Below are positions 1 through 64,000 of a DNA stretch of 64,000 nucleotides, piece after piece. The first letter of the stretch is position 1. Every line of letters begins with the position of its first letter. The notes below the pieces were generated by a model. That model saw only the letters and a list, made by a program, of their open reading frames with translations. It was not told where the DNA came from and did no database searches. Position numbers and translations under genes: made by a program. This DNA comes from Armatimonas rosea (GTDB lineage Bacteria; Armatimonadota; Armatimonadia; Armatimonadales; Armatimonadaceae), in contig NZ_JACHGW010000006.1 in assembly GCF_014202505.1 (NCBI RefSeq), positions 124,001 through 188,000 of the forward strand, given 5' to 3'.

Positions 1-368
1 CGGCCTACTGGAAAGAGCAGCTCGTTCTTGCCCGCCTTGAGCCGCACGGGCACAGCGATCCGGTTGTCGCTATAGACATCCCCGATCCGGGGTTCGCCAT
101 TGACATAGGCCATGCTATGCCCACTGGCCGCCAGGAGAAATGTCTGAGGCGCACTGAGTTCCACCGTGAAGCGCAGCAGACCCAGCCCGCGCCCGGAGAA
201 CTCGCCGCTCTCACTGGACTGAATGGGGGACCAGGCGATACTCTCCAGCCCCTCTTTGCCGATTATCTTTGCCTGGAGGTTGTCCGCCGAGAAGGCAAAC
301 CGCCCGCCCCGTCCGCCACTGGGCGCGGCCACGAGGCCCTGCCGAAACTCAATCACACCTTGCTTCAT
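1..368 (-). CDS. Hypothetical protein, N-terminal part only (runs off the left edge)
   Basis: Reading leftwards from ATG 366-368, the first 122 codons are open and the frame leaves the window. The product begins MKQGVIEFRQGLV and continues with a beta-rich stretch including SGHSMAYVNGEPRIGD and LKAGKNELLF. This resembles the N-terminal beta domain seen in some secreted carbohydrate-active or hydrolase proteins, but I cannot name a family. There is no obvious signal peptide. The start is supported by a TACAAT hexamer at 376-381, 7 nt upstream, in the spacing seen before many genes here. It is divergent from the polysaccharide operon at 405, with only 36 nt between start codons. Confidence 0.6.
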   Translation of the reverse strand, partial: MKQGVIEFRQGLVAAPSGGRGGRFAFSADNLQAKIIGKEGLESIAWSPIQSSESGEFSGRGLGLLRFTVELSAPQTFLLAASGHSMAYVNGEPRIGDVYSDNRIAVPVRLKAGKNELLFPVG

Positions 369-375
369 GCCAGGC

Positions 376-398
376 ATTGTACCCGAGGCGAGTATAAT
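376..398. promoter_or_regulatory. Back-to-back -10 elements for divergent genes
   Basis: On the minus strand TACAAT (376-381) lies 7 nt before the ATG at 368. On the plus strand TATAAT (393-398) lies 6 nt before the GTG at 405. The two start codons are 36 nt apart, so each promoter's -35 region must lie over the other promoter or gene. A -10 this close to the start codon predicts leaderless transcripts. Confidence 0.6.
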
Positions 399-404
399 GC
401 TCTC

Positions 405-1979
405 GTGCCCGCTCCACTCAAGACCTTCCTCCTCGCGCTCCTGGCGATCTCCGCCTGTGTCGCGGGGATTGCGTTCAAGCCCTTTGGGATCGCCTTGACG
501 GTCGCCTGTCTGGGAGTGGGGGTGTGCTCTTGGCTGATGCGGCGCCCGATTGCCGGGTTCTGGCTGATGCTGGTCTTCTTTCCGATCTACCCGCTCTTCC
601 GCGCGTGGGCGGAGCTCAACCTCCCGACTGTCTTGATGGGGATCAAGTTCTGGCCCGATCTGCTCGTCGCCTTGATCTGGGTCTCGATTGTGCTGCGTGC
701 CACTCTGGAGCGACGGCGGCTGAAGCTCTACGGCGACGACTGGCCCGCCCTTGTCTGGGTGGTGAGTGTGGGCTATGGCTCGCTGATCGCCTTTGAGAAC
801 CAGCACCCCTTTGTTCTGCTCTTTGGCTGGCACTATGCCTTGCCGCCCGTGATCGGCTACTTCGCGATCCGCCAGATTCGCCCCAGCGCCCGCGAGGCCG
901 CCGGCCTGGTGCGCCTGCTTCTGGTGACCTATGTCTGTCTGGCCGTTCTCTCAATCGCCGACTATGTCTTTCGCCCGGAGTTCACGGCCAAGCTCGCCCA
1001 GACCGCACGCCCGGAGGTGGCGAAGTGGGCGATGCAGGTCGATGACCAGATCAGCAGTGCCGTGGACTTCTGGAAGCGCTACGCCCGCATGCAGTCGCTG
1101 CTCTTTGAGGAGAATGTCTTTGGCTCGCTCTCGGCCTTTGTCTCGCTCTACTGCCTCTCGTGGTTCACGCTGAGCCGGCGAGCTGTGGGGCGGTACTTCT
1201 GGCTCTGGGGGCTCAGTACAGCCGCGCTCTTTCTCTCGGTCTCGCGGGGGAGCACAGTGGGCTGGGTGGTCGGTGTGGTCGTGCTGATCCTGCTCTGGCG
1301 ACGCTACTCGTGGCGACTGACCGTGGCGCTGGGCTCGATCACGGCGCTGGCAGCGGGGCTCTTTCTCTTCTTCACAGACAACCCCAAGGTGAAGTTCTGG
1401 GTGCAGATGATCGAGAACACGGGGGCACTCGACGGTAAGTTTGGCCAAGACCGGGCGCACCAGTGGAACGCGGGGCTCGATATCTTCGTCCGGCACCCGT
1501 CGGGGATGGGCCTCGGCTCGGTGGGGTATGCGGCGTCGCGCTCCGGGGCGGCCTCGACTATCGTGGCGGATGGCAACTACATCGCCTACCTCGCCGAGCT
1601 AGGAATCCCCGGTGCGCTGGGGCTAGTCGCGATGCTGATCGGCCTCTTCTGGGTGCTGGGGCGCTGGCAGCGCACCACCGACGATCCCGGCCTGAAGGCA
1701 CTGGGAATGGCGCTGATCGCCTATCTGGCCGGTGAGTGTGTCCACGCGGTGAGTGCCAATGTCTTTGAGTACTACTACACCTGGCCGGTCTTTTGGCTCC
1801 TCGTGGGGGTCTATGTCTGCCGCTGCGAGGCGGGCACAAAACCTCTCCCACCCCCTGCCCCTCCCTCTCCCGGGCGTTCGTACCTCACTGGGAAAGAGAG
1901 GGGAGCTCATCTGGTTTGTAAAGCCCCTTTCCCAGCGAAGAATGAGCGCCCGGGAGAGGGGGTGGGGAGAGGTAATTAA
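405..1979 (+). CDS. O-antigen ligase / polysaccharide polymerase-like membrane protein
   Basis: A 524-residue polytopic membrane protein with about ten or more hydrophobic segments and a Wzy_C/O-antigen ligase-type core around the VSRGSTVGWVVG motif (roughly residue 280) followed by a large loop. The family joins or polymerises lipid-linked glycans at the periplasmic face. Start GTG 405 was chosen because a TATAAT hexamer ends 6 nt upstream and the hydrophobic N-terminus (VPAPLKTFLLALLAI) begins there; the in-frame extension to 117 is antisense to the neighbouring gene. It is the first gene of a tight operon, and the next start lies 2 nt past its stop. Oddity: the last ~45 residues (proline- and glycine-rich) are encoded by a large palindromic repeat (1842-1972), so the native C-terminus may have been replaced by repeat-derived sequence. 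Confidence 0.8.
   Translation: MPAPLKTFLLALLAISACVAGIAFKPFGIALTVACLGVGVCSWLMRRPIAGFWLMLVFFPIYPLFRAWAELNLPTVLMGIKFWPDLLVALIWVSIVLRATLERRRLKLYGDDWPALVWVVSVGYGSLIAFENQHPFVLLFGWHYALPPVIGYFAIRQIRPSAREAAGLVRLLLVTYVCLAVLSIADYVFRPEFTAKLAQTARPEVAKWAMQVDDQISSAVDFWKRYARMQSLLFEENVFGSLSAFVSLYCLSWFTLSRRAVGRYFWLWGLSTAALFLSVSRGSTVGWVVGVVVLILLWRRYSWRLTVALGSITALAAGLFLFFTDNPKVKFWVQMIENTGALDGKFGQDRAHQWNAGLDIFVRHPSGMGLGSVGYAASRSGAASTIVADGNYIAYLAELGIPGALGLVAMLIGLFWVLGRWQRTTDDPGLKALGMALIAYLAGECVHAVSANVFEYYYTWPVFWLLVGVYVCRCEAGTKPLPPPAPPSPGRSYLTGKERGAHLVCKAPFPAKNERPGEGVGRGN
1842..1972. repeat. 131-bp nested palindrome inside the 3' end of the ligase gene
   Basis: Three nested arm pairs are visible: 1842-1856 with 1957-1972 (one extra base on the right), CTCTCCCGGGCG 1865-1876 with its exact complement at 1947-1958, and CTGGGAAAG 1888-1896 with 1927-1935. 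Together they could form one long imperfect hairpin. It lies within coding sequence and keeps the frame open. It resembles the GC-rich palindromes at 5911-6107 and 24127-24299 in composition, but is not the same sequence. Confidence 0.7.
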
Positions 1980-1981
1980 CC

Positions 1982-3046
1982 GTGCGCGTCCTGTTTGTCT
2001 CCTGCGACCCCCTCGACGGTGCCGTCACCCGCTATCGCTGCACCCACCTCGCGGAGGCGCTGAAGTCTGCCGGCCACACCGCCGATGTCGCCACTATCTA
2101 CGACCCCGTGATTCGCCTGGAGCACGATATTGTCGTCCTGCACCGTATCTGCGCCAACAGAGAGGGCCAAGCCCTCGCCGACGCCGTCCGAAAGTCCGGC
2201 GCAACCCTGATCTACGGCGCGGACGATCTGGTATTTGAAGAGGGGCTCCATCTGGCGATGCTTCGCCAAGCAGATGGGGTGCTGGTCTCGACAAATGCTC
2301 TTGCGGAGTTTGCGAGCGAGGCGGGTGCAAAAGACGTTGTCGTTGCCCGAAATGTTGCCGATGCTCGACAAATCCCCATGTTGGCATTGTCGCCCGATCT
2401 ACAGGCTAAATTTCTTAACCTAGGAGGGAAAGTTCGGCTTTTCTACCCGTCAGGAACCCCGACACATGATGCAGACTTTGCTGTGATTGGTGAGACATTA
2501 AGCGCTCTTTTAGGAACCTACTCTGAGCTTCGGCTGGTTCTCATGGGACCACTCACTATTCCCGAGGCTCTCAGATCCAGGCAATCACAGATTCTAACCT
2601 TACCGCTGATGGACTGGGACAACTTCACAGCAGTGATGCGCTGGACAAATATCGTCCTGGCTCCTCTTGCCCAAACTCGCTTTAACCAAGGCAAGAGTGA
2701 GCTGAAATGGCAAGAAGCGGCAATCCTAGAGACCGCGACGGTTGCAAGCAACTGGGGTGGTTTTGCTGAGTCGGTGCGGGATGGCGAGGATGGTTTCTTA
2801 GCTTCCACTCTTGATGACTGGTCACAAAAACTATCGGAGCTTATAGAAAGGCAAGAGCTCAGGGACACAATTCGTTGTGCTGCTTTCGCACGGTTACAAC
2901 GGATGCGTGAGGAACGCAATGCCACTCTGTTTGAGCAATTTGGATTGTGGGCGGATTTAGGCCCGATCCATCTGACTACGGTCTCCAATCCGCGCGGGTT
3001 CGCTAAAGGAATGGTGAAAAGGACGTTGCGGAGGCTGAAGGCATAG
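1982..3046 (+). CDS. Glycosyltransferase, group 1-like
   Basis: 354 residues from GTG 1982 (MRVLFVSCDPLDGAVTRYR). The N-terminal strand-loop MRVLFVSCD and the C-terminal KWQEAAILETATVASNWGG region with a conserved Glu match the GT-B fold of the GT4/group 1 family, which transfers sugars from nucleotide donors during polysaccharide assembly. Substrate unknown. It starts 2 nt after the ligase gene and is followed with no gap by a GT2 gene, so it is operonic. Oddity: the first ~250 nt have the high GC of the region, while ~2230-3000 is clearly more AT-rich with different codon choice, suggesting a mosaic gene whose 3' part was acquired by recombination. Confidence 0.75.
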   Translation: MRVLFVSCDPLDGAVTRYRCTHLAEALKSAGHTADVATIYDPVIRLEHDIVVLHRICANREGQALADAVRKSGATLIYGADDLVFEEGLHLAMLRQADGVLVSTNALAEFASEAGAKDVVVARNVADARQIPMLALSPDLQAKFLNLGGKVRLFYPSGTPTHDADFAVIGETLSALLGTYSELRLVLMGPLTIPEALRSRQSQILTLPLMDWDNFTAVMRWTNIVLAPLAQTRFNQGKSELKWQEAAILETATVASNWGGFAESVRDGEDGFLASTLDDWSQKLSELIERQELRDTIRCAAFARLQRMREERNATLFEQFGLWADLGPIHLTTVSNPRGFAKGMVKRTLRRLKA

Positions 3047-3919
3047 ATGCAGCTCTCCATTGTAATTGTCACCTACCGCTGCAAGGACGACGTGCTCAAG
3101 TGCCTGTCCTCGCTTTCCCCTCGTTCTGGGGGGCAGGGGGCTAGCCAAGTGATCGTCGTGGATAACGCCAGCGGCGATGGAACGGTCGAGGCGGTTCGAG
3201 AGCAGTTTCCTGCTGTCTGTGTTCTGGCGCTCGACGAAAACATTGGGTTCGCGCGGGCCAACAACCTTGCCGCGCAACACGCAACGGGTGAGTTTCTGCT
3301 CCTCCTCAACCCCGATACGATTATCCCCGAGCCCGGCACGCTGGAGCGCTGCGTGGAATATCTTGCCGCACAACCCAGCGAAGTCTGTGGGATGACCTGC
3401 CGCGTGGAGTCCACCGATGGCTCGCTCCAGTGGGAGTGCGCGCGGCGCTTCCCGACGGTGTTCTCGGAGTGCGCCAAGGCGTTCTTTCCCTATCGCCGAT
3501 GGGATGCGATTCCACGCTTCGACGAAACGAAGGCACAGGCAGTTCCGTGCGTGCTTGGAGCATTTGTCTTGCTTCGTCGTGCTGCCTGGGAGGCGGTGGG
3601 GGGCTTCGATGAGCAGTTCTTTCTGATGTACGAAGATGTCGATCTGTGCCGAAAACTCGCGAGCCACGGCGGCAAGCTGCTGTACTGGCCCGAGGCGCGG
3701 ATTGTCCACACGGGCGGGCAGTCGTGGAAGACGGAGAAGCCGCGCACCTACGCCAACACGCATCTCTCGTCGCTGCAGTATGTCGCCAAGTACTGGCCCG
3801 GCTCCGAGCGGGGCGTGAAGGGTGTCTTTCGGCTTGCGCTGGCGCTGAAGAAGCTCGCAACACGCGGCAACCCCGACAAGCAAGCCATGATCGCCGCGGC
3901 ACAGGAGGCGCTTCGGTGA
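3047..3919 (+). CDS. Glycosyltransferase family 2 (rhamnosyltransferase-like)
   Basis: 290 residues starting MQLSIVIVTYRCKDDVLKCL, a typical GT-A N-terminus. NIGFARANN and LLLNPDT follow, the latter giving the metal-binding acidic pair, and EDVDLCRKL near residue 200 supplies the catalytic acidic cluster. This subgroup contains WbbL/rhamnosyl-type transferases acting on lipid-linked glycans at the cytoplasmic membrane; the actual sugar cannot be read from sequence. The gene begins directly after the preceding stop, and its TGA (3917-3919) overlaps the GTG start of the next gene, indicating translational coupling in the polysaccharide operon. Confidence 0.85.
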   Translation: MQLSIVIVTYRCKDDVLKCLSSLSPRSGGQGASQVIVVDNASGDGTVEAVREQFPAVCVLALDENIGFARANNLAAQHATGEFLLLLNPDTIIPEPGTLERCVEYLAAQPSEVCGMTCRVESTDGSLQWECARRFPTVFSECAKAFFPYRRWDAIPRFDETKAQAVPCVLGAFVLLRRAAWEAVGGFDEQFFLMYEDVDLCRKLASHGGKLLYWPEARIVHTGGQSWKTEKPRTYANTHLSSLQYVAKYWPGSERGVKGVFRLALALKKLATRGNPDKQAMIAAAQEALR

Positions 3920-5082
3920 AGCTCCTGTATGTCTCGACCCTGGATCACATTGTCTATGTCATGCTGCCACAGCTCGATGGGGCACGAGCGGCGGGCTACG
4001 AGACCCATGTTGCGTGCCAGTTCACGCGCTTCAAGGACGATGCCGCGCAGCACGCCGACTTCCTCCACCCGCTCTCGGTGCAGCGCAATCCGCTCGATCC
4101 CCGTAATATCTGGGCCCTCGTGCAGCTTGTACGGCTCATCAAAAAGATCCAGCCCGATATTATCCATTGCCACAATCCCAGTGGCGGGCTGCTTGGCCGG
4201 CTCGCCGCGACCTTGGCAGTCCCTCCCGCCCCCAAGAAGGGGGGAGCTCGAAAGCCAGTGCGGGTCTATACGGCCCATGGCTTCCACTTTCATCCCCTCG
4301 GGGGGAGGCTTACCAATGTGCTCTACCGGGCGATTGAGCGCTTCGCGGGGCGCTTTCTCTCCGACGCGGTGCTGACAATAAATCAATGGGACTTCGAGGA
4401 AGCGCAGAGGCTGATGCCGAAAGATCGCGTCTTTGCAACCCATGGGGTGGGGGTCTCGGTGGAGGTGTTCGACCCGGCAGGGGTGCCCGCAGAGACGCGT
4501 CAAGCCCTCCGCGCCGAGTTTGGGGTGCCCGACGGTGGGCTCTTGATTACCTGTATCGGGGAGCTCTTGCCGCGCAAGAACCAGAAAGAGGCGCTTGCAG
4601 TTCTGGATCAGGTACGGAAGCGAAACCAGGAGCGAGCTCCGGTGCTGGTGCTGGTCGGCGATGGGCGGGAGTGGGAGGCGCTTCAGGCACAGCTTGCGGG
4701 CGGGGACAAGGCGAATGTTCATCTTGCGGGGTTCCGGCGCGATACCAAGGCGATCCTCGCCGCGTCCGATATCTTTCTCTTTCCCTCCCTCCAGGAAGGA
4801 CTTCCGTGCGCGGTGCAAGAAGCTCTCTGCATGGAGGTTCCTGTCGTGTGCTACCCGATCCGGGGCTGTGTCGATCTGGTGGACAGTGGCTGTGGCCGAA
4901 TTGCAAAAGAGCAGACGGTCCAGGCGCTTACCGCCGCCCTTGAGGAGGTTCTGGCTCTGACCCCCGACGAGCGCAAGGCTCTGGGGCGTGCAGGGCGTGA
5001 GAAGATGCGCCAGATCTACTCCCGAGAGCACTGTATCGCCGAGTGGCTAGAGATCTACAAAACCCTCGGAGTGGCCCCATGA
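3916..5082 (+). CDS. Glycosyltransferase family 4
   Basis: 388 residues from GTG 3916, which overlaps the previous stop by 4 nt. Features of the GT-B fold: MKLLYVSTLDHIVYVMLPQL at the N-terminus, YTAHGFHFHP near residue 115, the central CIGELLPRKNQKEAL switch into the donor domain, and FLFPSLQEGLPCAVQEAL, the E-x7-E donor-binding motif typical of GT4 enzymes. The HGFHFHP signature is shared with transferases that extend undecaprenyl-linked saccharides (EpsD/CapM-like). It lies between a GT2 gene and an epimerase in one operon. The longer frame upstream to 3646 is rejected because it lies inside the GT2 gene. Confidence 0.85.
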   Translation: MKLLYVSTLDHIVYVMLPQLDGARAAGYETHVACQFTRFKDDAAQHADFLHPLSVQRNPLDPRNIWALVQLVRLIKKIQPDIIHCHNPSGGLLGRLAATLAVPPAPKKGGARKPVRVYTAHGFHFHPLGGRLTNVLYRAIERFAGRFLSDAVLTINQWDFEEAQRLMPKDRVFATHGVGVSVEVFDPAGVPAETRQALRAEFGVPDGGLLITCIGELLPRKNQKEALAVLDQVRKRNQERAPVLVLVGDGREWEALQAQLAGGDKANVHLAGFRRDTKAILAASDIFLFPSLQEGLPCAVQEALCMEVPVVCYPIRGCVDLVDSGCGRIAKEQTVQALTAALEEVLALTPDERKALGRAGREKMRQIYSREHCIAEWLEIYKTLGVAP

Positions 5083-6083
5083 TCGCCCTCGTGACCGGTG
5101 CCAGTGGCTGTGTCGGCTACGCGCTCTGTGAGGCCCTGCTCGCCGATGGGGGCTTTCACGAAGTCCGTGGCCTCGTCCGCCGAGCCGATGCCGAGCTTCC
5201 CCCGGGAGTCGTGCGCGTTGTCAGCGACCTCTCCTGCTGCGCCGATGCCGACGTCATCTTCCACTGCGCCGCCCTCGTGCACCAGCCAGACGCCGCGAAG
5301 GAAGACTACCACAAGGTCAATGTGGGCTTCACCGGGCAGCTCCTCGATGCCTGCAACCCGGAGCGCCCGCCGCGCTTTCTGTTCTTCTCGACCGTCGCGG
5401 TCTACGGCGAGAGCACACCGCGCACCGGAGTCGCGGAGGACGCCCCGCCCGCGCCGGCAACGCCCTACGCCGCCTCCAAGCTCGCCGCAGAAAAGCTCAT
5501 CGACCGCTGGGCCGACGATGTCGGCGCGGTTGCCGTTCACCTGCGCCTCGCGACCGTCTACGGGCCACGGGATCGGGGCAATATCGCTAAGCTAGAGACT
5601 GCCATTCGAACAGGTCGCTTCTTTATTCCGGGCGATGGGCAGAACAAAAAGACCCTCTGCGCGGTGGAGTACGCCGCCACTGCCGCGATCGCACTGGCTC
5701 GCATGGGCTCGATGGCCGTGGCAGGGAAGCGCTTCGTGATCGCCGATGCCGCTCCCTACACGCTCCGGGAGATCGTGGTGGCGCTCGGGGGGAAGCCCTT
5801 TGCCCTACCGCTCCCCCTCGCACTGCTTGCGGCACGGGTGCTCAAGGGCCGCACAGGCGTTGCCCAAGTCCGAAAGCTCGCGGCGGACAATGTGTACCGG
5901 GGATCCCTCCCGGCATCCCTCCCCCCGGCCCCCTCCCTTCGCTCTGTTTCCCGCTTCGCGGGGACGAAGGGAGGGGGAGACAGAGGGGGTGGGTTCCCCT
6001 TGAGCACTCCCCCGCCTCGTTCCTCGGCACCCCCTCTCCTCCCGACGAAGGAGGAAAAAGAGGGAGAGGGGGTCGCGGAGTGA
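5079..6083 (+). CDS. NAD-dependent epimerase/dehydratase, SDR family
   Basis: 334 residues from ATG 5079, overlapping the previous TGA. The extended-SDR Rossmann motif is GASGCVG at residues 7-13, the catalytic pair is YAASK, and FFSTVAVYGE and RLATVYGPRD are typical of UDP-sugar 4-epimerase-like enzymes. It probably makes or modifies a nucleotide sugar for the operon's transferases. Oddity: the normal SDR fold ends near KLAADNVYRG (about residue 275). The remaining ~58 residues are low-complexity Pro/Gly/Arg sequence encoded by a palindromic repeat (5911-6107), so the natural C-terminus looks replaced or extended by the repeat. The stop overlaps the next start. Confidence 0.8.
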   Translation: MIALVTGASGCVGYALCEALLADGGFHEVRGLVRRADAELPPGVVRVVSDLSCCADADVIFHCAALVHQPDAAKEDYHKVNVGFTGQLLDACNPERPPRFLFFSTVAVYGESTPRTGVAEDAPPAPATPYAASKLAAEKLIDRWADDVGAVAVHLRLATVYGPRDRGNIAKLETAIRTGRFFIPGDGQNKKTLCAVEYAATAAIALARMGSMAVAGKRFVIADAAPYTLREIVVALGGKPFALPLPLALLAARVLKGRTGVAQVRKLAADNVYRGSLPASLPPAPSLRSVSRFAGTKGGGDRGGGFPLSTPPPRSSAPPLLPTKEEKEGEGVAE

Positions 6084-6107
6084 GGAACGAACGAAGCGGG
6101 GGGAGTG
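5911..6107. repeat. GC-rich palindromic repeat cluster in the epimerase 3' end
   Basis: Contains a hairpin at about 5930-5976 (CCCTCCCTTCG, an inner CCCGCTTCGCGGG stem, then CGAAGGGAGGG). A nearly identical copy in inverted orientation lies at about 24220-24266. A second imperfect stem pairs CACTCCCCCGCCTCGTTCCTC (about 6003-6023) with the GAGGAACGAACGAAGCGGGGGGAGTG region ending at about 6107. The leading GGCATCCCTCCCCCC is also shared with 24127-24145. This is a dispersed repeat family rather than a simple terminator, because the operon continues through it. Confidence 0.7.
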
Positions 6108-6691
6108 TTCGTACCCTCTACCCCGCCCTCATCAAGCGCCTCGCCGACTTCGGGTTCGCTCTACTCGGCTTGGTCTTTCTCACGCCACTCTGGCTCTTGC
6201 TTGCCCTGCTGATCCGCCTCGACTCGCCTGGCCCCGTGCTCTTTCGCCAGCGCCGAGTCGGGCGAGGGGGCCACGAGTTTGTCTTGCTCAAGTTCCGCTC
6301 GATGCGCACCGACACCCCCAATCTCTCGACTGCCGAGCTCCGTGCCTCCGGTCTAGAGCCCTATACCCGAGTCGGTACGTGGCTCCGCAAGACCTCCGTC
6401 GACGAGCAGCCGCAGCTCTGGAACGTGCTCAGAGGGGAGATGAGTATTATCGGGCCGCGCCCCGCGTTGCCATCGCAGACCGAGCTAAATGCCGACCGTG
6501 AGGCACGCGGGGTCCACGCGCTCCGACCGGGAATCACGGGCTGGGCGCAGGTCAATGGCCGCGACAACCTCACCGATGACGAAAAAGTACGCTTCGATGC
6601 GGAGTACCTAGAGCGCCAGTCTCTCGGCTTCGACCTGTGGATTCTCTGGCGCACGCTGGCGGAGGTTGCCACGGCACGCGGTAATAAGTAG
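6080..6691 (+). CDS. Initiating sugar-phosphate transferase (bacterial sugar transferase family)
   Basis: 203 residues in the PF02397 family (WcaJ/WbaP/PglC-like), which transfers a sugar phosphate from UDP-sugar to undecaprenyl phosphate and starts repeat-unit synthesis. Visible: a single N-terminal hydrophobic hairpin (FALLGLVFLTPLWLLLALL), LLKFRSMRTD, SVDEQPQLWNVLRGEMSIIG with the catalytic Asp-Glu pair, GPRPALP, and RPGITGWAQVNGR. Its ~200 residues match the short PglC-type core without an extra membrane domain. GTG 6080 overlaps the previous stop; GTG at 6107 is an alternative start that would remove repeat-derived residues. Last gene of the operon. Confidence 0.85.
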   Translation: MRNERSGGSVRTLYPALIKRLADFGFALLGLVFLTPLWLLLALLIRLDSPGPVLFRQRRVGRGGHEFVLLKFRSMRTDTPNLSTAELRASGLEPYTRVGTWLRKTSVDEQPQLWNVLRGEMSIIGPRPALPSQTELNADREARGVHALRPGITGWAQVNGRDNLTDDEKVRFDAEYLERQSLGFDLWILWRTLAEVATARGNK

Positions 6692-6692
6692 G

Positions 6693-7289
6693 CTATCCGA
6701 GCTCGGCGCCGTAGCAGCGGGCGAAGTAACCGGCCTGGCTGAGATCGAGCTTGGTCTTGTCAAATGTCACGGTCTTCAGGTCCACGCGATCCAGAGTCGC
6801 CCCCCGCAGATCGGTCTTGAGCAGCGTTGCTCCTGCTAAGCTGGCCTCCGTCAGATCGGCGTTGCTCAGGTTAGCCTCGGTGAGGTCGGCGCCGTAGAAG
6901 TCGGCCCCGGCGAGCTTTTGCCCACTGAAATTTTGTTTCTTGAGGGATTGGTGGCGAAAATTAACAAAGCTCAGGTCGCAGTCGCTAAAGGTGACGCCTC
7001 CCAGATCGGCGCTGGTAAAGTCTGAGCCCAGCAGGCGGCACTCCGAAAAACTAGCCACAAAAAAACTAGCTCCCACAAAGCGGCAGTTTGTGAAGTTACA
7101 CTGGGAAAACAGCCCCGCATTGAGCCGCGCCCCCGAGAAATCACACTCGTCGAAGTGGCACCCGGTCAGCTCCGCCTCCTGAAAGTTCGTACTCAGAAAC
7201 TTGCATCGCGAGTACTCCTCGCCCTGCCAGCAGACCTCCACGAAGCTCTTGTGGGAAAAATCCAAGCTCACCTGACTCACAGGCCCCAC
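6693..7289 (-). CDS. Pentapeptide repeat protein
   Basis: 198 residues dominated by A(D/N)LXX-type five-residue repeats, for example GADLTEANLSNADLTEASLAGATLLKTDL split over adjacent coils, with Cys- and Phe-rich coils earlier (CNFTNCRFVGASF). Such proteins form a right-handed quadrilateral beta helix; the Qnr/MfpA branch mimics DNA and protects gyrase, but length alone does not place this one there. GTG 7287-7289 is the longest start and GTG 7278-7280 is an alternative. It ends 1 nt from the polysaccharide operon's last stop, so the two converge. Function unknown. Confidence 0.75.
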   Translation of the reverse strand: MGPVSQVSLDFSHKSFVEVCWQGEEYSRCKFLSTNFQEAELTGCHFDECDFSGARLNAGLFSQCNFTNCRFVGASFFVASFSECRLLGSDFTSADLGGVTFSDCDLSFVNFRHQSLKKQNFSGQKLAGADFYGADLTEANLSNADLTEASLAGATLLKTDLRGATLDRVDLKTVTFDKTKLDLSQAGYFARCYGAELG

Positions 7290-7315
7290 CGCCTCACTGG
7301 TCTGTTCCCTCCCTT

Positions 7316-7358
7316 GTCGCGGAGCGACTTCGAGGCCGAAGGCCAGCAGCGAAGCGGT
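7316..7358. repeat. Dispersed palindromic repeat, copy 1
   Basis: GTCGCGGAGCGAC hairpin, then a GGCC-GAA-GGCC hairpin, then AGCGAAGCGG. The same order and spacing occurs at 48479-48521 with compensatory changes in the second stem (GGCGC-TT-GCGCC). A shorter variant of the first part (GTCGCGGAG ... CGAAGCGG) lies at about 6072-6100. Lies between the pentapeptide gene and the 3' end of the oxidoreductase gene. Confidence 0.65.
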
Positions 7359-7368
7359 GGGGCCTCGT

Positions 7369-8511
7369 TCATGAGGCCGCCGTGAGGTCGTCAGGGAGGG
7401 TGAAGGTGGTCTTGAGCACCTGCGTAACCCCCGTCTCCGCCGCCGCGTAGCCCGCCTCGATAATCTCGATGACGTGGGCGGCGTGGTCTGCGGTCACGAT
7501 CGACGGCTTGCCCTCGCGGATCCAGCGCACCAGCTGCATCGTGTCTTCGTAGACATGGTGCTCACCCAATTTGCCGTGCGCGGCGTACTTGCCGGCGACG
7601 TGTGGGGTCACTTGCAGCGGGGAGAGCCCCTCGGCCTTACCGGGGTAGTCAATCGGCTCGCCGTTCAGCTTGGTGCCGACAATCTGCCCCTTCTCACCGA
7701 AGTAGCTGGGCTGCCCAAACTCGCTCACCATCCCGGCAAAGGTTCCGTGGATAAAGGCAAAGACATTGTCGCCAAAGTCCGCCAGAATGACCGTGTTGTC
7801 GTCGGCGTCGCACTCGTAGGCCTCGCCCTTGAAGTGACGAGTCTTGATCCCGATCCCCGACATCGCTGTCACGCGCTTTGCCGGTCCCAGGACCCCTGTC
7901 AGCGAGTGCAGCGCATAGACCGTCATGTCGTAGAGCGGGCCGCCACCGGGCTTGCGCCAGTACCAGCTCGGGTTGATATTGGTGAGCGGAGAGTCGCCGG
8001 TGCGGACCCCCTCGTTCTCATGGTAGGCACCAAACGCAGCGCCGGCCACGGCCCAGGAGAGCTTGCCCAGGCCACCGCCACGGACAATCTCACGGATCTT
8101 CTGGTTGGTGGGGCGGAGCATCTGGCCAGGGGAGGCGACCAGGTGGACACCCTTGGCCTGTGCGCGGGCGATCAGGTCGAGGGCCTCGCCACTGGTGACC
8201 GTCATGGTCTTATTAAAGTGAATGTGCTTGCCCGCCTCGATCGCCTTGATGCCCTGCTGGTAGTGCAGCCCGATGGGGGAGCAGATAATCACCATATCGA
8301 CATTCGGGTCCGCGAACAGCTCGTCCTCGGTCTCGTAGGCGGCAGCGACACCGTACTTCTCCGCGGCGGCTTGGGCGCGGCCGGGGGCGGGGTCACAGCA
8401 GGCAGCCAAGTGAACCTGGTCCTGCACGTCTTCGAGAATGAGATGATCCAGGGCGCCACGAATGCCGATACTGCCGCATCCGACGACGCCGATTCCAACA
8501 CGCTTGCTCAT
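7369..8511 (-). CDS. Gfo/Idh/MocA family oxidoreductase
   Basis: 380 residues. The N-terminal Rossmann domain begins MSKRVGIGVVGCGSIGIRG with the GxGxxG-type motif; EAGKHIHFNKTMT carries the conserved Lys of the family's EKP-like motif (here NKT), and a C-terminal alpha/beta domain follows. Members oxidise or epimerise sugars, inositols and related compounds with NAD(P). ATG 8509-8511 was chosen because GGAGAG lies ~10 nt upstream; the longer frame to 8541 adds MCTAAGEKKQ without support. The EKP-to-NKT change at the motif is notable, though variable in the family. Monocistronic by context. Confidence 0.85.
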   Translation of the reverse strand: MSKRVGIGVVGCGSIGIRGALDHLILEDVQDQVHLAACCDPAPGRAQAAAEKYGVAAAYETEDELFADPNVDMVIICSPIGLHYQQGIKAIEAGKHIHFNKTMTVTSGEALDLIARAQAKGVHLVASPGQMLRPTNQKIREIVRGGGLGKLSWAVAGAAFGAYHENEGVRTGDSPLTNINPSWYWRKPGGGPLYDMTVYALHSLTGVLGPAKRVTAMSGIGIKTRHFKGEAYECDADDNTVILADFGDNVFAFIHGTFAGMVSEFGQPSYFGEKGQIVGTKLNGEPIDYPGKAEGLSPLQVTPHVAGKYAAHGKLGEHHVYEDTMQLVRWIREGKPSIVTADHAAHVIEIIEAGYAAAETGVTQVLKTTFTLPDDLTAAS

Positions 8512-8664
8512 TTGCTTTTTCTCTCCTGCGGCAGTGCACACCTGGCCCTGCCCGGTCTCGTTTCGCCAAACACGGGCCGGATTCCTCCCGCCACAACACC
8601 GGGATCGCGGGGGGAATTAGCCTACATTTTTGGTGGAGATTTACCGAATATAGGAGGGAAACCT

Positions 8665-9357
8665 ATGAGATTGACTGAGCGCTTACGTGGATTTGTAGGA
8701 AAGGGGACCGCTGACGAGCCTGCCCCTGTGATCGAAGCGACACCGGTGGCCTCACCCCCACCCGCCCCCGTCCCGCCTCCGCCTCCCGCCGCCGTGCCCG
8801 CAAACGTGACGGTCGAGGCGGCGTACGCCATGCTCCAGGCCTTCCCCAAGGAGACCGAGGATGCCCAGCGACTCCCCGCGTTGCGCGCTGCCTTGGCCGC
8901 GACGGTCGAGGAGAAGAATAAAACCCTCCAGCAGCTCTTGGCGGAAGTGTTGCAAGAGAAAGCGCGCATCGCGGGCCTCTTGCAGAACCAGGACAAGCAC
9001 TTCGAGCTCCAGGTTCAGAAGATCACCGAGGCGGTCGATGCCCTGTGGGACAAGCGCGATAAGCTCACCGAGCACCACCAGCGCGTGACCCTTCAAGGGA
9101 AGGAGCGCCTTGATGGCCTCGACCAGCTGATCCAGTGCCTGAGCCTCACCGACGACACCGCGCCCAGCCCGATGACCCTCACGACCATGACCCCGCCTAA
9201 GGTAGAGCTGGTCGAAGAAAACGACGAACCGGTAGTGATTCGGATGCCCATGATGGAGCTCCGCCCGCTTGGCGAAGACCAGTCGTTCGAGTCGGTGCCG
9301 GAGCCCGTGGAAGAGGCTCCTAGCAACCCCCGCAAGCTCTACCGTAGCGCCGCTTAG
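8665..9357 (+). CDS. Coiled-coil protein with proline-rich linker, unknown function
   Basis: 230 residues from ATG 8665, preceded by a strong AGGAGG (8652-8657). Layout: short basic N-terminus (MRLTERLRGFVGKG), a Pro/Val/Ala-rich linker (residues ~25-50), a long helical coiled coil (about 55-165, EEKNKTLQQLLAEVLQEKAR and similar), and an acidic tail. No signal peptide or membrane segment, so probably cytoplasmic. No family recognised. It converges with the cyclase gene and overlaps its end by 4 nt. The much longer frame upstream is antisense to the oxidoreductase and is not real. Confidence 0.7.
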   Translation: MRLTERLRGFVGKGTADEPAPVIEATPVASPPPAPVPPPPPAAVPANVTVEAAYAMLQAFPKETEDAQRLPALRAALAATVEEKNKTLQQLLAEVLQEKARIAGLLQNQDKHFELQVQKITEAVDALWDKRDKLTEHHQRVTLQGKERLDGLDQLIQCLSLTDDTAPSPMTLTTMTPPKVELVEENDEPVVIRMPMMELRPLGEDQSFESVPEPVEEAPSNPRKLYRSAA

Positions 9358-10001
9358 AGCGCCCCCGCCGGGAGCAAGACCGCCCTGCAAGGCGCGCCAT
9401 CGGTGGGGAGGCTCAGCGGCAGGCAGACGAGGGTGTAGGTTCCCGCCGCAACGCCTCGTAGGTCCAGCCCCTCGACAATAATCACCGCTGGCCCCAGTAG
9501 CGCCCGGTGGGTCTCGGGGTTGCCGCCGTAGAAGGGGCCAATCGAGAGATAGTCCGTCCCGATCAGCTTGAGCCCGCGCTCTACCAGGTACTGCGCGGCG
9601 TCCTCGGTGATCCCGACATAGTTCGAGAAGAACCGGCTCTCGTCGAGCTTGCCATCGTGGATTTTGCAGTGCAGTAGAAGCCGCGTGACCGGATTCGGGA
9701 GCGCCTGCGCCTCGAACCATGCCTTATCCAGCGGCCCGTCGCCATCGTAGCAGACCACGGTGCACTCCCCGATCAGGGTGTTGAGGTCCAGCTTGTCCAC
9801 CAGCCCGCCGCCTGCCACAAAGTGCCGGGGGGCATCGAGGTGGGTTCCGGTGTGGCACCCAATCGCCATGTCCGTGACCTGGACTTCGTCGCCGGCTTCG
9901 TGGCTCTTGACGATCTTTAGCTTCACCGGCTCGTGCCCCGGCCAGACTGGGAAACCCTCACGAAGGGGGTAGGAGATATCGCGGATGTCTAAGTTGCTCA
10001 T
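9354..10001 (-). CDS. Cyclase family protein (kynurenine formamidase-like metal hydrolase)
   Basis: 215 residues. The metal-binding signature HTGTHLDAPRHF at residues 50-61 matches the HxGTHxDxPxH motif of the cyclase/KynB family (PF04199), which opens or hydrolyses amide or lactone bonds using a bound divalent metal. TDYLSIGP and the C-terminal GVAAGTYTLVCLPL strand also match. Without neighbouring tryptophan catabolism genes the substrate stays open. ATG 9999-10001 is the natural start; no clear ribosome-binding site is visible. Converges with the coiled-coil gene. Confidence 0.85.
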   Translation of the reverse strand: MSNLDIRDISYPLREGFPVWPGHEPVKLKIVKSHEAGDEVQVTDMAIGCHTGTHLDAPRHFVAGGGLVDKLDLNTLIGECTVVCYDGDGPLDKAWFEAQALPNPVTRLLLHCKIHDGKLDESRFFSNYVGITEDAAQYLVERGLKLIGTDYLSIGPFYGGNPETHRALLGPAVIIVEGLDLRGVAAGTYTLVCLPLSLPTDGAPCRAVLLPAGAL

Positions 10002-10039
10002 GAGAGAGACAGTTCGACAGGCGCGGTGGGATTCCTGCT

Positions 10040-10723
10040 CTACCCGGCACTTAGGGTCGGGATGGTCTTGAGGAGCGCGTGGCCGGCGGGGAGAAGGCCG
10101 CGCGCGACTCCCGCATAGTCCTTCACGACGGTGCCCGCTTGCTCATGGAGGCGCTTACGCTCCACAATCCCCTCGGTGACCGTGCTCTCTGCGGTCGCGA
10201 GGGTGTCGGCGGCGGCCCGTAGCGCGTCGATCCGCGCCCGGAACTGCTCCAGGGTAATGTGGACGATCCCATTGTTCTCCTCTAGTGGGATGCGCAGGGG
10301 GAGTTTTGCGGCTGGCACGCGGGCTTGGGGCAGGGCATTGACCCGCTCCCAGACACTGGCGATATCGGTGTAGTTTTCCAGCAGCACGGCGGGGGCACTG
10401 GTGATGGCAAGGAGTGTGGGGAGCCCGTAGAGATCGGGGGCGTTCTTTGCCAGTCCCTTGAGAGAGAGGCGTGCCTGCTGGGCGACCGTGTGAGCCGCCC
10501 GCCGTGTGGCATCGCGTGTCCCTTGCGCCGCCGAGAGCGCATTTCGCTCTACAGTTACGGCAGTCTCGGCGTCTTGAATGCTCATCGCAAGGTCAATCGC
10601 TACATCGTGTGTTGCACCATCGGGCAGAAGGACTCTCTCTCCTAGTGCTGTCTCGACCTTATCCCAGTGGGTGATGGTCTTATTTAAAACGGGTAGGTTA
10701 TTAACGGTCTTTGTTGTGGGCAT
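10040..10723 (-). CDS. Hypothetical helical protein
   Basis: 227 residues, Ala-rich and mostly helical (AETAVTVERNALSAAQ, RIDALRAAADTLATAEST), with no signal peptide, Cys cluster or catalytic motif I recognise. ATG 10721-10723 is preceded by GGAGGGAG 7-8 nt upstream, which fixes the start. A TACAAT hexamer (minus strand, 10737-10742) and tandem TATACT-like boxes lie just upstream. The 5' side is an AT-rich non-coding block with a tandem repeat. Possibly a structural or phage-like protein, but this is a guess. Confidence 0.65.
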   Translation of the reverse strand: MPTTKTVNNLPVLNKTITHWDKVETALGERVLLPDGATHDVAIDLAMSIQDAETAVTVERNALSAAQGTRDATRRAAHTVAQQARLSLKGLAKNAPDLYGLPTLLAITSAPAVLLENYTDIASVWERVNALPQARVPAAKLPLRIPLEENNGIVHITLEQFRARIDALRAAADTLATAESTVTEGIVERKRLHEQAGTVVKDYAGVARGLLPAGHALLKTIPTLSAG

Positions 10724-10802
10724 AGTAGCTCCCTCCATTGTAAAGCGTTAGTATAGTATACAATAGAGTGTGTACACTTTGCCAATAACCCTCTCCTCCT
10801 AG

Positions 10803-10947
10803 ATGGGCAGTGTGTACCGAGGTATGGTAAGTCTTTTCTAAAGCATGGGCAGCTCGCCGCTACGATGGGCCGACTACCCCGTGACATAAAGAGACCACCC
10901 CGAGGCATGGGAAGAACGCCGGTGACATGGGCTGACTACCCGACAAC
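10803..10947. repeat. Degenerate 20-21-bp tandem repeat, seven units
   Basis: Units start at 10803, 10824, 10845, 10865, 10886, 10907 and 10927. Most begin ATGGG, and many end in a CCCCG/CCG-GAC or GAGGC pattern (for example ATGGGCCGACTACCCCGTGAC and ATGGGCTGACTACCCGACAAC). The period of ~21 bp is two helical turns. The block is non-coding and AT-flanked, lying between the 10040-10723 gene and the sigma-linked membrane protein gene. Too degenerate and lacking spacers to be CRISPR. Confidence 0.65.
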
Positions 10948-10972
10948 TTAAAGTGCCTAATATTTTATTTAA

Positions 10973-11803
10973 CTAAGGATGTTGGCCCACTGTATACTGT
11001 TTAACTTGTTCGGTAAGTAATTTCCAATAGTCAGGTTGGTAGGTAGATGGTCTGCCATTACTATTAGTCCACGTTGTCTCCGTGCGCTTTGCATCTTTGG
11101 GAAAATCCACCCAGAACACGGAGTCAGGTATGTGTACACTTGTCTCCACCTCCATTTGTGATTTCCCCTTGTCTAACTCTTTAATTTGAATGACCAACTC
11201 CGTCTCTGGATCATAATAATAATTCTTTGATCCTATACGGGCAACACGTAGCTGCTTTCCATATTTAAACTCTGTTGGGCGGTTATCACGGGTGCGAAAT
11301 AGCAATATAGGAATTGTGTTTATGGCAATTGTTTTATATCTTTCGTATGGTGAAACTTTTATCTCTGGCATGTGAGTTATTGTCACGGTATTTAGCGATT
11401 TGTTATAACTAAAGTTAGTGTGATCTGCGTAAATGTCGATAGTTTCTAGTCTTCCTTCCATGTCGAGAGTATTAGTCCTGATCTTACCGCCTCTGTGCCA
11501 GCTTTCAAGACGTAAGACCCGTTCCGCTTTTTGTCTATTAGTGCTGGACAGATTGTATAGGTACAAGCGGGTATGATAGCCCACTGGAGCGAGGTTTTGT
11601 TTGGCAATCTTGAGCGCTGTTGGGACATTGTGCCCGATCCATAAAACTGCGAACACGGCAAAGATGTGGCGGAACTTGAGCTTGTAGCCGGTGACGGTCG
11701 GGGTGAGGGGGGTGAGGTTCTCGATGCGCTGGCTTAGCTCCGGACGGACAGGCTCGGTGGGGAAGGCGGCTTGGAGAGACTGGGTTTGCTCAGGCTCGGT
11801 CAT
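10973..11803 (-). CDS. Probable anti-sigma-type membrane protein
   Basis: 276 residues: a cytoplasmic N-terminal ~45 residues, one membrane helix (about 48-65, IFAVFAVLWIGHNVPTALKI) and a ~200-residue beta-rich extracytoplasmic domain. Its ATG overlaps the TGA of the ECF sigma gene (ATGA at 11800-11803), the usual arrangement for a sigma factor and its membrane anti-sigma partner. No HxxxCxxC zinc motif is visible, so it is not a classic ZAS-type anti-sigma factor, and the role is inferred from topology and coupling. Oddity: the part encoding the outer domain (about 10970-11680) is distinctly AT-rich, while the N-terminal part matches its GC-rich neighbours, suggesting a chimeric origin. Confidence 0.65.
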   Translation of the reverse strand: MTEPEQTQSLQAAFPTEPVRPELSQRIENLTPLTPTVTGYKLKFRHIFAVFAVLWIGHNVPTALKIAKQNLAPVGYHTRLYLYNLSSTNRQKAERVLRLESWHRGGKIRTNTLDMEGRLETIDIYADHTNFSYNKSLNTVTITHMPEIKVSPYERYKTIAINTIPILLFRTRDNRPTEFKYGKQLRVARIGSKNYYYDPETELVIQIKELDKGKSQMEVETSVHIPDSVFWVDFPKDAKRTETTWTNSNGRPSTYQPDYWKLLTEQVKQYTVGQHP

Positions 11804-12381
11804 GGGGTGGACTCCTCGGGGAGAAAGTGGGCGGCGGTGCGCGCAAAGACCGTGGCGCGGGCGCGCTGGATGAGGCTATTGACGGCGGCTTCGGACTTGC
11901 CCAGCACGGTGCCGATCTCGGGCATGGTGAGGCCATCGACATACTTCAGGAGCAGGGCGTCGCGCTGGTTGGGCGGAAGCGCAAGCACGGCACGCCGGAG
12001 CTGGAGCGCGTCCTCGGCACGGAGCGCGTGTGCCTCGGGGGTGGGGGCGCTGTCGGGCGGCTCGGGGAGGGACTCGACCAGGCTCTCGCGGCGGCGGTAG
12101 CGCTTGCGGTGCAGGTCGGCGACCTTGCGGCGGGCGATCCCTAGGAGCCAGGCGCGGTGCAGGGACGCATCGGCGGGGCAGCGGGCCACCGACGAAAACG
12201 CGGCGGCGAAGGTCTCGGCGGTCGCGTCCTCGGCATCGTCGCGGGTGGGAAGCCGCCGCCGTGCAAAGTCAAAGACCGTGGCGAGGTGGGCGTCGCGGAG
12301 CTGGACAACCACCGCGCTATCTGCGGGCGGCGACGAGCGCGCAAAACTACGAAAGGGGCGCCGGAGCAAGAGCTGGTTCAC
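11800..12381 (-). CDS. ECF RNA polymerase sigma factor
   Basis: 193 residues. Region 2 is around FARRRLPTRDDAEDATAETFAAAF (the D-A-E-D core-binding helix), followed by AWLLGIARRKVADLHRKR. Region 4 is a helix-turn-helix, LPPNQRDALLLKYVDGLTMPEIG then SEAAVNSLIQRARA. This is the two-domain ECF layout lacking regions 1 and 3. GTG 12379-12381 gives the full-length product. The membrane protein gene overlaps its stop by 4 nt and probably controls it. The signal and regulon cannot be read from the window. Confidence 0.85.
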   Translation of the reverse strand: MNQLLLRRPFRSFARSSPPADSAVVVQLRDAHLATVFDFARRRLPTRDDAEDATAETFAAAFSSVARCPADASLHRAWLLGIARRKVADLHRKRYRRRESLVESLPEPPDSAPTPEAHALRAEDALQLRRAVLALPPNQRDALLLKYVDGLTMPEIGTVLGKSEAAVNSLIQRARATVFARTAAHFLPEESTP

Positions 12382-12412
12382 TACTTACCAGATCGCTCGC
12401 AACACCGAAAAG

Positions 12413-12928
12413 CTATCGGTCCGTGCTCGGGGGGAGGTGAATCTGGTAGAGGCTTACATCCACGAGCCGCCCAAACTTCTCCCCAACCCGCTCCAGGGTC
12501 CCGACAAAGCGGAAGGCGAGCTTCTCGTGGAGGCGGATCGACGCCAGATTGTCCGACGTGATCAAGGCAACAATGGTCGTGATCCCGCGCGAGGGGGAAT
12601 CGTCGAGGAGGGTCTGGAGGAGCGCCTCCCCGACTCCGCCGCCTTGGGCACGCACATCCACGTAGATAGAGTTCTCCGCGGTGCCACGGTAGCCGGGCTT
12701 GGGGTTATAGGGCGAGAGCGACGCCCAGCCCACGACAATTCCATCCCGGTCTTCGGCGACAAAGCAGGGGTAGGGTTCGCCATTGTGCTGTTGGAGCCAG
12801 CAGCGCTGGGCGGCGAGATCCCGTTCATTGGTCTCCAGCGTGGCAGTGCTGGTCTTAACAGCGTCGTTGTAGATGCGGCGAACAGCCTCTGCATCGTCGA
12901 TGGTGGCGATACGGATGATAAAACTCAC
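12413..12928 (-). CDS. GNAT family N-acetyltransferase (phosphinothricin acetyltransferase-like)
   Basis: 171 residues. IRIATIDDAEAVRRIYNDAV is the typical PAT/GNAT start. GWASLSPYNPKPGYRGTAENSIYVD and RAQGGGVGEALLQTLL carry the acetyl-CoA pyrophosphate loop (R/Q-x-x-G-x-G/A pattern), and NLASIRLHEKLAFRFVGTL is the C-terminal N-x-x-S-x-x-x-H-E-K-L/F motif of this branch. It N-acetylates small amines or amino-acid analogues with acetyl-CoA. GTG 12926-12928 is the start; a TAAAAC hexamer sits 6 nt upstream. Divergent from the M28 peptidase operon. Confidence 0.85.
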   Translation of the reverse strand: MSFIIRIATIDDAEAVRRIYNDAVKTSTATLETNERDLAAQRCWLQQHNGEPYPCFVAEDRDGIVVGWASLSPYNPKPGYRGTAENSIYVDVRAQGGGVGEALLQTLLDDSPSRGITTIVALITSDNLASIRLHEKLAFRFVGTLERVGEKFGRLVDVSLYQIHLPPSTDR

Positions 12929-12934
12929 GGCGAA

Positions 12935-12965
12935 GTTTTACCATAAACCACTTCTCCGGTACAAT
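12935..12965. promoter_or_regulatory. Divergent -10 elements close to both start codons
   Basis: Minus strand TAAAAC at 12935-12940 is 6 nt before GTG 12928. Plus strand TACAAT at 12960-12965 is 5 nt before GTG 12971. The plus copy sits in the local context CCGGTACAAT, like several others in this window. Confidence 0.55.
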
Positions 12966-12970
12966 CACCT

Positions 12971-13801
12971 GTGGATAAATACCAAGTTCTTTCCAAAATT
13001 TCCCGCGCCAACCTGGAGCGTGATGTTAAAGACCTCGCGACGCGCTGGCCGACCCGTCACACGCTCTCAAAGCACCATCCCGCTATCGTGGCGTATCTCT
13101 CCGGGAAGTTTAAGGCACTTGGCTATCCTCCTAAGCGCCATGTCTACGAGCAGGCAGGCAAGTCTCTGAGCAATGTGATCGCCCAGAAGCCCGGCGGGAG
13201 TGGTGCGCCGATCCTGCTCTGTGCCCACTTCGATAGCCGCCAGGAAGATCTGCATGCGCCGGAGGCCCCCGCCCCCGGCGCTGATGACAATGCGACCGGG
13301 GTGGCGGTGCTCTTCGAGGTCGCGCGGGTGCTCAAAGACACTCCGCTCCGTGTCCCGCTCCGCTTTGCGCTCTTCTCCGGCGAGGAGCAGAACCTCTGGG
13401 GCTCGACTGCCTACGCCGCGGAGTGCAAGCAGCGTGGCGAGAAGCTGACTCTGGTCTTCAACCTCGATGAAGTGGGCTACCCGGACACCGAGAAGCATCT
13501 CTTTCTGGATCGGGATGAGCGCGGGCGCCCGGAGAACAACGCGGCATCGGCGAAGCTGATTACGCGGCTAGAGTGGCTCGCCCGGAACGTCGTGAAGGTC
13601 CCCACCCGTATAGATCCTGCAGAGGCCTCGGACTATATTCCCTTTGAGGCGCAGGGCTACACGATCACGGGCCTCTACGAAGGGGAGTACCGCTATCCGC
13701 ACTACCATAAATCAACCGATACTCCGGATAAAGTGGATTTTGGCTATGTCAAAGACATGGCGCGTCTGACGGTCGCTTTCTTACTGGACTACGCACGATG
13801 A
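12971..13801 (+). CDS. M28 family zinc aminopeptidase
   Basis: 276 residues from GTG 12971. The M28 metal ligands and base are in place: HFDSR (H86), PGADDNATG (D105), SGEEQNLWGS (E137/E138), NLDEVGY (D166) and a late YHKSTDTPDKVD His. The family removes N-terminal amino acids with two zinc ions. No clear signal peptide, so cytoplasmic, although many M28 members are secreted. The TGA overlaps the ATG of a beta-propeller lipoprotein gene, the first of three, making a four-gene operon from a promoter at 12960. The peptidase is therefore probably linked functionally to the propeller proteins, but how is unknown. Confidence 0.85.
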   Translation: MDKYQVLSKISRANLERDVKDLATRWPTRHTLSKHHPAIVAYLSGKFKALGYPPKRHVYEQAGKSLSNVIAQKPGGSGAPILLCAHFDSRQEDLHAPEAPAPGADDNATGVAVLFEVARVLKDTPLRVPLRFALFSGEEQNLWGSTAYAAECKQRGEKLTLVFNLDEVGYPDTEKHLFLDRDERGRPENNAASAKLITRLEWLARNVVKVPTRIDPAEASDYIPFEAQGYTITGLYEGEYRYPHYHKSTDTPDKVDFGYVKDMARLTVAFLLDYAR

Positions 13802-14937
13802 ACAAAGAACCCTGGTACACAAGTCGTCTTCTCACCCGCTTGCTTGGTGGGGTGGGGGTTGCCTGCACGCTCGTGGGCTCGTGTGTGCGCCTCGAGACCC
13901 TCGATACTCGTTCGTCGTGCCGGGGAGACATTCTTCAAAGCAATGCGTACAACGCACCTGTCTTCTCCACGGACAGTCAGAAAGTCTTCGGGTTTGTCGA
14001 TCACACCACTCCCGGCAAGCACTCCCAGACCCTGGAGGCATGGGAGACGGCCCAAGGGCGACGGCTGTGGAAAGTGCCGTTGTCTTCAGATGGCCTGGCG
14101 CTCGCGACTCAGGGAGACCGTGTGGCAACCATGACCTTTAAGGAGCTGGCCGTCCGTGACACCCGCACCGGACGTGTGCTCTGGCAGAATACACGTACGA
14201 TACCACTCTCGGAGCACGCCACACTCTCGTTCTCGCCGTCGGGGAAGCTCCTCGCGCTGACCCTGCCCGATTTCATTCAGGTGCTTGATGTGGCCACGGG
14301 CAAGTCGCTGAAAGGAATTGCCTACACCGACTGCAAGTTTCACCAACAACCGGTCTTCTTATCGGATGGGACATTGGTTGTCGCAGAGTGTGCGACGGTT
14401 TCTGGCGACCCATATCCGGGCCTCAACCTACGCCTGAGCTTCTCCACTCCCGCCGTTTCCGTTGTGACCGTCTTGGACCCCCTTACCGGAAAAGCCCTCC
14501 GCCGCCTCGCCCGCGATGTGGAGGATTGGTGTGTCTCTCCCGACGGTACTCGCGTGCTCGTCAAGCGCGCCCACGAGCTCCTGCTCTTGAGCCCCTCAGG
14601 CGAGACGCTTGCCACCGTCAGCCCTGGGAAGTACTTCGAACAATACGTAGGTGCGAGGTTTATCCCTGGGAGCACCAATATCTTGCTCATCGGAGACAAT
14701 GCAGGCGATACGCCCGTTCGGTCGTATGTCTGGAACCCGACGCAGCACATCGTCCGCCGTGCCCACCCGGACGAAGAGCTTCACGAGCAAGCGTACTCCC
14801 GCGAGGGAAGCAAAGCGCTGCGTGCGGAGGACATGGGGGGCCTCGGGCGGCACAAGCCCCTTGGCACGGTAATGAGCCCGAATAAAGCCGTTGCGCCCGT
14901 CCCGCTTGAGGGAATGACGGGCTGGGAGCTGAAGTAG
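13798..14937 (+). CDS. Beta-propeller lipoprotein, paralog 1 of 3
   Basis: 379 residues. The N-terminus MNKEPWYTSRLLTRLL is followed by a hydrophobic stretch ending in VGSC (Cys29), a plausible lipobox after an unusually long n-region. The rest shows WD40/PQQ-like blades: LEAWETAQGRRLWKVPL, VRDTRTGRVLWQNTR, VLDVATGKSLKG, LDPLTGKALRRLARDV, each a D-x-x-T/S-G-K/R turn before a tryptophan or aliphatic strand. It ends GMTGWELK. Overlaps the M28 stop (ATGA). Closely related to the next two genes. Probably a surface scaffold or sensor; no enzyme motif seen. Confidence 0.75.
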   Translation: MNKEPWYTSRLLTRLLGGVGVACTLVGSCVRLETLDTRSSCRGDILQSNAYNAPVFSTDSQKVFGFVDHTTPGKHSQTLEAWETAQGRRLWKVPLSSDGLALATQGDRVATMTFKELAVRDTRTGRVLWQNTRTIPLSEHATLSFSPSGKLLALTLPDFIQVLDVATGKSLKGIAYTDCKFHQQPVFLSDGTLVVAECATVSGDPYPGLNLRLSFSTPAVSVVTVLDPLTGKALRRLARDVEDWCVSPDGTRVLVKRAHELLLLSPSGETLATVSPGKYFEQYVGARFIPGSTNILLIGDNAGDTPVRSYVWNPTQHIVRRAHPDEELHEQAYSREGSKALRAEDMGGLGRHKPLGTVMSPNKAVAPVPLEGMTGWELK

Positions 14938-14942
14938 ACGAA

Positions 14943-16058
14943 ATGAACGACCCCTGGTATACCCGTCGCCCGGTTACCCGCTTCCTTGGCATCACCGGCT
15001 GCATCGTCACGCTTGTCGCGAGCTGCTACCGTATCAATGTCCAGGACGAGCGGAACCACTACCGCGGCGATCAGCTGGTTGCCTCCGAGACGGCCGTGCG
15101 CTTCTCCGAAGATGGGAAGCAGCTCTTTGGCGTCGTTGGGACAAGCACGCCGAAGGACTCTCATTGGGAGCTACGGGCATGGGAGACTAGCCAAGGTCGG
15201 CTCCTCTGGCGGCACCGCCTTCCCTCAACTCCGCCGGGAACCTACGACTATGACTACGCCCTGAGTCAGAACATGGTAGCTCTGGCGACCTCGGGAAAGT
15301 ATGTGGCCGTGGTGACGGATAAGGAGCTCGCGCTCCGCTCGACCGAGACGGGCCGCGTACTCTGGCGCACCCCTTCGACAACTACCGACGGTTTCAGGAT
15401 ATGTTTCTCCCCTTCAGGAAAGCTCATCGCGCTCTCTGAGCCTGGGTCTGAGTCGGTGCGCGTCTTTGACGTGGAGACGGGACGAAAGCGGAACGCACTC
15501 TATGTGTTCTACAAGGCCCCAAGCTACCCGCTCCACTTCCTCGCTGACGGCAGCGTGCTTGTGCCCGAGATTCGGCGCGATCCGAAGAGCAAAGAAGACG
15601 TCACCTTGCTGGTCGCCCGTGACCCGCTCACGGGAGCAACGCGGCGGCGTATCGCCCGTGATGTCGTGCACTGGACCGTCTCCCCAAAAGGCGACAAGGT
15701 TCTCGTCACCCAGCAGCGCCAGGTTCTTCTCACGACACCTACGGGGAAAGTGACGGCTAGTCACCGCCTTGTGGGATTTAACGGCTATTCGGGACCCGAA
15801 GCCACCTTCTGGTCCGATGGGGTCTCGGTGCGGGTTACGGATAACTATCAGAGAAGCTACCTCTGGAATCCGGCACGTGTGGGGAGTAGCGCGATCACGG
15901 CTCGGGATTTCTCCCGCGATGTCCTCTATTTTCCGACGACAACCAAGGCAGTGCGTGTGTCGTCTACGTGGGGGCCGGGCTCCCATGAGCCACTGGGGGC
16001 ACTGGTGGAACCGAGGAGGAGGATCGCACTGGAAGGCCAGACGGGCTGGGAGCTTTAG
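14943..16058 (+). CDS. Beta-propeller lipoprotein, paralog 2 of 3
   Basis: 371 residues. The N-terminus MNDPWYTRRPVTRFLG parallels paralog 1, with a lipobox-like VASC at Cys28. Blade motifs recur in the same order: LRAWETSQGRLLWRHRL, LRSTETGRVLWRTPS, VFDVETGRKRNAL, RDPLTGATRRRIARDV, and the ending LEGQTGWEL. It starts 5 nt after paralog 1's stop and ends 2 nt before paralog 3, so it is operonic. The three genes arose by tandem duplication and have diverged substantially. Role unknown. Confidence 0.75.
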   Translation: MNDPWYTRRPVTRFLGITGCIVTLVASCYRINVQDERNHYRGDQLVASETAVRFSEDGKQLFGVVGTSTPKDSHWELRAWETSQGRLLWRHRLPSTPPGTYDYDYALSQNMVALATSGKYVAVVTDKELALRSTETGRVLWRTPSTTTDGFRICFSPSGKLIALSEPGSESVRVFDVETGRKRNALYVFYKAPSYPLHFLADGSVLVPEIRRDPKSKEDVTLLVARDPLTGATRRRIARDVVHWTVSPKGDKVLVTQQRQVLLTTPTGKVTASHRLVGFNGYSGPEATFWSDGVSVRVTDNYQRSYLWNPARVGSSAITARDFSRDVLYFPTTTKAVRVSSTWGPGSHEPLGALVEPRRRIALEGQTGWEL

Positions 16059-16060
16059 TC

Positions 16061-17173
16061 GTGCTGAGCCCGGGGTTGACCCGCTTTCTTCTGGTCGTGG
16101 GCACTCTTGCGACAGTCGTACTGGCCTCCGTCATTGGTTACGTTGAGATTGCGGGAAGGCAGCGTGCAGGGGAGTACCTCTGGCTGTACCGCCACGGTGC
16201 CGTCTTTTCCCAGGACAACCAGCGCTTCTACTCGTTGGTGCACCGGGAGACCCTCTGGGAAGGCACGAAGCAGCTCCGGGCGTGGGAGACAAAGTCCGGC
16301 AAGCTCTTGTGGCAAGCCCCCGTGGGCAACCCCGACGAGAGCCGAGATGGGTTCAATATTACGATCGCCGTGAGTCCGCACTATGTTGCCGTGATGAACA
16401 CAAGCTCGGTCTCCGTTCACAGCGCCGCGACGGGGAAAGTGCTTTGGACACGTCCTGAGCAACGCCTCGGTGTGGAGCCTTGGATTTTCTTTAGCCCGGA
16501 TGAAAAGACCCTTGTCTATGCCCTGGAATACAAAGTGGTGGCCGTGGCAGCAGCAACAGGCGCGCACCTCTGGGATGGGGATTATTTTTGGGGAGGAGGC
16601 TTTCTCCCTGATGGCACGCTCCTCCTCCCTGAGCTAAGGGATGCTCGCAATTCGCCCAAGGAGCAGAGTATCGTCGTGGTCGATCCGCAAACCGGAGAGC
16701 GGATTCGAGTGGTCGATCCGCAAACCGGAGAGCGGATTCGAAACGTGACACCCGAGCCGTTCGACTGGGGGCTCTCGCCCAGTGGCCGCCTCCTTGCGTG
16801 CGTCGGCCCCAAGGCGCTCTGGCTTGTGGATACAGCCTCGGGTAAGGTCCTCCAGCGCACTGTCTATGCGTTCGCTCCACAGATGATGTCAGGAAGTATG
16901 GGAATCGGCCCAGGGACGCCAGCCATTACGTTCAATTCCAAGGAGACAAAGGTATATCCCTACGGGTCAGATTTCTGGGATCTCAAAAAGAATACGTTGC
17001 AGAAGAAAAAACTGGACAACGAGCACGGGGGTGCGCTCACCTCGCCCGATGGCACGCTCGTGCTGGAGAAGGGGCAGACGGGGGGGCTTCACCAGCGCTT
17101 CCCGCTCGGGTATCTCGTGGACACCGCGAGCAAGAAGCGCGTCGTGACTCTGGAGGGCCTGACCGGCTGGTAG
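16061..17173 (+). CDS. Beta-propeller membrane-anchored protein, paralog 3 of 3
   Basis: 370 residues from GTG 16061. Same blade pattern as its two neighbours (LRAWETKSGKLLWQAPV, VHSAATGKVLWTRPE, LVDTASGKVLQRTV, ending LEGLTGW). It lacks both the NxxPWYT start and the lipobox cysteine, having a plain hydrophobic segment (LTRFLLVVGTLATVVLASVIGY), so it is likely an uncleaved membrane anchor. Oddity: an exact 33-bp tandem duplication (16676-16741) repeats VVDPQTGERIR inside one blade loop and looks recent. Last gene of the M28 operon. Confidence 0.72.
   Translation: MLSPGLTRFLLVVGTLATVVLASVIGYVEIAGRQRAGEYLWLYRHGAVFSQDNQRFYSLVHRETLWEGTKQLRAWETKSGKLLWQAPVGNPDESRDGFNITIAVSPHYVAVMNTSSVSVHSAATGKVLWTRPEQRLGVEPWIFFSPDEKTLVYALEYKVVAVAAATGAHLWDGDYFWGGGFLPDGTLLLPELRDARNSPKEQSIVVVDPQTGERIRVVDPQTGERIRNVTPEPFDWGLSPSGRLLACVGPKALWLVDTASGKVLQRTVYAFAPQMMSGSMGIGPGTPAITFNSKETKVYPYGSDFWDLKKNTLQKKKLDNEHGGALTSPDGTLVLEKGQTGGLHQRFPLGYLVDTASKKRVVTLEGLTGW
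16676..16741 (+). repeat. Perfect 33-bp in-frame tandem duplication
   Basis: Two identical 33-bp units (16676-16708 and 16709-16741) encode VVDPQTGERIR twice in a row. No mismatch between the copies, which implies a very recent slippage event or an expandable coding repeat. Confidence 0.95.
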
Positions 17174-17176
17174 GCC

Positions 17177-18295
17177 CTACTTGCGCTGGTAGATGACGTT
17201 CTTCAGCAAGACCGACTCCAAGAGCGTCCGCTTGCCGTCGTAGAGCGTGAAGGCGTACTTGGCGAGCGGGGCGTGCTGCGAGAAGACCAGCGCCGCAAAC
17301 GCCTTGCGCCGCGCCCGCTCGTCGTCGTAGGCGATCCCGGAGCCGTTGAAGCCCGCGATTAGCGCCTCGACTTGGGCGGTGAGCTGGTCTGCCTCCGCGC
17401 GACGGGTCTTATAGACCGCGAAGTGCTCCTTGGCCTTGACAATGATCTCGTAGTCCCAGCCCGCCTTCGCCAGCCCGGACTCCAGCCCTGCCTCGTCGGT
17501 GATCCCGCCATCCAGCACAAACCGGACAATGCTGTCGTAGGTCATGTGCCAGCGGAGCGCGTGCTGGGCGAAGTACCAGGCGGACTTGATCTTCAGCAAG
17601 GTCTGGCCGTCGCCAGAGCGCACGACCACTCCCTCCGCGTGGTTCCAGTCCTGCACCAGCGAGAGCACGTCCCCGATCCCCCCCGTGCGTGCCCAGTCGT
17701 AGGTCTCAACTAATCGCAGGCCCAGCCTCTCCGCGAGGGGCTTTAGCTCCGCGAAGGGAAGGTAGCGCTGGGTGTCGTGGAGAACGGCGCCGAGGAAGAT
17801 CAGGTCGTCGTCGCCTTCGTAGCGCACGACAATCTGGTTGGCCTGCCCAACATACTCAAAGAGTAGCGAGCCCTCGGGAAAGACATCGGGATCGAGGAGG
17901 GCGGGGTACTTGGCAGTCGCGACCGCGTGGGCCGCTACCCCGTACTCCCCGCCGTCATACGAGCCGCGCGTACGCAGCAGGACTTGCTTGTCCGATAGGA
18001 CGGAGCGGATGAGCAGAGAGCCGTCGTGCTTGTGCGTGATCACGGCCCGACCCGCCGCCAGCTCCTGTGCGATCACCGAGTCGTGCGTGGGCGACTCGCC
18101 CTGATTGAAGAACTTCGGCCAGCCGAGCGAAGCGATGCTTCCGTCCGCGTCGAGCACGGCGGACCGGTAGATCAGCTCGTCGGGCTCCCAGTCGAACTTG
18201 TTGCGGGCCGGATGCACCAGCACCCGGTTGTCCGCCGTCGTGTGGGTGAGAAACCCGCTCTTGCTCAGCTTCGTAAGTAGTGCCGCCCGATCCAT
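17177..18295 (-). CDS. RNA ligase, T4 Rnl1-like
   Basis: 372 residues. The covalent nucleotidyltransferase motif I KHDG is at residues 89-92 (Lys89 predicted to carry AMP). It is followed by FEYVG (motif III-like), AEGVVVRSGDG (motif IV) and LLKIKSAWYF (motif V), the order of ATP-dependent RNA ligases. An Rnl1-like C-terminal helical domain follows. Such enzymes seal 5'-phosphate and 3'-hydroxyl RNA ends, often in RNA repair. ATG 18293-18295 has GGAGG ~6-8 nt upstream. Converges with the propeller operon. Oddity: 95 nt upstream another start with a strong ribosome-binding site opens a different frame that runs into this gene. Confidence 0.8.
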   Translation of the reverse strand: MDRAALLTKLSKSGFLTHTTADNRVLVHPARNKFDWEPDELIYRSAVLDADGSIASLGWPKFFNQGESPTHDSVIAQELAAGRAVITHKHDGSLLIRSVLSDKQVLLRTRGSYDGGEYGVAAHAVATAKYPALLDPDVFPEGSLLFEYVGQANQIVVRYEGDDDLIFLGAVLHDTQRYLPFAELKPLAERLGLRLVETYDWARTGGIGDVLSLVQDWNHAEGVVVRSGDGQTLLKIKSAWYFAQHALRWHMTYDSIVRFVLDGGITDEAGLESGLAKAGWDYEIIVKAKEHFAVYKTRRAEADQLTAQVEALIAGFNGSGIAYDDERARRKAFAALVFSQHAPLAKYAFTLYDGKRTLLESVLLKNVIYQRK

Positions 18296-18389
18296 CCCAG
18301 CCTCCGTCTGTGGTGTTCTCCTGGAGTGCGTTCAGCCCAGGGACATCCTCGACATAATGATATCGGACCAGCAGCTCTAGCATTGCTAA

Positions 18390-18406
18390 CATTTTTCTCT
18401 CCTTCT
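18390..18406 (-). promoter_or_regulatory. Strong ribosome-binding site and ATG upstream of the RNA ligase
   Basis: On the minus strand AAGGAG is followed after 6 nt by ATG 18390-18392. The frame reads MLAMLELLVRYHYVEDVPGL and stays open to 17955, overlapping the ligase out of frame. Either a short upstream cistron coupling translation of the ligase, or the remnant of an N-terminal extension lost by a frameshift. Ligase codon usage clearly belongs to the other frame. Confidence 0.45.
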
Positions 18407-18555
18407 CTCTCTCACTATTCTCTACTACTCCTAAGAGCATGCCTGACCTGGAAAAGTCACAGGGTTGTGCCAATTTTCACAACCTCGGTTTCTTCTTCTC
18501 CAGACGATCTAGCCACTGGAATCCGCGAACTCTATCGCGCGGCTTCCCTGACCTG

Positions 18556-19020
18556 CTAAACGCTCTCAAGAGCCTCCTTTGTGACACGGTGCCGGTAGGC
18601 AAACATCTCCGTGAGCGTGCGGTGGAGAAAGAGCCGGTCGGCGATTCGCCCGAGAAAACCCAAGGGTGGTGTGTAGGTGATCGTGTCTACCAATAGACAC
18701 GAATCGGGGCCGTCGGGTTCAAAACGGTGCTCGTGTTCCCAGAAAGCAAAGGGGCCCTTCCCCGGAACTTGGTGGTCCACAAAGCGACACGGCGGCTCGT
18801 AGACCACAAACTCACAGCGCCAGGGAAGCGGCACGTAGAGGGGCGGCTGGGAGACCACGAGGGTGAAGATCACTCCCTGCCCAAGAGACTCGGGGGGATC
18901 GAGGAGCCGCACACGGGTGCCGGGAGGGGTGATCTTGGTGAGCGCTGCCGGGCTATTGTGAAAATCCCAGAGGGTTTGTTGTGAGACAGCGAGCTTAGTA
19001 TGGAACGTTAAGGTGGGCAT
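18556..19020 (-). CDS. SRPBCC-fold ligand-binding protein
   Basis: 154 residues with the START/Bet v1-like pattern: FHTKLAVSQQTLWDFHNSP at the N-terminus, ITPPGTRVRLLDPP, an antiparallel beta core, YEPPCRFVDHQVPGKGPFAFWEHEHRFEP and a long C-terminal helix (RLFLHRTLTEMFAYRHRVTKEAL). Similar to proteins annotated as SRPBCC family/cell division inhibitor-like, which bind hydrophobic ligands; substrate unknown. ATG 19018-19020 has a TAGAAC hexamer 5 nt upstream (19026-19031), compatible with leaderless expression. Divergent from the carbohydrate-active cluster. Confidence 0.75.
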   Translation of the reverse strand: MPTLTFHTKLAVSQQTLWDFHNSPAALTKITPPGTRVRLLDPPESLGQGVIFTLVVSQPPLYVPLPWRCEFVVYEPPCRFVDHQVPGKGPFAFWEHEHRFEPDGPDSCLLVDTITYTPPLGFLGRIADRLFLHRTLTEMFAYRHRVTKEALESV

Positions 19021-19109
19021 CAGGGGTTCTAACGCCTTTCTTGTTAAGAATGTTCCTCAAAGGCTATAGAACACTGTGCAATATACCTAAAATAGTTAAG
19101 GAGGATACG

Positions 19110-19682
19110 ATGCGTATTATCATCAAACCACTGGGCATGGTATTTTTTGCCCTCGCAATTGGCGGTGGGTTTGCTGCTGTCTCGCTAAAGAAGACGGGTC
19201 CCCTAGGTATTGGAGCGGGTGCTGTGGCGCTCTCAGGCCATGGCAACAACGTGGTTGCGGAAGAGAAGTGGAAGTTCTACACCGAAAAGGGCGCGGTTGG
19301 GAACATGACGGTGACCCGTGAGACGATCGAGGGGGCACCGCGAAACGGCCTCAAGATCCTGGCGGATCGGCCCGGTGAGCAGCCGTGGAACCTCGGGATT
19401 TCCAATGCGCTGGGCACTCCCTTTAAGGCCGGCGAGAAGCTACAGCTGCGGTTCTGGGGGCGCTCGGAGCAAGGCTCGCAGGTGACGATTATCCTGCAGC
19501 GCAATGTCCCCGGGTTCCCGGACTGTTTTAAGCAGACCCTAACCCTGACTCCTCAGTGGAAGTCCTACCAGTACGATGTCACGACCACGGCCATGGCGCA
19601 GTGGGAGTCGATGATCGCGGTTCATGCCGGATTCCAGGCGGGCTCCCTTGAGCTGGCTGGAGTTGAGCTGGTACGGGTGTGA
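19110..19682 (+). CDS. Secreted carbohydrate-binding-like beta-sandwich protein
   Basis: 190 residues from ATG 19110, preceded by TAAGGAGGA (19097-19105). The hydrophobic N-terminus MRIIIKPLGMVFFALAIGGGFAAVSL acts as signal or anchor. The rest resembles a CBM4/9/22-type jelly roll: WNLGISNALGTPFKAGEKLQLRFWGRSEQG, QTLTLTPQWKSYQYDV, ending LELAGVELVRV. Its last codon overlaps the GTG of the GH16 gene, so the two are translated together; it probably helps target the glucanase to polysaccharide. A related product is encoded at 20615. Confidence 0.7.
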   Translation: MRIIIKPLGMVFFALAIGGGFAAVSLKKTGPLGIGAGAVALSGHGNNVVAEEKWKFYTEKGAVGNMTVTRETIEGAPRNGLKILADRPGEQPWNLGISNALGTPFKAGEKLQLRFWGRSEQGSQVTIILQRNVPGFPDCFKQTLTLTPQWKSYQYDVTTTAMAQWESMIAVHAGFQAGSLELAGVELVRV

Positions 19683-20512
19683 GAGTCCAGTTTGAGACAA
19701 CGGGAGGGGCACTCTTTGCCGCCCTCGCCGCCTCGTTTGGGCTTGGGATGGTGATCCAGAAACAGAAAACGACCGCGCCGGCACCCGTCGTGGCGACCTC
19801 TGCTCGTCCTAGCCCTCAGCAGACCGCCGCTCCTAATCCCGTGACCGGCATGACCTTCCACGATGAGTTCGACGGCAAGGCCCTAGATACCCAGAAGTGG
19901 ATCGACTCCTATCCCGATGGTGTGCGTACCCACTCCAACCACGAGCAGCAGTACTATGCCACCGATGGCTACCGGCTCCAGGACGGCAAGCTGGTCCTGA
20001 TCGGGGAGCGTAAGCCCCAAGGCGGCATGCCCTACACGTCGGGGATGGTCTCCAGCTACGGAAAGTTCTCCCAGCTCTACGGGCGGTTTGAGATCCGTGC
20101 GCGCTTTCCGGCGGGCAAGGGAATCTGGCCCGCGTTTTGGCTCTTGCCTAACGACAAGTCTTGGCCCCCGGAGATCGATATCCTGGAGATCTTGGGGCAC
20201 GATCCGACCTGTATCTACTTTACCAACCACTGGCGCACGGTGGCGGGGACGGTCCAGAACGAACAAGGGCGGCTCCGTGGCCTGGACTTTTCGAAAGAGT
20301 TCCATACGATCACGCTGGTCTGGAAGCCCGATGTTTTGATCTGGAGCGTCGATGGGGTCGAGCGGTTTCGGACCAAGGAGCACGTCCCCCAGAAGCCGAT
20401 GTTTGTCCTGGCGAACCTGGCGATCGGTGGCGACTGGCCGGGATTCCCGGATGCGACGACGCCCTTCCCGGCAAAGATGGAGATCGACTACATCCGGGTC
20501 TGGGCACTGTGA
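19679..20512 (+). CDS. Glycoside hydrolase family 16 (beta-glucanase/laminarinase-like)
   Basis: 277 residues from GTG 19679. A short N-terminal hydrophobic region (FAALAASFGLGMVI) then the GH16 jelly roll. The catalytic signature EIDILE at residues 165-170 gives nucleophile E165, assisting D167 and acid/base E170. WPAFWLLP before it and YIRVWAL at the end are family hallmarks. The EIDILE form without an extra bulge residue follows the ExDxE pattern; substrate could be beta-1,3-glucan, mixed-linkage glucan or agar. Coupled to the upstream binding protein and followed by a second binding-like protein. Confidence 0.88.
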   Translation: MRVQFETTGGALFAALAASFGLGMVIQKQKTTAPAPVVATSARPSPQQTAAPNPVTGMTFHDEFDGKALDTQKWIDSYPDGVRTHSNHEQQYYATDGYRLQDGKLVLIGERKPQGGMPYTSGMVSSYGKFSQLYGRFEIRARFPAGKGIWPAFWLLPNDKSWPPEIDILEILGHDPTCIYFTNHWRTVAGTVQNEQGRLRGLDFSKEFHTITLVWKPDVLIWSVDGVERFRTKEHVPQKPMFVLANLAIGGDWPGFPDATTPFPAKMEIDYIRVWAL

Positions 20513-20600
20513 AAAACTACTGACCTAAATCTGGCACAATTGCGGATAAATCTATGTCCTACTTGTGAGAAGATGTTCACCAGAACCCTTCTCCTGAGGA

Positions 20601-20606
20601 TATAAT
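20601..20606 (+). promoter_or_regulatory. -10 element TATAAT, 8 nt before the ATG at 20615
   Basis: TATAAT in the context GGATATAATC, giving at most a 1-2 nt leader. Supports an independent transcript for the second carbohydrate-binding-like gene. Confidence 0.5.
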
Positions 20607-20614
20607 CACACGCA

Positions 20615-21124
20615 ATGCTAAAACGACGACACTTTCTGCTGGTCAGTCTTCTTGCGGTTAGCGCCGCAGCCGTGCCCGCCATCATGGCGCGTGACGGACA
20701 GGTGGTTGTGGACGACAAGGACTGGACCCTCTCGACCGTGAACGCGCTCGACGGGACCATGGAGGTGCTCACCGACGGCGACACGCACCCGCCGATCTAC
20801 CAGGTGAATGTGCTCCGGCCCGGCCAAGGGGTCGAGGACCTGCACCTGCAAAAGCCCGTTCCCGCGGACGTGCTCTCGTCGAACCAGCCGCTCTCCCTGC
20901 GCTTTCGTGCCCGTGCCGGGAACCGTCGCAAGATCCGTACAGCGCTCCAGGACCCCCAGAACGAGCCCTGGGCCAGTGAGGTCACACTGACCTCGGACTG
21001 GCAGGAGTTTCGGCTCCCGATCAAGCCCAAGACCTCGCCCAAGGGGCAGGCAATCATGGCCTTTCAGATTGGCGGCACCAGCGGCGACGTTGCCATTACC
21101 GATATCAAGCTGGAGCGCTCGTAA
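20615..21124 (+). CDS. Secreted carbohydrate-binding-like protein
   Basis: 169 residues. Signal peptide MLKRRHFLLVSLLAVSAAAVPAIMA, then a jelly-roll-like domain with LSLRFRARAGNRRKIRTAL, VTLTSDWQEFRLPIKP and GDVAITDIKLERS, the same pattern as the product of 19110-19682. Probably binds polysaccharide outside the cytoplasm together with the GH16 enzyme. Its own -10 at 20601 suggests separate transcription. Its 3' end overlaps the converging gene (to 21105) by 20 nt. Confidence 0.7.
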   Translation: MLKRRHFLLVSLLAVSAAAVPAIMARDGQVVVDDKDWTLSTVNALDGTMEVLTDGDTHPPIYQVNVLRPGQGVEDLHLQKPVPADVLSSNQPLSLRFRARAGNRRKIRTALQDPQNEPWASEVTLTSDWQEFRLPIKPKTSPKGQAIMAFQIGGTSGDVAITDIKLERS

Positions 21125-21542
21125 AGCGAAACTCCGCAGCGTGGCGGGGATCGGGCGCACCCCGGAGACTCACGCGTGCCTCCAAGCGAAGCCGGCCCCG
21201 CTCTCCGTCGGGCTCGTAGTGCGCGAGGTAGGGGGAGTAGGCAGCGGGGGCAATCGCAAACGTGAGGGCTTTCTTCTCCCCCTCCGCCACGGTCAGCGGC
21301 GTGATCACCGTCTGCTCCACAATGGCGACCCAGTCGTAGGTGACGGTCGGCTCGGAGCGCCCCCGGTCTCGTCGAAAGAGCGTGAGCTCGACGCTTCCCT
21401 CTAGTGCTCGGTCCACTCCCTCTATCTGCACCGTGCCGGTGAGGGGCTCGCCGAAGTCAAAGGCGTCTTTGTCGAGCTGGAGCGCGACGTAGCTTCCTGT
21501 GTTGTTTGTCAGCCGCCAGAATGCCTTGACCTTCTCCAGCAT
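21105..21542 (-). CDS. Hypothetical beta-rich protein
   Basis: 145 residues: MLEKVKAFWRLTNNTGSYVALQLDKDAFDFGEPLTGTVQIEG, then alternating strands (VELTLFRRDRGR, LTFAIAPAAYSPY, RLRLEARVSLRG). This looks like an arrestin/SpoOM-type beta sandwich that would bind another protein, but similarity is by pattern only. ATG 21540-21542 lies 8 nt after the stop of the esterase gene, so it is the second gene of that transcript. Confidence 0.6.
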   Translation of the reverse strand: MLEKVKAFWRLTNNTGSYVALQLDKDAFDFGEPLTGTVQIEGVDRALEGSVELTLFRRDRGRSEPTVTYDWVAIVEQTVITPLTVAEGEKKALTFAIAPAAYSPYLAHYEPDGERGRLRLEARVSLRGAPDPRHAAEFRFTSAPA

Positions 21543-21550
21543 CCGATACC

Positions 21551-22759
21551 CTACTTCTTTCCTTCGTCGCGCCAGAGCCAGCGCAGCGACTCGGGGAGGA
21601 TCGCGCGGCCGTGGCGGTCGCCGTGGAAGCCGTTGCCAAAGACAAACTTGTAGTCGTACTGGCCGAAGGCGAGGGCTTTTGCCATCTGCTGGTTGGAGAG
21701 AGGCCAGTTGCCGGCTTTGTTGTCCAGGTCGTTGGCACCGTCTTGGAGGAACACCCGGATCGGCTTGGGCGCGCCCTTTTGGTCCCAGCCACGGCGGTCG
21801 CGGATGATGGCGGGGAAGGTGTTGCCGCCCGCCACGCCGGTGGGACCGCCTTGCAGGTTGGTGAAGCTACCGACCCAGCTCAGCACCTTATGGAACTGGT
21901 CGGGGCGCTGCCAGGCGAGGTTGAAGGCACAGATACCGCCGCTGGAGATGCCCGCTACCAGGCGCCCCGCCGGGTCTTTGCGCAGGTTGTAGCTCTTACT
22001 AACCTCGGGGAGGATCTCCTCGACAATCAGCTTGGAGAAGCGATCCGAGACCGTGTCGTACTCGATCGAGCGGTTGTTGCCGTTCCAGCCGTTCTCAGGG
22101 GGCGTCTCGCCTCGGTGACCGGGGCTGATGAAGATGGCAATCGACACAGGGAGCTCGCCCTTGTGGATCATGTTGTCCAGCACGACCGGGACAAAGTCTT
22201 TGTAGGAGTGGCCGTCCATGAAGATCATGACTGCCGCGGGCTTGGACGCATCGTACTGGGCGGGGACATAGACCCACCAGTTGCGCACCGTCCCCTCGTA
22301 GACACTGCTCTTCCAGGCGGGCTGCGGGGTGAGCTTTCCTTGGGGGACGCCGGCTTGGCGCTTGCTCTCCGGGGGCGCGGTGTAGACCTCCAGCTCACCA
22401 CCGCCGCGGGTCTCCGCACCGACTATGAACTTCCAGCGCGTCCCAAAGCCCTCGGGGAGAGTTGTGGCGGCAGCCCAGATACGGGAGCCCTCGATATTGC
22501 GTAGCGGCAGCGACCAAACGCCATCATCGGAGACCAGCTTGGGCTCCGGCTCACCGTCGGCGACCTCGATAGCAAACGCGACTTTGAGCTCATCGGTCTT
22601 GAGGGCGCCGCGCTTGAGGTTGGCCTCACCGAACCAGGCACGGAGCGGGGCGGCAAGGCCCGCGCGGGTCGCACGCTCGCGGAGCGCGGTCTGAAGGGTG
22701 GCAATATCCATAGGCGGCTGTGCTGGTACAACCAGCGCGATCATGGGTGGGAGTAGCAT
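21551..22759 (-). CDS. Esterase family protein (enterochelin esterase/esterase D-like)
   Basis: 402 residues. A short hydrophobic N-terminus ([16 protein letters not shown]), an N-terminal helical and Ig-like region, then an alpha/beta hydrolase: [23 protein letters not shown] (oxyanion region) and [17 protein letters not shown] (nucleophile Ser), with an Asp ([12 protein letters not shown]) and His ([13 protein letters not shown]) later. This is the IroE/Fes-type esterase fold also found in feruloyl and acetyl-xylan esterases, consistent with the adjacent glucanase. ATG 22757-22759 has TACAAT 5 nt upstream (22765-22770). Divergent from a glycosyltransferase, with a structured element between. 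Confidence 0.82.
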
Positions 22760-22764
22760 GCCAA

Positions 22765-22770
22765 ATTGTA
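22765..22770 (-). promoter_or_regulatory. -10 element TACAAT for the esterase gene
   Basis: Minus strand TACAAT in the context CGGGTACAAT, 5 nt before ATG 22759. It is the mirror image of the plus-strand TACAAT at 22987, with the 202-bp inverted-repeat element lying exactly between them. Confidence 0.6.
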
Positions 22771-22780
22771 CCCGAGTTTT

Positions 22781-22982
22781 TTCGACCGCCCGTGTTTAGA
22801 CCGCCCCCATTAAGACCGCCCCCGTGGGAGGGGGGCGTCTTACGTCCTCGTGCCTCGGACACAAAGGGCTTCGCCCATCCCGAGGTAACTCGGGATTATG
22901 GCCGGAGGCCTTCGTGTCGGAGCCTGCGACGACAGCAAGACGCCCCGGTTCATCGGGGCGATCAAAAACACGGGCGGTCGAA
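22781..22982. repeat. 202-bp highly structured element with perfect 17-bp terminal inverted repeats
   Basis: Ends are TTCGACCGCCCGTGTTT (22781-22797) and its exact complement (22966-22982). Inside are further hairpins: TAAGAC-cGCCCCC with GGGGGGCG-TCTTA, GGGC-TTC-GCCC, ATCCCGAG-GTAA-CTCGGGAT, and GCCCC...GGGGC, plus a long-range pairing of CTCGGACACAAAG with CTTCGTGTCGGAG. It would fold as a closed multibranch structure. No ORF of note. Could be a MITE or a structured RNA/regulatory element shared by two divergent genes. Confidence 0.7.
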
Positions 22983-22986
22983 GTGG

Positions 22987-22992
22987 TACAAT
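22987..22992 (+). promoter_or_regulatory. -10 element TACAAT for the glycosyltransferase gene
   Basis: Plus strand TACAAT in the context GTGGTACAAT, 6 nt before GTG 22999. Decides the start over in-frame upstream sequence, which lies inside the structured element. Confidence 0.6.
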
Positions 22993-22998
22993 GCGCCC

Positions 22999-24126
22999 GT
23001 GAAAATTCTGGTGGTCAGTCACTCTTGTGTGCGCGAGGTCAATCAGCAGCTCTTTATCGAGCTCAGTCGTCTGCCTGGAGTGGAGCTGGAGCTGGTAGTG
23101 CCCGAGACCTGGGACGATGAGTACGGCAAGGGGATGTTCCGCTCGGGGCGGCACCCGGAGGCGACCTTTCCGATCCACTTCTGCCCGACCATCAAGCCGG
23201 GGCACATCACCTTCCATGCCTATCCCAAGCTCCCGATGGCCGCCTTCAAGAAGTTCGCGCCGGACTTGGTCTACTCCACCCAGGAGCCCTGGAGCCTGAG
23301 CAACCTGCAGTTTCTGATGGCGGCACGCTCTCTCAAGGCCAAGTTTGTCTACCATACCAACCAGAACCTGCTGAAGAAGTACCCACCGCCGTTTTCGTGG
23401 TTCGAGCAGCTCTCCTACAAAGAAGCGTGCGCGTCGCTGGCCTACTCGGAGGAGGCGCGGCAGGTGCTCCTCACCAAGGGGCTGAAGGGACCGTCGTTTG
23501 TGGTGCCCTACGGAACCAATGTCGATCAGTTTGTCCCCGGGCGCGAGGAGGCGCTGCGGGAGAAGCTTGGGCTGGGAGACAGTGTCGTGGTGGGCTATAT
23601 CGGGCGCTTTGTCGAGGAGAAAGGCGTTGATCTGATCGTCAAGGCGCTCCCCAAGCTCCCCGCCAACACGAAGATTTTGTTAGTGGGGACCGGGAGTGAG
23701 GAGCAGGCGCTCAAGTCACTGGCGAAGGAGCTCGGCGTGGCGGAGCGTGTTGTCTTTACGGGGGGCGTCCCGCACAACGAGGCCGATAAGTACCTACGGT
23801 GTATGGACATCATGGCGCTGCCGTCGCTGACCCGCCCGCACTGGAAAGAGCAGTTTGGCCGCGTGCTCATCGAGGCACTAGCCTGTGAGGTGGCGGTGGT
23901 GGGCTCGGACAGTGGGGAGATTCCCAATGTGGTCCGCAACACGGGCGGCGGGCTGGTCTGCAAAGAGGGGAGTGTCGAGTCCCTCACCGAGTGTTTGAGC
24001 GCGCTGGTCAACGACCCGGCGCGGCGGCTTGCCTTTGCGAAGGTGGGCTGCGCGGTGGTGCACAGCCAGTACACATTTGGCGCGGTCGCCCGGCAGCTCC
24101 AGGGGATTTTCGCGGAGGCGTTGTAG
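22999..24126 (+). CDS. Glycosyltransferase family 4
   Basis: 375 residues from GTG 22999 (MKILVVSHSCVREVNQQLF). GT-B features: the N-terminal acceptor domain with YSTQEPWSLSNLQFLMA, the linker FVVPYGTNVDQFVP, the donor-domain start VVGYIGRFVEEKGVDLIV, and the E-x7-E region HWKEQFGRVLIEALACEVAVVGSDSGEIP. Retaining transferase of unknown donor and acceptor. It stands alone, away from the main polysaccharide operon, behind its own leaderless-type promoter and directly downstream of the 202-bp structured element. Followed by a palindromic repeat block. Confidence 0.85.
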   Translation: MKILVVSHSCVREVNQQLFIELSRLPGVELELVVPETWDDEYGKGMFRSGRHPEATFPIHFCPTIKPGHITFHAYPKLPMAAFKKFAPDLVYSTQEPWSLSNLQFLMAARSLKAKFVYHTNQNLLKKYPPPFSWFEQLSYKEACASLAYSEEARQVLLTKGLKGPSFVVPYGTNVDQFVPGREEALREKLGLGDSVVVGYIGRFVEEKGVDLIVKALPKLPANTKILLVGTGSEEQALKSLAKELGVAERVVFTGGVPHNEADKYLRCMDIMALPSLTRPHWKEQFGRVLIEALACEVAVVGSDSGEIPNVVRNTGGGLVCKEGSVESLTECLSALVNDPARRLAFAKVGCAVVHSQYTFGAVARQLQGIFAEAL

Positions 24127-24299
24127 GGCATCCCTCCCCCCTGCCCCCTCCCTTCCCCTGAGACCCGACTTCGTCGGGGGGAAGGGAGGGGGGGACTGGC
24201 TCAACCCACCCCTCTGACTCCCCTCCCTTCGTCCCCGCGAAGCGGGATAAAGAGCGAAGGGAGGGGCCGGGGGAGGGATGTCAAACCGGGCAGGGATGT
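24127..24299. repeat. GC-rich nested palindrome block
   Basis: Outer arms CATCCCTCCCCC (from about 24130) and GGGGGAGGGATG (about 24270-24281). Two inner stems: CCCTCCCTTCCCC with GGGGGAAGGGAGGG (24150-24192), and a copy at about 24220-24266 that is the reverse complement of 5930-5976 with few changes. The 177 nt between the two flanking genes hold only this repeat block. It may also act as a terminator for the glycosyltransferase gene. Confidence 0.7.
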
Positions 24300-24303
24300 C
24301 AAA

Positions 24304-26139
24304 CTACGACACTAAGAAATACACCACCCGAAGCGCGGTGCCCGTTGCCTTGGGATTGCGCTTCTCCGAGAGTGTCAGGGTGAGCGTGTGCTCGCCGGAG
24401 CTAAGATCATCGGCGAGGATCACGGCCCAAGGCAGGTGCAGGCCGCCGCTCCAAGGCGTGTAGGTATCGAGAGGCGGGCGCGGCTTGCCGTCGATCACAC
24501 ACTCCACCACACCCGTGTCCGGCCCCGCAGCGATCATCAGGCCGACTGTGTTGCCCGTAAAGGTCAGGGTAAAGCGGCTCTTGGGAGTCGTGGCGACCAG
24601 TGCAGGAACCTTCACGAAGCCGTCGCGGGTGCCCTTGCCATCGGTGGGCTGCCACGACGGATCAAGTGCAAAGCCTTCGAGCTGCGTGGCGGCGTTAGGC
24701 AGGACATAGCGGCCCGCGCTGTAGCTGTGCCTATCGACCGGCTTGGGGAGCGGGTGCGGCTTGGTCGGGCGTGGCGTTGCGAGGGCGGAATCGAGCAGGC
24801 GCGTGATGCTATTGGCGTAGAGCTGGTGGCCAAAGGGCGAGGGATGCAGGTCCTTAAAGTCCTTCTCCCAGCTAAACTCCCCGGCGGCGATCCGCTCAGA
24901 GACCTCGCGGGTGAGGTCCAGCGACGGGTTCCCATAGCGCTCGGCGACCTTCTCGTGCTGCGCGACCGCCAGCGGGGTCTTGCCGGACTTCCAGTCCGCT
25001 AGGTGCTCGGGCATGGCAAAGTGCAGGTGGACGATATCGCACTCGGGCGCGACGGTGCGCACGTGCCGCACGACGCCCTCTAGGCCGCGCACCATGCGCT
25101 CGGGCGTCGTGAAGTTGGTCGGATCATTGACCGCCGCCTCCACAAAGAGCAGGTCCGGCTTGCCTTGGCCCAGCACATCGCTCTCCAGGCGGAAGGCGTG
25201 GGGGACCGAGCCCAGCGACGAAATCCCAGCGCGGATGAACGTGAACTGGGTCTGAGGAAAGCGCTGGGTGAGCCAGCTCTCCACTTGGGTGCGCCAGCCG
25301 TTAGGCGAGAAGGTGATCGAGCCGCCCAGAAACGCGACTGTCGCCTTGGGACCAAACGCCTTGAGCCCGCGCCGGAGCGTGTGGTAGCTCTTGCCCATCG
25401 TGTGGCGCTTGAAAAACTCCGCACTCTCGGGAATGCCGACCAGCGGGAAGTGGTGCCCCTGGCTCTCCGCGGTGCCCTCCTGGATCGTCACCACGTCCAT
25501 CGTGACGCCCAGCTTCTTGAGCCGCCGCTGCGCCTCCCGCGTGTTCTCGTCGGCGGGGACCACACGGTCGTTGAGGCTGACGACGTGGCGCAGGGGGATC
25601 TTGGCTTTCGCAATTACAGGCAGTAGGTCGAGTGGGTTCTGGTTGTAGGCTAGCGCCTCGGCGTCGGACTTGAAGCCGTAGCGCTCAAACGCGACCTTCC
25701 AGACCTGCGGCGCACCGACCCCCTTGCCCTTGCCACCGGGCCAGCTCTTGAGGTCCAGCACCGGCGTGTCAGCGTAGAGCGCGGCGATCCGCTCGGGGTG
25801 GCGCGCGGCATAGCGGTAGGCATAGAGCCCGCCTCGGCTCACGGCCTCCAGCGCAGGCCGCGCTCCCAGCCCGCGATTCTTCGTCACTTCGTCGTAGAAC
25901 GCGTCCCAGAGGTCCAGTGCCGCATCGCAGCCGAGCATCTCGCCCGTCTCCAGATAGGCCGTGTGCCATCCCGCGGCGAGCAAGGCACGGTCGATCTCGG
26001 CGTGAAAGTCTGGAAACGATGCCCGCCACACCCAGGGCCTCCCGGACTGCGGCACCTTGGGCTCGGTGATCCAGCCCTCCTTGCCCGCTACCGTGAAGGT
26101 CACCCGACGAAACCCGAACCACTCTGTTACTCGATCCAT
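24304..26139 (-). CDS. Two-domain esterase: alpha/beta hydrolase fused to SGNH/GDSL esterase plus beta-sandwich tail
   Basis: 611 residues. Residues ~1-245 form an alpha/beta hydrolase with SRGG nucleophile (Ser101), Asp191 (LNDRVVPADEN) and His229/230 (GHHFPLVG). Residues ~265-445 are an SGNH esterase: GGSIT (Ser274), GISSLGS (Gly block), VNDP (Asn338) and DLHPSPFGH (Asp430/His432). Residues ~470-611 are a beta-sandwich like the domain found beside such esterases (LTFTGNTVGLMIAAGPDTG). Both catalytic sets look intact, so it may remove two kinds of acyl group from glycans. No signal peptide seen. ATG 26137-26139 has CATACT 6 nt upstream. Confidence 0.8.
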   Translation of the reverse strand: MDRVTEWFGFRRVTFTVAGKEGWITEPKVPQSGRPWVWRASFPDFHAEIDRALLAAGWHTAYLETGEMLGCDAALDLWDAFYDEVTKNRGLGARPALEAVSRGGLYAYRYAARHPERIAALYADTPVLDLKSWPGGKGKGVGAPQVWKVAFERYGFKSDAEALAYNQNPLDLLPVIAKAKIPLRHVVSLNDRVVPADENTREAQRRLKKLGVTMDVVTIQEGTAESQGHHFPLVGIPESAEFFKRHTMGKSYHTLRRGLKAFGPKATVAFLGGSITFSPNGWRTQVESWLTQRFPQTQFTFIRAGISSLGSVPHAFRLESDVLGQGKPDLLFVEAAVNDPTNFTTPERMVRGLEGVVRHVRTVAPECDIVHLHFAMPEHLADWKSGKTPLAVAQHEKVAERYGNPSLDLTREVSERIAAGEFSWEKDFKDLHPSPFGHQLYANSITRLLDSALATPRPTKPHPLPKPVDRHSYSAGRYVLPNAATQLEGFALDPSWQPTDGKGTRDGFVKVPALVATTPKSRFTLTFTGNTVGLMIAAGPDTGVVECVIDGKPRPPLDTYTPWSGGLHLPWAVILADDLSSGEHTLTLTLSEKRNPKATGTALRVVYFLVS

Positions 26140-26145
26140 GCTCGC

Positions 26146-26151
26146 AGTATG
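26146..26151 (-). promoter_or_regulatory. -10-like CATACT for the fusion esterase
   Basis: Minus strand CATACT in the context CGGGCATACT, 6 nt before ATG 26139. It is the weakest match among the group but at the same spacing. Confidence 0.4.
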
Positions 26152-26176
26152 CCCGATTCTCCGCAGCCCTGGCAAG

Positions 26177-27544
26177 CTACTCCGCAGGTTTCCCCACCAC
26201 GGTCAGACGCTTGCGCTCGTACTCGTAGTCTTTTCGAAGATTCGGGGGACAGAGAGCCATGGCCTGATTGAAGTACTGCAGTGCCTTGTCAGCGTAGGCT
26301 TTTTGTTTCTCTGGATCGGTCGTGGCCGCTCCCTCACGCAGGTCGCGGTAGTGGCGGAAGCGCGCCAGCGCAATCGCCATCGTAAAGGGGATGGGAGGTG
26401 TGTAGCCTGTAGCTGGCCCTGCTCCTGTGGGGGGAGGCGAGGGGGGTGGGGGCGGAGCGGGCAGTGCGCGGACAGGAGCCGGAAGGGGAACCGTTACAGA
26501 AATCAGGTCCTTCTTGACATCGGCGAGCTTGAAGAGCTGACGAGCCTCATTGGCCCAACCGAGCTCTGTGAGGACATCCAGGGTGACGGTCTTGGGGCGC
26601 TTGGCGCCTGGAGCGAGCGGGGTGATACGTGCCAGATAGAGCTCGCTGTGCGAGTGGAGGCGATACGACGCAGCCGGATCGGTGCAGCGGTAGACTACGC
26701 CTTGGTCGTCGCGTGGGGCTTGTTCTTTGATCCAGCTCATGGTCTGGCGTGGCCCGTCTATGGGAGTGAGGCGGCTCATGTCCACCATTGCGGCGGTGGG
26801 CGGGGGCGCTGTCATCACCCGCTGCCGGCGCGCTAGTGGGCTTTGCAGCATGTTCGAGACGCGGCAGTATGCCGTTAAAGGGAGGCTCTCGGGCGCACCG
26901 GGCGGGCCAGGGGTGACATCGACCGCCACCTTGAGATTGCCCTCGGGGTCACTTGCGACAACGGTGGCATGGACGGTCACGCCACCACGGTAGGTTGTGT
27001 TGGGAGGCAGGAGCCGCGACGGGAGGCTCTGCTGGGTATCGATCACCGTGCCTTGGCGGACGAGCTCTAGGCCCTCGGTGGGGAGGGGCTGGTTGTAGGT
27101 GGCGCTCAGCTCGGCGAGGGGGGCACCACCGGTCTGGATGCGGTAGCCGGTGGGGAGGTTGGTTGTGGGATCGCGCTCGGGGAGAGACCACTCTTGCAGG
27201 AGGACAAGCTGGTTCTTGGCCGTAAGCTCACTCCCAAGGACAGTCAGAGGTGCCTTTCCGCGCCAGGGCTCCAGCGAGACATCCTCGCGGTTCTGGGTGG
27301 CGATACGAACACTATTGCCGATCCGCTCGTAGAGGAAGAGGGGCTTGGCTTGGCCCCAGATCTCCCAGGGAATCTGTTTCTTCTCCAGGAGGCGCCAGCC
27401 CTTGAGATGCCAGGTTGCCGCGCTATCGACCCGTCGGTCACCGAGTGGAACCGAGGGGGGCTTAGGTGCGGTCAGGCGCATGAAGGCAATAATGCTCGCA
27501 AAACCACCCAGGGACAAGAGGCCGATGCGCAAACGTGGGCTCAT
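26177..27544 (-). CDS. Membrane-anchored hypothetical protein
   Basis: 455 residues: an N-terminal hydrophobic helix (MSPRLRIGLLSLGGFASIIAFMRL), then a long exported region with beta-rich stretches (WRGKAPLTVLGSELTAKNQLVLLQEW, NTTYRGGVTVHATVVASDPEGNLKV), a proline-rich linker near residue 370 and a C-terminal helical pair ending in NQAMALCPPNLRKDYEYERKRLTV, possibly a degenerate TPR. No family recognised. ATG 27542-27544 is fixed by TATAAT 5 nt upstream. It is divergent from an NlpC/P60 gene, so it may belong to envelope maintenance. Confidence 0.65.
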   Translation of the reverse strand: MSPRLRIGLLSLGGFASIIAFMRLTAPKPPSVPLGDRRVDSAATWHLKGWRLLEKKQIPWEIWGQAKPLFLYERIGNSVRIATQNREDVSLEPWRGKAPLTVLGSELTAKNQLVLLQEWSLPERDPTTNLPTGYRIQTGGAPLAELSATYNQPLPTEGLELVRQGTVIDTQQSLPSRLLPPNTTYRGGVTVHATVVASDPEGNLKVAVDVTPGPPGAPESLPLTAYCRVSNMLQSPLARRQRVMTAPPPTAAMVDMSRLTPIDGPRQTMSWIKEQAPRDDQGVVYRCTDPAASYRLHSHSELYLARITPLAPGAKRPKTVTLDVLTELGWANEARQLFKLADVKKDLISVTVPLPAPVRALPAPPPPPSPPPTGAGPATGYTPPIPFTMAIALARFRHYRDLREGAATTDPEKQKAYADKALQYFNQAMALCPPNLRKDYEYERKRLTVVGKPAE

Positions 27545-27549
27545 GGTGC

Positions 27550-27609
27550 ATTATACCGGGAAGTTTTTCCGGCAGAGGCCTTGCAAACTAAGTCCATTTC
27601 GCCGATAAT
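27550..27609. promoter_or_regulatory. Divergent -10 elements near both start codons
   Basis: Minus strand TATAAT (27550-27555, context CCGGTATAAT) is 5 nt before ATG 27544. Plus strand GATAAT (27604-27609) is 7 nt before GTG 27617. Confidence 0.55.
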
Positions 27610-27616
27610 CGACCTT

Positions 27617-28531
27617 GTGAAGACACTCTCTGGAACTCTTGCCTTACTCACACTGGTGCTGGCTCCGGCCACACAAGCTCAGGAAAACAGCGGAAACAGC
27701 TCCCTGGATGTCACGGTCAACACGGGCTCCGCGCCCTCGTCGGCTGCATCACGCGCCGTGGGGACAGCGGGGACCCAGAAAGCCAAGCTCCCTCCTCTCT
27801 CGAAGTCGGCGCCGGCTCCGAACCGGGGAACCCTCTCCAGCCGTGCGGGCCGCCCTCAGGAGCCGCAGGCCGCTCCCACAAAAGTGATCGTCCGGCCGGC
27901 CAAGGTGGTCATCGACTCCGTGGGGGTGCGTGTCTCCCGGACCGACAGCTCGAAGATCCTCTCGGTCGCGACTGTGGGGCAGACCCTGGCGGTTCTCTCG
28001 GAGCTGGAGGGCTTCTACGGGATCCTGATGCGCAACAATACGATTGGCTGGGTTCCCAAAGAGTCGATGGAGCTCCTGGACTACGACCAAGAGGTCACCC
28101 TGGAGCAGACCGCTCCCACCCCAAGTGGCACCCCCGAGATCGCCGAGCGTGGCGGGCTCTCCGCGAAGCAGCGCCAGGTCCTGCGCGAGGCATTCACCTA
28201 CATGGGCGTCCCCTATGTCTGGGCTGGCAACACGCGCTCTGGGCTAGACTGCTCCGCATTTGTCAAGAATGTCTTCTCGACGGTCGGTGTCTCGCTTCCG
28301 CGGCACTCTGGCGACCAGACCGTCGTGGGGCAGAAGATCACCGACACGGGCGAGCTGCTTCCCGGTGACCGGCTCTACTTTGCGATGAAGGGCGGCTCGA
28401 CCATCACGCACACCGGAATCTATATCGGTGATGGGCTCTTTATCCACGCCTCGACCAACCATAAGTGCGTCGATGTGGACAATCTTTTCAAGAGCTACGT
28501 CAATAAGCTAGTCGCCATTCGCCGCGACTAG
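27617..28531 (+). CDS. Secreted NlpC/P60 peptidoglycan hydrolase with SH3 domain
   Basis: 304 residues from GTG 27617. Signal peptide MKTLSGTLALLTLVLAPATQAQ, a low-complexity linker, a bacterial SH3 domain (VRVSRTDSSKILSVATVGQTL to GWVPKESMELL, about 105-155), and a C-terminal NlpC/P60 domain with catalytic Cys in SGLDCSAFVKNVF, His in ITHTGIYIG and a second polar residue in FIHAS. It cleaves peptide stems of peptidoglycan. The frame continues far upstream but antisense to the divergent gene. Its stop codon lies within a perfect inverted repeat (28501-28538). A second NlpC/P60 gene is at 31003. Confidence 0.87.
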   Translation: MKTLSGTLALLTLVLAPATQAQENSGNSSLDVTVNTGSAPSSAASRAVGTAGTQKAKLPPLSKSAPAPNRGTLSSRAGRPQEPQAAPTKVIVRPAKVVIDSVGVRVSRTDSSKILSVATVGQTLAVLSELEGFYGILMRNNTIGWVPKESMELLDYDQEVTLEQTAPTPSGTPEIAERGGLSAKQRQVLREAFTYMGVPYVWAGNTRSGLDCSAFVKNVFSTVGVSLPRHSGDQTVVGQKITDTGELLPGDRLYFAMKGGSTITHTGIYIGDGLFIHASTNHKCVDVDNLFKSYVNKLVAIRRD

Positions 28532-28538
28532 CTTATTG
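28501..28538 (+). terminator. 14-bp perfect stem-loop overlapping the stop codon
   Basis: CAATAAGCTAGTCG (28501-28514) and its exact complement (28525-28538) with a 10-nt loop. The TAG stop (28529-28531) lies in the right arm. No T-run follows directly, so it may be a terminator needing a factor, or an mRNA 3'-end stabiliser; it also faces the end of the converging kinase gene. Confidence 0.5.
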
Positions 28539-28552
28539 GCGTAGCTCACGGG

Positions 28553-29752
28553 TTATTTTAGGGGCAGGCGTAGCCGGATTCGTGTGCCTTCGCCCGGCGC
28601 ACTCTCGATCACGAGCTCGCCGCCCTGACCCTCCGCGCGCTCCCGCATGCTCATCAGCCCGATCCCAGAGCCCAGCTCTGCCACATCAAAGCCCGGGCCG
28701 TCATCGGCAACCACGAGTGTGAGGGTTTTGGGGTCCCGCGTGACGGTTACGCTGGCTTGAGTTGCGCCAATCGCGTGCTTGGCCGCATTGATGAGCCCCT
28801 CTTGCGCGACCCGGAGAACCGAGAGGCGAACTTGCTCGGGGAGGCCGCTCAGGAGGTCGGAGCCCTCGGTCTTTATTGGGAGGCCTGTGCGCCGCGAGAG
28901 ACGTTCCGCCTCAGCCGCGAGGGAGACCTCGGTGGACCAGGGACGGTTGAAGAAGGTCCAGTCCCGAACCTGCTGCATCGCCTCGCGGAGGGTCTGTGCC
29001 TCGTCTTTTAGGATAACAATGGTTGGGTCACTGGCATCGGCCTTCTCCCGCACCCGTGCGGCGAGCTCTAGGCGCATGACCGCAGCGGCCAGGCTATTTC
29101 CCACCCCATCATGAACCTCGCGGGAGAGCGACGAGCGCTGCTCGGTGAGCTCCAGCTCGGACTTGAGGTTGGCCAGCTCCGCCGAGACCTGCTCGGAGCG
29201 CTCGCGCAGGCGCCGCACGACCGAGCTTACGGCGAGCAAGAGCCCCATCCGCACCACCATCTCCAGCGCGTAGGCCGCCCAGTCGGGGGTACTTGACGGA
29301 GACGGGACGGTTCCCAGAAAGAGCGCGAGGCACGCCCCGGAGCGGGTGATAGTGGCCTCGACCCGGTTCTCCAGCAGGGTCTCTCCCGCTAGGACAACAA
29401 AGGCGACCACCCAGATCGCGCTCTGGAGCCCCCCCGAAAACCGGAGCCCCAGCGCGATACAGATCAGGTCCACGGAGACAAAGAGCCAGCCGAGGCTGTA
29501 GTAGACCCGGGCCGCGATTCCCTGCTGGTCACGGCGTGCCGAGGCCCAGTTGCGGACTGCGAGATTGACCATGACCAGCGTGAGAACTCCAAGAAAGGGC
29601 TCCAGCTGAATGGGAGGAGCGGCCCGGTCGACCCCGCTGGCGCGTGCGAATGCCCAGGCGACAATGCCCACAACACAGGCCCAGTAGACTCCATTGGGAT
29701 TGCGTCGTACCCGCACACTCAGGCGCTGCGCACGGTGGGTGAGAGTACGCAT
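28553..29752 (-). CDS. NarL-type sensor histidine kinase (orphan)
   Basis: 399 residues. About six membrane helices in residues 20-180, then HisKA_3 dimerisation with REVHDGVGN (phospho-acceptor His214), and an HATPase_c domain with RVAQEGLINAAKHA (N box), DDGPGFD (G1 box) and GIGLMSMRERAEGQGGEL (G2 box). The LuxR/NarL-family response regulator that should partner it is not in the window, so it is an orphan here. It begins 6 nt after the M48 peptidase stop and is presumably cotranscribed, hinting at sensing of envelope state. Confidence 0.85.
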   Translation of the reverse strand: MRTLTHRAQRLSVRVRRNPNGVYWACVVGIVAWAFARASGVDRAAPPIQLEPFLGVLTLVMVNLAVRNWASARRDQQGIAARVYYSLGWLFVSVDLICIALGLRFSGGLQSAIWVVAFVVLAGETLLENRVEATITRSGACLALFLGTVPSPSSTPDWAAYALEMVVRMGLLLAVSSVVRRLRERSEQVSAELANLKSELELTEQRSSLSREVHDGVGNSLAAAVMRLELAARVREKADASDPTIVILKDEAQTLREAMQQVRDWTFFNRPWSTEVSLAAEAERLSRRTGLPIKTEGSDLLSGLPEQVRLSVLRVAQEGLINAAKHAIGATQASVTVTRDPKTLTLVVADDGPGFDVAELGSGIGLMSMRERAEGQGGELVIESAPGEGTRIRLRLPLK

Positions 29753-29758
29753 ACGGGG

Positions 29759-30901
29759 CTACAGCGTTCCATTGAGGACATAGCGGTAGAGCGAGAGGCG
29801 TAGCATCTTGCAGGCATCGTCGGCGAGCTTGTCCACGGGCGCGGCACCATCGCTGGTCTCTAGGGTCACGAGGTGCTGACCACGGATCTGGATCGACGTG
29901 CCTTGCTTGCGAACGTCGTAGACCTGCAGGTCCTGGTCGAGCGCCTTGTCCAGCGCCGCCGCGACCTCTTTGGCCCGCTCGGGCTTGGGGGTACGCAGAA
30001 AAACCTTGCCATCGAGGAGCACCTCGGTGAGGGTGCCATCGGCGCGGGTGGCGACCTTGAGGATATCTGCGGTGGCGCGGCGGTTGATGGGCAGTCCCAT
30101 CTGGGTAATCTGCGCGATCATCGCCTCGGCGCGGACCTTCTCCGGCGGGTGGGTGCGGAAGATGCCCAGCTCGACATCGGGGTGACTGCGCTGGTCGCGG
30201 GCCAAGCGCTCCATGAACGTGAGCATCCCGACTGGGTTGTAGCCCGCTTTCTGCGCAAGAATGATCCCGCCCTGGTCGGCGTCGCGCTCGGCGGTCTGGC
30301 CGTAGCCGTTTACCTTCTGGATCGCCAGGAGCTGAAAGCCCGTGAGGAGGTTGCCCGTGTCTTGGAGGGGGACCTTTCCCAGGATCGCCCCGAGTGCCGC
30401 GATCGCCATCTGGGTGTTGAGCTTGCTCTGCTCACGCTGGAGTTTTGCTCCATGGCTGTGAGCCGCGTGGATAATCTCATGGCCCACGACCCCGGCTAGC
30501 TCATCGTCGGACTGGGCGTACTTCAGGAGACCTTTATTGACATAGACATAGCCACCGGGGAGGGCAAAGGCGTTGGTGTCTGGGTCATCGACAATAAAGA
30601 AGCGGTAGACAAAGGGGCGCGAGATCTTGTTCTCGCTGCCGTAGAGAGCGGGAATCGGGGTCTGGTTGATGATGGCCGCGAGCTTCTGCCCCATGGTCTC
30701 GACCCGCTTCACGAGGGCCGGGTCGGTGACCAGCTTGAGGCCGCTCTTGATCATCTCCTCATGCGACTCGCGCCCGAGCTTGACCTCGGGATCTTCCAGG
30801 GGCGCGGCGGCGGGCTTCTTGTCTTGCGGGAGTGCTCGTGGGGTGAGCGCGGGGAGGGCAAGGCAGAAGGCAGTGGCAAGTAGGGCAGCGGTGCGTCTCA
30901 T
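29759..30901 (-). CDS. M48 family zinc metallopeptidase, secreted (BepA/YfgC-like)
   Basis: 380 residues. Signal peptide MRRTAALLATAFCLALPALTPRA, zinc motif HEIIHAAHSH (His141, Glu142, His145), third ligand in TAERDADQGG, and substrate region NAFALPGGYVYVNKGLL, all typical of periplasmic M48 enzymes that police outer-envelope proteins. The C-terminal ~110 residues are a beta-rich extension without TPR repeats, unlike BepA. ATG 30899-30901; a TAGAAT box lies 12 nt upstream. First gene of the peptidase-kinase pair. Confidence 0.85.
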   Translation of the reverse strand: MRRTAALLATAFCLALPALTPRALPQDKKPAAAPLEDPEVKLGRESHEEMIKSGLKLVTDPALVKRVETMGQKLAAIINQTPIPALYGSENKISRPFVYRFFIVDDPDTNAFALPGGYVYVNKGLLKYAQSDDELAGVVGHEIIHAAHSHGAKLQREQSKLNTQMAIAALGAILGKVPLQDTGNLLTGFQLLAIQKVNGYGQTAERDADQGGIILAQKAGYNPVGMLTFMERLARDQRSHPDVELGIFRTHPPEKVRAEAMIAQITQMGLPINRRATADILKVATRADGTLTEVLLDGKVFLRTPKPERAKEVAAALDKALDQDLQVYDVRKQGTSIQIRGQHLVTLETSDGAAPVDKLADDACKMLRLSLYRYVLNGTL

Positions 30902-30944
30902 AGTCGTTTGCTTATTCTACGTCAATTGTGCCCCAATTGTTCCA

Positions 30945-30979
30945 AAAGGAAAACGGGCGAGGCTGAAAGAGCCTCGCCC
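30945..30979 (-). terminator. Rho-independent terminator after the NlpC/P60 gene at 31003
   Basis: Perfect 10-bp stem GGGCGAGGCT / AGCCTCGCCC (30955-30979) with a 5-nt loop, followed on the minus strand by GTTTTCCTTTT. Confidence 0.85.
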
Positions 30980-31002
30980 GCTTCGTGCTGTGGAGAGCGC
31001 GC

Positions 31003-31698
31003 TTACTTGAAGCGGCGAGCTCCCGCGTACTTGCTGTTGTAGTAGGGCAGGTCGAGGGGGTCCATCACGACTCCCCGCTTGCTACTGGCGGCGTGGACAA
31101 ACATCCCATTGCCAACATACATCCCGACATGGGAGATTCCAGAGCGGTAGGTTCCTGCAAAGAAGACAATGTCACCCGGCTGGAGCTCACTGCGGGAGAT
31201 CTTCTTTCCCTGACCGAACTGCTCGCGGGCGGTGCGGGGAAGGGAGACTCCCTCACCCTGCATCAGGTGCTGCACAAAGCTGGAGCAGTCAAAGACCCCG
31301 TTGGTGCCCGATGCCCCGAAGCGGTAGCGTGCACCGCGGTAGGAGAGGGCTCGGGAGATGAGCTTGGAGTTGGTTCCGGTACGCCCATTGCGAGGTCCGA
31401 GGTTGGCCTCTGCGGCGGCGCGGCTCTTGGCGATCTGGTCTTCGCTGGCCCCGAGGGTATGGTCGAGCTCTTCGTCCCCGGTCTCAAGCGTCACATTAAT
31501 GGTGTTCTCGTCGTCAGGATCGGTGGTGCGGGGCGCGGCGGGCTTGGCCTTGATGGGAGCGGCGGGGGCTTTTGCCTTAGGGGCTCCCTCAAAGCGGGAG
31601 CGGTTCTGGGGAGCGGCGAAGCTGGTACTGGTGAGAGCAAACAAAGTGAAGGCGATGGTGGTTTGTGTCTGCAGTCGGAGGTTCTTAGAGCGCGTCAA
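31003..31698 (-). CDS. Secreted NlpC/P60 peptidoglycan hydrolase
   Basis: 231 residues from TTG 31696-31698, preceded by AAGGAA in the usual place. Signal region TTIAFTLFALTSTSFA, a Lys/Pro/Ala-rich linker, then NlpC/P60 with Cys in GVFDCSSFVQHLM, His in ISHVGMYVG and a third residue in FVHAASS. No SH3 domain, unlike the enzyme at 27617. A textbook terminator follows at 30945. Divergent from the DUF4412-like pair; a TACACT box (minus, about 31738-31743) may be its promoter. Confidence 0.87.
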   Translation of the reverse strand: MTRSKNLRLQTQTTIAFTLFALTSTSFAAPQNRSRFEGAPKAKAPAAPIKAKPAAPRTTDPDDENTINVTLETGDEELDHTLGASEDQIAKSRAAAEANLGPRNGRTGTNSKLISRALSYRGARYRFGASGTNGVFDCSSFVQHLMQGEGVSLPRTAREQFGQGKKISRSELQPGDIVFFAGTYRSGISHVGMYVGNGMFVHAASSKRGVVMDPLDLPYYNSKYAGARRFK

Positions 31699-31865
31699 TA
31701 TTCCTTGTTCCTTTTCCTAACTGTCCTGTCCGCGATCAGTGTAACCCGCGCCTCTAAAGATTGTCAATAGGGGATGTGACATCGACACGGGTTTTTCCGT
31801 ACAAATTATGGGGGCTGTCGGGTATTCTCCCTAGTGTCTTTGGCGAAAGAAAGGTAACTTTTGTG

Positions 31866-32789
31866 ATGCGAATTTTTTCTGTTACTCGGGCTCTGGTGCC
31901 TGGTCTGGTTCTGATTGGTCTGGTAGGGACGGCGCATGCGGACCTGAAAGTGGTCTCGAAGATGACGATGGACGCTCCTGCGATGGGGGGGCTGGGGGGC
32001 CTCGGTGGGGGTGCTCCTGCGACTCCCAAGCCCGGTGAGGCGGTCAAGTCCGTGACCTACTACAAGGGAAGCAAGGTTCGCACCGAGGATGCCGCTGGCA
32101 TTATCACGGTCACCGACAACGAGGCGGGGACCATCACACGAATCGACCCTAAGAAGAAGACCTACTCGACCATCAAGCTGACCGAGCTCACCGAGCAGCT
32201 GACGGGGGCGGGTGGCCCTGGCGCGCAGTTTATGGAGATGCTGGACATGAAGGTCAAGGCCGATGTCAAGAAGGGCGGCCATGAGCGTGAGATCGCAGGC
32301 AAGAAGGCGACCGACTACCTCTGGACCGCGACCATGAGCATGAGCCTCAAGGGGGCCGCTGAGGGTGCTGGCGGGATCGCGGGTGAGGTTGCCAATATCT
32401 CCATGGAGGGCGAGCAGTGGACCACCGAGGATGTCAAGCTCCCCGGCACCCCCGCCACGGCCAAGACCGCGGCTGCACCAGCACTCCCAGGACTCGGCGG
32501 CGGCATGATGGGGGGCATGATGAAGATGATGAACAACATGCCTGGCATGAAGACCATGATGGATAAGCTGGCGGAGATCAAGGGATTCTCGCTCCTGACC
32601 AACATGAAGATCAAGATCAAGAGCCCGTTTGCGGAGGCACAGGGGGCTGATCTCTCCAAGCCCATCACCAACACGACCGAGGTGCTGGAGCTGAGCGAAG
32701 CGGCACTCGACGACACGCTCTTTGCGGTTCCTGCGGGGTTCAAGAAGGTTGCCTACGAGACACCGCAGCTCCCAGGGTTCGGAGGCTAG
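31866..32789 (+). CDS. Secreted DUF4412-like protein, paralog 1
   Basis: 307 residues from ATG 31866. Signal peptide MRIFSVTRALVPGLVLIGLVGTAHA, then DLKVVSKMTM, YYKGSKVRTEDAAG, RIDPKKKTYSTIKL and EIAGKKATDYLWTATMSM, the pattern of DUF4412/LolA-like lipocalin-type domains that coat or ferry hydrophobic ligands. A Met/Gly-rich insert (GGGMMGGMMKMMNNMPGM) is unusual and could bind metal. 3 nt before its paralog, so cotranscribed. The in-frame extension upstream to 31761 lacks support. Function unproven. Confidence 0.7.
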   Translation: MRIFSVTRALVPGLVLIGLVGTAHADLKVVSKMTMDAPAMGGLGGLGGGAPATPKPGEAVKSVTYYKGSKVRTEDAAGIITVTDNEAGTITRIDPKKKTYSTIKLTELTEQLTGAGGPGAQFMEMLDMKVKADVKKGGHEREIAGKKATDYLWTATMSMSLKGAAEGAGGIAGEVANISMEGEQWTTEDVKLPGTPATAKTAAAPALPGLGGGMMGGMMKMMNNMPGMKTMMDKLAEIKGFSLLTNMKIKIKSPFAEAQGADLSKPITNTTEVLELSEAALDDTLFAVPAGFKKVAYETPQLPGFGG

Positions 32790-32792
32790 GCG

Positions 32793-33599
32793 ATGCGCAA
32801 CGGACTACTCGCGCTGGCGGCGGTGCTCGCTTTGAGTACCGCTGCCAGCGCCGATCTGAAGCTTGTTCAGACCACGACCATGGAGGGCGAGCTGGGACAG
32901 AAGGTGCAGAAGCCCGGGGACCCCAAGAGCCCGACTGTCACGCTGTACTACAAGGGCAACCGGCAGCGGACGGAGTCCGGGGACCGGGTGACGATCTTCG
33001 ATGGCCAGCGGATGTTGGTGCTGAATACCAAGGCAAAGACCTACCAGGTGTTGCCGAAGGATCCCTCCGGTGGAGCGGCGAACCCGATGATGGCGATGAT
33101 GGATATCAAGGCCGATATTCGGGTAGCACCGACTGGCAAGACCCAGACCATCCAGGGGAAGAAGGCAACCCAGTATGTCATGACCATGACCATGAACCTG
33201 GGGATGCGGCCTGGCTCGACGAAGGCTCCGGGGAGCTCTCAGAAAGCGCCTCCACCGGGTGAGATGAAGATTCCCCCACTCACCAGCAAGACCGAGCTCT
33301 GGACCGCGGAGTTTCCGGGCGTCACCCTGAGCGCGGCGATGTCGCGGCAGAGTCTGCCCAATGGGATGGGGAGCATGCCCTTCATGAAGGACATGACCGA
33401 GAAGATGAAGACAGTCAAGGGAATCCCACTGCTGACCACGACCTCGCAGGAGATCATGGGCAAGCACATGGAGATGACCATCAAGACCACATCGCTCTCC
33501 GAAGCGCCGCTCCCCGATAGTCTCTTTGCTCCACCCGCCGGCTTCAAGCAGGTGCCCTACGAGGCACCCGGCCTGATGATTCCCGGCGGCGGACGCTAG
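32793..33599 (+). CDS. Secreted DUF4412-like protein, paralog 2
   Basis: 268 residues. Signal peptide MRNGLLALAAVLALSTAASA, then DLKLVQTTTMEG, LYYKGNRQRTESGDRVTIFD, LNTKAKTYQVLPKD and TIQGKKATQYVMTMTM, matching the previous gene motif by motif. Both end AGFKKVAYETP/AGFKQVPYEAP. Tandem duplication with divergence; shares the Met-rich tendency around residue 190. Same transcript as paralog 1 and followed by a hairpin. Confidence 0.7.
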   Translation: MRNGLLALAAVLALSTAASADLKLVQTTTMEGELGQKVQKPGDPKSPTVTLYYKGNRQRTESGDRVTIFDGQRMLVLNTKAKTYQVLPKDPSGGAANPMMAMMDIKADIRVAPTGKTQTIQGKKATQYVMTMTMNLGMRPGSTKAPGSSQKAPPPGEMKIPPLTSKTELWTAEFPGVTLSAAMSRQSLPNGMGSMPFMKDMTEKMKTVKGIPLLTTTSQEIMGKHMEMTIKTTSLSEAPLPDSLFAPPAGFKQVPYEAPGLMIPGGGR

Positions 33600-33604
33600 A
33601 CACT

Positions 33605-33644
33605 GCCCCTCTCTCAGCGGATTCTCATGTCTGAGCAGAGGGGC
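33605..33644 (+). terminator. Stem-loop after the DUF4412-like pair
   Basis: GCCCCTCT (33605-33612) pairs with AGAGGGGC (33637-33644), extended inside by CTCAG (33613-33617) with CTGAG (33631-33635). Only a weak T-rich tail (TATCTTGATT) follows. Confidence 0.55.
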
Positions 33645-33652
33645 TATCTTGA

Positions 33653-33997
33653 TTAGTAGAACGGGCGCACTTGGACGGGCACACGGCAGGCGATTGTGGC
33701 CTTGCGTCCCCACTCAAGCGCCTCGTCCATGTCCGCGGCTTCTAGAACCCAAAGCCCCCCGATATGCTCCTTGGTCTCCAGATAGGGGCCATCGGTGACC
33801 AGCACAGTGCCGCTCCCGCCGGGCTGCACCCGAAGTGACTTTGCGGTCCGAGGTGGCTGGAGGCCCCCCACATAGACCCGGATACCCGCTGCTACCATCT
33901 CCTCGTTCAGTGCGTCGATCGCGCGGTCCATGGCCTCATCCTCGACCGTGAAAGCCTCGTAGTCATCGGGGTGGTAGATCGCAACCAAATACTTCAT
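33653..33997 (-). CDS. YCII-related protein (DGPF-type)
   Basis: 114 residues. MKYLVAIYHPDDYEAFTVEDEAMDRAIDALNEEMVAAG and LVTDGPYLETKEHIGGLWVLEAADMDEALEWG are the signature of YCII/DGPF-domain proteins (DGP motif in TDGPYLE), small ferredoxin-like-fold proteins often encoded beside ECF sigma factors. Biochemical role unknown. AAGGAAAAAAGA precedes the ATG. A 9-bp inverted repeat lies just upstream (34021-34050). Confidence 0.85.
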   Translation of the reverse strand: MKYLVAIYHPDDYEAFTVEDEAMDRAIDALNEEMVAAGIRVYVGGLQPPRTAKSLRVQPGGSGTVLVTDGPYLETKEHIGGLWVLEAADMDEALEWGRKATIACRVPVQVRPFY

Positions 33998-34020
33998 TCT
34001 TTTTTCCTTCCTTCTCGGAC

Positions 34021-34050
34021 TTGTCGATTGGCAGACAGGGAAATCGACAA
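34021..34050. promoter_or_regulatory. 9-bp inverted repeat upstream of the YCII gene
   Basis: TTGTCGATT (34021-34029) and AATCGACAA (34042-34050), perfect, 12-nt spacing, 24 nt before the YCII start and 18 nt after the stop of the lipoprotein gene at 34069. Could be an operator or a weak terminator for the upstream gene; no T-run follows on the minus strand. Confidence 0.45.
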
Positions 34051-34068
34051 AACGACAAAAATAGTTGT

Positions 34069-37039
<2,971 letters not shown>

Positions 37040-37055
37040 TTACCATGAAGCGTCC

Positions 37056-38186
37056 TTAAACTCCTTGAATCCCCAGCATTCCGGAAAGGATCGCCTCTGC
37101 TTGGTGTGGATATTGTGTGAAGTGCGCCTCTAACGCCTCCGCAGTCACAGCCCCGACCGCGCTTGCTGCCTCGGGGTTAGCCAGTCGGTTCTTGGTCGGC
37201 CCCTCAAACTGCGGATTGCGCACCCGAACCGAGATCACCACGGCAACTCCCAGCCCGGCCTTGCGCGGCTCGAACTCCCGCCCATGCGCTCGTGCCCACC
37301 TCCCGAGGGTTCGCGCGACCGCCTGCCGAAACCCCGTGAGCGGTGTCCCCGCATCGGGGAGCTCGACCCCATTGCCAAAGATGCGCCACACGGGCTCGTC
37401 CTCGGTGAAGAAAAACGCCACCTCGGCCTCGGTGCCGTCTTTGGTGCCAGAGCCCGCGATCACGGTCTCGTGCACCGGCCGTCGCCCCGCCACGTTCTCG
37501 ATTGCCCACTCCGAGATGCCGCCGGGGAAGTGGAGCACCTGCGGATCACAGCCCAGGGCTTCATCGGTGAAGGTGACCGTGAGCTGGGGATAGAGGAACG
37601 CCTGCTGGCGCAAGTTCGCCAGCAGCCGCTCGACAGACCATTCTGTCGTGGAGAAAATCTCCGGGTCGGGTTTAAAGCGAATCTGCGTCCCGCTGGGGCC
37701 ATTAAAAGCGCTCTCGCGCTCCGACACCAGCTCGCCCCGCTCCGTCCGAATCACCACCTCGCGCCCCGCCTGCCAGACCGTCGTCTCCATCCATTCGGCC
37801 AGAGCGCAGACACAGCAGGTTCCGACGCCGTGCAAGCCACCACCAACACGAAATGTCGTCTCTACTTTGGAGAACTTACCTCGGTAATGAAGCTCCATGA
37901 GCACCGCTTTCAGCGTCTCTAGGGGAATTCCCCGACCACTGTCGCGAACACTCAGGCTGCCATCTGTGTGGAGAGTCACCTCGATCTGGTTACAGTGCCC
38001 TGCAACAGCCTCATTGACACCGTTATCCACTAACTCCTTAAAGAGGTGGTGCATTCCTGGAATGCCTGTGTTGCCGATATACATTGCGGGACGGTAGCGG
38101 ACGGCTTCCAGTCCAACGAGTTTGACCAGAACGACATCCGTGTAATCTGCTTCAATCTTCTTGATCTTTGGAGTGACTTCTTCCAT
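37056..38186 (-). CDS. Stand-alone GyrB-like ATPase-transducer protein lacking TOPRIM
   Basis: 376 residues from ATG 38184-38186 (AAAGG 7 nt upstream). Aligns to the first ~390 residues of GyrB: LEAVRYRPAMYIGNT, KELVDNGVNEAVAGHC (catalytic Glu51 and Asn55 kept; the Asp of the DE pair is Asn58), RDSGRGIP (Asp82), [12 protein letters not shown] lid, and transducer FEGPTKNRLANPE (switch Lys332 kept, Gln to Pro). It ends at the normal ATPase-transducer boundary, with no EGDSA or DxD TOPRIM motif, and the ATP-lid loop is rewritten. Frame and domains are intact, so not a decaying pseudogene. It could dimerise with GyrB's N-gate and modulate gyrase, or be a separate GHKL switch; this is inference. 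Confidence 0.85.
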   Translation of the reverse strand: MEEVTPKIKKIEADYTDVVLVKLVGLEAVRYRPAMYIGNTGIPGMHHLFKELVDNGVNEAVAGHCNQIEVTLHTDGSLSVRDSGRGIPLETLKAVLMELHYRGKFSKVETTFRVGGGLHGVGTCCVCALAEWMETTVWQAGREVVIRTERGELVSERESAFNGPSGTQIRFKPDPEIFSTTEWSVERLLANLRQQAFLYPQLTVTFTDEALGCDPQVLHFPGGISEWAIENVAGRRPVHETVIAGSGTKDGTEAEVAFFFTEDEPVWRIFGNGVELPDAGTPLTGFRQAVARTLGRWARAHGREFEPRKAGLGVAVVISVRVRNPQFEGPTKNRLANPEAASAVGAVTAEALEAHFTQYPHQAEAILSGMLGIQGV

Positions 38187-38261
38187 GTGAAAGCCTTTCA
38201 ATAATTAGTCTGAATCTGTCAATGGCTAACAGAATATTCTATCAGAATTGCGACTTTTTCG

Positions 38262-38296
38262 CCCGTTTTCGCCGATTTCCAATCGGCGAAAACGGG
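38262..38296. promoter_or_regulatory. Perfect 16-bp palindrome abutting a -10 element
   Basis: CCCGTTTTCGCCGATT (38262-38277), TCC, then the exact complement (38281-38296). TAGAAT follows directly at 38297-38302, 9 nt before ATG 38312, so the palindrome covers the -35/spacer region: an operator position. It lies between the GyrB-like gene and the NAGPA gene, 75 nt from the GyrB-like start. A second small palindrome AGAATATTCT is at 38231-38240. T-runs lie on the wrong side for a terminator. Confidence 0.6.
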
Positions 38297-38311
38297 TAGA
38301 ATGAGGGCGCT

Positions 38312-40024
38312 ATGTTTACGCCTCTGGTTGCCTTTGTGGCACTTTTCTGTGTCTCCGCTCCCGCTGTCAAGAAGAAAGTGGTGGTGCGACAGCTCGCGCC
38401 GGGGGTGGAGCTACTGCAAGAGGTGACCCCAAGCGGCGACAAAGACGGGCCGCTGGTGGTGACAACGGTGCGGATCGACCCGAAGGTAAAGGGGGTGCGG
38501 GTCGAGGCGGCGCTGGGCGGCGGTGGGGTCTGGGCCAACGATGCGACCCTGGGACGAGAGATTCCCTCCAAGACCGTCGCGCGGCGCAAGGCGGTCGCGG
38601 GGATCAATGCGGGCTTTTTTCCCTTCGCGGGCAATCCCATCGGGCTGCACGTGGAGAACGGCGAGCTGGTAACCGAGCCGGGCCTGCCACGCACCGCATT
38701 TGTGCTCCTTGATGACGGTACGGTCTCGTTTCCACGGTTCTCATTTGAGGGGACGGTCAACGGGGGGGCGCTCCAGGGCCTCAACCGGAAGCCAGGAAAA
38801 GGCAACGAGCTGCTGCTCTTTACCCCGATCTTCGCGGACAAGACTCTCAAGACAGACGGGCGCGTTGAAGTGATTGTCGAGGGCGTGCCCCTGCCGCTCA
38901 AGCTCGGGTCAATCGTGACGGGGAAAGTTGCCGCGGTGCGTGAGGGCGGGCTGACTCCGCTGGCACCGGGGACTCTCGTGCTCTCGGCGGGTGGCGACTC
39001 GGTGGACTGGCTCAAGGGCTGGGCCAAGCCGGGCGAGGCGGTGACGATTGCGCTCAAAGCGACGCCGCTGGACCGAAAGCTGGACCCAAGCAAGATCCTT
39101 CAGGCAGTGACTGGCTCAGGGCGGCTCCTGGCAGGCGGCAAGTTTGCGCTGGACCTGAAGGCGGAGAAGATCGGGGCGAGCTTCTCGACAACACGCCACC
39201 CACGCACCGCCGTCGGGGTGACCGCCGACGGAAAGTTGCTCTTTGTGACGGTAGATGGGCGCCAGGCGAGCCTCTCCCGAGGTGCCTCCCTGACCGAGCT
39301 GGCAGGGATTATGCTGGCTCTGGGTGCAGTGGAGGCCGTGAACCTCGATGGCGGGGGCTCGTCGGCGTGCGCGGTTCGTGGCGCGGTTGCCAACTCGCCG
39401 TCGGAGGGAGTCGAGCGCCCGGTCGCCGATAGCCTGCTGGTCTTTGCGGAAGAGAGCTCGATGCCGCAGAGCGAGGTCGCCCTCCCCACACAGCCACAGG
39501 TGCTGACGGTCGGGGAGACCCGCTCCTTTCCCCTCCCCGAGGGCGTGGACTCGGCAAGTGTTGCGTGGACAGTCGCGGGTGGGATTGGCTTTGTCGATCA
39601 AGAGGGGAGCTTTCGCGCCCTTCGGGCAGGCAAGGGGGCACTGGTTCTCTGGCGCGGTACACAGGCGAGCCGCATCCCGCTCGTGGTGGTAAAGTCCGGT
39701 GCAAAGGCCACGCCCGAGCCCAAGCTGGACAACGCCGCGTTTGTCCCGCAGGCGGTGTTCAACGACGACGGGACCCAGCTGACAATCACGATAGCCAATA
39801 GCGAGGGGGACAAGCTAGGGAGCGAGGCGATTCAGCTCACCGTGACCGGTGGCACCGTCGTGTCAAACCCGGTGTCCACGGACTCTAGAGGCGTGGCGAG
39901 CGTGACAATTCAGTGGGACACGGCGACCGCCCCCGACGCGCGCCAGGTCAAGGTTTCGTCGCCGCTCAAGCGCTTCCAGAGCGTGATTGTGAAGCCTGCT
40001 AAAAAGCTGCCCACTCAAAAATGA
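38312..40024 (+). CDS. Secreted phosphodiester glycosidase (NAGPA-domain) protein
   Basis: 570 residues. N-terminal hydrophobic signal MFTPLVAFVALFCVSAPA, then the NAGPA domain with AVAGINAGFFPFAGNPIG, HPRTAVGVTADGKLLFVTVDGRQ and EAVNLDGGGSSACAVRG (conserved DGGGSS). From about residue 380 the protein continues with beta-sandwich, Ig-like segments (VAWTVAGGIGFVDQEGSF, EAIQLTVTGGTVVSNPVSTDSRG). Probably acts on phosphodiester-linked envelope glycans. Promoter TAGAAT at 38297 behind a 16-bp palindrome. Its 3' end overlaps the converging dehydrogenase gene by 26 nt. Confidence 0.8.
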   Translation: MFTPLVAFVALFCVSAPAVKKKVVVRQLAPGVELLQEVTPSGDKDGPLVVTTVRIDPKVKGVRVEAALGGGGVWANDATLGREIPSKTVARRKAVAGINAGFFPFAGNPIGLHVENGELVTEPGLPRTAFVLLDDGTVSFPRFSFEGTVNGGALQGLNRKPGKGNELLLFTPIFADKTLKTDGRVEVIVEGVPLPLKLGSIVTGKVAAVREGGLTPLAPGTLVLSAGGDSVDWLKGWAKPGEAVTIALKATPLDRKLDPSKILQAVTGSGRLLAGGKFALDLKAEKIGASFSTTRHPRTAVGVTADGKLLFVTVDGRQASLSRGASLTELAGIMLALGAVEAVNLDGGGSSACAVRGAVANSPSEGVERPVADSLLVFAEESSMPQSEVALPTQPQVLTVGETRSFPLPEGVDSASVAWTVAGGIGFVDQEGSFRALRAGKGALVLWRGTQASRIPLVVVKSGAKATPEPKLDNAAFVPQAVFNDDGTQLTITIANSEGDKLGSEAIQLTVTGGTVVSNPVSTDSRGVASVTIQWDTATAPDARQVKVSSPLKRFQSVIVKPAKKLPTQK

Positions 40025-40994
40025 CGGTCTGAATCCCTGAGTGACGGTCGCGGAGGAGCTCGTAGGCTTTGGGGGCTTCCTCGGTGGGAAGGGTCAGGCT
40101 GGCGAGATCGCGCACCACGAGCTTCTTCTGCTCGATCAGCTCCAGCGCCTGCCGGATATCGTCGCGGCGGGCATCACGAGGAATGAGAAACGTCACCTCG
40201 TTCTGGAAGGCAGACTGGTAGGGCAGGGTCAGGTCGCCGGGGTAGCTTCCCTGGATCAGGTAGCGTGTCCCCTGGATATCGAACTCGTCCCAGGCAACAC
40301 TCCGGGCCAGAGTCAGTGCCTCGGTGAGGACACTGGCCACCCCTGTGGTGTCCACTATAATGCTGGCCCCGTCGGGCAGGAGGGTAAGTAGCTGCTCGAA
40401 GAGGTCGTCGCCGGCGATGATCTCCAGCCCGAGCTTGGAGAGAGCATCCGTCCCGAGCCCGAAGTAGTCCACCCCAATCACGCGGACCCCTTGCTGGATA
40501 TAGAGCCGCGCCGTGAGAATGCCAACCGGCCCCAGCCCGATCACCACCACCACCTCACCCACCTGCGGGCGCGCAAGCTGCATCCCTCGGTTGGAGATTG
40601 CGGCCAGACGCGCGAGGGGCGCGTCGCGAAGGGGGACCCCGAGAGGAAGGGGGATGGTCTCTGACGCCCGACGAACCGCGTGCCCGATATGCCCGCCCCA
40701 GCAGCGCTCTTGGCCCGCGACACGGCTGGTGCCGCTACAAAAGACACGGGTTCCCGGAAGAATCCCCGCCTCCTCACCGCTCTCGACGACAATTCCGGTG
40801 AGGGCGTAGCCGGGGATAAGCGGGAACTTCGAGGCGGCGGGGTGTTGCCCGGAGAGGACGCGCATCTCAACACCAGGGCTGATGCACGTAAACGATGTCT
40901 TAATCAGCACCTCGTCGGGCTCTGGCTCGGGAACCTCGACCGTGCGAACCTCAACCACTCCCGGACTGGGGAAGACAACCGCTCTCGTTTTCAT
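39999..40994 (-). CDS. Zinc-type medium-chain dehydrogenase/reductase
   Basis: 331 residues from ATG 40992-40994, which overlaps the TGA of the MFS gene. GroES-like N-terminal domain (VEVPEPEPDEVLIKTSFTCISPGVEMRVLSG, GYALTGIVVESG) and a Rossmann domain with VVVIGLGPVGILTA. The usual catalytic-zinc Cys in the N-terminal CISPG stretch is present, but the structural four-Cys lobe is absent. Resembles alcohol-dehydrogenase-like proteins acting on sugars or polyols. Cotranscribed with an MFS transporter, suggesting uptake and oxidation of one compound. Confidence 0.82.
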   Translation of the reverse strand: MKTRAVVFPSPGVVEVRTVEVPEPEPDEVLIKTSFTCISPGVEMRVLSGQHPAASKFPLIPGYALTGIVVESGEEAGILPGTRVFCSGTSRVAGQERCWGGHIGHAVRRASETIPLPLGVPLRDAPLARLAAISNRGMQLARPQVGEVVVVIGLGPVGILTARLYIQQGVRVIGVDYFGLGTDALSKLGLEIIAGDDLFEQLLTLLPDGASIIVDTTGVASVLTEALTLARSVAWDEFDIQGTRYLIQGSYPGDLTLPYQSAFQNEVTFLIPRDARRDDIRQALELIEQKKLVVRDLASLTLPTEEAPKAYELLRDRHSGIQTVIFEWAAF

Positions 40995-42163
40995 GATTTC
41001 TTTTCCCTGGGTAGGAGTAGCATGGCGACTAGTGCTCCACCGGCTCCTACCCAAAACGGTGCCGACGGGGAGACTCTCTCGTAGAGTAGCCCTGCCAAGA
41101 GGCTTGCCGGAAGCGCTCCGAGCCCGACAACCAGATGAAAGACCCCAAGCTGCTGCCCGCGTGCGTTCGGGTCCGAGAGATCCGCAGCGAGTGCCTTCTG
41201 TGCCCCTTGCGTGAGGGTGTAGTAGAGCCCGTAGAGAAGAAAGAGCCCGAGCACTCCCGAAAATCCTAGACCACCGGGAAGCAGGGCGAACCCGGCATAG
41301 ACCAGAGCAAAGACTCCCCAGCCCGCCAAGATCAGCGGCACCCGCCCGATCTTGTCCGACCGCTTACCCACAATATAGCCTAAGCTTGCCTCGACGACAT
41401 TAAACAGGGCATAGACCAGTAGTATATTTTGCGGCGAGAGGCCCGCTCCCTCCTGTGCGCGCAGAAGCAGGAACTGGTCCGACGAGTTCGAGAGGCTAAA
41501 GATTCCCACCGCGAGCAGAAAGCGCTGGTAGGTGGGGGAGATTCCGCTGAGGGAGAAGCGGGGTACGGTCTTATTCGCTGCCTCGCGACGGGGTTGCTCT
41601 TTGACGACAAGCCACAGGAGGAGAACACCAAGGACGGCCGGGATAAACGCGAGCCAATAGAGGGTGCGGAGCGACTCGGGGTGAGTGCGCAGATACCAGT
41701 AGCCGACCAAGGGGCCAAGCACTGCCCCCGTGGTATCGAGGCTGCGGTGCAGTCCATAGGCCCGGCCGCGTTGTTCTTTGGGGCAGATATCGGCGATGAG
41801 GGCATCGCGTGGGGCTCCGCGCAGGCCCTTACCGGTGCGGTCGAGTAGCCGTGCGCCGAGCACGAGGGGCCAGCCACCCGCGACTCCGATCAGCGGCTTT
41901 GAAAGGGCTGCCAAGCCGTACCCCAAGAGAGCCAGGGGTTTTCGCCGCCCCATCCGATCCGAGACAGTCCCTGAGTAGAGCTTGAGGGTACTGGCGGTCG
42001 CCTCCGCGAGCCCCTCAATCAGCCCCAGTGCCCACGCCGGAGCACCGAGGAGGCGAAGGAGCCGCCCATTGAGGGGATAGACCATCTCGCTGGAGAGGTC
42101 GGTGAGGAGGCTAACAAGCCCGAGCGCCTTGACGGTGGCGGGGAGGGGGCGCTCAGGGTCCAT
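40991..42163 (-). CDS. Major facilitator superfamily transporter
   Basis: 390 residues, about 12 membrane helices. The loop 2-3 signature SDRMGRRKPLALLGYG and the equivalent GKRSDKIGRVPLILAG in the second half mark an MFS fold; DRTGKGLRGAPRDALIAD is typical of a subgroup of putative drug/metabolite exporters. Start ATG 42161-42163 was chosen with TATACT 9 nt upstream; a GTG at 42172 touches the box and is unlikely. Overlaps the dehydrogenase start. Substrate unknown. Confidence 0.85.
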   Translation of the reverse strand: MDPERPLPATVKALGLVSLLTDLSSEMVYPLNGRLLRLLGAPAWALGLIEGLAEATASTLKLYSGTVSDRMGRRKPLALLGYGLAALSKPLIGVAGGWPLVLGARLLDRTGKGLRGAPRDALIADICPKEQRGRAYGLHRSLDTTGAVLGPLVGYWYLRTHPESLRTLYWLAFIPAVLGVLLLWLVVKEQPRREAANKTVPRFSLSGISPTYQRFLLAVGIFSLSNSSDQFLLLRAQEGAGLSPQNILLVYALFNVVEASLGYIVGKRSDKIGRVPLILAGWGVFALVYAGFALLPGGLGFSGVLGLFLLYGLYYTLTQGAQKALAADLSDPNARGQQLGVFHLVVGLGALPASLLAGLLYERVSPSAPFWVGAGGALVAMLLLPREKKS

Positions 42164-42172
42164 GGTGCGCAC

Positions 42173-42178
42173 AGTATA
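42173..42178 (-). promoter_or_regulatory. -10 element TATACT for the MFS-dehydrogenase pair
   Basis: Minus strand TATACT in the context GGGGTATACT, 9 nt before ATG 42163; predicts a leader of 2-3 nt at most. Confidence 0.5.
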
Positions 42179-42196
42179 CCCCCGCTCGTCGAAGCG

Positions 42197-42886
42197 TCAG
42201 GAGAGCGCCAGGTTCTCTTTGTCGAAGTACCGTCGGAGCGAGTTCATGGCGTGGCGAAGGAGAGAGCGTGGGGTCGAGGTCTCCACATTCAAGAGGGCGG
42301 CGATCTCGTGGAACTCTTTGTGCTCGTAGTAGCGCCAGATCAAGACCTGACGCTGTCGAAGCGGGAGCTGCGCGATAGCACCAGGCAGCAGGTGCCGTAC
42401 TCTATCCATCAGGATCTTATCGTCCCACTGGTCGGTTGGGTTGAGCTCGACCGCGCTCTCTTCGTGAAGCTCCACGGAGACCTCTCGCTGCTCGTAGCGC
42501 CACTCGCGACGGGCAAAGGTAAAGGTCGAGGTGGTGAGCTGGTGTACCAGGTAGGCGCGGAGTGGCACCCCGCGCTGTGGGTCGTAGGCATCCAGCAGCT
42601 CACAGAAAATACAGAAGATCTCCCCTTCAAGATCCTTGCGAATCTCAGGGTTGTTTCCGTACTTCCAGATCAGGCGGTTGACCAAGGGCCGAAACTCTGA
42701 GAACAGAGTGTTACGGGAGACACCTGCCCACTCACCTGTCGTTGCTCCTTGTAGGAGGGAGCTGTCCTCTTCAGTCGCTAACATCTTATTGTTTACTGGT
42801 TTCATTTTTTCCCATGAGGCGGCTGGTCGTTTGTCTTCTCTGAATGCTTGGGAGCGATCTTCGGGAGGTCTCGCCTGGTTGACCAA
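42197..42886 (-). CDS. RNA polymerase sigma-70-like factor (orphan)
   Basis: 229 residues from TTG 42884-42886, which has AGAGGAGG 6 nt upstream. Region 2: FRPLVNRLIWKYGNNPEIRKDLEGEIFCIFCELLDAYDPQRGVPLRAYLVHQL in pieces, resembling SigH/sporulation-type region 2 with the D-P-x-R-G-V motif. Region 4: LPLRQRQVLIWRYYEHKEFHEIAALLNVETSTPRSLLRHAM. No anti-sigma gene is adjacent. A second in-frame start (ATG at 42803-42805, MKPVNNKML) lacks as good a ribosome-binding site. Regulon unknown. Confidence 0.8.
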   Translation of the reverse strand: MVNQARPPEDRSQAFREDKRPAASWEKMKPVNNKMLATEEDSSLLQGATTGEWAGVSRNTLFSEFRPLVNRLIWKYGNNPEIRKDLEGEIFCIFCELLDAYDPQRGVPLRAYLVHQLTTSTFTFARREWRYEQREVSVELHEESAVELNPTDQWDDKILMDRVRHLLPGAIAQLPLRQRQVLIWRYYEHKEFHEIAALLNVETSTPRSLLRHAMNSLRRYFDKENLALS

Positions 42887-43227
42887 GCTGAGCCTCCTCT
42901 TTTACGGTATGGGGAATGAACCGGGTTCGGTGGTGAGAGCACGGAGGTTCTCAAAAACGGGGACCTGTCTTGTGCCTACCTAAATGCCATTCTAGCACGG
43001 AAGTCTGTACAAACTCTTGACAAGTCTTGTGATGTTGGCGGACACATAGGAAAATTATAGCATGCCACTCGGGTGCCCGACGGAGAGATTCTATTAATTC
43101 TTGATGGGAAAGGGGTGAAATTTTTCTCGTTTCTAACGGGGCCGAGAGGTGGAAAGAAACCGGGTAGAAAAATTTTGAATCTCACCCAGAGACCGTGATC
43201 CCCAGTTATTTGGAGTCGCGCCTCCGG
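42887..43227. other. 341-bp intergenic region, no gene seen
   Basis: More AT-rich than its surroundings. Minus-strand TAGAAT (42989-42994) and TATAAT (about 43055-43060) are candidate -10 elements for the sigma gene; TTGACA at 43017-43022 on the plus strand has no convincing -10. No conserved ORF, tRNA or strong terminator was seen. A long leader or small RNA is possible but unsupported. Confidence 0.5.
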
Positions 43228-44859
43228 CTAGAAGTGCCAGAGCAGGTCGGTGTTTTTCTCCAGTGGGTGGTCCAGCAGAAACGCACGGAGCGCCGGGATG
43301 GGCATGAGGTTCTCGCGCAGAAAGGCATCGTGGAAGGCGCGGTCGGTCTTGCCGGAGGCGAGCCACTCCGTATGCAGCGCATGAACCTGCATCCCCCCGA
43401 TCAAGTAGGCAAGCTGGTAGAGCGGGTCGTAGTTGCCCCCGAAGCTGCGGCGCACCTCAGCCTCGGCGTTCTTGGGCTCGTGGCCCACCTCCTCCACCAG
43501 CAGGTCGATACACTGCTGCGGTGTCCACTCCCCAAGATGGAACTTCAGTGAGAAAAGCACGCGGGCGCAGCGGTGCAGGCGCCAGAAGAGCATCCCCACT
43601 CTTTGGAGAGCCGTCTGCGGGAAGCCGCGCTCCCAGAGGAGAAACTCCCAGTGCAGGGTCCAGCCCTCCACCCAGAACGCCGTCCAGAACTGCCGCCGGT
43701 AGGGCCGGTAGCGCTCCTGAAAAAACGACTGCATGTAGTGGCCGGGAATGAGCTCGTGGTGGACCGTGGCGCGGGCGAAGGCTTTGTTGTTGCCGCGCTG
43801 GCTCATCTGCTTAAAGTCGTGCTCCATGGAGTCTGTCGGGTAGGAGACCCAGATCGTCTCGCCGCCCAGGAAGAAGGGATTGACCCGCTGCATCTCCGGC
43901 GACATCATGATCATCCGCCAGCCGTCGCGGGCGAGCTCGGGCACGGTCAGCAGCTCGTTGTCTTCCACAAAGGCAATTGCCTCGCGCGTGAGGTCGCGGA
44001 TCAGCCCCACTTGCTCGCCCGGCTTGCAGTGGTCTTGCTTGGCCGCCTCGATCGCCGCGCGTCCGTCCGGTAGCCCTAGCTCCTGCGCCGCTCGCTCTAG
44101 CTCTGCGAGGCACCACTGACGATCGGCATCGGCCTTGGAAATCAATTCTTCCGGCGTGTAGGGGATAAAGTTGGCCCGAAGCTCCGAGATCAGCGCCTCG
44201 CGCCCCACCGGGTCCCCGACAATGGCGTCGTTATCCGATGGCTTGAGCGCGGCAGCGTACTCGGTGAGCGCCTTGTCCAGCTTCTCATAGGGCACGCGGC
44301 ACCACCAGCCGACCAGAGGATCGTAGCCGCCATAGAACGTCCACCAGTTTTTCAGCGTCTCCTTAACACTCTCTGTGGCTTTGGCGGCGCGACCTCTCCC
44401 CGCCGCTGAGACGGCGACCCGGGTACCCTCTGGGTGCGGCTTCGCGAAGAGGGTGATGGCGCTGAGTGCGCGATCAAGGACGTCTGCTGCTGCTTCTGCA
44501 TCGATGGGCAAGTGATCGCGCCGGGCATCGTCGAGCTGGGTGAGCGGGAGCACAAACGGCACGAGGCTTGCGATCTCGTCGAACTCCGCCTTGCTCCGCC
44601 CGAGGCGCTCGCTCTCGCGGGTGAGGAGGTTACGAAAGAGGAGCCAGTCGAGGCGATCGGGCCGCGTGAACGCGTCGAAGGGGAGCTTCTCTAGTGCCTC
44701 GGTCCACGCACCAAAGTATGCGGTGAGCTTTTCGTAGCGCAGCGGCGAGTAGGCATTGGGGTAGCGGCGCTCGATAGCGGAGCGGTCCGATGCAAAGCGC
44801 GCCAAGATGGCGGGCATTCGGTCCTGGGAAGGGGTAAGGAGCTCGTCGAGGGGGATCAT
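43228..44859 (-). CDS. DUF885 family protein (putative metallopeptidase)
   Basis: 543 residues. HHELIPGHYMQ supplies the HExxPGH motif of DUF885, and FWVEGWTLHWEFLLWERGF follows as usual. The family is predicted to be zinc peptidases; biochemical roles are mostly unproven. No signal peptide, so cytoplasmic. ATG 44857-44859 is fixed by TATAAT 6 nt upstream (44866-44871); the longer frame to 44967 has no support. Stands alone between the orphan sigma gene and the oxidoreductase gene, all on the minus strand. Confidence 0.85.
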   Translation of the reverse strand: MIPLDELLTPSQDRMPAILARFASDRSAIERRYPNAYSPLRYEKLTAYFGAWTEALEKLPFDAFTRPDRLDWLLFRNLLTRESERLGRSKAEFDEIASLVPFVLPLTQLDDARRDHLPIDAEAAADVLDRALSAITLFAKPHPEGTRVAVSAAGRGRAAKATESVKETLKNWWTFYGGYDPLVGWWCRVPYEKLDKALTEYAAALKPSDNDAIVGDPVGREALISELRANFIPYTPEELISKADADRQWCLAELERAAQELGLPDGRAAIEAAKQDHCKPGEQVGLIRDLTREAIAFVEDNELLTVPELARDGWRMIMMSPEMQRVNPFFLGGETIWVSYPTDSMEHDFKQMSQRGNNKAFARATVHHELIPGHYMQSFFQERYRPYRRQFWTAFWVEGWTLHWEFLLWERGFPQTALQRVGMLFWRLHRCARVLFSLKFHLGEWTPQQCIDLLVEEVGHEPKNAEAEVRRSFGGNYDPLYQLAYLIGGMQVHALHTEWLASGKTDRAFHDAFLRENLMPIPALRAFLLDHPLEKNTDLLWHF

Positions 44860-44865
44860 GCGGCG

Positions 44866-44871
44866 ATTATA
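44866..44871 (-). promoter_or_regulatory. -10 element TATAAT for the DUF885 gene
   Basis: Minus strand TATAAT in the context TGGGTATAAT, 6 nt before ATG 44859. Confidence 0.6.
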
Positions 44872-44899
44872 CCCAATCCCGCCGCTCCCATCGGCTGGA

Positions 44900-46795
44900 C
44901 TACACCCGACGCCCGATTCGTGCGCCTTGGTAGGTCGCAGCCTCGACTGTCTGCGGGAGATTCGCATCGCCGATCGTATAGAGCTCTACCCCACTCTCGC
45001 GCAGGGCGTGGGTGAGGGAGCTCTCCGGGGTCGAGCCGATGGTGGCGACAATCGCCTCGATGCCGTCGAGCACGAGCTCCTCCGCGGTATCGACATGGCG
45101 CAGGGTGATCGGGCACTGCTCGACCAGCTCGTAGCCAGGATGGAACGTGACGCCGCGCTGGCGGAAGTGCTGGAGAAACTCATCCAGGAGCATGGTGTCG
45201 CCGGTGCCGCGGAGGGCGGGGAGCGCGGTCACAAAGACCACCTCTTTTCCCTGTGCCGAGAGGGCATCGCACGCGGTGAGGGCGCGATTGGAGCCCTCGC
45301 GGTCGAAGATCAGCACACGCTTGGCACTCCCGACCGCCCCTTGTAGCGCCTCGTGGACCGTCAGGGTCTCGGGGAAGCGCACGGGGCGCGAGCCGGTGGC
45401 GACAATCACGCAGTCGGGCTGGAGGGCGAGGATACTCTCGGGGGTGGCGCTGGTGCCAAGGCGCACGTCCAGCTTTTTCGCCTGGCGCTGGTAGTACTCG
45501 GCGATGCGAGCCCAGGGCTTACGGAGCGGGGACGCGGCGGCAAGCAGCACTTGCCCCCCGATCTGGCCGCTACGCTCTAGGACGATCACCTCGTGGCCGC
45601 GGTCGTGGGCGGTGAGCGCGGCTTCCATGCCCGCGGGTCCCGCACCCACGACGACAACCCGCTTCCTCTTCTCCGCCGGAACCAGCTCCGACCAGCCGGG
45701 AATCGCCTCGCGGCTGGTGAGCGGGTTGTAGACACAGGTCATGCGGTCCATCGCCCCGTGGCAAGACTGCAAGCAACGCGTGCAGTAGCGGATGTCGTCG
45801 AGCCTGCCCTCCTGCGCTTTTTTGGCATGGTGCGGGTCGCAGATATGGGCCTTGGTCATGCAGACCGCATCGAGCCAGCCCGCTGCGAGCGCATCCTCTG
45901 CCTGCTGCGCGGTGACGATCCGCCCGGCATGGAGTAGAGGAAGCTTGGTCACCTTTCTCAGCTCCGCCGCCAGTGGCAGCCACTCACCCTCGGGCCTGGG
46001 GGTGGGGCCATGGTGAAAACGCGCATCGCCGCCCGTCGTGATGACGTAGTCTACGAGGCCGTCTGCCTCCAGCCGGTGCACCAAACCGCGGTAGACCTCA
46101 GGCGTGTTGCCGCGCTGCTCCATGTCATCGAGCTTTACCCGCACGCCCAGCGGCAGATCCTCGCCAATCGCTTGCCGCATCGCGACCAGGGTCTCTCGCA
46201 GGAAGCGCTCGCCGCCGACAAAGCCCCCGTACTCGTCGGTGCGGGTGTTCCAGTGGGGGTTGAGCATCTGGGAGTGGAGAAACGACTCGTGGGCGTGGAG
46301 CTCCAGCCCATCAACCCCGCCCGCCGCCGCCCGCCGCGCCGCCGCCGCGTGGGCCGCGATCAGCTCCTGGAGCTCGGTGATTGTGGGCACTTTTTTTGGC
46401 GCACTCTTGCCGCGCGGACCGGTCGGTGGGGTACTGGGAATCGGGCCAAAGATCGGAACCCCCGGAAGCGGATGGAACCCCGGATGGCAGAGCTGGGCAA
46501 AGACCTTCATCCCATGCCGGTGTCCCGCCGCCGCCAGCGCGGCGTAGCGCGGGATGATCTCCTCCGACACATTCTGCATCCAGCCCGAGCCCGGCATCGG
46601 GGAGGTCGCCCCGATCACAAACAGCCCGACCCCACCCTTGGCACGCTCCTCGATATAGGCCTCAAACGCCGCCGACGGTAGCCCGCCATCGACCCACCAG
46701 CCGGCAAAGTGCCCGCTGATCACGACACGGTTTTTCATCGTCACGCCACGGACACTCCAGGGCGAGAAGAGACGGGGAAACGGTGACTGGCTCAT
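44900..46795 (-). CDS. NADH:flavin oxidoreductase of the 2,4-dienoyl-CoA reductase type
   Basis: 631 residues. Residues ~1-360 are an old-yellow-enzyme TIM barrel binding FMN (GVDGLELHAHESFLHSQMLNPHWN, with DEYGG). The iron-sulphur Cys cluster is CTRCLQSCHGAMDRMTC. The rest is a pyridine nucleotide-disulphide oxidoreductase domain with VVVGAGPAGMEAALTAHDRG for FAD and a second GxxPxx NAD site. This is the FadH/trimethylamine dehydrogenase layout: electrons from NAD(P)H through FAD and 4Fe-4S to FMN. The substrate could be an enone, enoyl-CoA or methylated amine. ATG 46793-46795 has TAAAAT 7 nt upstream. Confidence 0.88.
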   Translation of the reverse strand: MSQSPFPRLFSPWSVRGVTMKNRVVISGHFAGWWVDGGLPSAAFEAYIEERAKGGVGLFVIGATSPMPGSGWMQNVSEEIIPRYAALAAAGHRHGMKVFAQLCHPGFHPLPGVPIFGPIPSTPPTGPRGKSAPKKVPTITELQELIAAHAAAARRAAAGGVDGLELHAHESFLHSQMLNPHWNTRTDEYGGFVGGERFLRETLVAMRQAIGEDLPLGVRVKLDDMEQRGNTPEVYRGLVHRLEADGLVDYVITTGGDARFHHGPTPRPEGEWLPLAAELRKVTKLPLLHAGRIVTAQQAEDALAAGWLDAVCMTKAHICDPHHAKKAQEGRLDDIRYCTRCLQSCHGAMDRMTCVYNPLTSREAIPGWSELVPAEKRKRVVVVGAGPAGMEAALTAHDRGHEVIVLERSGQIGGQVLLAAASPLRKPWARIAEYYQRQAKKLDVRLGTSATPESILALQPDCVIVATGSRPVRFPETLTVHEALQGAVGSAKRVLIFDREGSNRALTACDALSAQGKEVVFVTALPALRGTGDTMLLDEFLQHFRQRGVTFHPGYELVEQCPITLRHVDTAEELVLDGIEAIVATIGSTPESSLTHALRESGVELYTIGDANLPQTVEAATYQGARIGRRV

Positions 46796-46802
46796 GGCAG
46801 GT

Positions 46803-46826
46803 ATTTTACCTGCCTTCCGGTATACT
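46803..46826. promoter_or_regulatory. Divergent -10 elements
   Basis: Minus strand TAAAAT (46803-46808) is 7 nt before ATG 46795. Plus strand TATACT (46821-46826) precedes a ~15-20 nt leader with AAGGGGG and an ATG at 46849. One side leaderless, the other with a normal ribosome-binding site. Confidence 0.5.
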
Positions 46827-46898
46827 GGGCCAAGATCAAGGGGGCGCGATGCAACAACAAACCTTACCCGAGGAGCAAGCCGTGCCGCTCACCACGAA

Positions 46899-47447
46899 GT
46901 GCAGCAGCAAGAGACTCTGCAACAGGCGCAGAGGCCCGTTTATCGCTATCAGCCCCCGCAGCGCCCGCTGAAGCTCATGGCACTCGCCTGGTACTTAACC
47001 GCAGGCGCACTCCTGATCGGTAGCCTCTACAATGGCCAAGAGCCTCTCACGATCTGGGGGATGCTGGTTCCCGCTCCCGTCAGTACGCTACTCTTAGCGG
47101 CAGGTGGCCTAGGGTGTCTTGCGTTTGGCTGGGGGAGTGTGCTCCAAGCCCGTGCCCTGAAGGGAAAGCAGTGTAAGCTGGCCTTTCTGGACGACACGGT
47201 CGTGCTGCTCGACCTTGGGCGCCCCGGCTCGGAGCAGGAGCTCTTTCGCTTGTCCAAAGTGGACAGATTTCGCGTGGTTGAGACGAAGAAGGGCCGACGG
47301 CTGGACGTGTGGCTCACCTCAGGCTTGAGCTCGAATGGAACCAACAGTACTGCGTTTGCCTCCGAGGACATGGGCTCCGTAGAGGAGTTCGATGCCTTTG
47401 TCGCCCACCTCCGAGGCAAACTCCCCCCCGAAAAAGAGCGCCGCTAA
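46899..47447 (+). CDS. Two-helix membrane protein with apparent 5' frameshift
   Basis: From GTG 46899 the frame gives 182 residues: Gln/Pro-rich start (QQQETLQQAQRPVYRYQPPQRP), two membrane segments (LMALAWYLTAGALLIGSLY and LLLAAGGLGCLAFGWGSVL) and a PH-like beta domain (KCKLAFLDDTVVLLDL-type strands, DRFRVVETKKGRRLDVW). No family named. Oddity: the natural ribosome-binding site and ATG (46849, MQQQTLPEEQAVPLT) lie in another frame that ends at 46971. A single -1 shift near 46890-46900 would join it to this frame. Either a sequencing error, a real mutation, or initiation at the poorly supported GTG. Followed by a strong terminator. Confidence 0.55.
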   Translation: MQQQETLQQAQRPVYRYQPPQRPLKLMALAWYLTAGALLIGSLYNGQEPLTIWGMLVPAPVSTLLLAAGGLGCLAFGWGSVLQARALKGKQCKLAFLDDTVVLLDLGRPGSEQELFRLSKVDRFRVVETKKGRRLDVWLTSGLSSNGTNSTAFASEDMGSVEEFDAFVAHLRGKLPPEKERR

Positions 47448-47450
47448 GAG

Positions 47451-47476
47451 GCTCCGGGCCGTGAACGGCCCGGAGC
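47451..47476 (+). terminator. Stem-loop terminator, possibly bidirectional
   Basis: Perfect 12-bp stem GCTCCGGGCCGT / ACGGCCCGGAGC with a 2-nt loop, then GGATTTTAG on the plus strand. It lies between the ends of converging genes (47447 and 47482). Confidence 0.75.
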
Positions 47477-47481
47477 GGATT

Positions 47482-48426
47482 TTAGTTGCGCGGGATGCGC
47501 TCGCCGTTTTTTGCGAGCCAGGCGGTGAAGTCCTGAAGCTCAGGGTTGAGCGCTTTCGAGGTCTCCGTGCTCCGTGCGGCGCAGAAGTCGTCGTTGAAGT
47601 CGTGGTAGAACTGGAATATATTGCCCAGGTCGTCGGCGCCGGGGAAGCCAAAGGTACGGTAGACCGCTGCGGGAACCGCGTTGTAGACTACTTCCTCACC
47701 AAAGACGCCACTTAGCCCGGTTGCCATTGCCGCGCCCGTGACGTGATCGCCCGCGATACCGACAGTCTTGCCGATCCACTCCGCGCCCGCTTTGAAGATC
47801 CCGTAGGCGCACTTTCCGATATCCTCCGCCGCGATCCCCGAGAGGGGCTTGTCGCCCATGGGGAGCGTGATGGCCAGCTTGCCATCGGGGCCGCGCTGGG
47901 GGCCCATTCCAAAGTAGATAAAGTTATCCCAGTAGAACGACGTCAGCAAGAACGTCGTGGGGACATCGGCGAAGAACGCATTGGCCTCGCCCTTAGCATC
48001 GAAGTGGGGAACCTTGTACTTGCCCTGAAGGGTTGGCATCCGGTCATCGGTAAGAGGCACCCACTTGCGCGTGTCCTCCAGCGTGGACCAGATCACATGG
48101 GCGACTCCTGCGTTCTTGGCCGCGGTCGCCAGGTTCTTCGCCTGCGCCAGCTCGGTCTCGGTCGAGAAGTGCTCCCAGAAGTTCGTGACACAGTACGCGC
48201 CGTGTGCTCCCGCAAAGGCCGCCTCCAGGCTCGCTAGGTCGTCGAGGTTAGCCGCAACCACCTCCGCACCCAGCGCCGCCAGCGCCAGCGCCTTCTCCGA
48301 CTCAACATTTCGCGTGATCGCACGAACCGCAAAGGTCCCCGCGGGATCGCTCAAGATCGCGCGAACCAGACTGCCACCTTGGGCTCCGGTTGCGCCAATA
48401 ACCGCAATGATAGGTTTTGTGCTCAT
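47482..48426 (-). CDS. NmrA-like NAD(P)-binding protein
   Basis: 314 residues from ATG 48424-48426 (MSTKPIIAVIGATGAQGGSLV). Rossmann motif GATGAQGG, the typical NmrA/HSCARG start, then VRAITRNVESEKALALAALGAEVVAANLDDLASLEAAFAGAHG in pieces and a small C-terminal alpha/beta lobe. No SDR YxxxK motif, so it is probably a redox-sensing or atypical SDR rather than a classical dehydrogenase. Monocistronic. A palindromic repeat (48479-48521) separates it from the PBP4 gene. Confidence 0.83.
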   Translation of the reverse strand: MSTKPIIAVIGATGAQGGSLVRAILSDPAGTFAVRAITRNVESEKALALAALGAEVVAANLDDLASLEAAFAGAHGAYCVTNFWEHFSTETELAQAKNLATAAKNAGVAHVIWSTLEDTRKWVPLTDDRMPTLQGKYKVPHFDAKGEANAFFADVPTTFLLTSFYWDNFIYFGMGPQRGPDGKLAITLPMGDKPLSGIAAEDIGKCAYGIFKAGAEWIGKTVGIAGDHVTGAAMATGLSGVFGEEVVYNAVPAAVYRTFGFPGADDLGNIFQFYHDFNDDFCAARSTETSKALNPELQDFTAWLAKNGERIPRN

Positions 48427-48478
48427 AGGTTTATCAATACACACGCCTCAGAAATTAGTTCCACATCACAGTATTAAT

Positions 48479-48521
48479 GTCGCGGAGCGACTTGGTGGCG
48501 CTTGCGCCAGAAGCGAAGCGG
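48479..48521. repeat. Dispersed palindromic repeat, copy 2
   Basis: GTCGCGGAGCGACTT is identical to 7316-7330. The next stem differs in sequence but keeps pairing (GGCGC-TT-GCGCC), and AGAAGCGAAGCGG closes the unit as at 7346-7358. It lies between divergent genes, close to the PBP4 promoter. Confidence 0.65.
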
Positions 48522-48546
48522 GCCCGTGTCGTTCCTGACACTAGGG

Positions 48547-48552
48547 TAAAAT
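48547..48552 (+). promoter_or_regulatory. -10 element TAAAAT for the PBP4 gene
   Basis: TAAAAT in the context AGGGTAAAAT, 5 nt before ATG 48558. Confidence 0.55.
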
Positions 48553-48557
48553 AGGGC

Positions 48558-49928
48558 ATGCTTGCTCCGCTCCTCTGTCTCGCTACCCTTGTGCCGCTCC
48601 AAGCTCCCGCTCCGATTGCCGCCCGCCTGGAGAGAACCCTTGCGGCTCCGAGCCTGAAACCGGCGACGGTTGGGGTGCGGGTCGTCTCGCTGGACTCTGG
48701 CAAGCTACTCTTTGAGCGCAACTCGGATAAGTCCCTAATGCCGGCATCCAACATGAAGATCGTCACCTGCTCCGCCACACTTGCGCTATTAGGGCCCAGT
48801 TTTAGCTACACCACAGGGGTCTACGCCAGCGGCGACGACTTGATTTTAAAAGGAAGCGGCGATCCCTCGCTGGACTTTGCGCGGCTCAAGACACTTGCCG
48901 CGGCGGTGAAGGCAGCAGGAGTGACGGAGCTCAAGGGACGGCTCCTCTACGATGCGTCGGTCTTCGATACCGACGTCCTAGGCGAGGGGTGGCAGTGGGA
49001 CGACGAGGAGTTTTACTACTCGGCGCAGGTCTCCGGCCTCTCGTGCGACGAGAATGTCGCGCTGGTGATTGTCAAACCGGGCGCAGTCGGCGAGGCCCCG
49101 ACCGTCGAGGCCAGCCCGTACTTCACGGTGGAGAACAAAGCGACCACCAGCGACGGCAAGGAGCAAGCGCTCTCGGTGAGCCGTAAGCGGGGGCTCAATA
49201 CGCTGGTCATCACAGGCACGCTGGGGGCGAAGGCTGAGCCCAAGCGCACCGCGATCACGGTCGAGGACCCCGCGCCCTTCGCGGCGTTTCGCTTCGCCGA
49301 GGCGCTCCGTGCGGCAGGGGTCACCGTCTCCGAGAGTGTTGTTCTGGCTCCCGGTAAGACTCCCGACGGCGCGATGCCGGTGGCGAGCTCGGTCTCCAAG
49401 CCACTCTCGCAGCTCGCCGCGGACTTCATGAAGCCCTCCGACAACCTCTTTGGTGAGTGCTTCCTCAAGACTCTCGGGGCGATCAAGGGCAAGAAAGGCT
49501 CGACCTCCGAGGGCGCAAGAGTGGTCCGAGAGTGGCTCAAGTCCCGCAACATCCCGCTCGCAGGCTTCTACCAGGCCGACGGCTCCGGGCTCTCCCGGAT
49601 GAACCTCGTTACCGCGCAGCTCCTGATGGGAATCTTGCGAGACCGCGCAGGGGATGCAAATTTCCGCGCTGCCTTGCCCATTGGTGGGGTGGACGGTACC
49701 CTGAAGAGTCGCTTCAAGAACACCCCTGCGGCCAACAACGTTCGTGCCAAGACCGGAACGCTCACCGGGGCATCGTCGCTGTCTGGTTATGTCACGACAA
49801 AAGCGGGCGAGCGGCTCGCGTTTTCTATCCTCATGAACCACTACGACCGCGAAGGCGGCTCGTCGGTGGCCCGCTCCCTACAAGATGCGCTGGTGATCAC
49901 CCTGCTTGACCTGCCCGCTCGGCGCTGA
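48558..49928 (+). CDS. dacB: D-alanyl-D-alanine carboxypeptidase/endopeptidase, S13 family (PBP4)
   Basis: 456 residues. Signal-like N-terminus MLAPLLCLATLVPLQAPAP. The three active-site motifs of the S13 penicillin-binding fold are present: SNMK (Ser64-Lys67), SDN in MKPSDNLFGE and KTG in RAKTGTLTGASSLSG. The region between SxxK and SxN (about 90-260) matches the extra domain of PBP4. It trims and de-crosslinks peptidoglycan in the periplasm. ATG 48558 with TAAAAT 5 nt upstream. Consistent with a diderm-type or periplasm-bearing envelope. Confidence 0.9.
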   Translation: MLAPLLCLATLVPLQAPAPIAARLERTLAAPSLKPATVGVRVVSLDSGKLLFERNSDKSLMPASNMKIVTCSATLALLGPSFSYTTGVYASGDDLILKGSGDPSLDFARLKTLAAAVKAAGVTELKGRLLYDASVFDTDVLGEGWQWDDEEFYYSAQVSGLSCDENVALVIVKPGAVGEAPTVEASPYFTVENKATTSDGKEQALSVSRKRGLNTLVITGTLGAKAEPKRTAITVEDPAPFAAFRFAEALRAAGVTVSESVVLAPGKTPDGAMPVASSVSKPLSQLAADFMKPSDNLFGECFLKTLGAIKGKKGSTSEGARVVREWLKSRNIPLAGFYQADGSGLSRMNLVTAQLLMGILRDRAGDANFRAALPIGGVDGTLKSRFKNTPAANNVRAKTGTLTGASSLSGYVTTKAGERLAFSILMNHYDREGGSSVARSLQDALVITLLDLPARR

Positions 49929-49966
49929 GGTCGGAAATTTTTCAAAATATAGATTAGGGAATATGT

Positions 49967-49972
49967 TAGAAT
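49967..49972 (+). promoter_or_regulatory. -10 element TAGAAT deciding the start at 49980
   Basis: TAGAAT overlaps the alternative ATG at 49971, which therefore cannot be used on its transcript; the ATG at 49980 is 7 nt downstream. Confidence 0.55.
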
Positions 49973-49979
49973 GGCCAGC

Positions 49980-52172
49980 ATGCGCCCCTTATTGCTGGCC
50001 CTGTTCCTACTGCTATCTTCCCTCTGCCTCGCCGACGACACGCCGGGGCACTCCAGCCACGGATCTGCATTTGATTCGGGAATGCGGACCAAGCCGTGGG
50101 TCATCAAGGGAATTGGCGATACTCCGTTTCCGATTACCTCCAAGGGCCCCGAGGTCCAGAAGTGGTTCGACCAGGGCAACGCCCTGCTCCACTCCTTCTG
50201 GTTCGAGGAGGCTGAGCGCTCCTTCCGCTGGTGCCTCAAGCTGGACCCCGAGAATCCCATGGCCTACTGGAGCCTGGCGCGCTGCGGATTCAACTGGTTC
50301 ACGGTGGGGGTGCCCAACTACGACGATAAAAACTTCGACCGGTATAAAGCATTTCTGAGCGAGGCAGTGCGCCGCAAGAGCAAGGTGAGCGAGCGGGAGC
50401 GGATGTACATCGAGGCGTGGGAGAAGACCTACGCGCCGCTGGAGAAGAATCGCGCCAAGACCATGTGTGCGGCGCTCCAGCAGATCGTGATTCGGTTCCC
50501 CGATGATATTGAGGCCAAGAGTCTTCTAGCCCTCTACAACATCGGGCAGGGGAGCGCGTTTGCCAATGAGCTGCTGATCCAGCAGGTGCTCGCCAAGAAC
50601 CCCATGCATCCGGGGGCGCACCACGCCAGCATCCACAACTGGGACGGGGTCTCGTCGGATCAGGCGATTCGGAGCTGCGAGCTCTACGGCAAGTCCGCCC
50701 CCGATATCGGCCACGCGATGCACATGCCTGGCCATATCTACAGCAAGATCGGCATGTGGCACGAGGCTGCCATCGCCATGGACTCCGCGACTCGCACCGA
50801 GCTGCGGTACATGAACGACCGCTTGGCGCTGCCCTTCGAGACCTGGAACTACCCGCACAACCGCAACTACCTCTGCTACATCCAGGAGCAGCTCGGCATG
50901 GCACAGGCCTCGCTCCAAGGCTCCGCCGACATGCTAGCCGCCCCGCGCGACCCGGAGTACAACCCGGCGGAGACAGGCGCGATCGTGGGCCAGGGACTTG
51001 AGGCACGGATCCGCGCCCTGATCAAGTTCGAGCGCTGGAACCAGATCCTCGCCCCCAACGGCATCGAGTGGAACGATAAAAACGACGATGGCAAGCTGGT
51101 CCGGGCATTTGCGGAAGCGCTTGCCCTCAGCGGTACCGGCAAGAACTTCGAGGCCCGGGAGCGGGTGACAACTCTCCGCTCGCTCTTGGAGAAGCTCAAG
51201 GCCACAGCGCCTCCCGGCACGCCGATTCCGTCACCGTCGCCGCTGGACCTGATGGCCGATATCGCCGATGGGATCGTGAGCCTCGGGGAGGGGAGTGTAC
51301 TCGATGGCCAGCGCAAGCTGCTCAATGCCGCCGAGATGGAGCAAAAATTCCGAGACAAGGGCGAGTACCAGAACGATCCGCCCGGGCAAGCCTGGCCAGT
51401 CATGCGCATCCTGGGCGATCACTACCGCAAGAGCGGCGATAACAAGCTCGCCATCAGCTGCTACGAGCAGGCGCTCAAAAACGAGCCCAACGATGGTTTC
51501 TCGCTCTCTGGGCTGGCGCTGGCGCACTTCTACAATGGAAATCGGGAGAAGGCGACGGTCTACGCGGGCCGGCTCTCCTATGTCTGGTCCCAGGCTGATC
51601 CGAATCTGAAGTGGCTTGAGGACGTGAAGAAGCTCGGTCTGGATGCCAAGCCGATCGCGCAGACACCGCGGCCGGAGCGGCTCTACCAGCCAAAGACCCT
51701 AGACACCATTGGTCCGATGAACTGGCAGCCGTTCCAGGCACCGAGTCTTCAGGTCGTGGACCGGAGCGGCAAGAAGGTCAGCCTCCAAGACTACAAGGGT
51801 AAGAATGTCATCCTGGTGTTCTTCCTCGGAGATGCCTGTGTCCACTGTGTCGGGCAGCTCAAGTCCCTCAACGACAAGAGCGCGGACTTCGAAGAGCAGA
51901 ACACAGTGATCTTGGCGGTGTGTAGCCAGACTCCGGCGAAGCTGAAGGCATCGAAGGCGCTGGACCAGGCAAGCATCAAGTTCCTCTCGGACAACGCCCA
52001 TGAAAACGCCCGCCGGTTCTCGTCGTACGATGACTTCGAGGAGATCGAGCTCCACTCCACCATCCTGATCGACAAGGCGGGCCGTGTCCGCTGGAAGCGA
52101 ACGGGTGGCGATCCGTTCACCAACCTCGACTTCCTGATGGGCGAGCTCAAGCGCGTCAATAAATCGAAGTAA
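49980..52172 (+). CDS. Secreted TPR protein with C-terminal thiol-redoxin domain
   Basis: 730 residues from ATG 49980. Signal peptide MRPLLLALFLLLSSLCLA. TPR-like helices run over most of the length (FEEAERSFRWCLKLDPENPMAYWSLARC; KLAISCYEQALKNEPNDGFSLSGLALAHFY). From about residue 590 there is an AhpC/TSA-like thioredoxin fold (FQAPSLQVVDRSGKKVSLQDYKGKNVILVFFLG in pieces) with CVHC as a CxxC active site. It probably acts as an extracytoplasmic thiol oxidoreductase bound to partners through the TPR part. No cytochrome-maturation neighbours here. Ends 2 nt from a converging gene. Confidence 0.8.
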   Translation: MRPLLLALFLLLSSLCLADDTPGHSSHGSAFDSGMRTKPWVIKGIGDTPFPITSKGPEVQKWFDQGNALLHSFWFEEAERSFRWCLKLDPENPMAYWSLARCGFNWFTVGVPNYDDKNFDRYKAFLSEAVRRKSKVSERERMYIEAWEKTYAPLEKNRAKTMCAALQQIVIRFPDDIEAKSLLALYNIGQGSAFANELLIQQVLAKNPMHPGAHHASIHNWDGVSSDQAIRSCELYGKSAPDIGHAMHMPGHIYSKIGMWHEAAIAMDSATRTELRYMNDRLALPFETWNYPHNRNYLCYIQEQLGMAQASLQGSADMLAAPRDPEYNPAETGAIVGQGLEARIRALIKFERWNQILAPNGIEWNDKNDDGKLVRAFAEALALSGTGKNFEARERVTTLRSLLEKLKATAPPGTPIPSPSPLDLMADIADGIVSLGEGSVLDGQRKLLNAAEMEQKFRDKGEYQNDPPGQAWPVMRILGDHYRKSGDNKLAISCYEQALKNEPNDGFSLSGLALAHFYNGNREKATVYAGRLSYVWSQADPNLKWLEDVKKLGLDAKPIAQTPRPERLYQPKTLDTIGPMNWQPFQAPSLQVVDRSGKKVSLQDYKGKNVILVFFLGDACVHCVGQLKSLNDKSADFEEQNTVILAVCSQTPAKLKASKALDQASIKFLSDNAHENARRFSSYDDFEEIELHSTILIDKAGRVRWKRTGGDPFTNLDFLMGELKRVNKSK

Positions 52173-52174
52173 GG

Positions 52175-53152
52175 CTAGAGCTTCTCCGCGAAGGCTAGAA
52201 ACGCGGTCCAGTCCTCAGGGGTCAGGGCGTGCTTGCCCGGGCGCATGAACTTTTGCACCAGCTTCTCGTCGCCGCCCAGTAGCTTCCAGGTGGGCAGGGC
52301 GGCGTCGAGGAGGGAGAACTGACCGTCGTAGTTGGCCCAGGTGTCCTCTTGCGCGTTGGAGAGCAGGATCGGGCGGGGCGCGACACAGGCGAGCAGGCAG
52401 TGCTGGTCGAAGGGCAGGTCTGCGGTACGCTCATTGAACTTCTTGTAGGCATCGTTGAACCAGTGGGGGAAGACCGTGTTGATGCGCTGGACGGACTCTC
52501 CAATCGTCCCGCGGCTCGGGGCCGCGCCTCCGGTGCCGGACTGGTGGGGGATGACCGCCGCCAGGCGCTCGTCGCGCGCACCCGCGAGCAGTGTCGCCTT
52601 CCCCAGGCGCGAGTGCCCCAGCGCGATGAGCTTCTTGCTGTCGAGCTCGGGGACGGTCAGTGCCCAGTCCACCATGCGGGAGAATCCCCACGCCCAGAGC
52701 GAGACAGCCCGGTACTTGGACTCGTAGAGCGGCGACTCTTTCCGGTCCGCTGCCAGCTCCTCGTAGCAGACAGTCGCAATCGCAAACCCACGCCGCGCCG
52801 CCTCCGCAAAGCTCCACGCGGTCGGCCCGGAGTGCAGCGACTCATTTCCCGTGAAGTTCAGCGCCAGAAAGGTCGGGACGGGCTTGGACTGCTTAAGGGG
52901 AAGCGTCAGCTGGAGCGCCACCGGGCCAAGAATCCCGGTGTGTAGGCGAATATTGCGGAGCAGAAACCCGTCCATGGGCTTCTCGTTCACCACGGTTGCT
53001 TTGGGAGCCTCCGCGGGAGGTGCCTCGCCGTACATCAGCCCGGTGAATTGCTTAAGGAGCTCCGGGCGCCGCTTCGTCCGCCACTGATCCGCGGTGGTGC
53101 CCGGTACAAATACGTGAGGGAGCGGGCCAGCAATGCCCTTAAGGTCGTCCAT
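52175..53152 (-). CDS. Alpha/beta hydrolase (acetyl-xylan/glucuronoyl esterase-like)
   Basis: 325 residues. GHSRLGKATLLAGA holds the nucleophile Ser in a context like CE15 glucuronoyl esterases, VIPHQSGTGGAAPSRG follows, and the catalytic His is in RPGKHALTPEDW. This family usually attacks ester bonds in plant cell-wall polysaccharides. No signal peptide at ATG 53150-53152, which is unusual for such enzymes. Its start codon is 5 nt from the left inverted repeat of a transposase unit, so its native promoter and perhaps its N-terminus may have been displaced. Confidence 0.78.
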   Translation of the reverse strand: MDDLKGIAGPLPHVFVPGTTADQWRTKRRPELLKQFTGLMYGEAPPAEAPKATVVNEKPMDGFLLRNIRLHTGILGPVALQLTLPLKQSKPVPTFLALNFTGNESLHSGPTAWSFAEAARRGFAIATVCYEELAADRKESPLYESKYRAVSLWAWGFSRMVDWALTVPELDSKKLIALGHSRLGKATLLAGARDERLAAVIPHQSGTGGAAPSRGTIGESVQRINTVFPHWFNDAYKKFNERTADLPFDQHCLLACVAPRPILLSNAQEDTWANYDGQFSLLDAALPTWKLLGGDEKLVQKFMRPGKHALTPEDWTAFLAFAEKL

Positions 53153-53157
53153 ATGCT

Positions 53158-53191
53158 TAGGTTCGTGCGAGGAGTTGAAAATTCCTCGCTG
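53158..53191 (+). repeat. Left 34-bp inverted repeat (REP-like)
   Basis: Perfect complement of 53731-53764. Contains a 7-bp stem GCGAGGA / TCCTCGC around a 9-nt loop. Read outward it precedes the hydrolase ATG by 5 nt. Confidence 0.9.
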
Positions 53192-53278
53192 AAGGCAACC
53201 CGTTGCCGGATGTCCTGCTGGACAGAAAATTGTTGGGGCATTTTATCAGAAATGGCCTATCTCACCCGTTTTAGGGGC

Positions 53279-53773
53279 ATGAAGCGAAGTAAAATCCTCA
53301 TCCCGCTCCATCTGGTATGGACAACAAAACACCGTGAACCCTGGATCACATCAGACATTGAGCGCCAGGTCCACCGGGTTATCGTCGCTGAAGCGACAAA
53401 ACAGAAGGCGCGTGTGACGGCGATCAACAGTATGCCAGACCACGTTCATCTAGCGGTGATGTTTCCGGCGACGATCTCAGTGGCAGTGTTTATGAAACAG
53501 GTTAAAGGGGCCAGCTCGGCGCTGCTCCGAGCGGAGCTTTGCCATGGGCAAATGAGGCATTGGCAGGAGGGATACGGAGCTTTCGCTTTCCAGATCGGCT
53601 TGATGAGCCGTGTCGTGGCCTATATCAAGAATCAGAAAGAGCACCACGGAGACGAAACCACGTGGCCAAGCCTCGAAACGACTACCGAGGAAGTTGCCCC
53701 GCCCGGAGGGCGTTCGGCGCGAAGCGTCACCAGCGAGGAATTTTCAACTCCTCGCACGAACCTACCGGCATGA
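53279..53773 (+). CDS. REP-associated tyrosine transposase (RAYT/IS200-like)
   Basis: 164 residues from ATG 53279 (MKRSKILIPLHLVWTTKHREPW); ATG 53252 is an alternative in frame. HUH motif HVH (His55, His57) in INSMPDHVHLAV and catalytic Tyr115 in RVVAYIKNQKEHH define a Y1 single-strand DNA transposase of the TnpA_REP group, which moves or maintains REP hairpins. The last ~12 residues (EEFSTPRTNLPA) are encoded by the right inverted repeat and the bases beyond it; the TGA overlaps the ATG of the next gene. The catalytic residues look intact. Confidence 0.87.
   Translation: MKRSKILIPLHLVWTTKHREPWITSDIERQVHRVIVAEATKQKARVTAINSMPDHVHLAVMFPATISVAVFMKQVKGASSALLRAELCHGQMRHWQEGYGAFAFQIGLMSRVVAYIKNQKEHHGDETTWPSLETTTEEVAPPGGRSARSVTSEEFSTPRTNLPA
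53731..53764 (-). repeat. Right 34-bp inverted repeat (REP-like)
   Basis: Perfect complement of the left copy, and also codes for the transposase C-terminus. Read outward it precedes the ATG at 53770 by 5 nt. Confidence 0.9.
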
Positions 53774-54843
53774 CAACGCTGTATTCCTCTGAGCTGATCT
53801 TTCCCCTCGGCAAGCTGCATAGCCATAGCAGTAGTATCGTCGAGTTTCCCCGCGGCCAGCTGCTGGTCTGCTGGTACATGGGCTCGGGCGAGCGCAAGGC
53901 CGACGATGTTCGCATCATGGGGGCGACCAAGCCGCTCAAGGGAGGCACTTGGTCCAAGCCCTTTGTCCTGGCCGACACGCCGGGCTTTCCCGATACGAAC
54001 TGTGTGCTTGCGGTCAATGGCGACGGGCGGCTCTGGCTGTTTTATGGGACCCAGCTGGATAACAACTGGGAGAGCACGCTGCTCAAGTATAAAGTGGGGC
54101 GCAAGGTTGGGCAGTGGGACGACATGGGGGTGGTGCCGCTGAAGCCCGGCGACGAGGAGTTCCCTGCCGAGGTGCGCGCCAAGCTTCCCGCGGTGCTGGC
54201 GGCCTATCCGGAGCTGGAGAGGTACCGCGGCGAGCTGCTGGCGATGGCCGACAACAAGCTCAAGCGGCGCATGGGCTGGATGGGGCGCTGCAAGCCGATG
54301 GTCGAGGGCAAGCGGATGCTGCTGCCGCTCTACTCCGATGGCTACAACTTCTCCCTGGTCGCCATCACCGACGATGCAGGGGGGACATGGCGCTGCTCGA
54401 AGCCGCTGATCGGGCCGGGAGCCGTGCAGCCGAGCTTGGTGCGCCGCAAAGACGGTACGATTGTCGCGTTTTGTCGCAACAACGGCCCCGCGCCGCAGCG
54501 CATGCTGGTGAGTGAGTCCAGCGACAACGGCGTGACATGGACCGTCGCGACCCACAATGCGCTCCTCAACCCCGGCTCGAGTGTGGACATCCTCAAGCTC
54601 AAAGACACCCGCTGGCTCTTGTGCTACAACGACACGGAGGACGGTCGCCACCAGCTCGCGGTCTCGGTCTCAGAGGATGAAGGCAAGACGTGGGGGAAGA
54701 CACAGCACCTAGATGAGGCTGAGGTGGCCAGTAAGTCCTACCCGTCGCTTCTGCAAGCATCGGATGGCTCGGTGCATATCACGTATAGTTTTAGTAGCTC
54801 AGGCGGCGAGGCGATCAAGCACGTCGTGCTCAGTCCACCTTGA
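53770..54843 (+). CDS. Sialidase-fold (BNR/Asp-box) glycosidase-like protein
   Basis: 357 residues from ATG 53770, overlapping the transposase TGA. Beta-propeller with Asp-box-like turns (SSDNGVTWTVATH, SEDEGKTWGKTQHL, TDDAGGTWRCSKP) and conserved blade strands as in sialidase/exo-alpha-sialidase-like (PF13088) proteins such as those in planctomycete-type genomes. Arg residues in SSSIVEFPRGQLLVCWY may be part of the active site. No signal peptide at this start. Expression may depend on transcription through the inserted transposase unit. Confidence 0.78.
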   Translation: MTTLYSSELIFPLGKLHSHSSSIVEFPRGQLLVCWYMGSGERKADDVRIMGATKPLKGGTWSKPFVLADTPGFPDTNCVLAVNGDGRLWLFYGTQLDNNWESTLLKYKVGRKVGQWDDMGVVPLKPGDEEFPAEVRAKLPAVLAAYPELERYRGELLAMADNKLKRRMGWMGRCKPMVEGKRMLLPLYSDGYNFSLVAITDDAGGTWRCSKPLIGPGAVQPSLVRRKDGTIVAFCRNNGPAPQRMLVSESSDNGVTWTVATHNALLNPGSSVDILKLKDTRWLLCYNDTEDGRHQLAVSVSEDEGKTWGKTQHLDEAEVASKSYPSLLQASDGSVHITYSFSSSGGEAIKHVVLSPP

Positions 54844-54961
54844 TAAAGCCGAAGTAGAACACCAGACCAATCAGCCCGATCACGACAATCAACCCGAAAA
54901 TGGTTGGGCCATTGTTTGCCTTGGACTTAGTGGATTTTGACGATTGTTGGCGCGTTGCCAT
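54830..54961 (-). CDS. 43-residue single-pass membrane protein
   Basis: Short basic N-terminus (MATRQQSSKSTKSKANNG) then one hydrophobic helix (PTIFGLIVVIGLIGLVFYFGFI) ending KVD. ATG 54959-54961 has TACAAT 7 nt upstream (54969-54974, context TTGGTACAAT), the strongest form of the local leaderless motif, so it is very likely expressed. Its 3' end overlaps the converging sialidase-like gene by 14 nt. Function unknown; size and topology resemble small regulatory membrane proteins or a SecE-like shape, without sequence evidence for either. Confidence 0.65.
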   Translation of the reverse strand: MATRQQSSKSTKSKANNGPTIFGLIVVIGLIGLVFYFGFIKVD

Positions 54962-54968
54962 AGCGGGC

Positions 54969-54974
54969 ATTGTA
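54969..54974 (-). promoter_or_regulatory. -10 element TACAAT for the 43-residue protein
   Basis: Minus strand TACAAT in the context TTTGGTACAAT, 7 nt before ATG 54961. The same TTTGGTACAAT string occurs before the DUF1080 gene at 63104-63113. Confidence 0.6.
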
Positions 54975-55070
54975 CCAAATTTTTCACAGCATGCCATTTT
55001 GAACCTTGGACTGGGGGCCGCGTCTTTGTAGGCAGAACGCACGAAGGTGCTTCGAAAGGAACTGAACACC

Positions 55071-55481
55071 ATGAACCTGAAACGATTTTCCCTGCTCTGC
55101 AGCGCTGCCTTAGCCCTTGTCGCAACCACCGCCTTTGCACAGGACACCAAGCCTGGTACGGGAGCACCCGGTCAAGACACCAAGCCTGCCAAGGGCGAGC
55201 GCAAGGCCAATCCGCTGAGCGCCAAGGCCCTAGAGAAAGCCCTTGAGCTGAAGCCAGAGCAGGTCGAGAAGCTCAAGCCCGCCTTCAAGAAGCTCGCCGA
55301 CACCCGCAAGGAGCTAGCGACGGTCACCGATCGCAAGGAGAAGTCGGAGAAGATGGCGGCAGCGACCAAGGAACTTGTGAAGTCGATCGAGGAGGTCCTC
55401 ACTCCCGAGCAGAAGACCAAGTTCGACGAGATCAAGAAGACGATGGCTGCGGGCAAAAAAGGCAAGAAGAAGAACAACTAA
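55071..55481 (+). CDS. Small secreted helical protein (Spy/LTXXQ-like)
   Basis: 136 residues from ATG 55071 (AAAGGA upstream). Signal peptide MNLKRFSLLCSAALALVATTAFA, a short linker with two QDTKPGT-like repeats, then charged helices (LELKPEQVEKLKPAFKKLADTRKEL; SIEEVLTPEQKTKFDEIKK) that resemble Spy/CpxP-type LTxxQ periplasmic helices, which act as chaperones or metal-stress sensors. The tail is Lys-rich (GKKGKKKNN). Followed by a canonical terminator. Confidence 0.72.
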   Translation: MNLKRFSLLCSAALALVATTAFAQDTKPGTGAPGQDTKPAKGERKANPLSAKALEKALELKPEQVEKLKPAFKKLADTRKELATVTDRKEKSEKMAAATKELVKSIEEVLTPEQKTKFDEIKKTMAAGKKGKKKNN

Positions 55482-55495
55482 GTTCTCCAAATAAT

Positions 55496-55534
55496 AAACT
55501 CCGGGACAGGAACTCTGCCCGGAGTTTTTATTTT
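55496..55534 (+). terminator. Rho-independent terminator
   Basis: AACTCCGGG (55497-55505) pairs with CCCGGAGTT (55518-55526), followed by TTTATTTT. Serves the gene at 55071. Confidence 0.88.
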
Positions 55535-56004
55535 GTGGACTCCCAAAGAACCGGGAAATCACGGAGCTCGTTCTCTACTTGAGGGAGAAGTGGCCCGAAG
55601 ATACAAAGGCTTTGTTGTCCTGGATGGCCGTAGGTGCCCCAGCGAAAGCTGTCGTCTAGGAAAAAATAATGATCTCCATCGGGGAGAACAGGTATCGGCC
55701 AGTGTGTATCCGTGACAAGCAGGTGGGGACCAACTGAGTAGCAAGGGTGCTGCCAGTCCAAGACAAGGATTCGTTGTCCCGAGGGAACCATCCTGCAAAA
55801 CGTTGGCCGGAGAAGCTCGGCGAAGAATGCCTGTCCTTCCGGCGAATAATGGGTAGTGATCGTGTAGGTTCGTGAGGGAGCTGGCGCTAGGATTCCCGGT
55901 ACGTCGTCGTACCAATTGAACGCGGGACGGAGTACGGTCTCGACCCGCTCCCACACGAGATTTTCGTCCTCGGCAGTGAGCACTTGCCACGCTTGTTTAG
56001 GCAA
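55528..56004 (-). CDS. DUF2716-like protein
   Basis: 158 residues from TTG 56002-56004, overlapping the DUF1501 stop. WERVETVLRPAFNWYDDVPGILAPAPSRTYTI in pieces, and PDGDHYFFLDDSFRWGTYGHPGQQSLCIFGPLL match my recollection of DUF2716 (FFL-x-D-x3-G-T-x-GHP pattern with CIFG). Function unknown. Last gene of the PSD1-macrodomain-DUF1501 transcript; overlapping starts suggest translational coupling. Confidence 0.6.
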   Translation of the reverse strand: MPKQAWQVLTAEDENLVWERVETVLRPAFNWYDDVPGILAPAPSRTYTITTHYSPEGQAFFAELLRPTFCRMVPSGQRILVLDWQHPCYSVGPHLLVTDTHWPIPVLPDGDHYFFLDDSFRWGTYGHPGQQSLCIFGPLLPQVENELRDFPVLWESTK

Positions 56005-57478
56005 GGATGTCTTTCAAGACGCGGGCTTCGTCGGTGGGGCCGATGAGACGGTTGTTCAGGCCTTGGTACGGATAGTTAAACGTGAACGGATCGAGCCCGA
56101 GCTGGTGGAGAATCGTGGCCTGGAGGTCGCGGACACTGACCTTGTTCTCGACAATGTTGTAGCCTAGCTCGTCGGTGGCACCGTAGCTCAGGCCGCCCTT
56201 GATCCCGCCGCCCGCCATCCACATCGTGTAGGCGACCGGGTGGTGGTCCCGTCCGATAAAACCCTTCTTAAGCTCTTTGTTCACATTGTTCTGCATCATC
56301 GGGGTGCGGCCAAACTCGCCTCCCCAGATAATCAGCGTGGAATCAAGGAGGCCGCGCTGCTTGAGGTCCTTGATGAGCGCGGCGATCGCGCGGTCGCTGT
56401 AGCGGCACTTGATGGGCAGAGTCTCATCGAGCGACTCGCCCGGGGAGCTGCCATGGTGGTCCCAGCCCCAGTCGTAGAGCTGGACAAAGCGCACGCCTTT
56501 TTCGACCAGACGCCGCGCAAGGAGGCAGTTGTTGGCGAAGGTCGGATCGTCGCCCTTGTAGCTCGCCCGGGGATCGTCGAGGCTCTCCACCGGGGAGACA
56601 TAGCCCGGCTTCGCGCCATAGAGATCGAGGATATGCTGCGGCTCCTTGGAGATATCCATCACCTCCGGCACCGAGACCTGCATTCGAAACGCCAGCTCGT
56701 ACTGCTGGATGCGGGTGAGGGTCTCGGGATCGCCGACCGCCTTGACCTGCTGGTCGTTGAGGTCCTTGAGCGCATCGAGGGTCTTGCGGCGCAGCTCGCG
56801 GCTCATTCCGCTGGGGTTGGAAAGATAAAGGACCGGGTCGCCGTCGGTGCGGCACTGGACTCCCTGGTAGACACTGGGCAGAAACCCGCTCCCCCAGACA
56901 CTCTTGCCCGCATCCGGGGTCTTGCCGCCAGAGCTCAGCACGACAAACCCTGGCAGGTCCTTGTTGGTGGTGCCGAGGCCGTAGGTCACCCACGAGCCCA
57001 TGCTCGGGTAGCCCAGGCGCGCATTGCCAGTGTGCATGAAGAGCTGCGCCGGGGCATGATTAAACTGCTCCGTGTTCACCGAGCGAATCACGCACAGCTC
57101 ATCGGCGACTGTCGCCAGGTGCGGGAGCTGCTCGGAGAGCCACTGGCCGCTCTGGCCGTGTTGCTTAAACTCGAAGATTCCGCCGAGCATCTTGGGGACG
57201 CCGCGGATGAAGGCGAAGCGCTTGCCCTTGAGAAACTCCTCGGGGCAGTCTTGGTCGGTGTGCTTCTTGAGCTCGGGCTTGTGCTCAAAGAGCTCCAGCT
57301 GCGACGGTGACCCGGCCATGTGGAGGTAGATCACCGCCTTGGCCTTGCCCCCCGCCTTCGCATTGGCTGTCAGCGCATCGAGCGCAAGGGCACCAAAGCC
57401 CAGCCCTAGGCGGCCGAAAAAGTGCCGGCGCGTCAGGGCTTGCGCGCTCAGGAGTCGAAAGTCATCGCGTGGGTTCAT
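55997..57478 (-). CDS. DUF1501 family secreted protein
   Basis: 493 residues from ATG 57476-57478. Tat-type leader SAQALTRRHFFGRLGLGFGALALDALTANAKA with the twin-arginine RRHFFG. The body has AVIYLHMAGSPSQLELFEHKPEL, NTEQFNHAPAQLFMHTGNARLGYPSMGSW in pieces, DWGWDHHGSSPGESLD and IIWGGEFGRTPMMQ, the sulfatase-like alkaline-phosphatase-superfamily pattern of DUF1501 (PF07394). It is almost always paired with a PSD1/DUF1553 protein, as here. Exact function unknown, though often linked to polysaccharide use. Its start lies inside the end of the small membrane gene (to 57462). Confidence 0.88.
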   Translation of the reverse strand: MNPRDDFRLLSAQALTRRHFFGRLGLGFGALALDALTANAKAGGKAKAVIYLHMAGSPSQLELFEHKPELKKHTDQDCPEEFLKGKRFAFIRGVPKMLGGIFEFKQHGQSGQWLSEQLPHLATVADELCVIRSVNTEQFNHAPAQLFMHTGNARLGYPSMGSWVTYGLGTTNKDLPGFVVLSSGGKTPDAGKSVWGSGFLPSVYQGVQCRTDGDPVLYLSNPSGMSRELRRKTLDALKDLNDQQVKAVGDPETLTRIQQYELAFRMQVSVPEVMDISKEPQHILDLYGAKPGYVSPVESLDDPRASYKGDDPTFANNCLLARRLVEKGVRFVQLYDWGWDHHGSSPGESLDETLPIKCRYSDRAIAALIKDLKQRGLLDSTLIIWGGEFGRTPMMQNNVNKELKKGFIGRDHHPVAYTMWMAGGGIKGGLSYGATDELGYNIVENKVSVRDLQATILHQLGLDPFTFNYPYQGLNNRLIGPTDEARVLKDILA

Positions 57479-57794
57479 GCTGTAGCAATTTTGCCGCAAT
57501 CAGGGGGGGAAGCGCCATGGTTGCCAGCAAAAAGAGCTGGGTCAGGGCGGGATTTTTTTTCGCACCGAGCAGAATCGCCAGCGTGAGGCCGATGCTGGTC
57601 AGAAAGAGCACGAGGCTGCCTTGTTGCGGCCAGCGCCACGCGGTGAGCGCCCCGGAGCCAAAGACAATTAAAAACACCAGGACCCGAATCAGCGCGGGGA
57701 AGCCGCCCCCATCGGTGATTCCCGCTGCGACCACGAAGTAGGTCCAGAATCCGATCCAGAGCGTCAACACGCCCCAAGCAAGCTGCTGCTTCAT
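57462..57794 (-). CDS. Small three-helix membrane protein
   Basis: 110 residues from ATG 57792-57794 (MKQQLAWGVLTLWIGFWTYF). Hydrophobic segments: WGVLTLWIGFWTYFVVAAG, ALIRVLVFLIVFGSGALTAW and LVLFLTSIGLTLAILLG, with a fourth short one (LTQLFLLATMALPPLIAA). No family recognised. Positioned between the macrodomain and DUF1501 genes; its 3' end overlaps the DUF1501 start by 17 nt. GGAGG lies ~11 nt before the ATG. Confidence 0.65.
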   Translation of the reverse strand: MKQQLAWGVLTLWIGFWTYFVVAAGITDGGGFPALIRVLVFLIVFGSGALTAWRWPQQGSLVLFLTSIGLTLAILLGAKKNPALTQLFLLATMALPPLIAAKLLQHEPTR

Positions 57795-57858
57795 TTTAAA
57801 GCGTACCTCCACTTGGTAGTGTAGCGTTGCCCTGCGAGGTGCTCCTGGGAAGTTCGGC

Positions 57859-58341
57859 CTATTTTTCGGCAGCGCTGGTCCTAGGCCAGCGCACGACCAA
57901 AACCTGAGCATTTGTATCGATCTCGGCAAGGGCGGCAAGCATAATCTCCAGTGCCCGTTCTGTGTTAAAGCTCCCAGAACCTGCGCCGATCACAGGGAAG
58001 GCAACCGACTCAAAGCCTTTCTCGTTGACCACCACCATCGCGTTTTTCACAGACTCACGGATTGAGAACTCGCTCGCCCGCCAGGCGAGGTTGATCCCGG
58101 CGACATGGATAATCCCCTTGTAGGGCAGGAGTCCGGCCGTGGTGAGCACGGCCGAGCCGAGGGGCATGGGCCTAGAACGTGCAAGCTCTTGAAACGGCTC
58201 GTAGCCGGCGTGGCGCTTGATCGCGCCGGAGACTCCCTGGGGCAGCAGGAGCCACCAGGGAATGATATTTCGGTTCCAGGCATTGACGATCACCTCTACG
58301 GGCTGATCGCAGATATCCCCCCAGACCAGCTCGGGTGCCAT
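57859..58341 (-). CDS. Macrodomain (Appr-1''-p processing) protein
   Basis: 160 residues. VWGDICDQPVEVIVNAWNRNI is the macrodomain N-x-W/A-N ADP-ribose pocket, GVSGAIKRHAG the glycine loop, GSAVLTTAGLLPYKGIIHVAG the third signature and AFPVIGAGSGSFN the phosphate loop. Macrodomains bind or hydrolyse ADP-ribose on proteins, DNA or small metabolites. ATG 58339-58341 is 14 nt after the PSD1 stop, so it is cotranscribed. Unusual context: a macrodomain inside a PSD1-DUF1501 operon. No ADP-ribosyltransferase is visible nearby. Confidence 0.85.
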   Translation of the reverse strand: MAPELVWGDICDQPVEVIVNAWNRNIIPWWLLLPQGVSGAIKRHAGYEPFQELARSRPMPLGSAVLTTAGLLPYKGIIHVAGINLAWRASEFSIRESVKNAMVVVNEKGFESVAFPVIGAGSGSFNTERALEIMLAALAEIDTNAQVLVVRWPRTSAAEK

Positions 58342-58355
58342 CGTGCCCTCAATTC

Positions 58356-60602
58356 CTAGCTGACAAAGTAGAACTCACGCGAGGAGATCAGGGCCCACAT
58401 CAGGTCTTGTACGGCTTCGTCGCGCTTGGGGCTGCTGGTGAGGTGCTTCACGGCGGCGGCGAGCTCGGTCGGGCTGGGGAGGCGGCTGAGGGTGGACTGG
58501 TAGAGCTTCTTGATGATGTCCTCGTTGGAGAGTGCCTTGTCGCGGACCAGGGTTGCGACTGTCCCATTGCCCGCCCGGATCTTCTGATCAACATAGGGCG
58601 AGTTCAGCACGTGGAGCACTTGCACTAGGGTTGGCTCATTCTTGGGCTCTAGCTCGGCGAGGAACTCTCGCTGGGAGCGGCCGAAGCAGTCCATGAAGAA
58701 CGAGTTGCTGGGAAGGGTGAGCTGGGTGGCGCGGGTGTCGGTGGGGAAGTCGCCGAAGCGCTCGGTGCTGCCCGTGGCGAGGTTCAGGTTGTCGAGGAGC
58801 ACCTGCCCGAGCATGGGACGGGGGTAGAAGTGGCTGAAGAACTGGTTGTCGAGCGCGTTGGTGGGATTGACCTCGCTTGATGTCTGGTAGGTTCGAGAGC
58901 TGAGGATCGTGCGAATCAGGTGCTTGGTATCGTACTTGTGGTCGACAAAGTCCTTGGCGAGGGCCTCCAGCAGGCCAGGAACGGAGGCGGGCGTGGTGGC
59001 GCGCATGTCATCGACCGGGTGGACCACGCCGCGTCCAAGATAATGGCTCCAGATGCGGTTGACGGTCGCCTTGGCAAAGTAGGGGTTCTCGCGGCTGGTC
59101 ACCCAGTCGGAGAGAAGCGCGACGAGATCAGGGCCATCGCCGCGACGGCCGGGGCGCAGGAGCTCGGGGTCGAGGGGGGCGCCTGTTCCCAGCAGCGTGG
59201 GGGGAGCGTCTTTTCCCCGGTTTCGTCCGGTCACGCTCTGGTTGGTGACCCGCCCACCCGGGCTATAGAAGATCTCCGACTCACCGTCGAGGTTGCCATT
59301 GCGCGTTCCCACCCGCCCCATGAAGGCCGCAAAGTTCCAGTAGTCGTCGGTGGTCCAGCGGTCAAAGGGGTGCTTGTGGCAGCGGGCACAGGCCATGCGC
59401 TGGCCCAGAAACGCCTGCGCCGTCGTCTCCATGCGCTCGTCGGGGTTGCGGTCGATCTTGTAGAAGTTGGTGGGGCCGTTGGTGTAGCTGGAGCCACGCG
59501 CCATCAGGAGCTGCTTGACAAACTGGTCGTAGGGGAGGTTCTGGCTGACACAGTCCTTGAGCCACTCGGTGAAGATCGCCGCGCTCCGCTCGCCGCTGAT
59601 GTTGTTTCCCAGGTTGCGCGGATGGACACGCAGCATGTCTCCGAGCCGCAGGACACGCATGTCCACAAACTCGGGGGAGTCCAGGAACGTGTCGATCAGC
59701 TTTGCGCGCTTGTCCGGGGTCTTGTCGGCGAGGAAGGCCGTGCTCTCTTGCACCGACGGGAGGATTCCGCGCAGGTCCAGTGAGACGCGGCGCAGAAACT
59801 CGGAGTCGTTGGTGAGGCGCGACGGCTGGACATTGAGCCGCTTGAGGTTGGCATAGACCAGATCATCGATCAGGTTGCCTTGTGCGAGCTTGGGGTAGGG
59901 AGTCTTGTCCTCACGGGGAAGGGTCAGCGATGCCGAGTGGACCGTCCCCAGGTAGCGCACCACCACGGCAGCACCGCCCCAGCGCTTGCCGGTCATCACG
60001 CCCTTATCGTCGACCGCGACCACCGCCGGATCGCTGGTCTCGTAGTTCGCTTGGGCGGTCACATCGCGGGTCGTGCCATCGGAGAAGCTGGCGACCACCT
60101 TGAGCGGCACCTTTTGGCCTACCTTGGAAAGGGTTACCTGAGCCGGGCTCACCGTGAGCTTGGTGAGGCTGGCATCGTTTGCTTCATTGAACGGAGCGCC
60201 CGCCGCGATCCAGTCCCGGATCGTGCGGTACTCCGGCGAGCCCACCGCGAAGCGCTCACCGCCCGAGTGAGGGGTCTTGTTGGTAGCCTTCATGAGAAGC
60301 AGGCTCTTCTCGGGCTCTAAAAGATTGACACGCCGTCCGCGCCCGCCGCGCACGAGAGGCTCGAAGTCATCGGCGGGGGTCAGCGTGAGCAGGGAGAGCT
60401 GGAGACCACCACGTCCGCCGAACTTACCGTGGCAGGCCGCGACCGAGCAGCCTTTTTTGTCGAGGATCGGGGACACATCGCGTAGGAACTGAGGCACCGC
60501 CGCCTTGGTACTAGCCCGTGCACGAGGCCCGAGCTGCGCCGCTCCTACCACGAGTGCTGTCAGCGTGAGCAGGAGCCCCGCACGAAGCTGAGTGTTGGTC
60601 AT
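58356..60602 (-). CDS. PSD1 protein (DUF1549 plus DUF1553, cytochrome c-like and Ig-like domains)
   Basis: 748 residues from ATG 60600-60602 (GGGAGAG upstream). Signal peptide MTNTQLRAGLLLTLTALVVGAAQLGPRARA; a haem-binding-like CSVAACHG near residue 52 (C-x4-CH, common in this family); a Big_2 Ig-like domain at about 150-235 (VSPAQVTLSKVGQKVPLKVVASFSDGTTRDV in pieces); DUF1549/PSCyt2 (FLRRVSLDLRGILPS; ACARCHKHPFDRW with CxxCH); and DUF1553/PSD1 at the C-terminus (NRIWSHYLGRGVVHPVDDMR). These large secreted proteins pair with DUF1501. The frame runs on upstream to 61265 but only as antisense of another gene. Confidence 0.9.
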   Translation of the reverse strand: MTNTQLRAGLLLTLTALVVGAAQLGPRARASTKAAVPQFLRDVSPILDKKGCSVAACHGKFGGRGGLQLSLLTLTPADDFEPLVRGGRGRRVNLLEPEKSLLLMKATNKTPHSGGERFAVGSPEYRTIRDWIAAGAPFNEANDASLTKLTVSPAQVTLSKVGQKVPLKVVASFSDGTTRDVTAQANYETSDPAVVAVDDKGVMTGKRWGGAAVVVRYLGTVHSASLTLPREDKTPYPKLAQGNLIDDLVYANLKRLNVQPSRLTNDSEFLRRVSLDLRGILPSVQESTAFLADKTPDKRAKLIDTFLDSPEFVDMRVLRLGDMLRVHPRNLGNNISGERSAAIFTEWLKDCVSQNLPYDQFVKQLLMARGSSYTNGPTNFYKIDRNPDERMETTAQAFLGQRMACARCHKHPFDRWTTDDYWNFAAFMGRVGTRNGNLDGESEIFYSPGGRVTNQSVTGRNRGKDAPPTLLGTGAPLDPELLRPGRRGDGPDLVALLSDWVTSRENPYFAKATVNRIWSHYLGRGVVHPVDDMRATTPASVPGLLEALAKDFVDHKYDTKHLIRTILSSRTYQTSSEVNPTNALDNQFFSHFYPRPMLGQVLLDNLNLATGSTERFGDFPTDTRATQLTLPSNSFFMDCFGRSQREFLAELEPKNEPTLVQVLHVLNSPYVDQKIRAGNGTVATLVRDKALSNEDIIKKLYQSTLSRLPSPTELAAAVKHLTSSPKRDEAVQDLMWALISSREFYFVS

Positions 60603-60717
60603 ATGAAAAACTCTCCCTTGAAAAATACCAATAAAATTATCCCCTATTCCGGCACTATCGTCAATGCAAAATCGGTAGAATACGCGGAATCGTGAGATCC
60701 AACCTACGGAGAGTTCT

Positions 60718-61269
60718 ATGCAAGTGAAACGTGTTTTTCTGCCCCTGATGGGCTTTGTCGTTCTAGGTGCGCTGACCGGCTGTGAGAACAAGCCCGCAGA
60801 CGAGGCCACCACTCCCCCCGCGGGGACCTCAGCAGCGCCCGCGGAGCCTGGTGCTGTCTCTGCCACCACTGCCAAGCCCGAAGCAGCCGCAGTGAAGCCG
60901 GGAGCCGATGCGGCAGCGCCTGAGGCCAAGCCTGAGACTCCCAAAATGGCCGGGGATAAGGGCGTCACGGAGACCGTCAAGGAGGGGGCGGACAAGACCA
61001 AAGCGGGTGCCGACAAAGTAGGCGCGATGGCCGGCAAGGCGGGTGAGGCCGCTGCGAGCCTGCCCGGTGCCGCCGGTGAGACCGCCAAGGCGGCTGCCGA
61101 GGGAGTCAAGGCGGGCGCGGACAAGGTCAAGGCTGGAGCGGATGCCGTCAAGGGTGGGATGGAGAAGGTCGAAGGCGCAACCAAGGCGGCAGGCGATGCT
61201 GCCAAGGGGGCAACGGATGCGCTCAAGGGGGCCGGCGACTCCGCCAAGGGCCTGCTAGGCGGCAAGTAG
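60718..61269 (+). CDS. Alanine-rich lipoprotein with LEA-like helical repeats
   Basis: 183 residues; ATG 60718 with GGAGAG 5-6 nt upstream and TAGAAT at 60676. Lipobox GALTGC (Cys22). After a Pro/Ala-rich linker the C-terminal ~100 residues are imperfect ~11-residue units (VKAGADKVKAGADAVKGG, ATKAAGDAAKGATDALKG), like group 3 LEA or apolipoprotein amphipathic helices. Such proteins stabilise membranes or proteins in desiccation or act as envelope spacers (Lpp-like); here unproven. Divergent from the PSD1 operon. Confidence 0.72.
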   Translation: MQVKRVFLPLMGFVVLGALTGCENKPADEATTPPAGTSAAPAEPGAVSATTAKPEAAAVKPGADAAAPEAKPETPKMAGDKGVTETVKEGADKTKAGADKVGAMAGKAGEAAASLPGAAGETAKAAAEGVKAGADKVKAGADAVKGGMEKVEGATKAAGDAAKGATDALKGAGDSAKGLLGGK

Positions 61270-61274
61270 CTGCG

Positions 61275-62459
61275 TTAGTTTGCGAGCTGCGCGACAATCT
61301 CTCGGGCGATCTCCAGAGAGGCAGTCGCGGCGGGTGAGGGGGCGTTGCAGACATGAAGCTGGCGCTCCCCCCGCACAAAGAGAAAGTCATCGACCAATTG
61401 GCCGTCGTCGCGGAGGGCTTGGGCACGCACCCCTGCCCCCGCCGGGATAACGTCCTCGGGTCGAATCTCCGGGATCAGAGTCTGCATTGAGCGCACAAAG
61501 AGAGCCTTGCTGAGCGAGCGAGCGATCTCCCGCAGGCCTTCGTCGCCGTGCCGCACCGCGAGCCGCCAGAACGCGGGGTAGGTCAGGGTCTCCCAGAGCT
61601 CGCCGAGCTGGAGATCGGATTTTTTGTAGCCCTCCCGCGCCAGCGCCAGCACAGCATTGGGCCCCGCGTGGACGCTGCCGTCGATCATCCGCGTAAAATG
61701 CACCCCGAGGAAGGGGAAGCTGGGGTTCGGGACAGGGTAGATTAGCCCGCGGACGAGCCCACGGCGCTCGGGGACGAGCTCGTAGTACTCTCCTCGAAAG
61801 GGAACGATCTTTGCTCCGGGCTGTGCGCCGGCAAGCTCCGCCACTTTATCGCTATAGAGTCCTGCGCAGTTGATCACGAAGCGGCTCTCAAAGCTCCCTC
61901 GGGTTGTCTCTAGCACGACCGAGTCGGTGGTTCGGGTGAGCCCCGTGACCTTGGTGCTTCGGCAGAGCTCCGCTCCCTGTTCGCGTGCTTGGTCGGCCAG
62001 GGCCTCGGTGACCTGGCGGTAGTCGATAATCCCGGTCTGGGCAACCCAGAGCCCCCCGACCCCACGCACGGCAGGCTCGTAGTCGGTGAGGCGCTCTGGG
62101 CCAAGCCGCTCGACTGGGACACCATTGGCGAGAGCGCGCTCAGCCAGGGTCTCTAGCCGGGGGAGCTCGTCGGGGTGGGAGGCGACAATGAGCTTGCCAC
62201 AGCGCTCGTGGGCGACTCCGTGTTGCTGGCAGAACTCCACCATCCGCCTGGCCCCGGCGACCGCCATCCGCGCCTTGGCACTGCCGGGCTTGTAGTAGAT
62301 TCCCGAGTGGATCACCCCAGAGTTGTGCCCGGTCTGGTGCGCCGCCCAGCGGTCTTCTTTCTCGACGAGGAGCAGGCGTGCCGTTGGGTGGCGCTTACCC
62401 AGCTCGACCAGAGTCGCCAGCCCGACAATGCCCCCCCCAATAACGGCGTAGTCGAACAT
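61275..62459 (-). CDS. lhgO: L-2-hydroxyglutarate oxidase
   Basis: 394 residues. FAD-binding DYAVIGGGIVGLATLVEL (GxGxxG), GHNSGVIHSGIYYKPGS, the signature of LhgO/L2HGDH, then RFVINCAGLYSDKVA and LGVHFTRMIDGSVHAGPNAVLA. It oxidises L-2-hydroxyglutarate to 2-oxoglutarate, passing electrons to the quinone pool or oxygen. ATG 62457-62459 is 3 nt after the DUF1080 stop, so the two are one transcript from the promoter at 63104. It converges with the lipoprotein gene. Confidence 0.92.
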   Translation of the reverse strand: MFDYAVIGGGIVGLATLVELGKRHPTARLLLVEKEDRWAAHQTGHNSGVIHSGIYYKPGSAKARMAVAGARRMVEFCQQHGVAHERCGKLIVASHPDELPRLETLAERALANGVPVERLGPERLTDYEPAVRGVGGLWVAQTGIIDYRQVTEALADQAREQGAELCRSTKVTGLTRTTDSVVLETTRGSFESRFVINCAGLYSDKVAELAGAQPGAKIVPFRGEYYELVPERRGLVRGLIYPVPNPSFPFLGVHFTRMIDGSVHAGPNAVLALAREGYKKSDLQLGELWETLTYPAFWRLAVRHGDEGLREIARSLSKALFVRSMQTLIPEIRPEDVIPAGAGVRAQALRDDGQLVDDFLFVRGERQLHVCNAPSPAATASLEIAREIVAQLAN

Positions 62460-62462
62460 GCT

Positions 62463-63098
62463 CTAGAGGGGGCGGACCCAGATATTACGGAAGCGCACGG
62501 GGTTGCCGTGGTCCTGTAGGTAGAGCGGTCCTTTGGCGGCGATCCCCTTGAGCGGCGCCGAGGTCGTGGGCTCGCCAGTGACCGGAATGTTGTCTTGGAT
62601 CAAGACCCCGTTGTGGAGCACGGTAAACGAGCCGGGCTGAACCTTCCCATCGGGGAGCTGCTTGGGGGCGTGGAAGATAATGTCGTAGGCTTGCCACTCG
62701 CCGGGCTTGCGGCAGGCATTGACGAGCGGGGCATTGTGGCCGTAGAACGCGCCGGCTTGGCCGTTGAAGTAGGTCTTGTTGTTGTAGGAGTCGAGCACCT
62801 GGATCTCGTAGCGGCCCATGAGGTAGACCCCACTGTTGCCGCGCCCTTGGCCGTCGCCCTTGACCGTGCTAGGGGAGGCCCACTCGACATGGAGCTGGCA
62901 GTCGCCAAACTCTTGCTTGGAGAAAATCCCCCCAAAGTTGGTGGTCTCCAGCACTCCGTTTTCTAGCTTCCAGCGCGGCTCGGGGCTACGCTCGCCACGA
63001 AAGGCGCTCATGTTCTTGCCGTCAAAGAGGACGATGGCATCGGAGGGTGGCCCACCAAGGGGACCGGGATCGACGATACGGGGCTCGGTTTGTCGCAT
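62463..63098 (-). CDS. DUF1080 (3-keto-disaccharide hydrolase-like) protein
   Basis: 211 residues from ATG 63096-63098, fixed by TACAAT 5 nt upstream. IVLFDGKNMSAFRG, FGDCQLHVEWASP, GRGNSGVYLMGRYEIQVLDSY and RFRNIWVRPL are the DUF1080/PF06439 concanavalin-like signature. The family binds or hydrolyses 3-keto-glycosides and similar sugars. No signal peptide is seen with this start, although many relatives are secreted. First gene of a two-gene transcript with lhgO. Divergent from the MerR gene. Confidence 0.88.
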   Translation of the reverse strand: MRQTEPRIVDPGPLGGPPSDAIVLFDGKNMSAFRGERSPEPRWKLENGVLETTNFGGIFSKQEFGDCQLHVEWASPSTVKGDGQGRGNSGVYLMGRYEIQVLDSYNNKTYFNGQAGAFYGHNAPLVNACRKPGEWQAYDIIFHAPKQLPDGKVQPGSFTVLHNGVLIQDNIPVTGEPTTSAPLKGIAAKGPLYLQDHGNPVRFRNIWVRPL

Positions 63099-63103
63099 GG
63101 CCA

Positions 63104-63109
63104 ATTGTA
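63104..63109 (-). promoter_or_regulatory. -10 element TACAAT for the DUF1080-lhgO transcript
   Basis: Minus strand TACAAT in the context TTTGGTACAAT, 5 nt before ATG 63098. Confidence 0.6.
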
Positions 63110-63186
63110 CCAAACGCTCCTCATTTTTGGGCGAGAGAATTGTGTCCGTAAAGATAAATTTAAGGACACATTGTTGATATTCGTGC

Positions 63187-63219
63187 ATCTTGCGCAGTAT
63201 CGCAAGATATGTGTATAAT
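63187..63219 (+). promoter_or_regulatory. MerR-type operator and promoter
   Basis: Perfect palindrome ATCTTGCG-N6-CGCAAGAT (63187-63208) directly upstream of TATAAT (63214-63219), which is 6 nt before ATG 63226. The palindrome therefore lies over the -35/spacer, the place where MerR-family proteins bind. A third TCGCAAGA half-site is inside the gene at about 63242-63249. Suggests autoregulation, possibly also reaching the divergent DUF1080-lhgO promoter. Confidence 0.65.
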
Positions 63220-63225
63220 CACAAC

Positions 63226-63603
63226 ATGACAATGCGCGAAATCGCAAGAGAATGTGATATCCCAGAAAGCACGCTGCGCGTCTGGCGGGATGAGTTTGAG
63301 GCGTTTTTACCCGCGGTGGGTGAAGGGAAGCGGCGGCGCTACTCCGAGGCGAGCCAGGAGCTCCTACGGCAGCTCGTGGCGTGGAAAAAAGTGGGGATGC
63401 CCGCCGAGCAGATTCGGGGCGAGCTGGCCCGGCGCAACACGCCCCAGGCACGCGTCCGACGACGGACCGGTGAGAGCCAGCTCGACGAGGTGCTAGCGCT
63501 CCTACGTGCTCAAGCATCGGAGCTCGCGGCACTGCGAGCCGAAGTCGGGGAGCTACGGCGCGTGCTGGGGCAGCACGCCAAGCCCCCTCGCTTTATGGGC
63601 TAG
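63226..63603 (+). CDS. MerR-family transcriptional regulator
   Basis: 125 residues from ATG 63226. N-terminal helix-turn-helix TMREIARECDIPESTLRVWRDEFEAFLP and wing GKRRRYSEASQELLRQL, then VAWKKVGMPAEQIRGEL, as in MerR/CueR-type or phage-like HTH_17 proteins. The C-terminal part is a coiled coil (LALLRAQASELAALRAEVGELRRVL), which would dimerise the protein. No effector domain or Cys cluster, so the signal is unknown. A palindromic operator overlaps its promoter. Its end overlaps the converging thioesterase gene by 11 nt. Confidence 0.85.
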   Translation: MTMREIARECDIPESTLRVWRDEFEAFLPAVGEGKRRRYSEASQELLRQLVAWKKVGMPAEQIRGELARRNTPQARVRRRTGESQLDEVLALLRAQASELAALRAEVGELRRVLGQHAKPPRFMG

Positions 63604-64000
63604 CGTGCTGGTGCGCCTCAGCGAGGCAGGCACGGAGCTGCTCGGCGACAGTGTCGACCGTCGGCAGGTTCAGCATCTCTGCGTGCGTGCCCACAAAAGG
63701 AACGACCTGAAAGCCACTGGTGACGAGCTGTCCCCACGCGAGGCGTGAGTCGCTTGCGGAGCCTGGGGCATCGACGGGGCAAGCAAGGAGCTGGACAACC
63801 CGCGCGGCGAGCGGGCAAGGGCGGTAGCGGCTTAGCGCCAGCCAGTTCCGGCACGTGATGTACTTGGTCCGTCGCGTGGTAGGCTCGTGAGTGAGCCTGC
63901 CCACGAGCCGAAGAAAATAGCCCCACCGGGAGAGCCAAGAGCGCTGAAGGTGGTAGGTATCGATCAAGACCACGACGGCGACCTCTTCTCCCGACTGCAG
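63593..64000 (-). CDS. Thioesterase domain, C-terminal end of a probable NRPS/PKS-type protein (partial)
   Basis: The last 135 residues of a gene that leaves the window at 64000. LQSGEEVAVVVLIDTYH (the start of the lid after the central strand), then a helical lid, RPCPLAARVVQLLACPVDAPGSASDSRLAWGQL in pieces, VVPFVGTHAEMLN with the catalytic His, and TVDTVAEQLRACLAEA. This matches type I thioesterase domains that release products from nonribosomal peptide or polyketide synthases. The Ser motif (GxSxG) would lie beyond the edge. Suggests a secondary-metabolite gene to the right of the window; a stand-alone thioesterase cannot be excluded. Confidence 0.75.
   Translation of the reverse strand: MQSGEEVAVVVLIDTYHLQRSWLSRWGYFLRLVGRLTHEPTTRRTKYITCRNWLALSRYRPCPLAARVVQLLACPVDAPGSASDSRLAWGQLVTSGFQVVPFVGTHAEMLNLPTVDTVAEQLRACLAEAHQHASP

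Follow-up and report, generated by a model that had tools for sequence, protein, structure and literature searches.

A stand-alone GyrB-type ATPase-transducer protein encoded immediately upstream of gyrB in Armatimonas rosea

The DNA analysed here (64,000 nucleotides in all, hereafter the window) contains on its minus strand a gene for a stand-alone GyrB-type GHKL ATPase plus transducer protein, named PAR in this work, and a full-length gyrB gene that lies downstream of it on the same strand, 37 nt apart. The locus was compared with that of one other genome of the same genus (G001), whose gyrB is 94.8% identical. The following features are referred to in the text:

34955-37018, minus strand: gyrB, full length (687 aa, TTG start, all four GyrB domains), carrying the only GyrB C-terminus of the genome
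36900-37087, minus strand: stretch aligned without gaps to G001, from the last ten codons of PAR through the gyrB start
37026-37032, minus strand: GGGAGGA, Shine-Dalgarno sequence of gyrB, located by eye and conserved in G001
37037-37045, minus strand: TGGTAAAAT, extended -10-like motif ahead of gyrB, located by eye and conserved in G001
37056-38186, minus strand: PAR gene (GyrB-type GHKL ATPase plus transducer protein, 376 aa; stop codon at 37056-37058)
37059-37087, minus strand: PAR tail SGMLGIQGV, outside the GyrB homology; equivalent DNA (ISGMLLKTGV*) is present in G001, which has no PAR gene
38226-38245: imperfect palindrome found by a search tool, enclosing TGATAGAAT
38236-38244, minus strand: TGATAGAAT, extended -10-like motif upstream of PAR, located by eye
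38262-38296 (strand not applicable): perfect inverted repeat of 16 bp (loop of 3 nt) in the region that separates PAR from the divergent NAGPA-domain gene
38312-40024, plus strand: NAGPA-domain (phosphodiester glycosidase) gene, divergent from PAR; its counterpart abuts gyrB in G001

A consensus promoter scanner returned no promoter at the TGGTAAAAT or TGATAGAAT sites. Since gyrB has a TGGTAAAAT motif and a Shine-Dalgarno sequence of its own downstream of the PAR stop codon, it perhaps need not rely on read-through from PAR. The 16-bp inverted repeat is present as a single copy in the genome, and its RNA fold gave a z-score of -4.85. NAGPA-domain genes flank gyrB on both sides (34069-35088, minus strand, and 38312-40024, plus strand), and in several genomes of the order gyrB is likewise followed by a relative of the downstream one. 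An alcohol-dehydrogenase-like gene (39999-41054, minus strand) lies between the NAGPA and MFS genes, and G001 was found to have no counterpart there.

The PAR reading frame spans 376 codons from an ATG (381 from an in-frame TTG upstream, at 38201) and contains no internal stops, as had been described in the earlier note for an intact 376-residue protein. Pfam searches identified HATPase_c (residues 44-174) and the transducer domain DNA_gyraseB (residues 223-370) and nothing else of weight; Toprim and GyrB_C domains were absent, which bears out the reported combination of ATPase and transducer without TOPRIM. PAR is 42–43% identical to the product of the adjacent full-length gyrB (phmmer E ~1e-76). 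Homology to GyrB stops at about residue 368 (...EAIL) and is followed by a native stop, so that the protein does end at the usual domain boundary, as had been claimed. In the order and boundary of its GHKL and transducer domains PAR resembles the 43-kDa fragment of GyrB, whereas it differs from the whole GyrB (TIGR01059; PF02518+PF00204+PF01751+PF00986) in lacking TOPRIM and the C-terminal domain; its score against the curated GyrB equivalog TIGR01059 was 262.7 bits, below the cut-off of 882.4. PAR matched no defence protein among the PADLOC anti-phage models.

Alignment to GyrB proteins indicated that the ATP pocket of PAR is kept (Glu51, Asn55, Asp82, Lys104, LHGVG at 118-122 and Lys332), the catalytic Glu, the Mg-binding Asn and the DxGxG motif of the GHKL ATPase domain all being present. 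The Tyr of the N-terminal arm (Tyr15) and the switch Lys of the transducer (Lys332) are retained as well, and in all these residues PAR is like the 43-kDa fragment. It differs from GyrB in the QTK loop, where Gln is replaced by Pro330 ('PTK'), in the 'DE' pair, which reads 'NE' (D58N), and in the ATP-lid region, which is 8 residues shorter and carries the changes G102R and Y112F. Glu51, Asn55, Asp82, LHGVG and Lys332 had been listed before as kept, and the lid loop, DE and QTK as changed; the alignment agrees on each of them.

The truncation itself, and nothing more, speaks for an artefact or for one half of a split topoisomerase, an explanation that we regard as extremely improbable. The genome (6.3 Mb, 98% complete) contains two matches to the PAR protein, namely PAR itself and gyrB. 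One GyrB C-terminal domain (that of gyrB) and one GyrA-type subunit, encoded on another contig, were found, and neither a second GyrB_C or TOPRIM half nor a topoisomerase IV was detected in this genome. A TOPRIM part displaced downstream by a frameshift, which the earlier note had named as the observation that would overturn its reading, is thus ruled out within the limits of this 98%-complete assembly: GyrB_C is single, and gyrB itself begins 37 nt downstream of PAR. Moreover, the GyrB homology of PAR ends cleanly in its native stop, and the DNA containing this stop recurs in G001. Given a single GyrA-type match and a single GyrB C-terminus, gyrase is the only type IIA topoisomerase seen in this genome.

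In G001 the DUF885, MFS and NAGPA genes are found in the same order, the NAGPA gene adjoins gyrB and PAR is missing. Nevertheless, the intergenic DNA of G001 aligns without gaps from the last ten codons of PAR (TTTCCGGAATGCTG...GGAGTTTAA) into gyrB, and in the PAR frame it reads ISGMLLKTGV*, compared with LSGMLGIQGV* in PAR. This homologous stretch starts where the GyrB homology of PAR ends. Two readings fit this arrangement: either PAR was deleted in G001 and the gyrB leader was spared, or a partial copy of gyrB was fused into an existing leader, which would have provided the tail and the stop codon. An origin of PAR before the split of the two genomes, with later loss in G001, appears the more likely order, because dN between PAR and gyrB is 0.59 and gyrB has accumulated only 0.03 since the split. 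Synonymous distances, which are near saturation, agree with an origin before the split. The conservation of the truncated gene next to gyrB that had been proposed as a check was not observed, since the same-genus genome is devoid of the gene and the other GyrB-like genes limited to the N-terminal half (hereafter N-only) lie elsewhere.

In order to evaluate the constraint on PAR, column conservation was scored on 39 full-length GyrBs. PAR retains 47 of the 65 invariant columns (72%) and 24 of the 125 weakly conserved ones (19%). When divergence to the identity of PAR was simulated neutrally, using a simple substitution scheme with no indels, the frame stayed open in 0 of 1000 runs, with a mean of 8.7 stops. 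A comparison of dN/dS had also been suggested, and it gave values under 1 for PAR: about 0.46 against its own gyrB (dN 0.59, dS 1.26) and 0.31 against that of G001 (dN 0.59, dS 1.91), with dS near saturation in both cases. Between the gyrB genes of the two same-genus genomes the value was 0.033 (dN 0.030, dS 0.91). Constraint on PAR is relaxed rather than absent; weakened purifying selection would have spared its ATP pocket and N-terminal arm. An unlikely alternative is that PAR is a partial tandem duplicate without function, drifting toward loss and already lost in the same-genus relative; the ten-codon scar in G001, the long branch of PAR (1.77), a dN/dS roughly tenfold above that of gyrB and the sporadic presence of such genes are all in line with it. 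However, a dN/dS well under 1, a frame still open at 42–43% identity and the selective retention of invariant ATP-pocket columns would together require long-lasting selection. Absence from relatives with signs of decay had been put forward as evidence against a genuine gene; PAR is absent from the one same-genus genome compared, but the copy in the window shows no decay.

The source of PAR was addressed by comparing it with the GyrBs of 19 lineages. Private residues common to PAR and the GyrB of the Armatimonas lineage amounted to 14 of 62 (0.23), the highest value of the 19, which favours an origin of PAR by duplication of its own lineage's gyrB. In the tree the long branch did not pin the source lineage, and the AU test rejected neither the grouping of PAR with its own GyrB (p 0.29) nor that with the GyrBs of the family (p 0.38), nor some other placements. 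Gene conversion between PAR and its own gyrB was also considered; third-position identity was slightly raised in two windows, a signal too weak for it to be claimed.

Truncated GyrB-like proteins were present in 5 of the 19 genomes of the order, that of PAR included. The others are:

L012, 415 aa: N-only, in a genome of the same family (G008), not beside gyrB
L013, 341 aa: truncated GyrB-like gene within the order
L011, 229 aa: ATPase part only, within the order
L063, 384 aa: truncated GyrB-like gene within the order

Outside the order, no truncated GyrB-like gene was found among the matches listed in a phylum-wide search of 291 genomes (one query, with few candidates per genome scored at first look) nor in a closer look at those genomes that gave two matches. 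In the search for close PAR orthologs, the scan of genome contigs gave only four ordinary GyrB-like loci and that of viral contigs none, and tblastn with PAR against phages and plasmids gave no match above 60% identity. The same ATPase plus transducer architecture, with native stops, was found in 10 proteins of about 384–396 aa from Streptomyces and Kitasatospora plasmids (e.g. WP_331746379.1), annotated as 'ATP-binding protein' or 'DNA gyrase subunit B'. A further example is PDB 3cwv, which we take to be from Myxococcus xanthus; it was deposited as 'DNA gyrase, B subunit, truncated' and is similar to PAR in length (369 aa), although it is a weaker relative (phmmer E 6e-25) than the canonical GyrBs. 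PAR fits this class, with ATPase and transducer, a native stop at the 43-kDa boundary and a full-length GyrB elsewhere in the genome. The earlier remark that no standard gyrase component has this architecture is correct for characterised components, but such N-halves are known in databases (3cwv and the plasmid proteins) and recur in the order. Literature searches returned nothing relevant on truncated GyrB paralogs or 3cwv, and no function for such proteins was found.

The QTK Gln is present in 39/39 GyrBs and was lost in 14/14 N-only proteins with a transducer, PAR included. The Mg-binding Asn, also present in 39/39 GyrBs, is kept among the N-only proteins by PAR and L012 only, and the same two are the only ones with a complete ATP pocket; unlike PAR, the plasmid proteins, which make up a set of their own, lack this Asn in 10/10 cases and several of them lack LHGVG residues. 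Because of the restricted retention of the Mg-binding Asn, PAR would belong to an ATP-competent minority of the N-only proteins. L012, which like PAR has the complete pocket and no QTK Gln, was truncated independently: it nests firmly in its own GyrB lineage (support 100/97), and a tree uniting PAR, L012 and the plasmid proteins in one clade was rejected (p-AU 0.0017). GyrB was therefore truncated to its N-half more than once, and the N-only proteins represent a recurring architecture and not a single family.

Several observations were made on the surroundings of other N-only genes. In genome G020 the end of a SUKH/Imm11-like gene is overlapped by a degenerate N-only gene that has neither the catalytic Glu nor the Mg-binding Asn (L109:9685-10839 and 10767-11897, minus strand); a general immunity-cluster context is not claimed from this one neighbourhood, where the other genes are mixed. 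On one plasmid an SMI1/KNR4 gene lies a few kb from the N-only gene. The Streptomyces linear plasmid NZ_CP108701.1 carries an N-only GyrB-like gene near each end (L093 and L101), adjoining terminal genes that are duplicated; the two N-only copies have diverged from each other. In G008 the frame of the full-length GyrB (L105:4195-7605, minus strand) encodes 1136 aa, with an intein-splicing domain inside TOPRIM.

An AlphaFold2 model of PAR, built on a 6-sequence alignment, displayed a GHKL domain followed by a transducer (pLDDT 76.5, pTM 0.74), the low-confidence parts being the arm (1-24), the lid (100-119), the QTK loop (328-331) and the tail. The best matches of this model in the PDB, as determined with Foldseek, were GyrB fragments of 43–47 kDa. 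Tyr5 of E. coli GyrB, whose counterpart in PAR is Tyr15, presumably reaches the nucleotide of the partner subunit. In the GyrB43 dimer the N-terminal brace of one protomer lies over the nucleotide of the other, and isolated GyrB43 is ATPase-competent only when dimeric (PMC4159350).

Our leading proposal, which is put forward tentatively, is that PAR may be an ATP-gated GyrB fragment that modulates gyrase, a natural counterpart of the 43-kDa fragment. PAR would most likely have arisen when part of its own lineage's gyrB was duplicated and the copy came to lie immediately ahead of that gene, with its last codons and stop read out of the gyrB leader, and would then have diverged under weakened purifying selection that left the ATP pocket and N-terminal arm in place. 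Once expressed, it would bind ATP and use the N-gate surface to form dimers, either homodimers or transient ones with GyrB. Without a TOPRIM with which to reach GyrA, PAR could not join GyrA, and N-gates mixed from PAR and GyrB would be unproductive and pass no DNA; such gates might serve as a brake or buffer that acts on gyrase in an ATP-dependent manner. The formation of mixed N-gates with GyrB, one of the options named in the earlier note, would be the most likely function of PAR. Several considerations go against this proposal. ATP hydrolysis by PAR may be poor, given the Pro in place of the QTK Gln and the shorter lid; the two tethered GyrB N-domains of A2B2 gyrase, at high local concentration, disfavour a free intruder; the Mg-binding Asn is missing from most other N-only proteins, and ATP need therefore not be involved in the action of the class as a whole; PAR is missing from the one same-genus genome compared; and the tree did not pin its source lineage.

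MutL and Hsp90 left gyrase biology from the same fold, and PAR might have done likewise, as a GHKL clamp or switch driven by ATP and working as a homodimer with a partner of its own, an explanation that we consider rather doubtful. Retention of the full ATP pocket and arm along with changes in the lid, the QTK Gln and many transducer positions would suit such a switch, as would the loss of the QTK Gln throughout the N-only proteins with a transducer and the location of other N-only genes away from gyrB, one of them overlapping the SUKH/Imm11-type immunity-like gene. However, gyrB is the sole conserved neighbour of PAR, no partner candidate was found, and both the shared private residues and the location tie PAR to gyrB.

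PAR could also be a shield or decoy of gyrase, titrating a toxin, an AMPylating enzyme or an aminocoumarin-like inhibitor of the GyrB ATPase domain; this seems quite improbable. According to a 2024 review, Fic toxins AMPylate Tyr109 of GyrB (PMC10886550); this residue is Tyr in 39/39 GyrBs and its equivalent in PAR is Phe112, and N-only proteins are sporadic and plasmid-borne, with one SUKH/Imm11 neighbour. Nevertheless, a decoy would be expected to retain the modified residue, L012 and several other N-only proteins keep Tyr or carry His, and no toxin or resistance gene was noted near PAR.

Beyond the modulation of gyrase proposed for PAR, it is conceivable, although unlikely, that bacteria repeatedly make trans-acting gyrase regulators from the ATPase-transducer half of GyrB; these would be ATP-sensing N-gate caps without TOPRIM and with the QTK Gln lost, and PAR would be an ATP-competent form whose gene immediately precedes that of its target. 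Proteins of this kind are already in databases as uncharacterised truncated GyrB, the architecture being uncommon but with precedent. The excerpt of the 2024 review that deals with protein inhibitors of gyrase mentions no GyrB fragment, and N-gate capping, if true, would be a mode absent from that text (PMC10886550). If PAR caps or poisons the N-gate of gyrase, it would represent a regulator built from the ATPase half of gyrase itself and a natural dominant-negative tool. Even without an effect on gyrase, the repeated truncation and the absence of the QTK Gln from every one of these proteins that has a transducer provide a testable statement on the role of this residue in an ATPase half no longer tied to strand passage.
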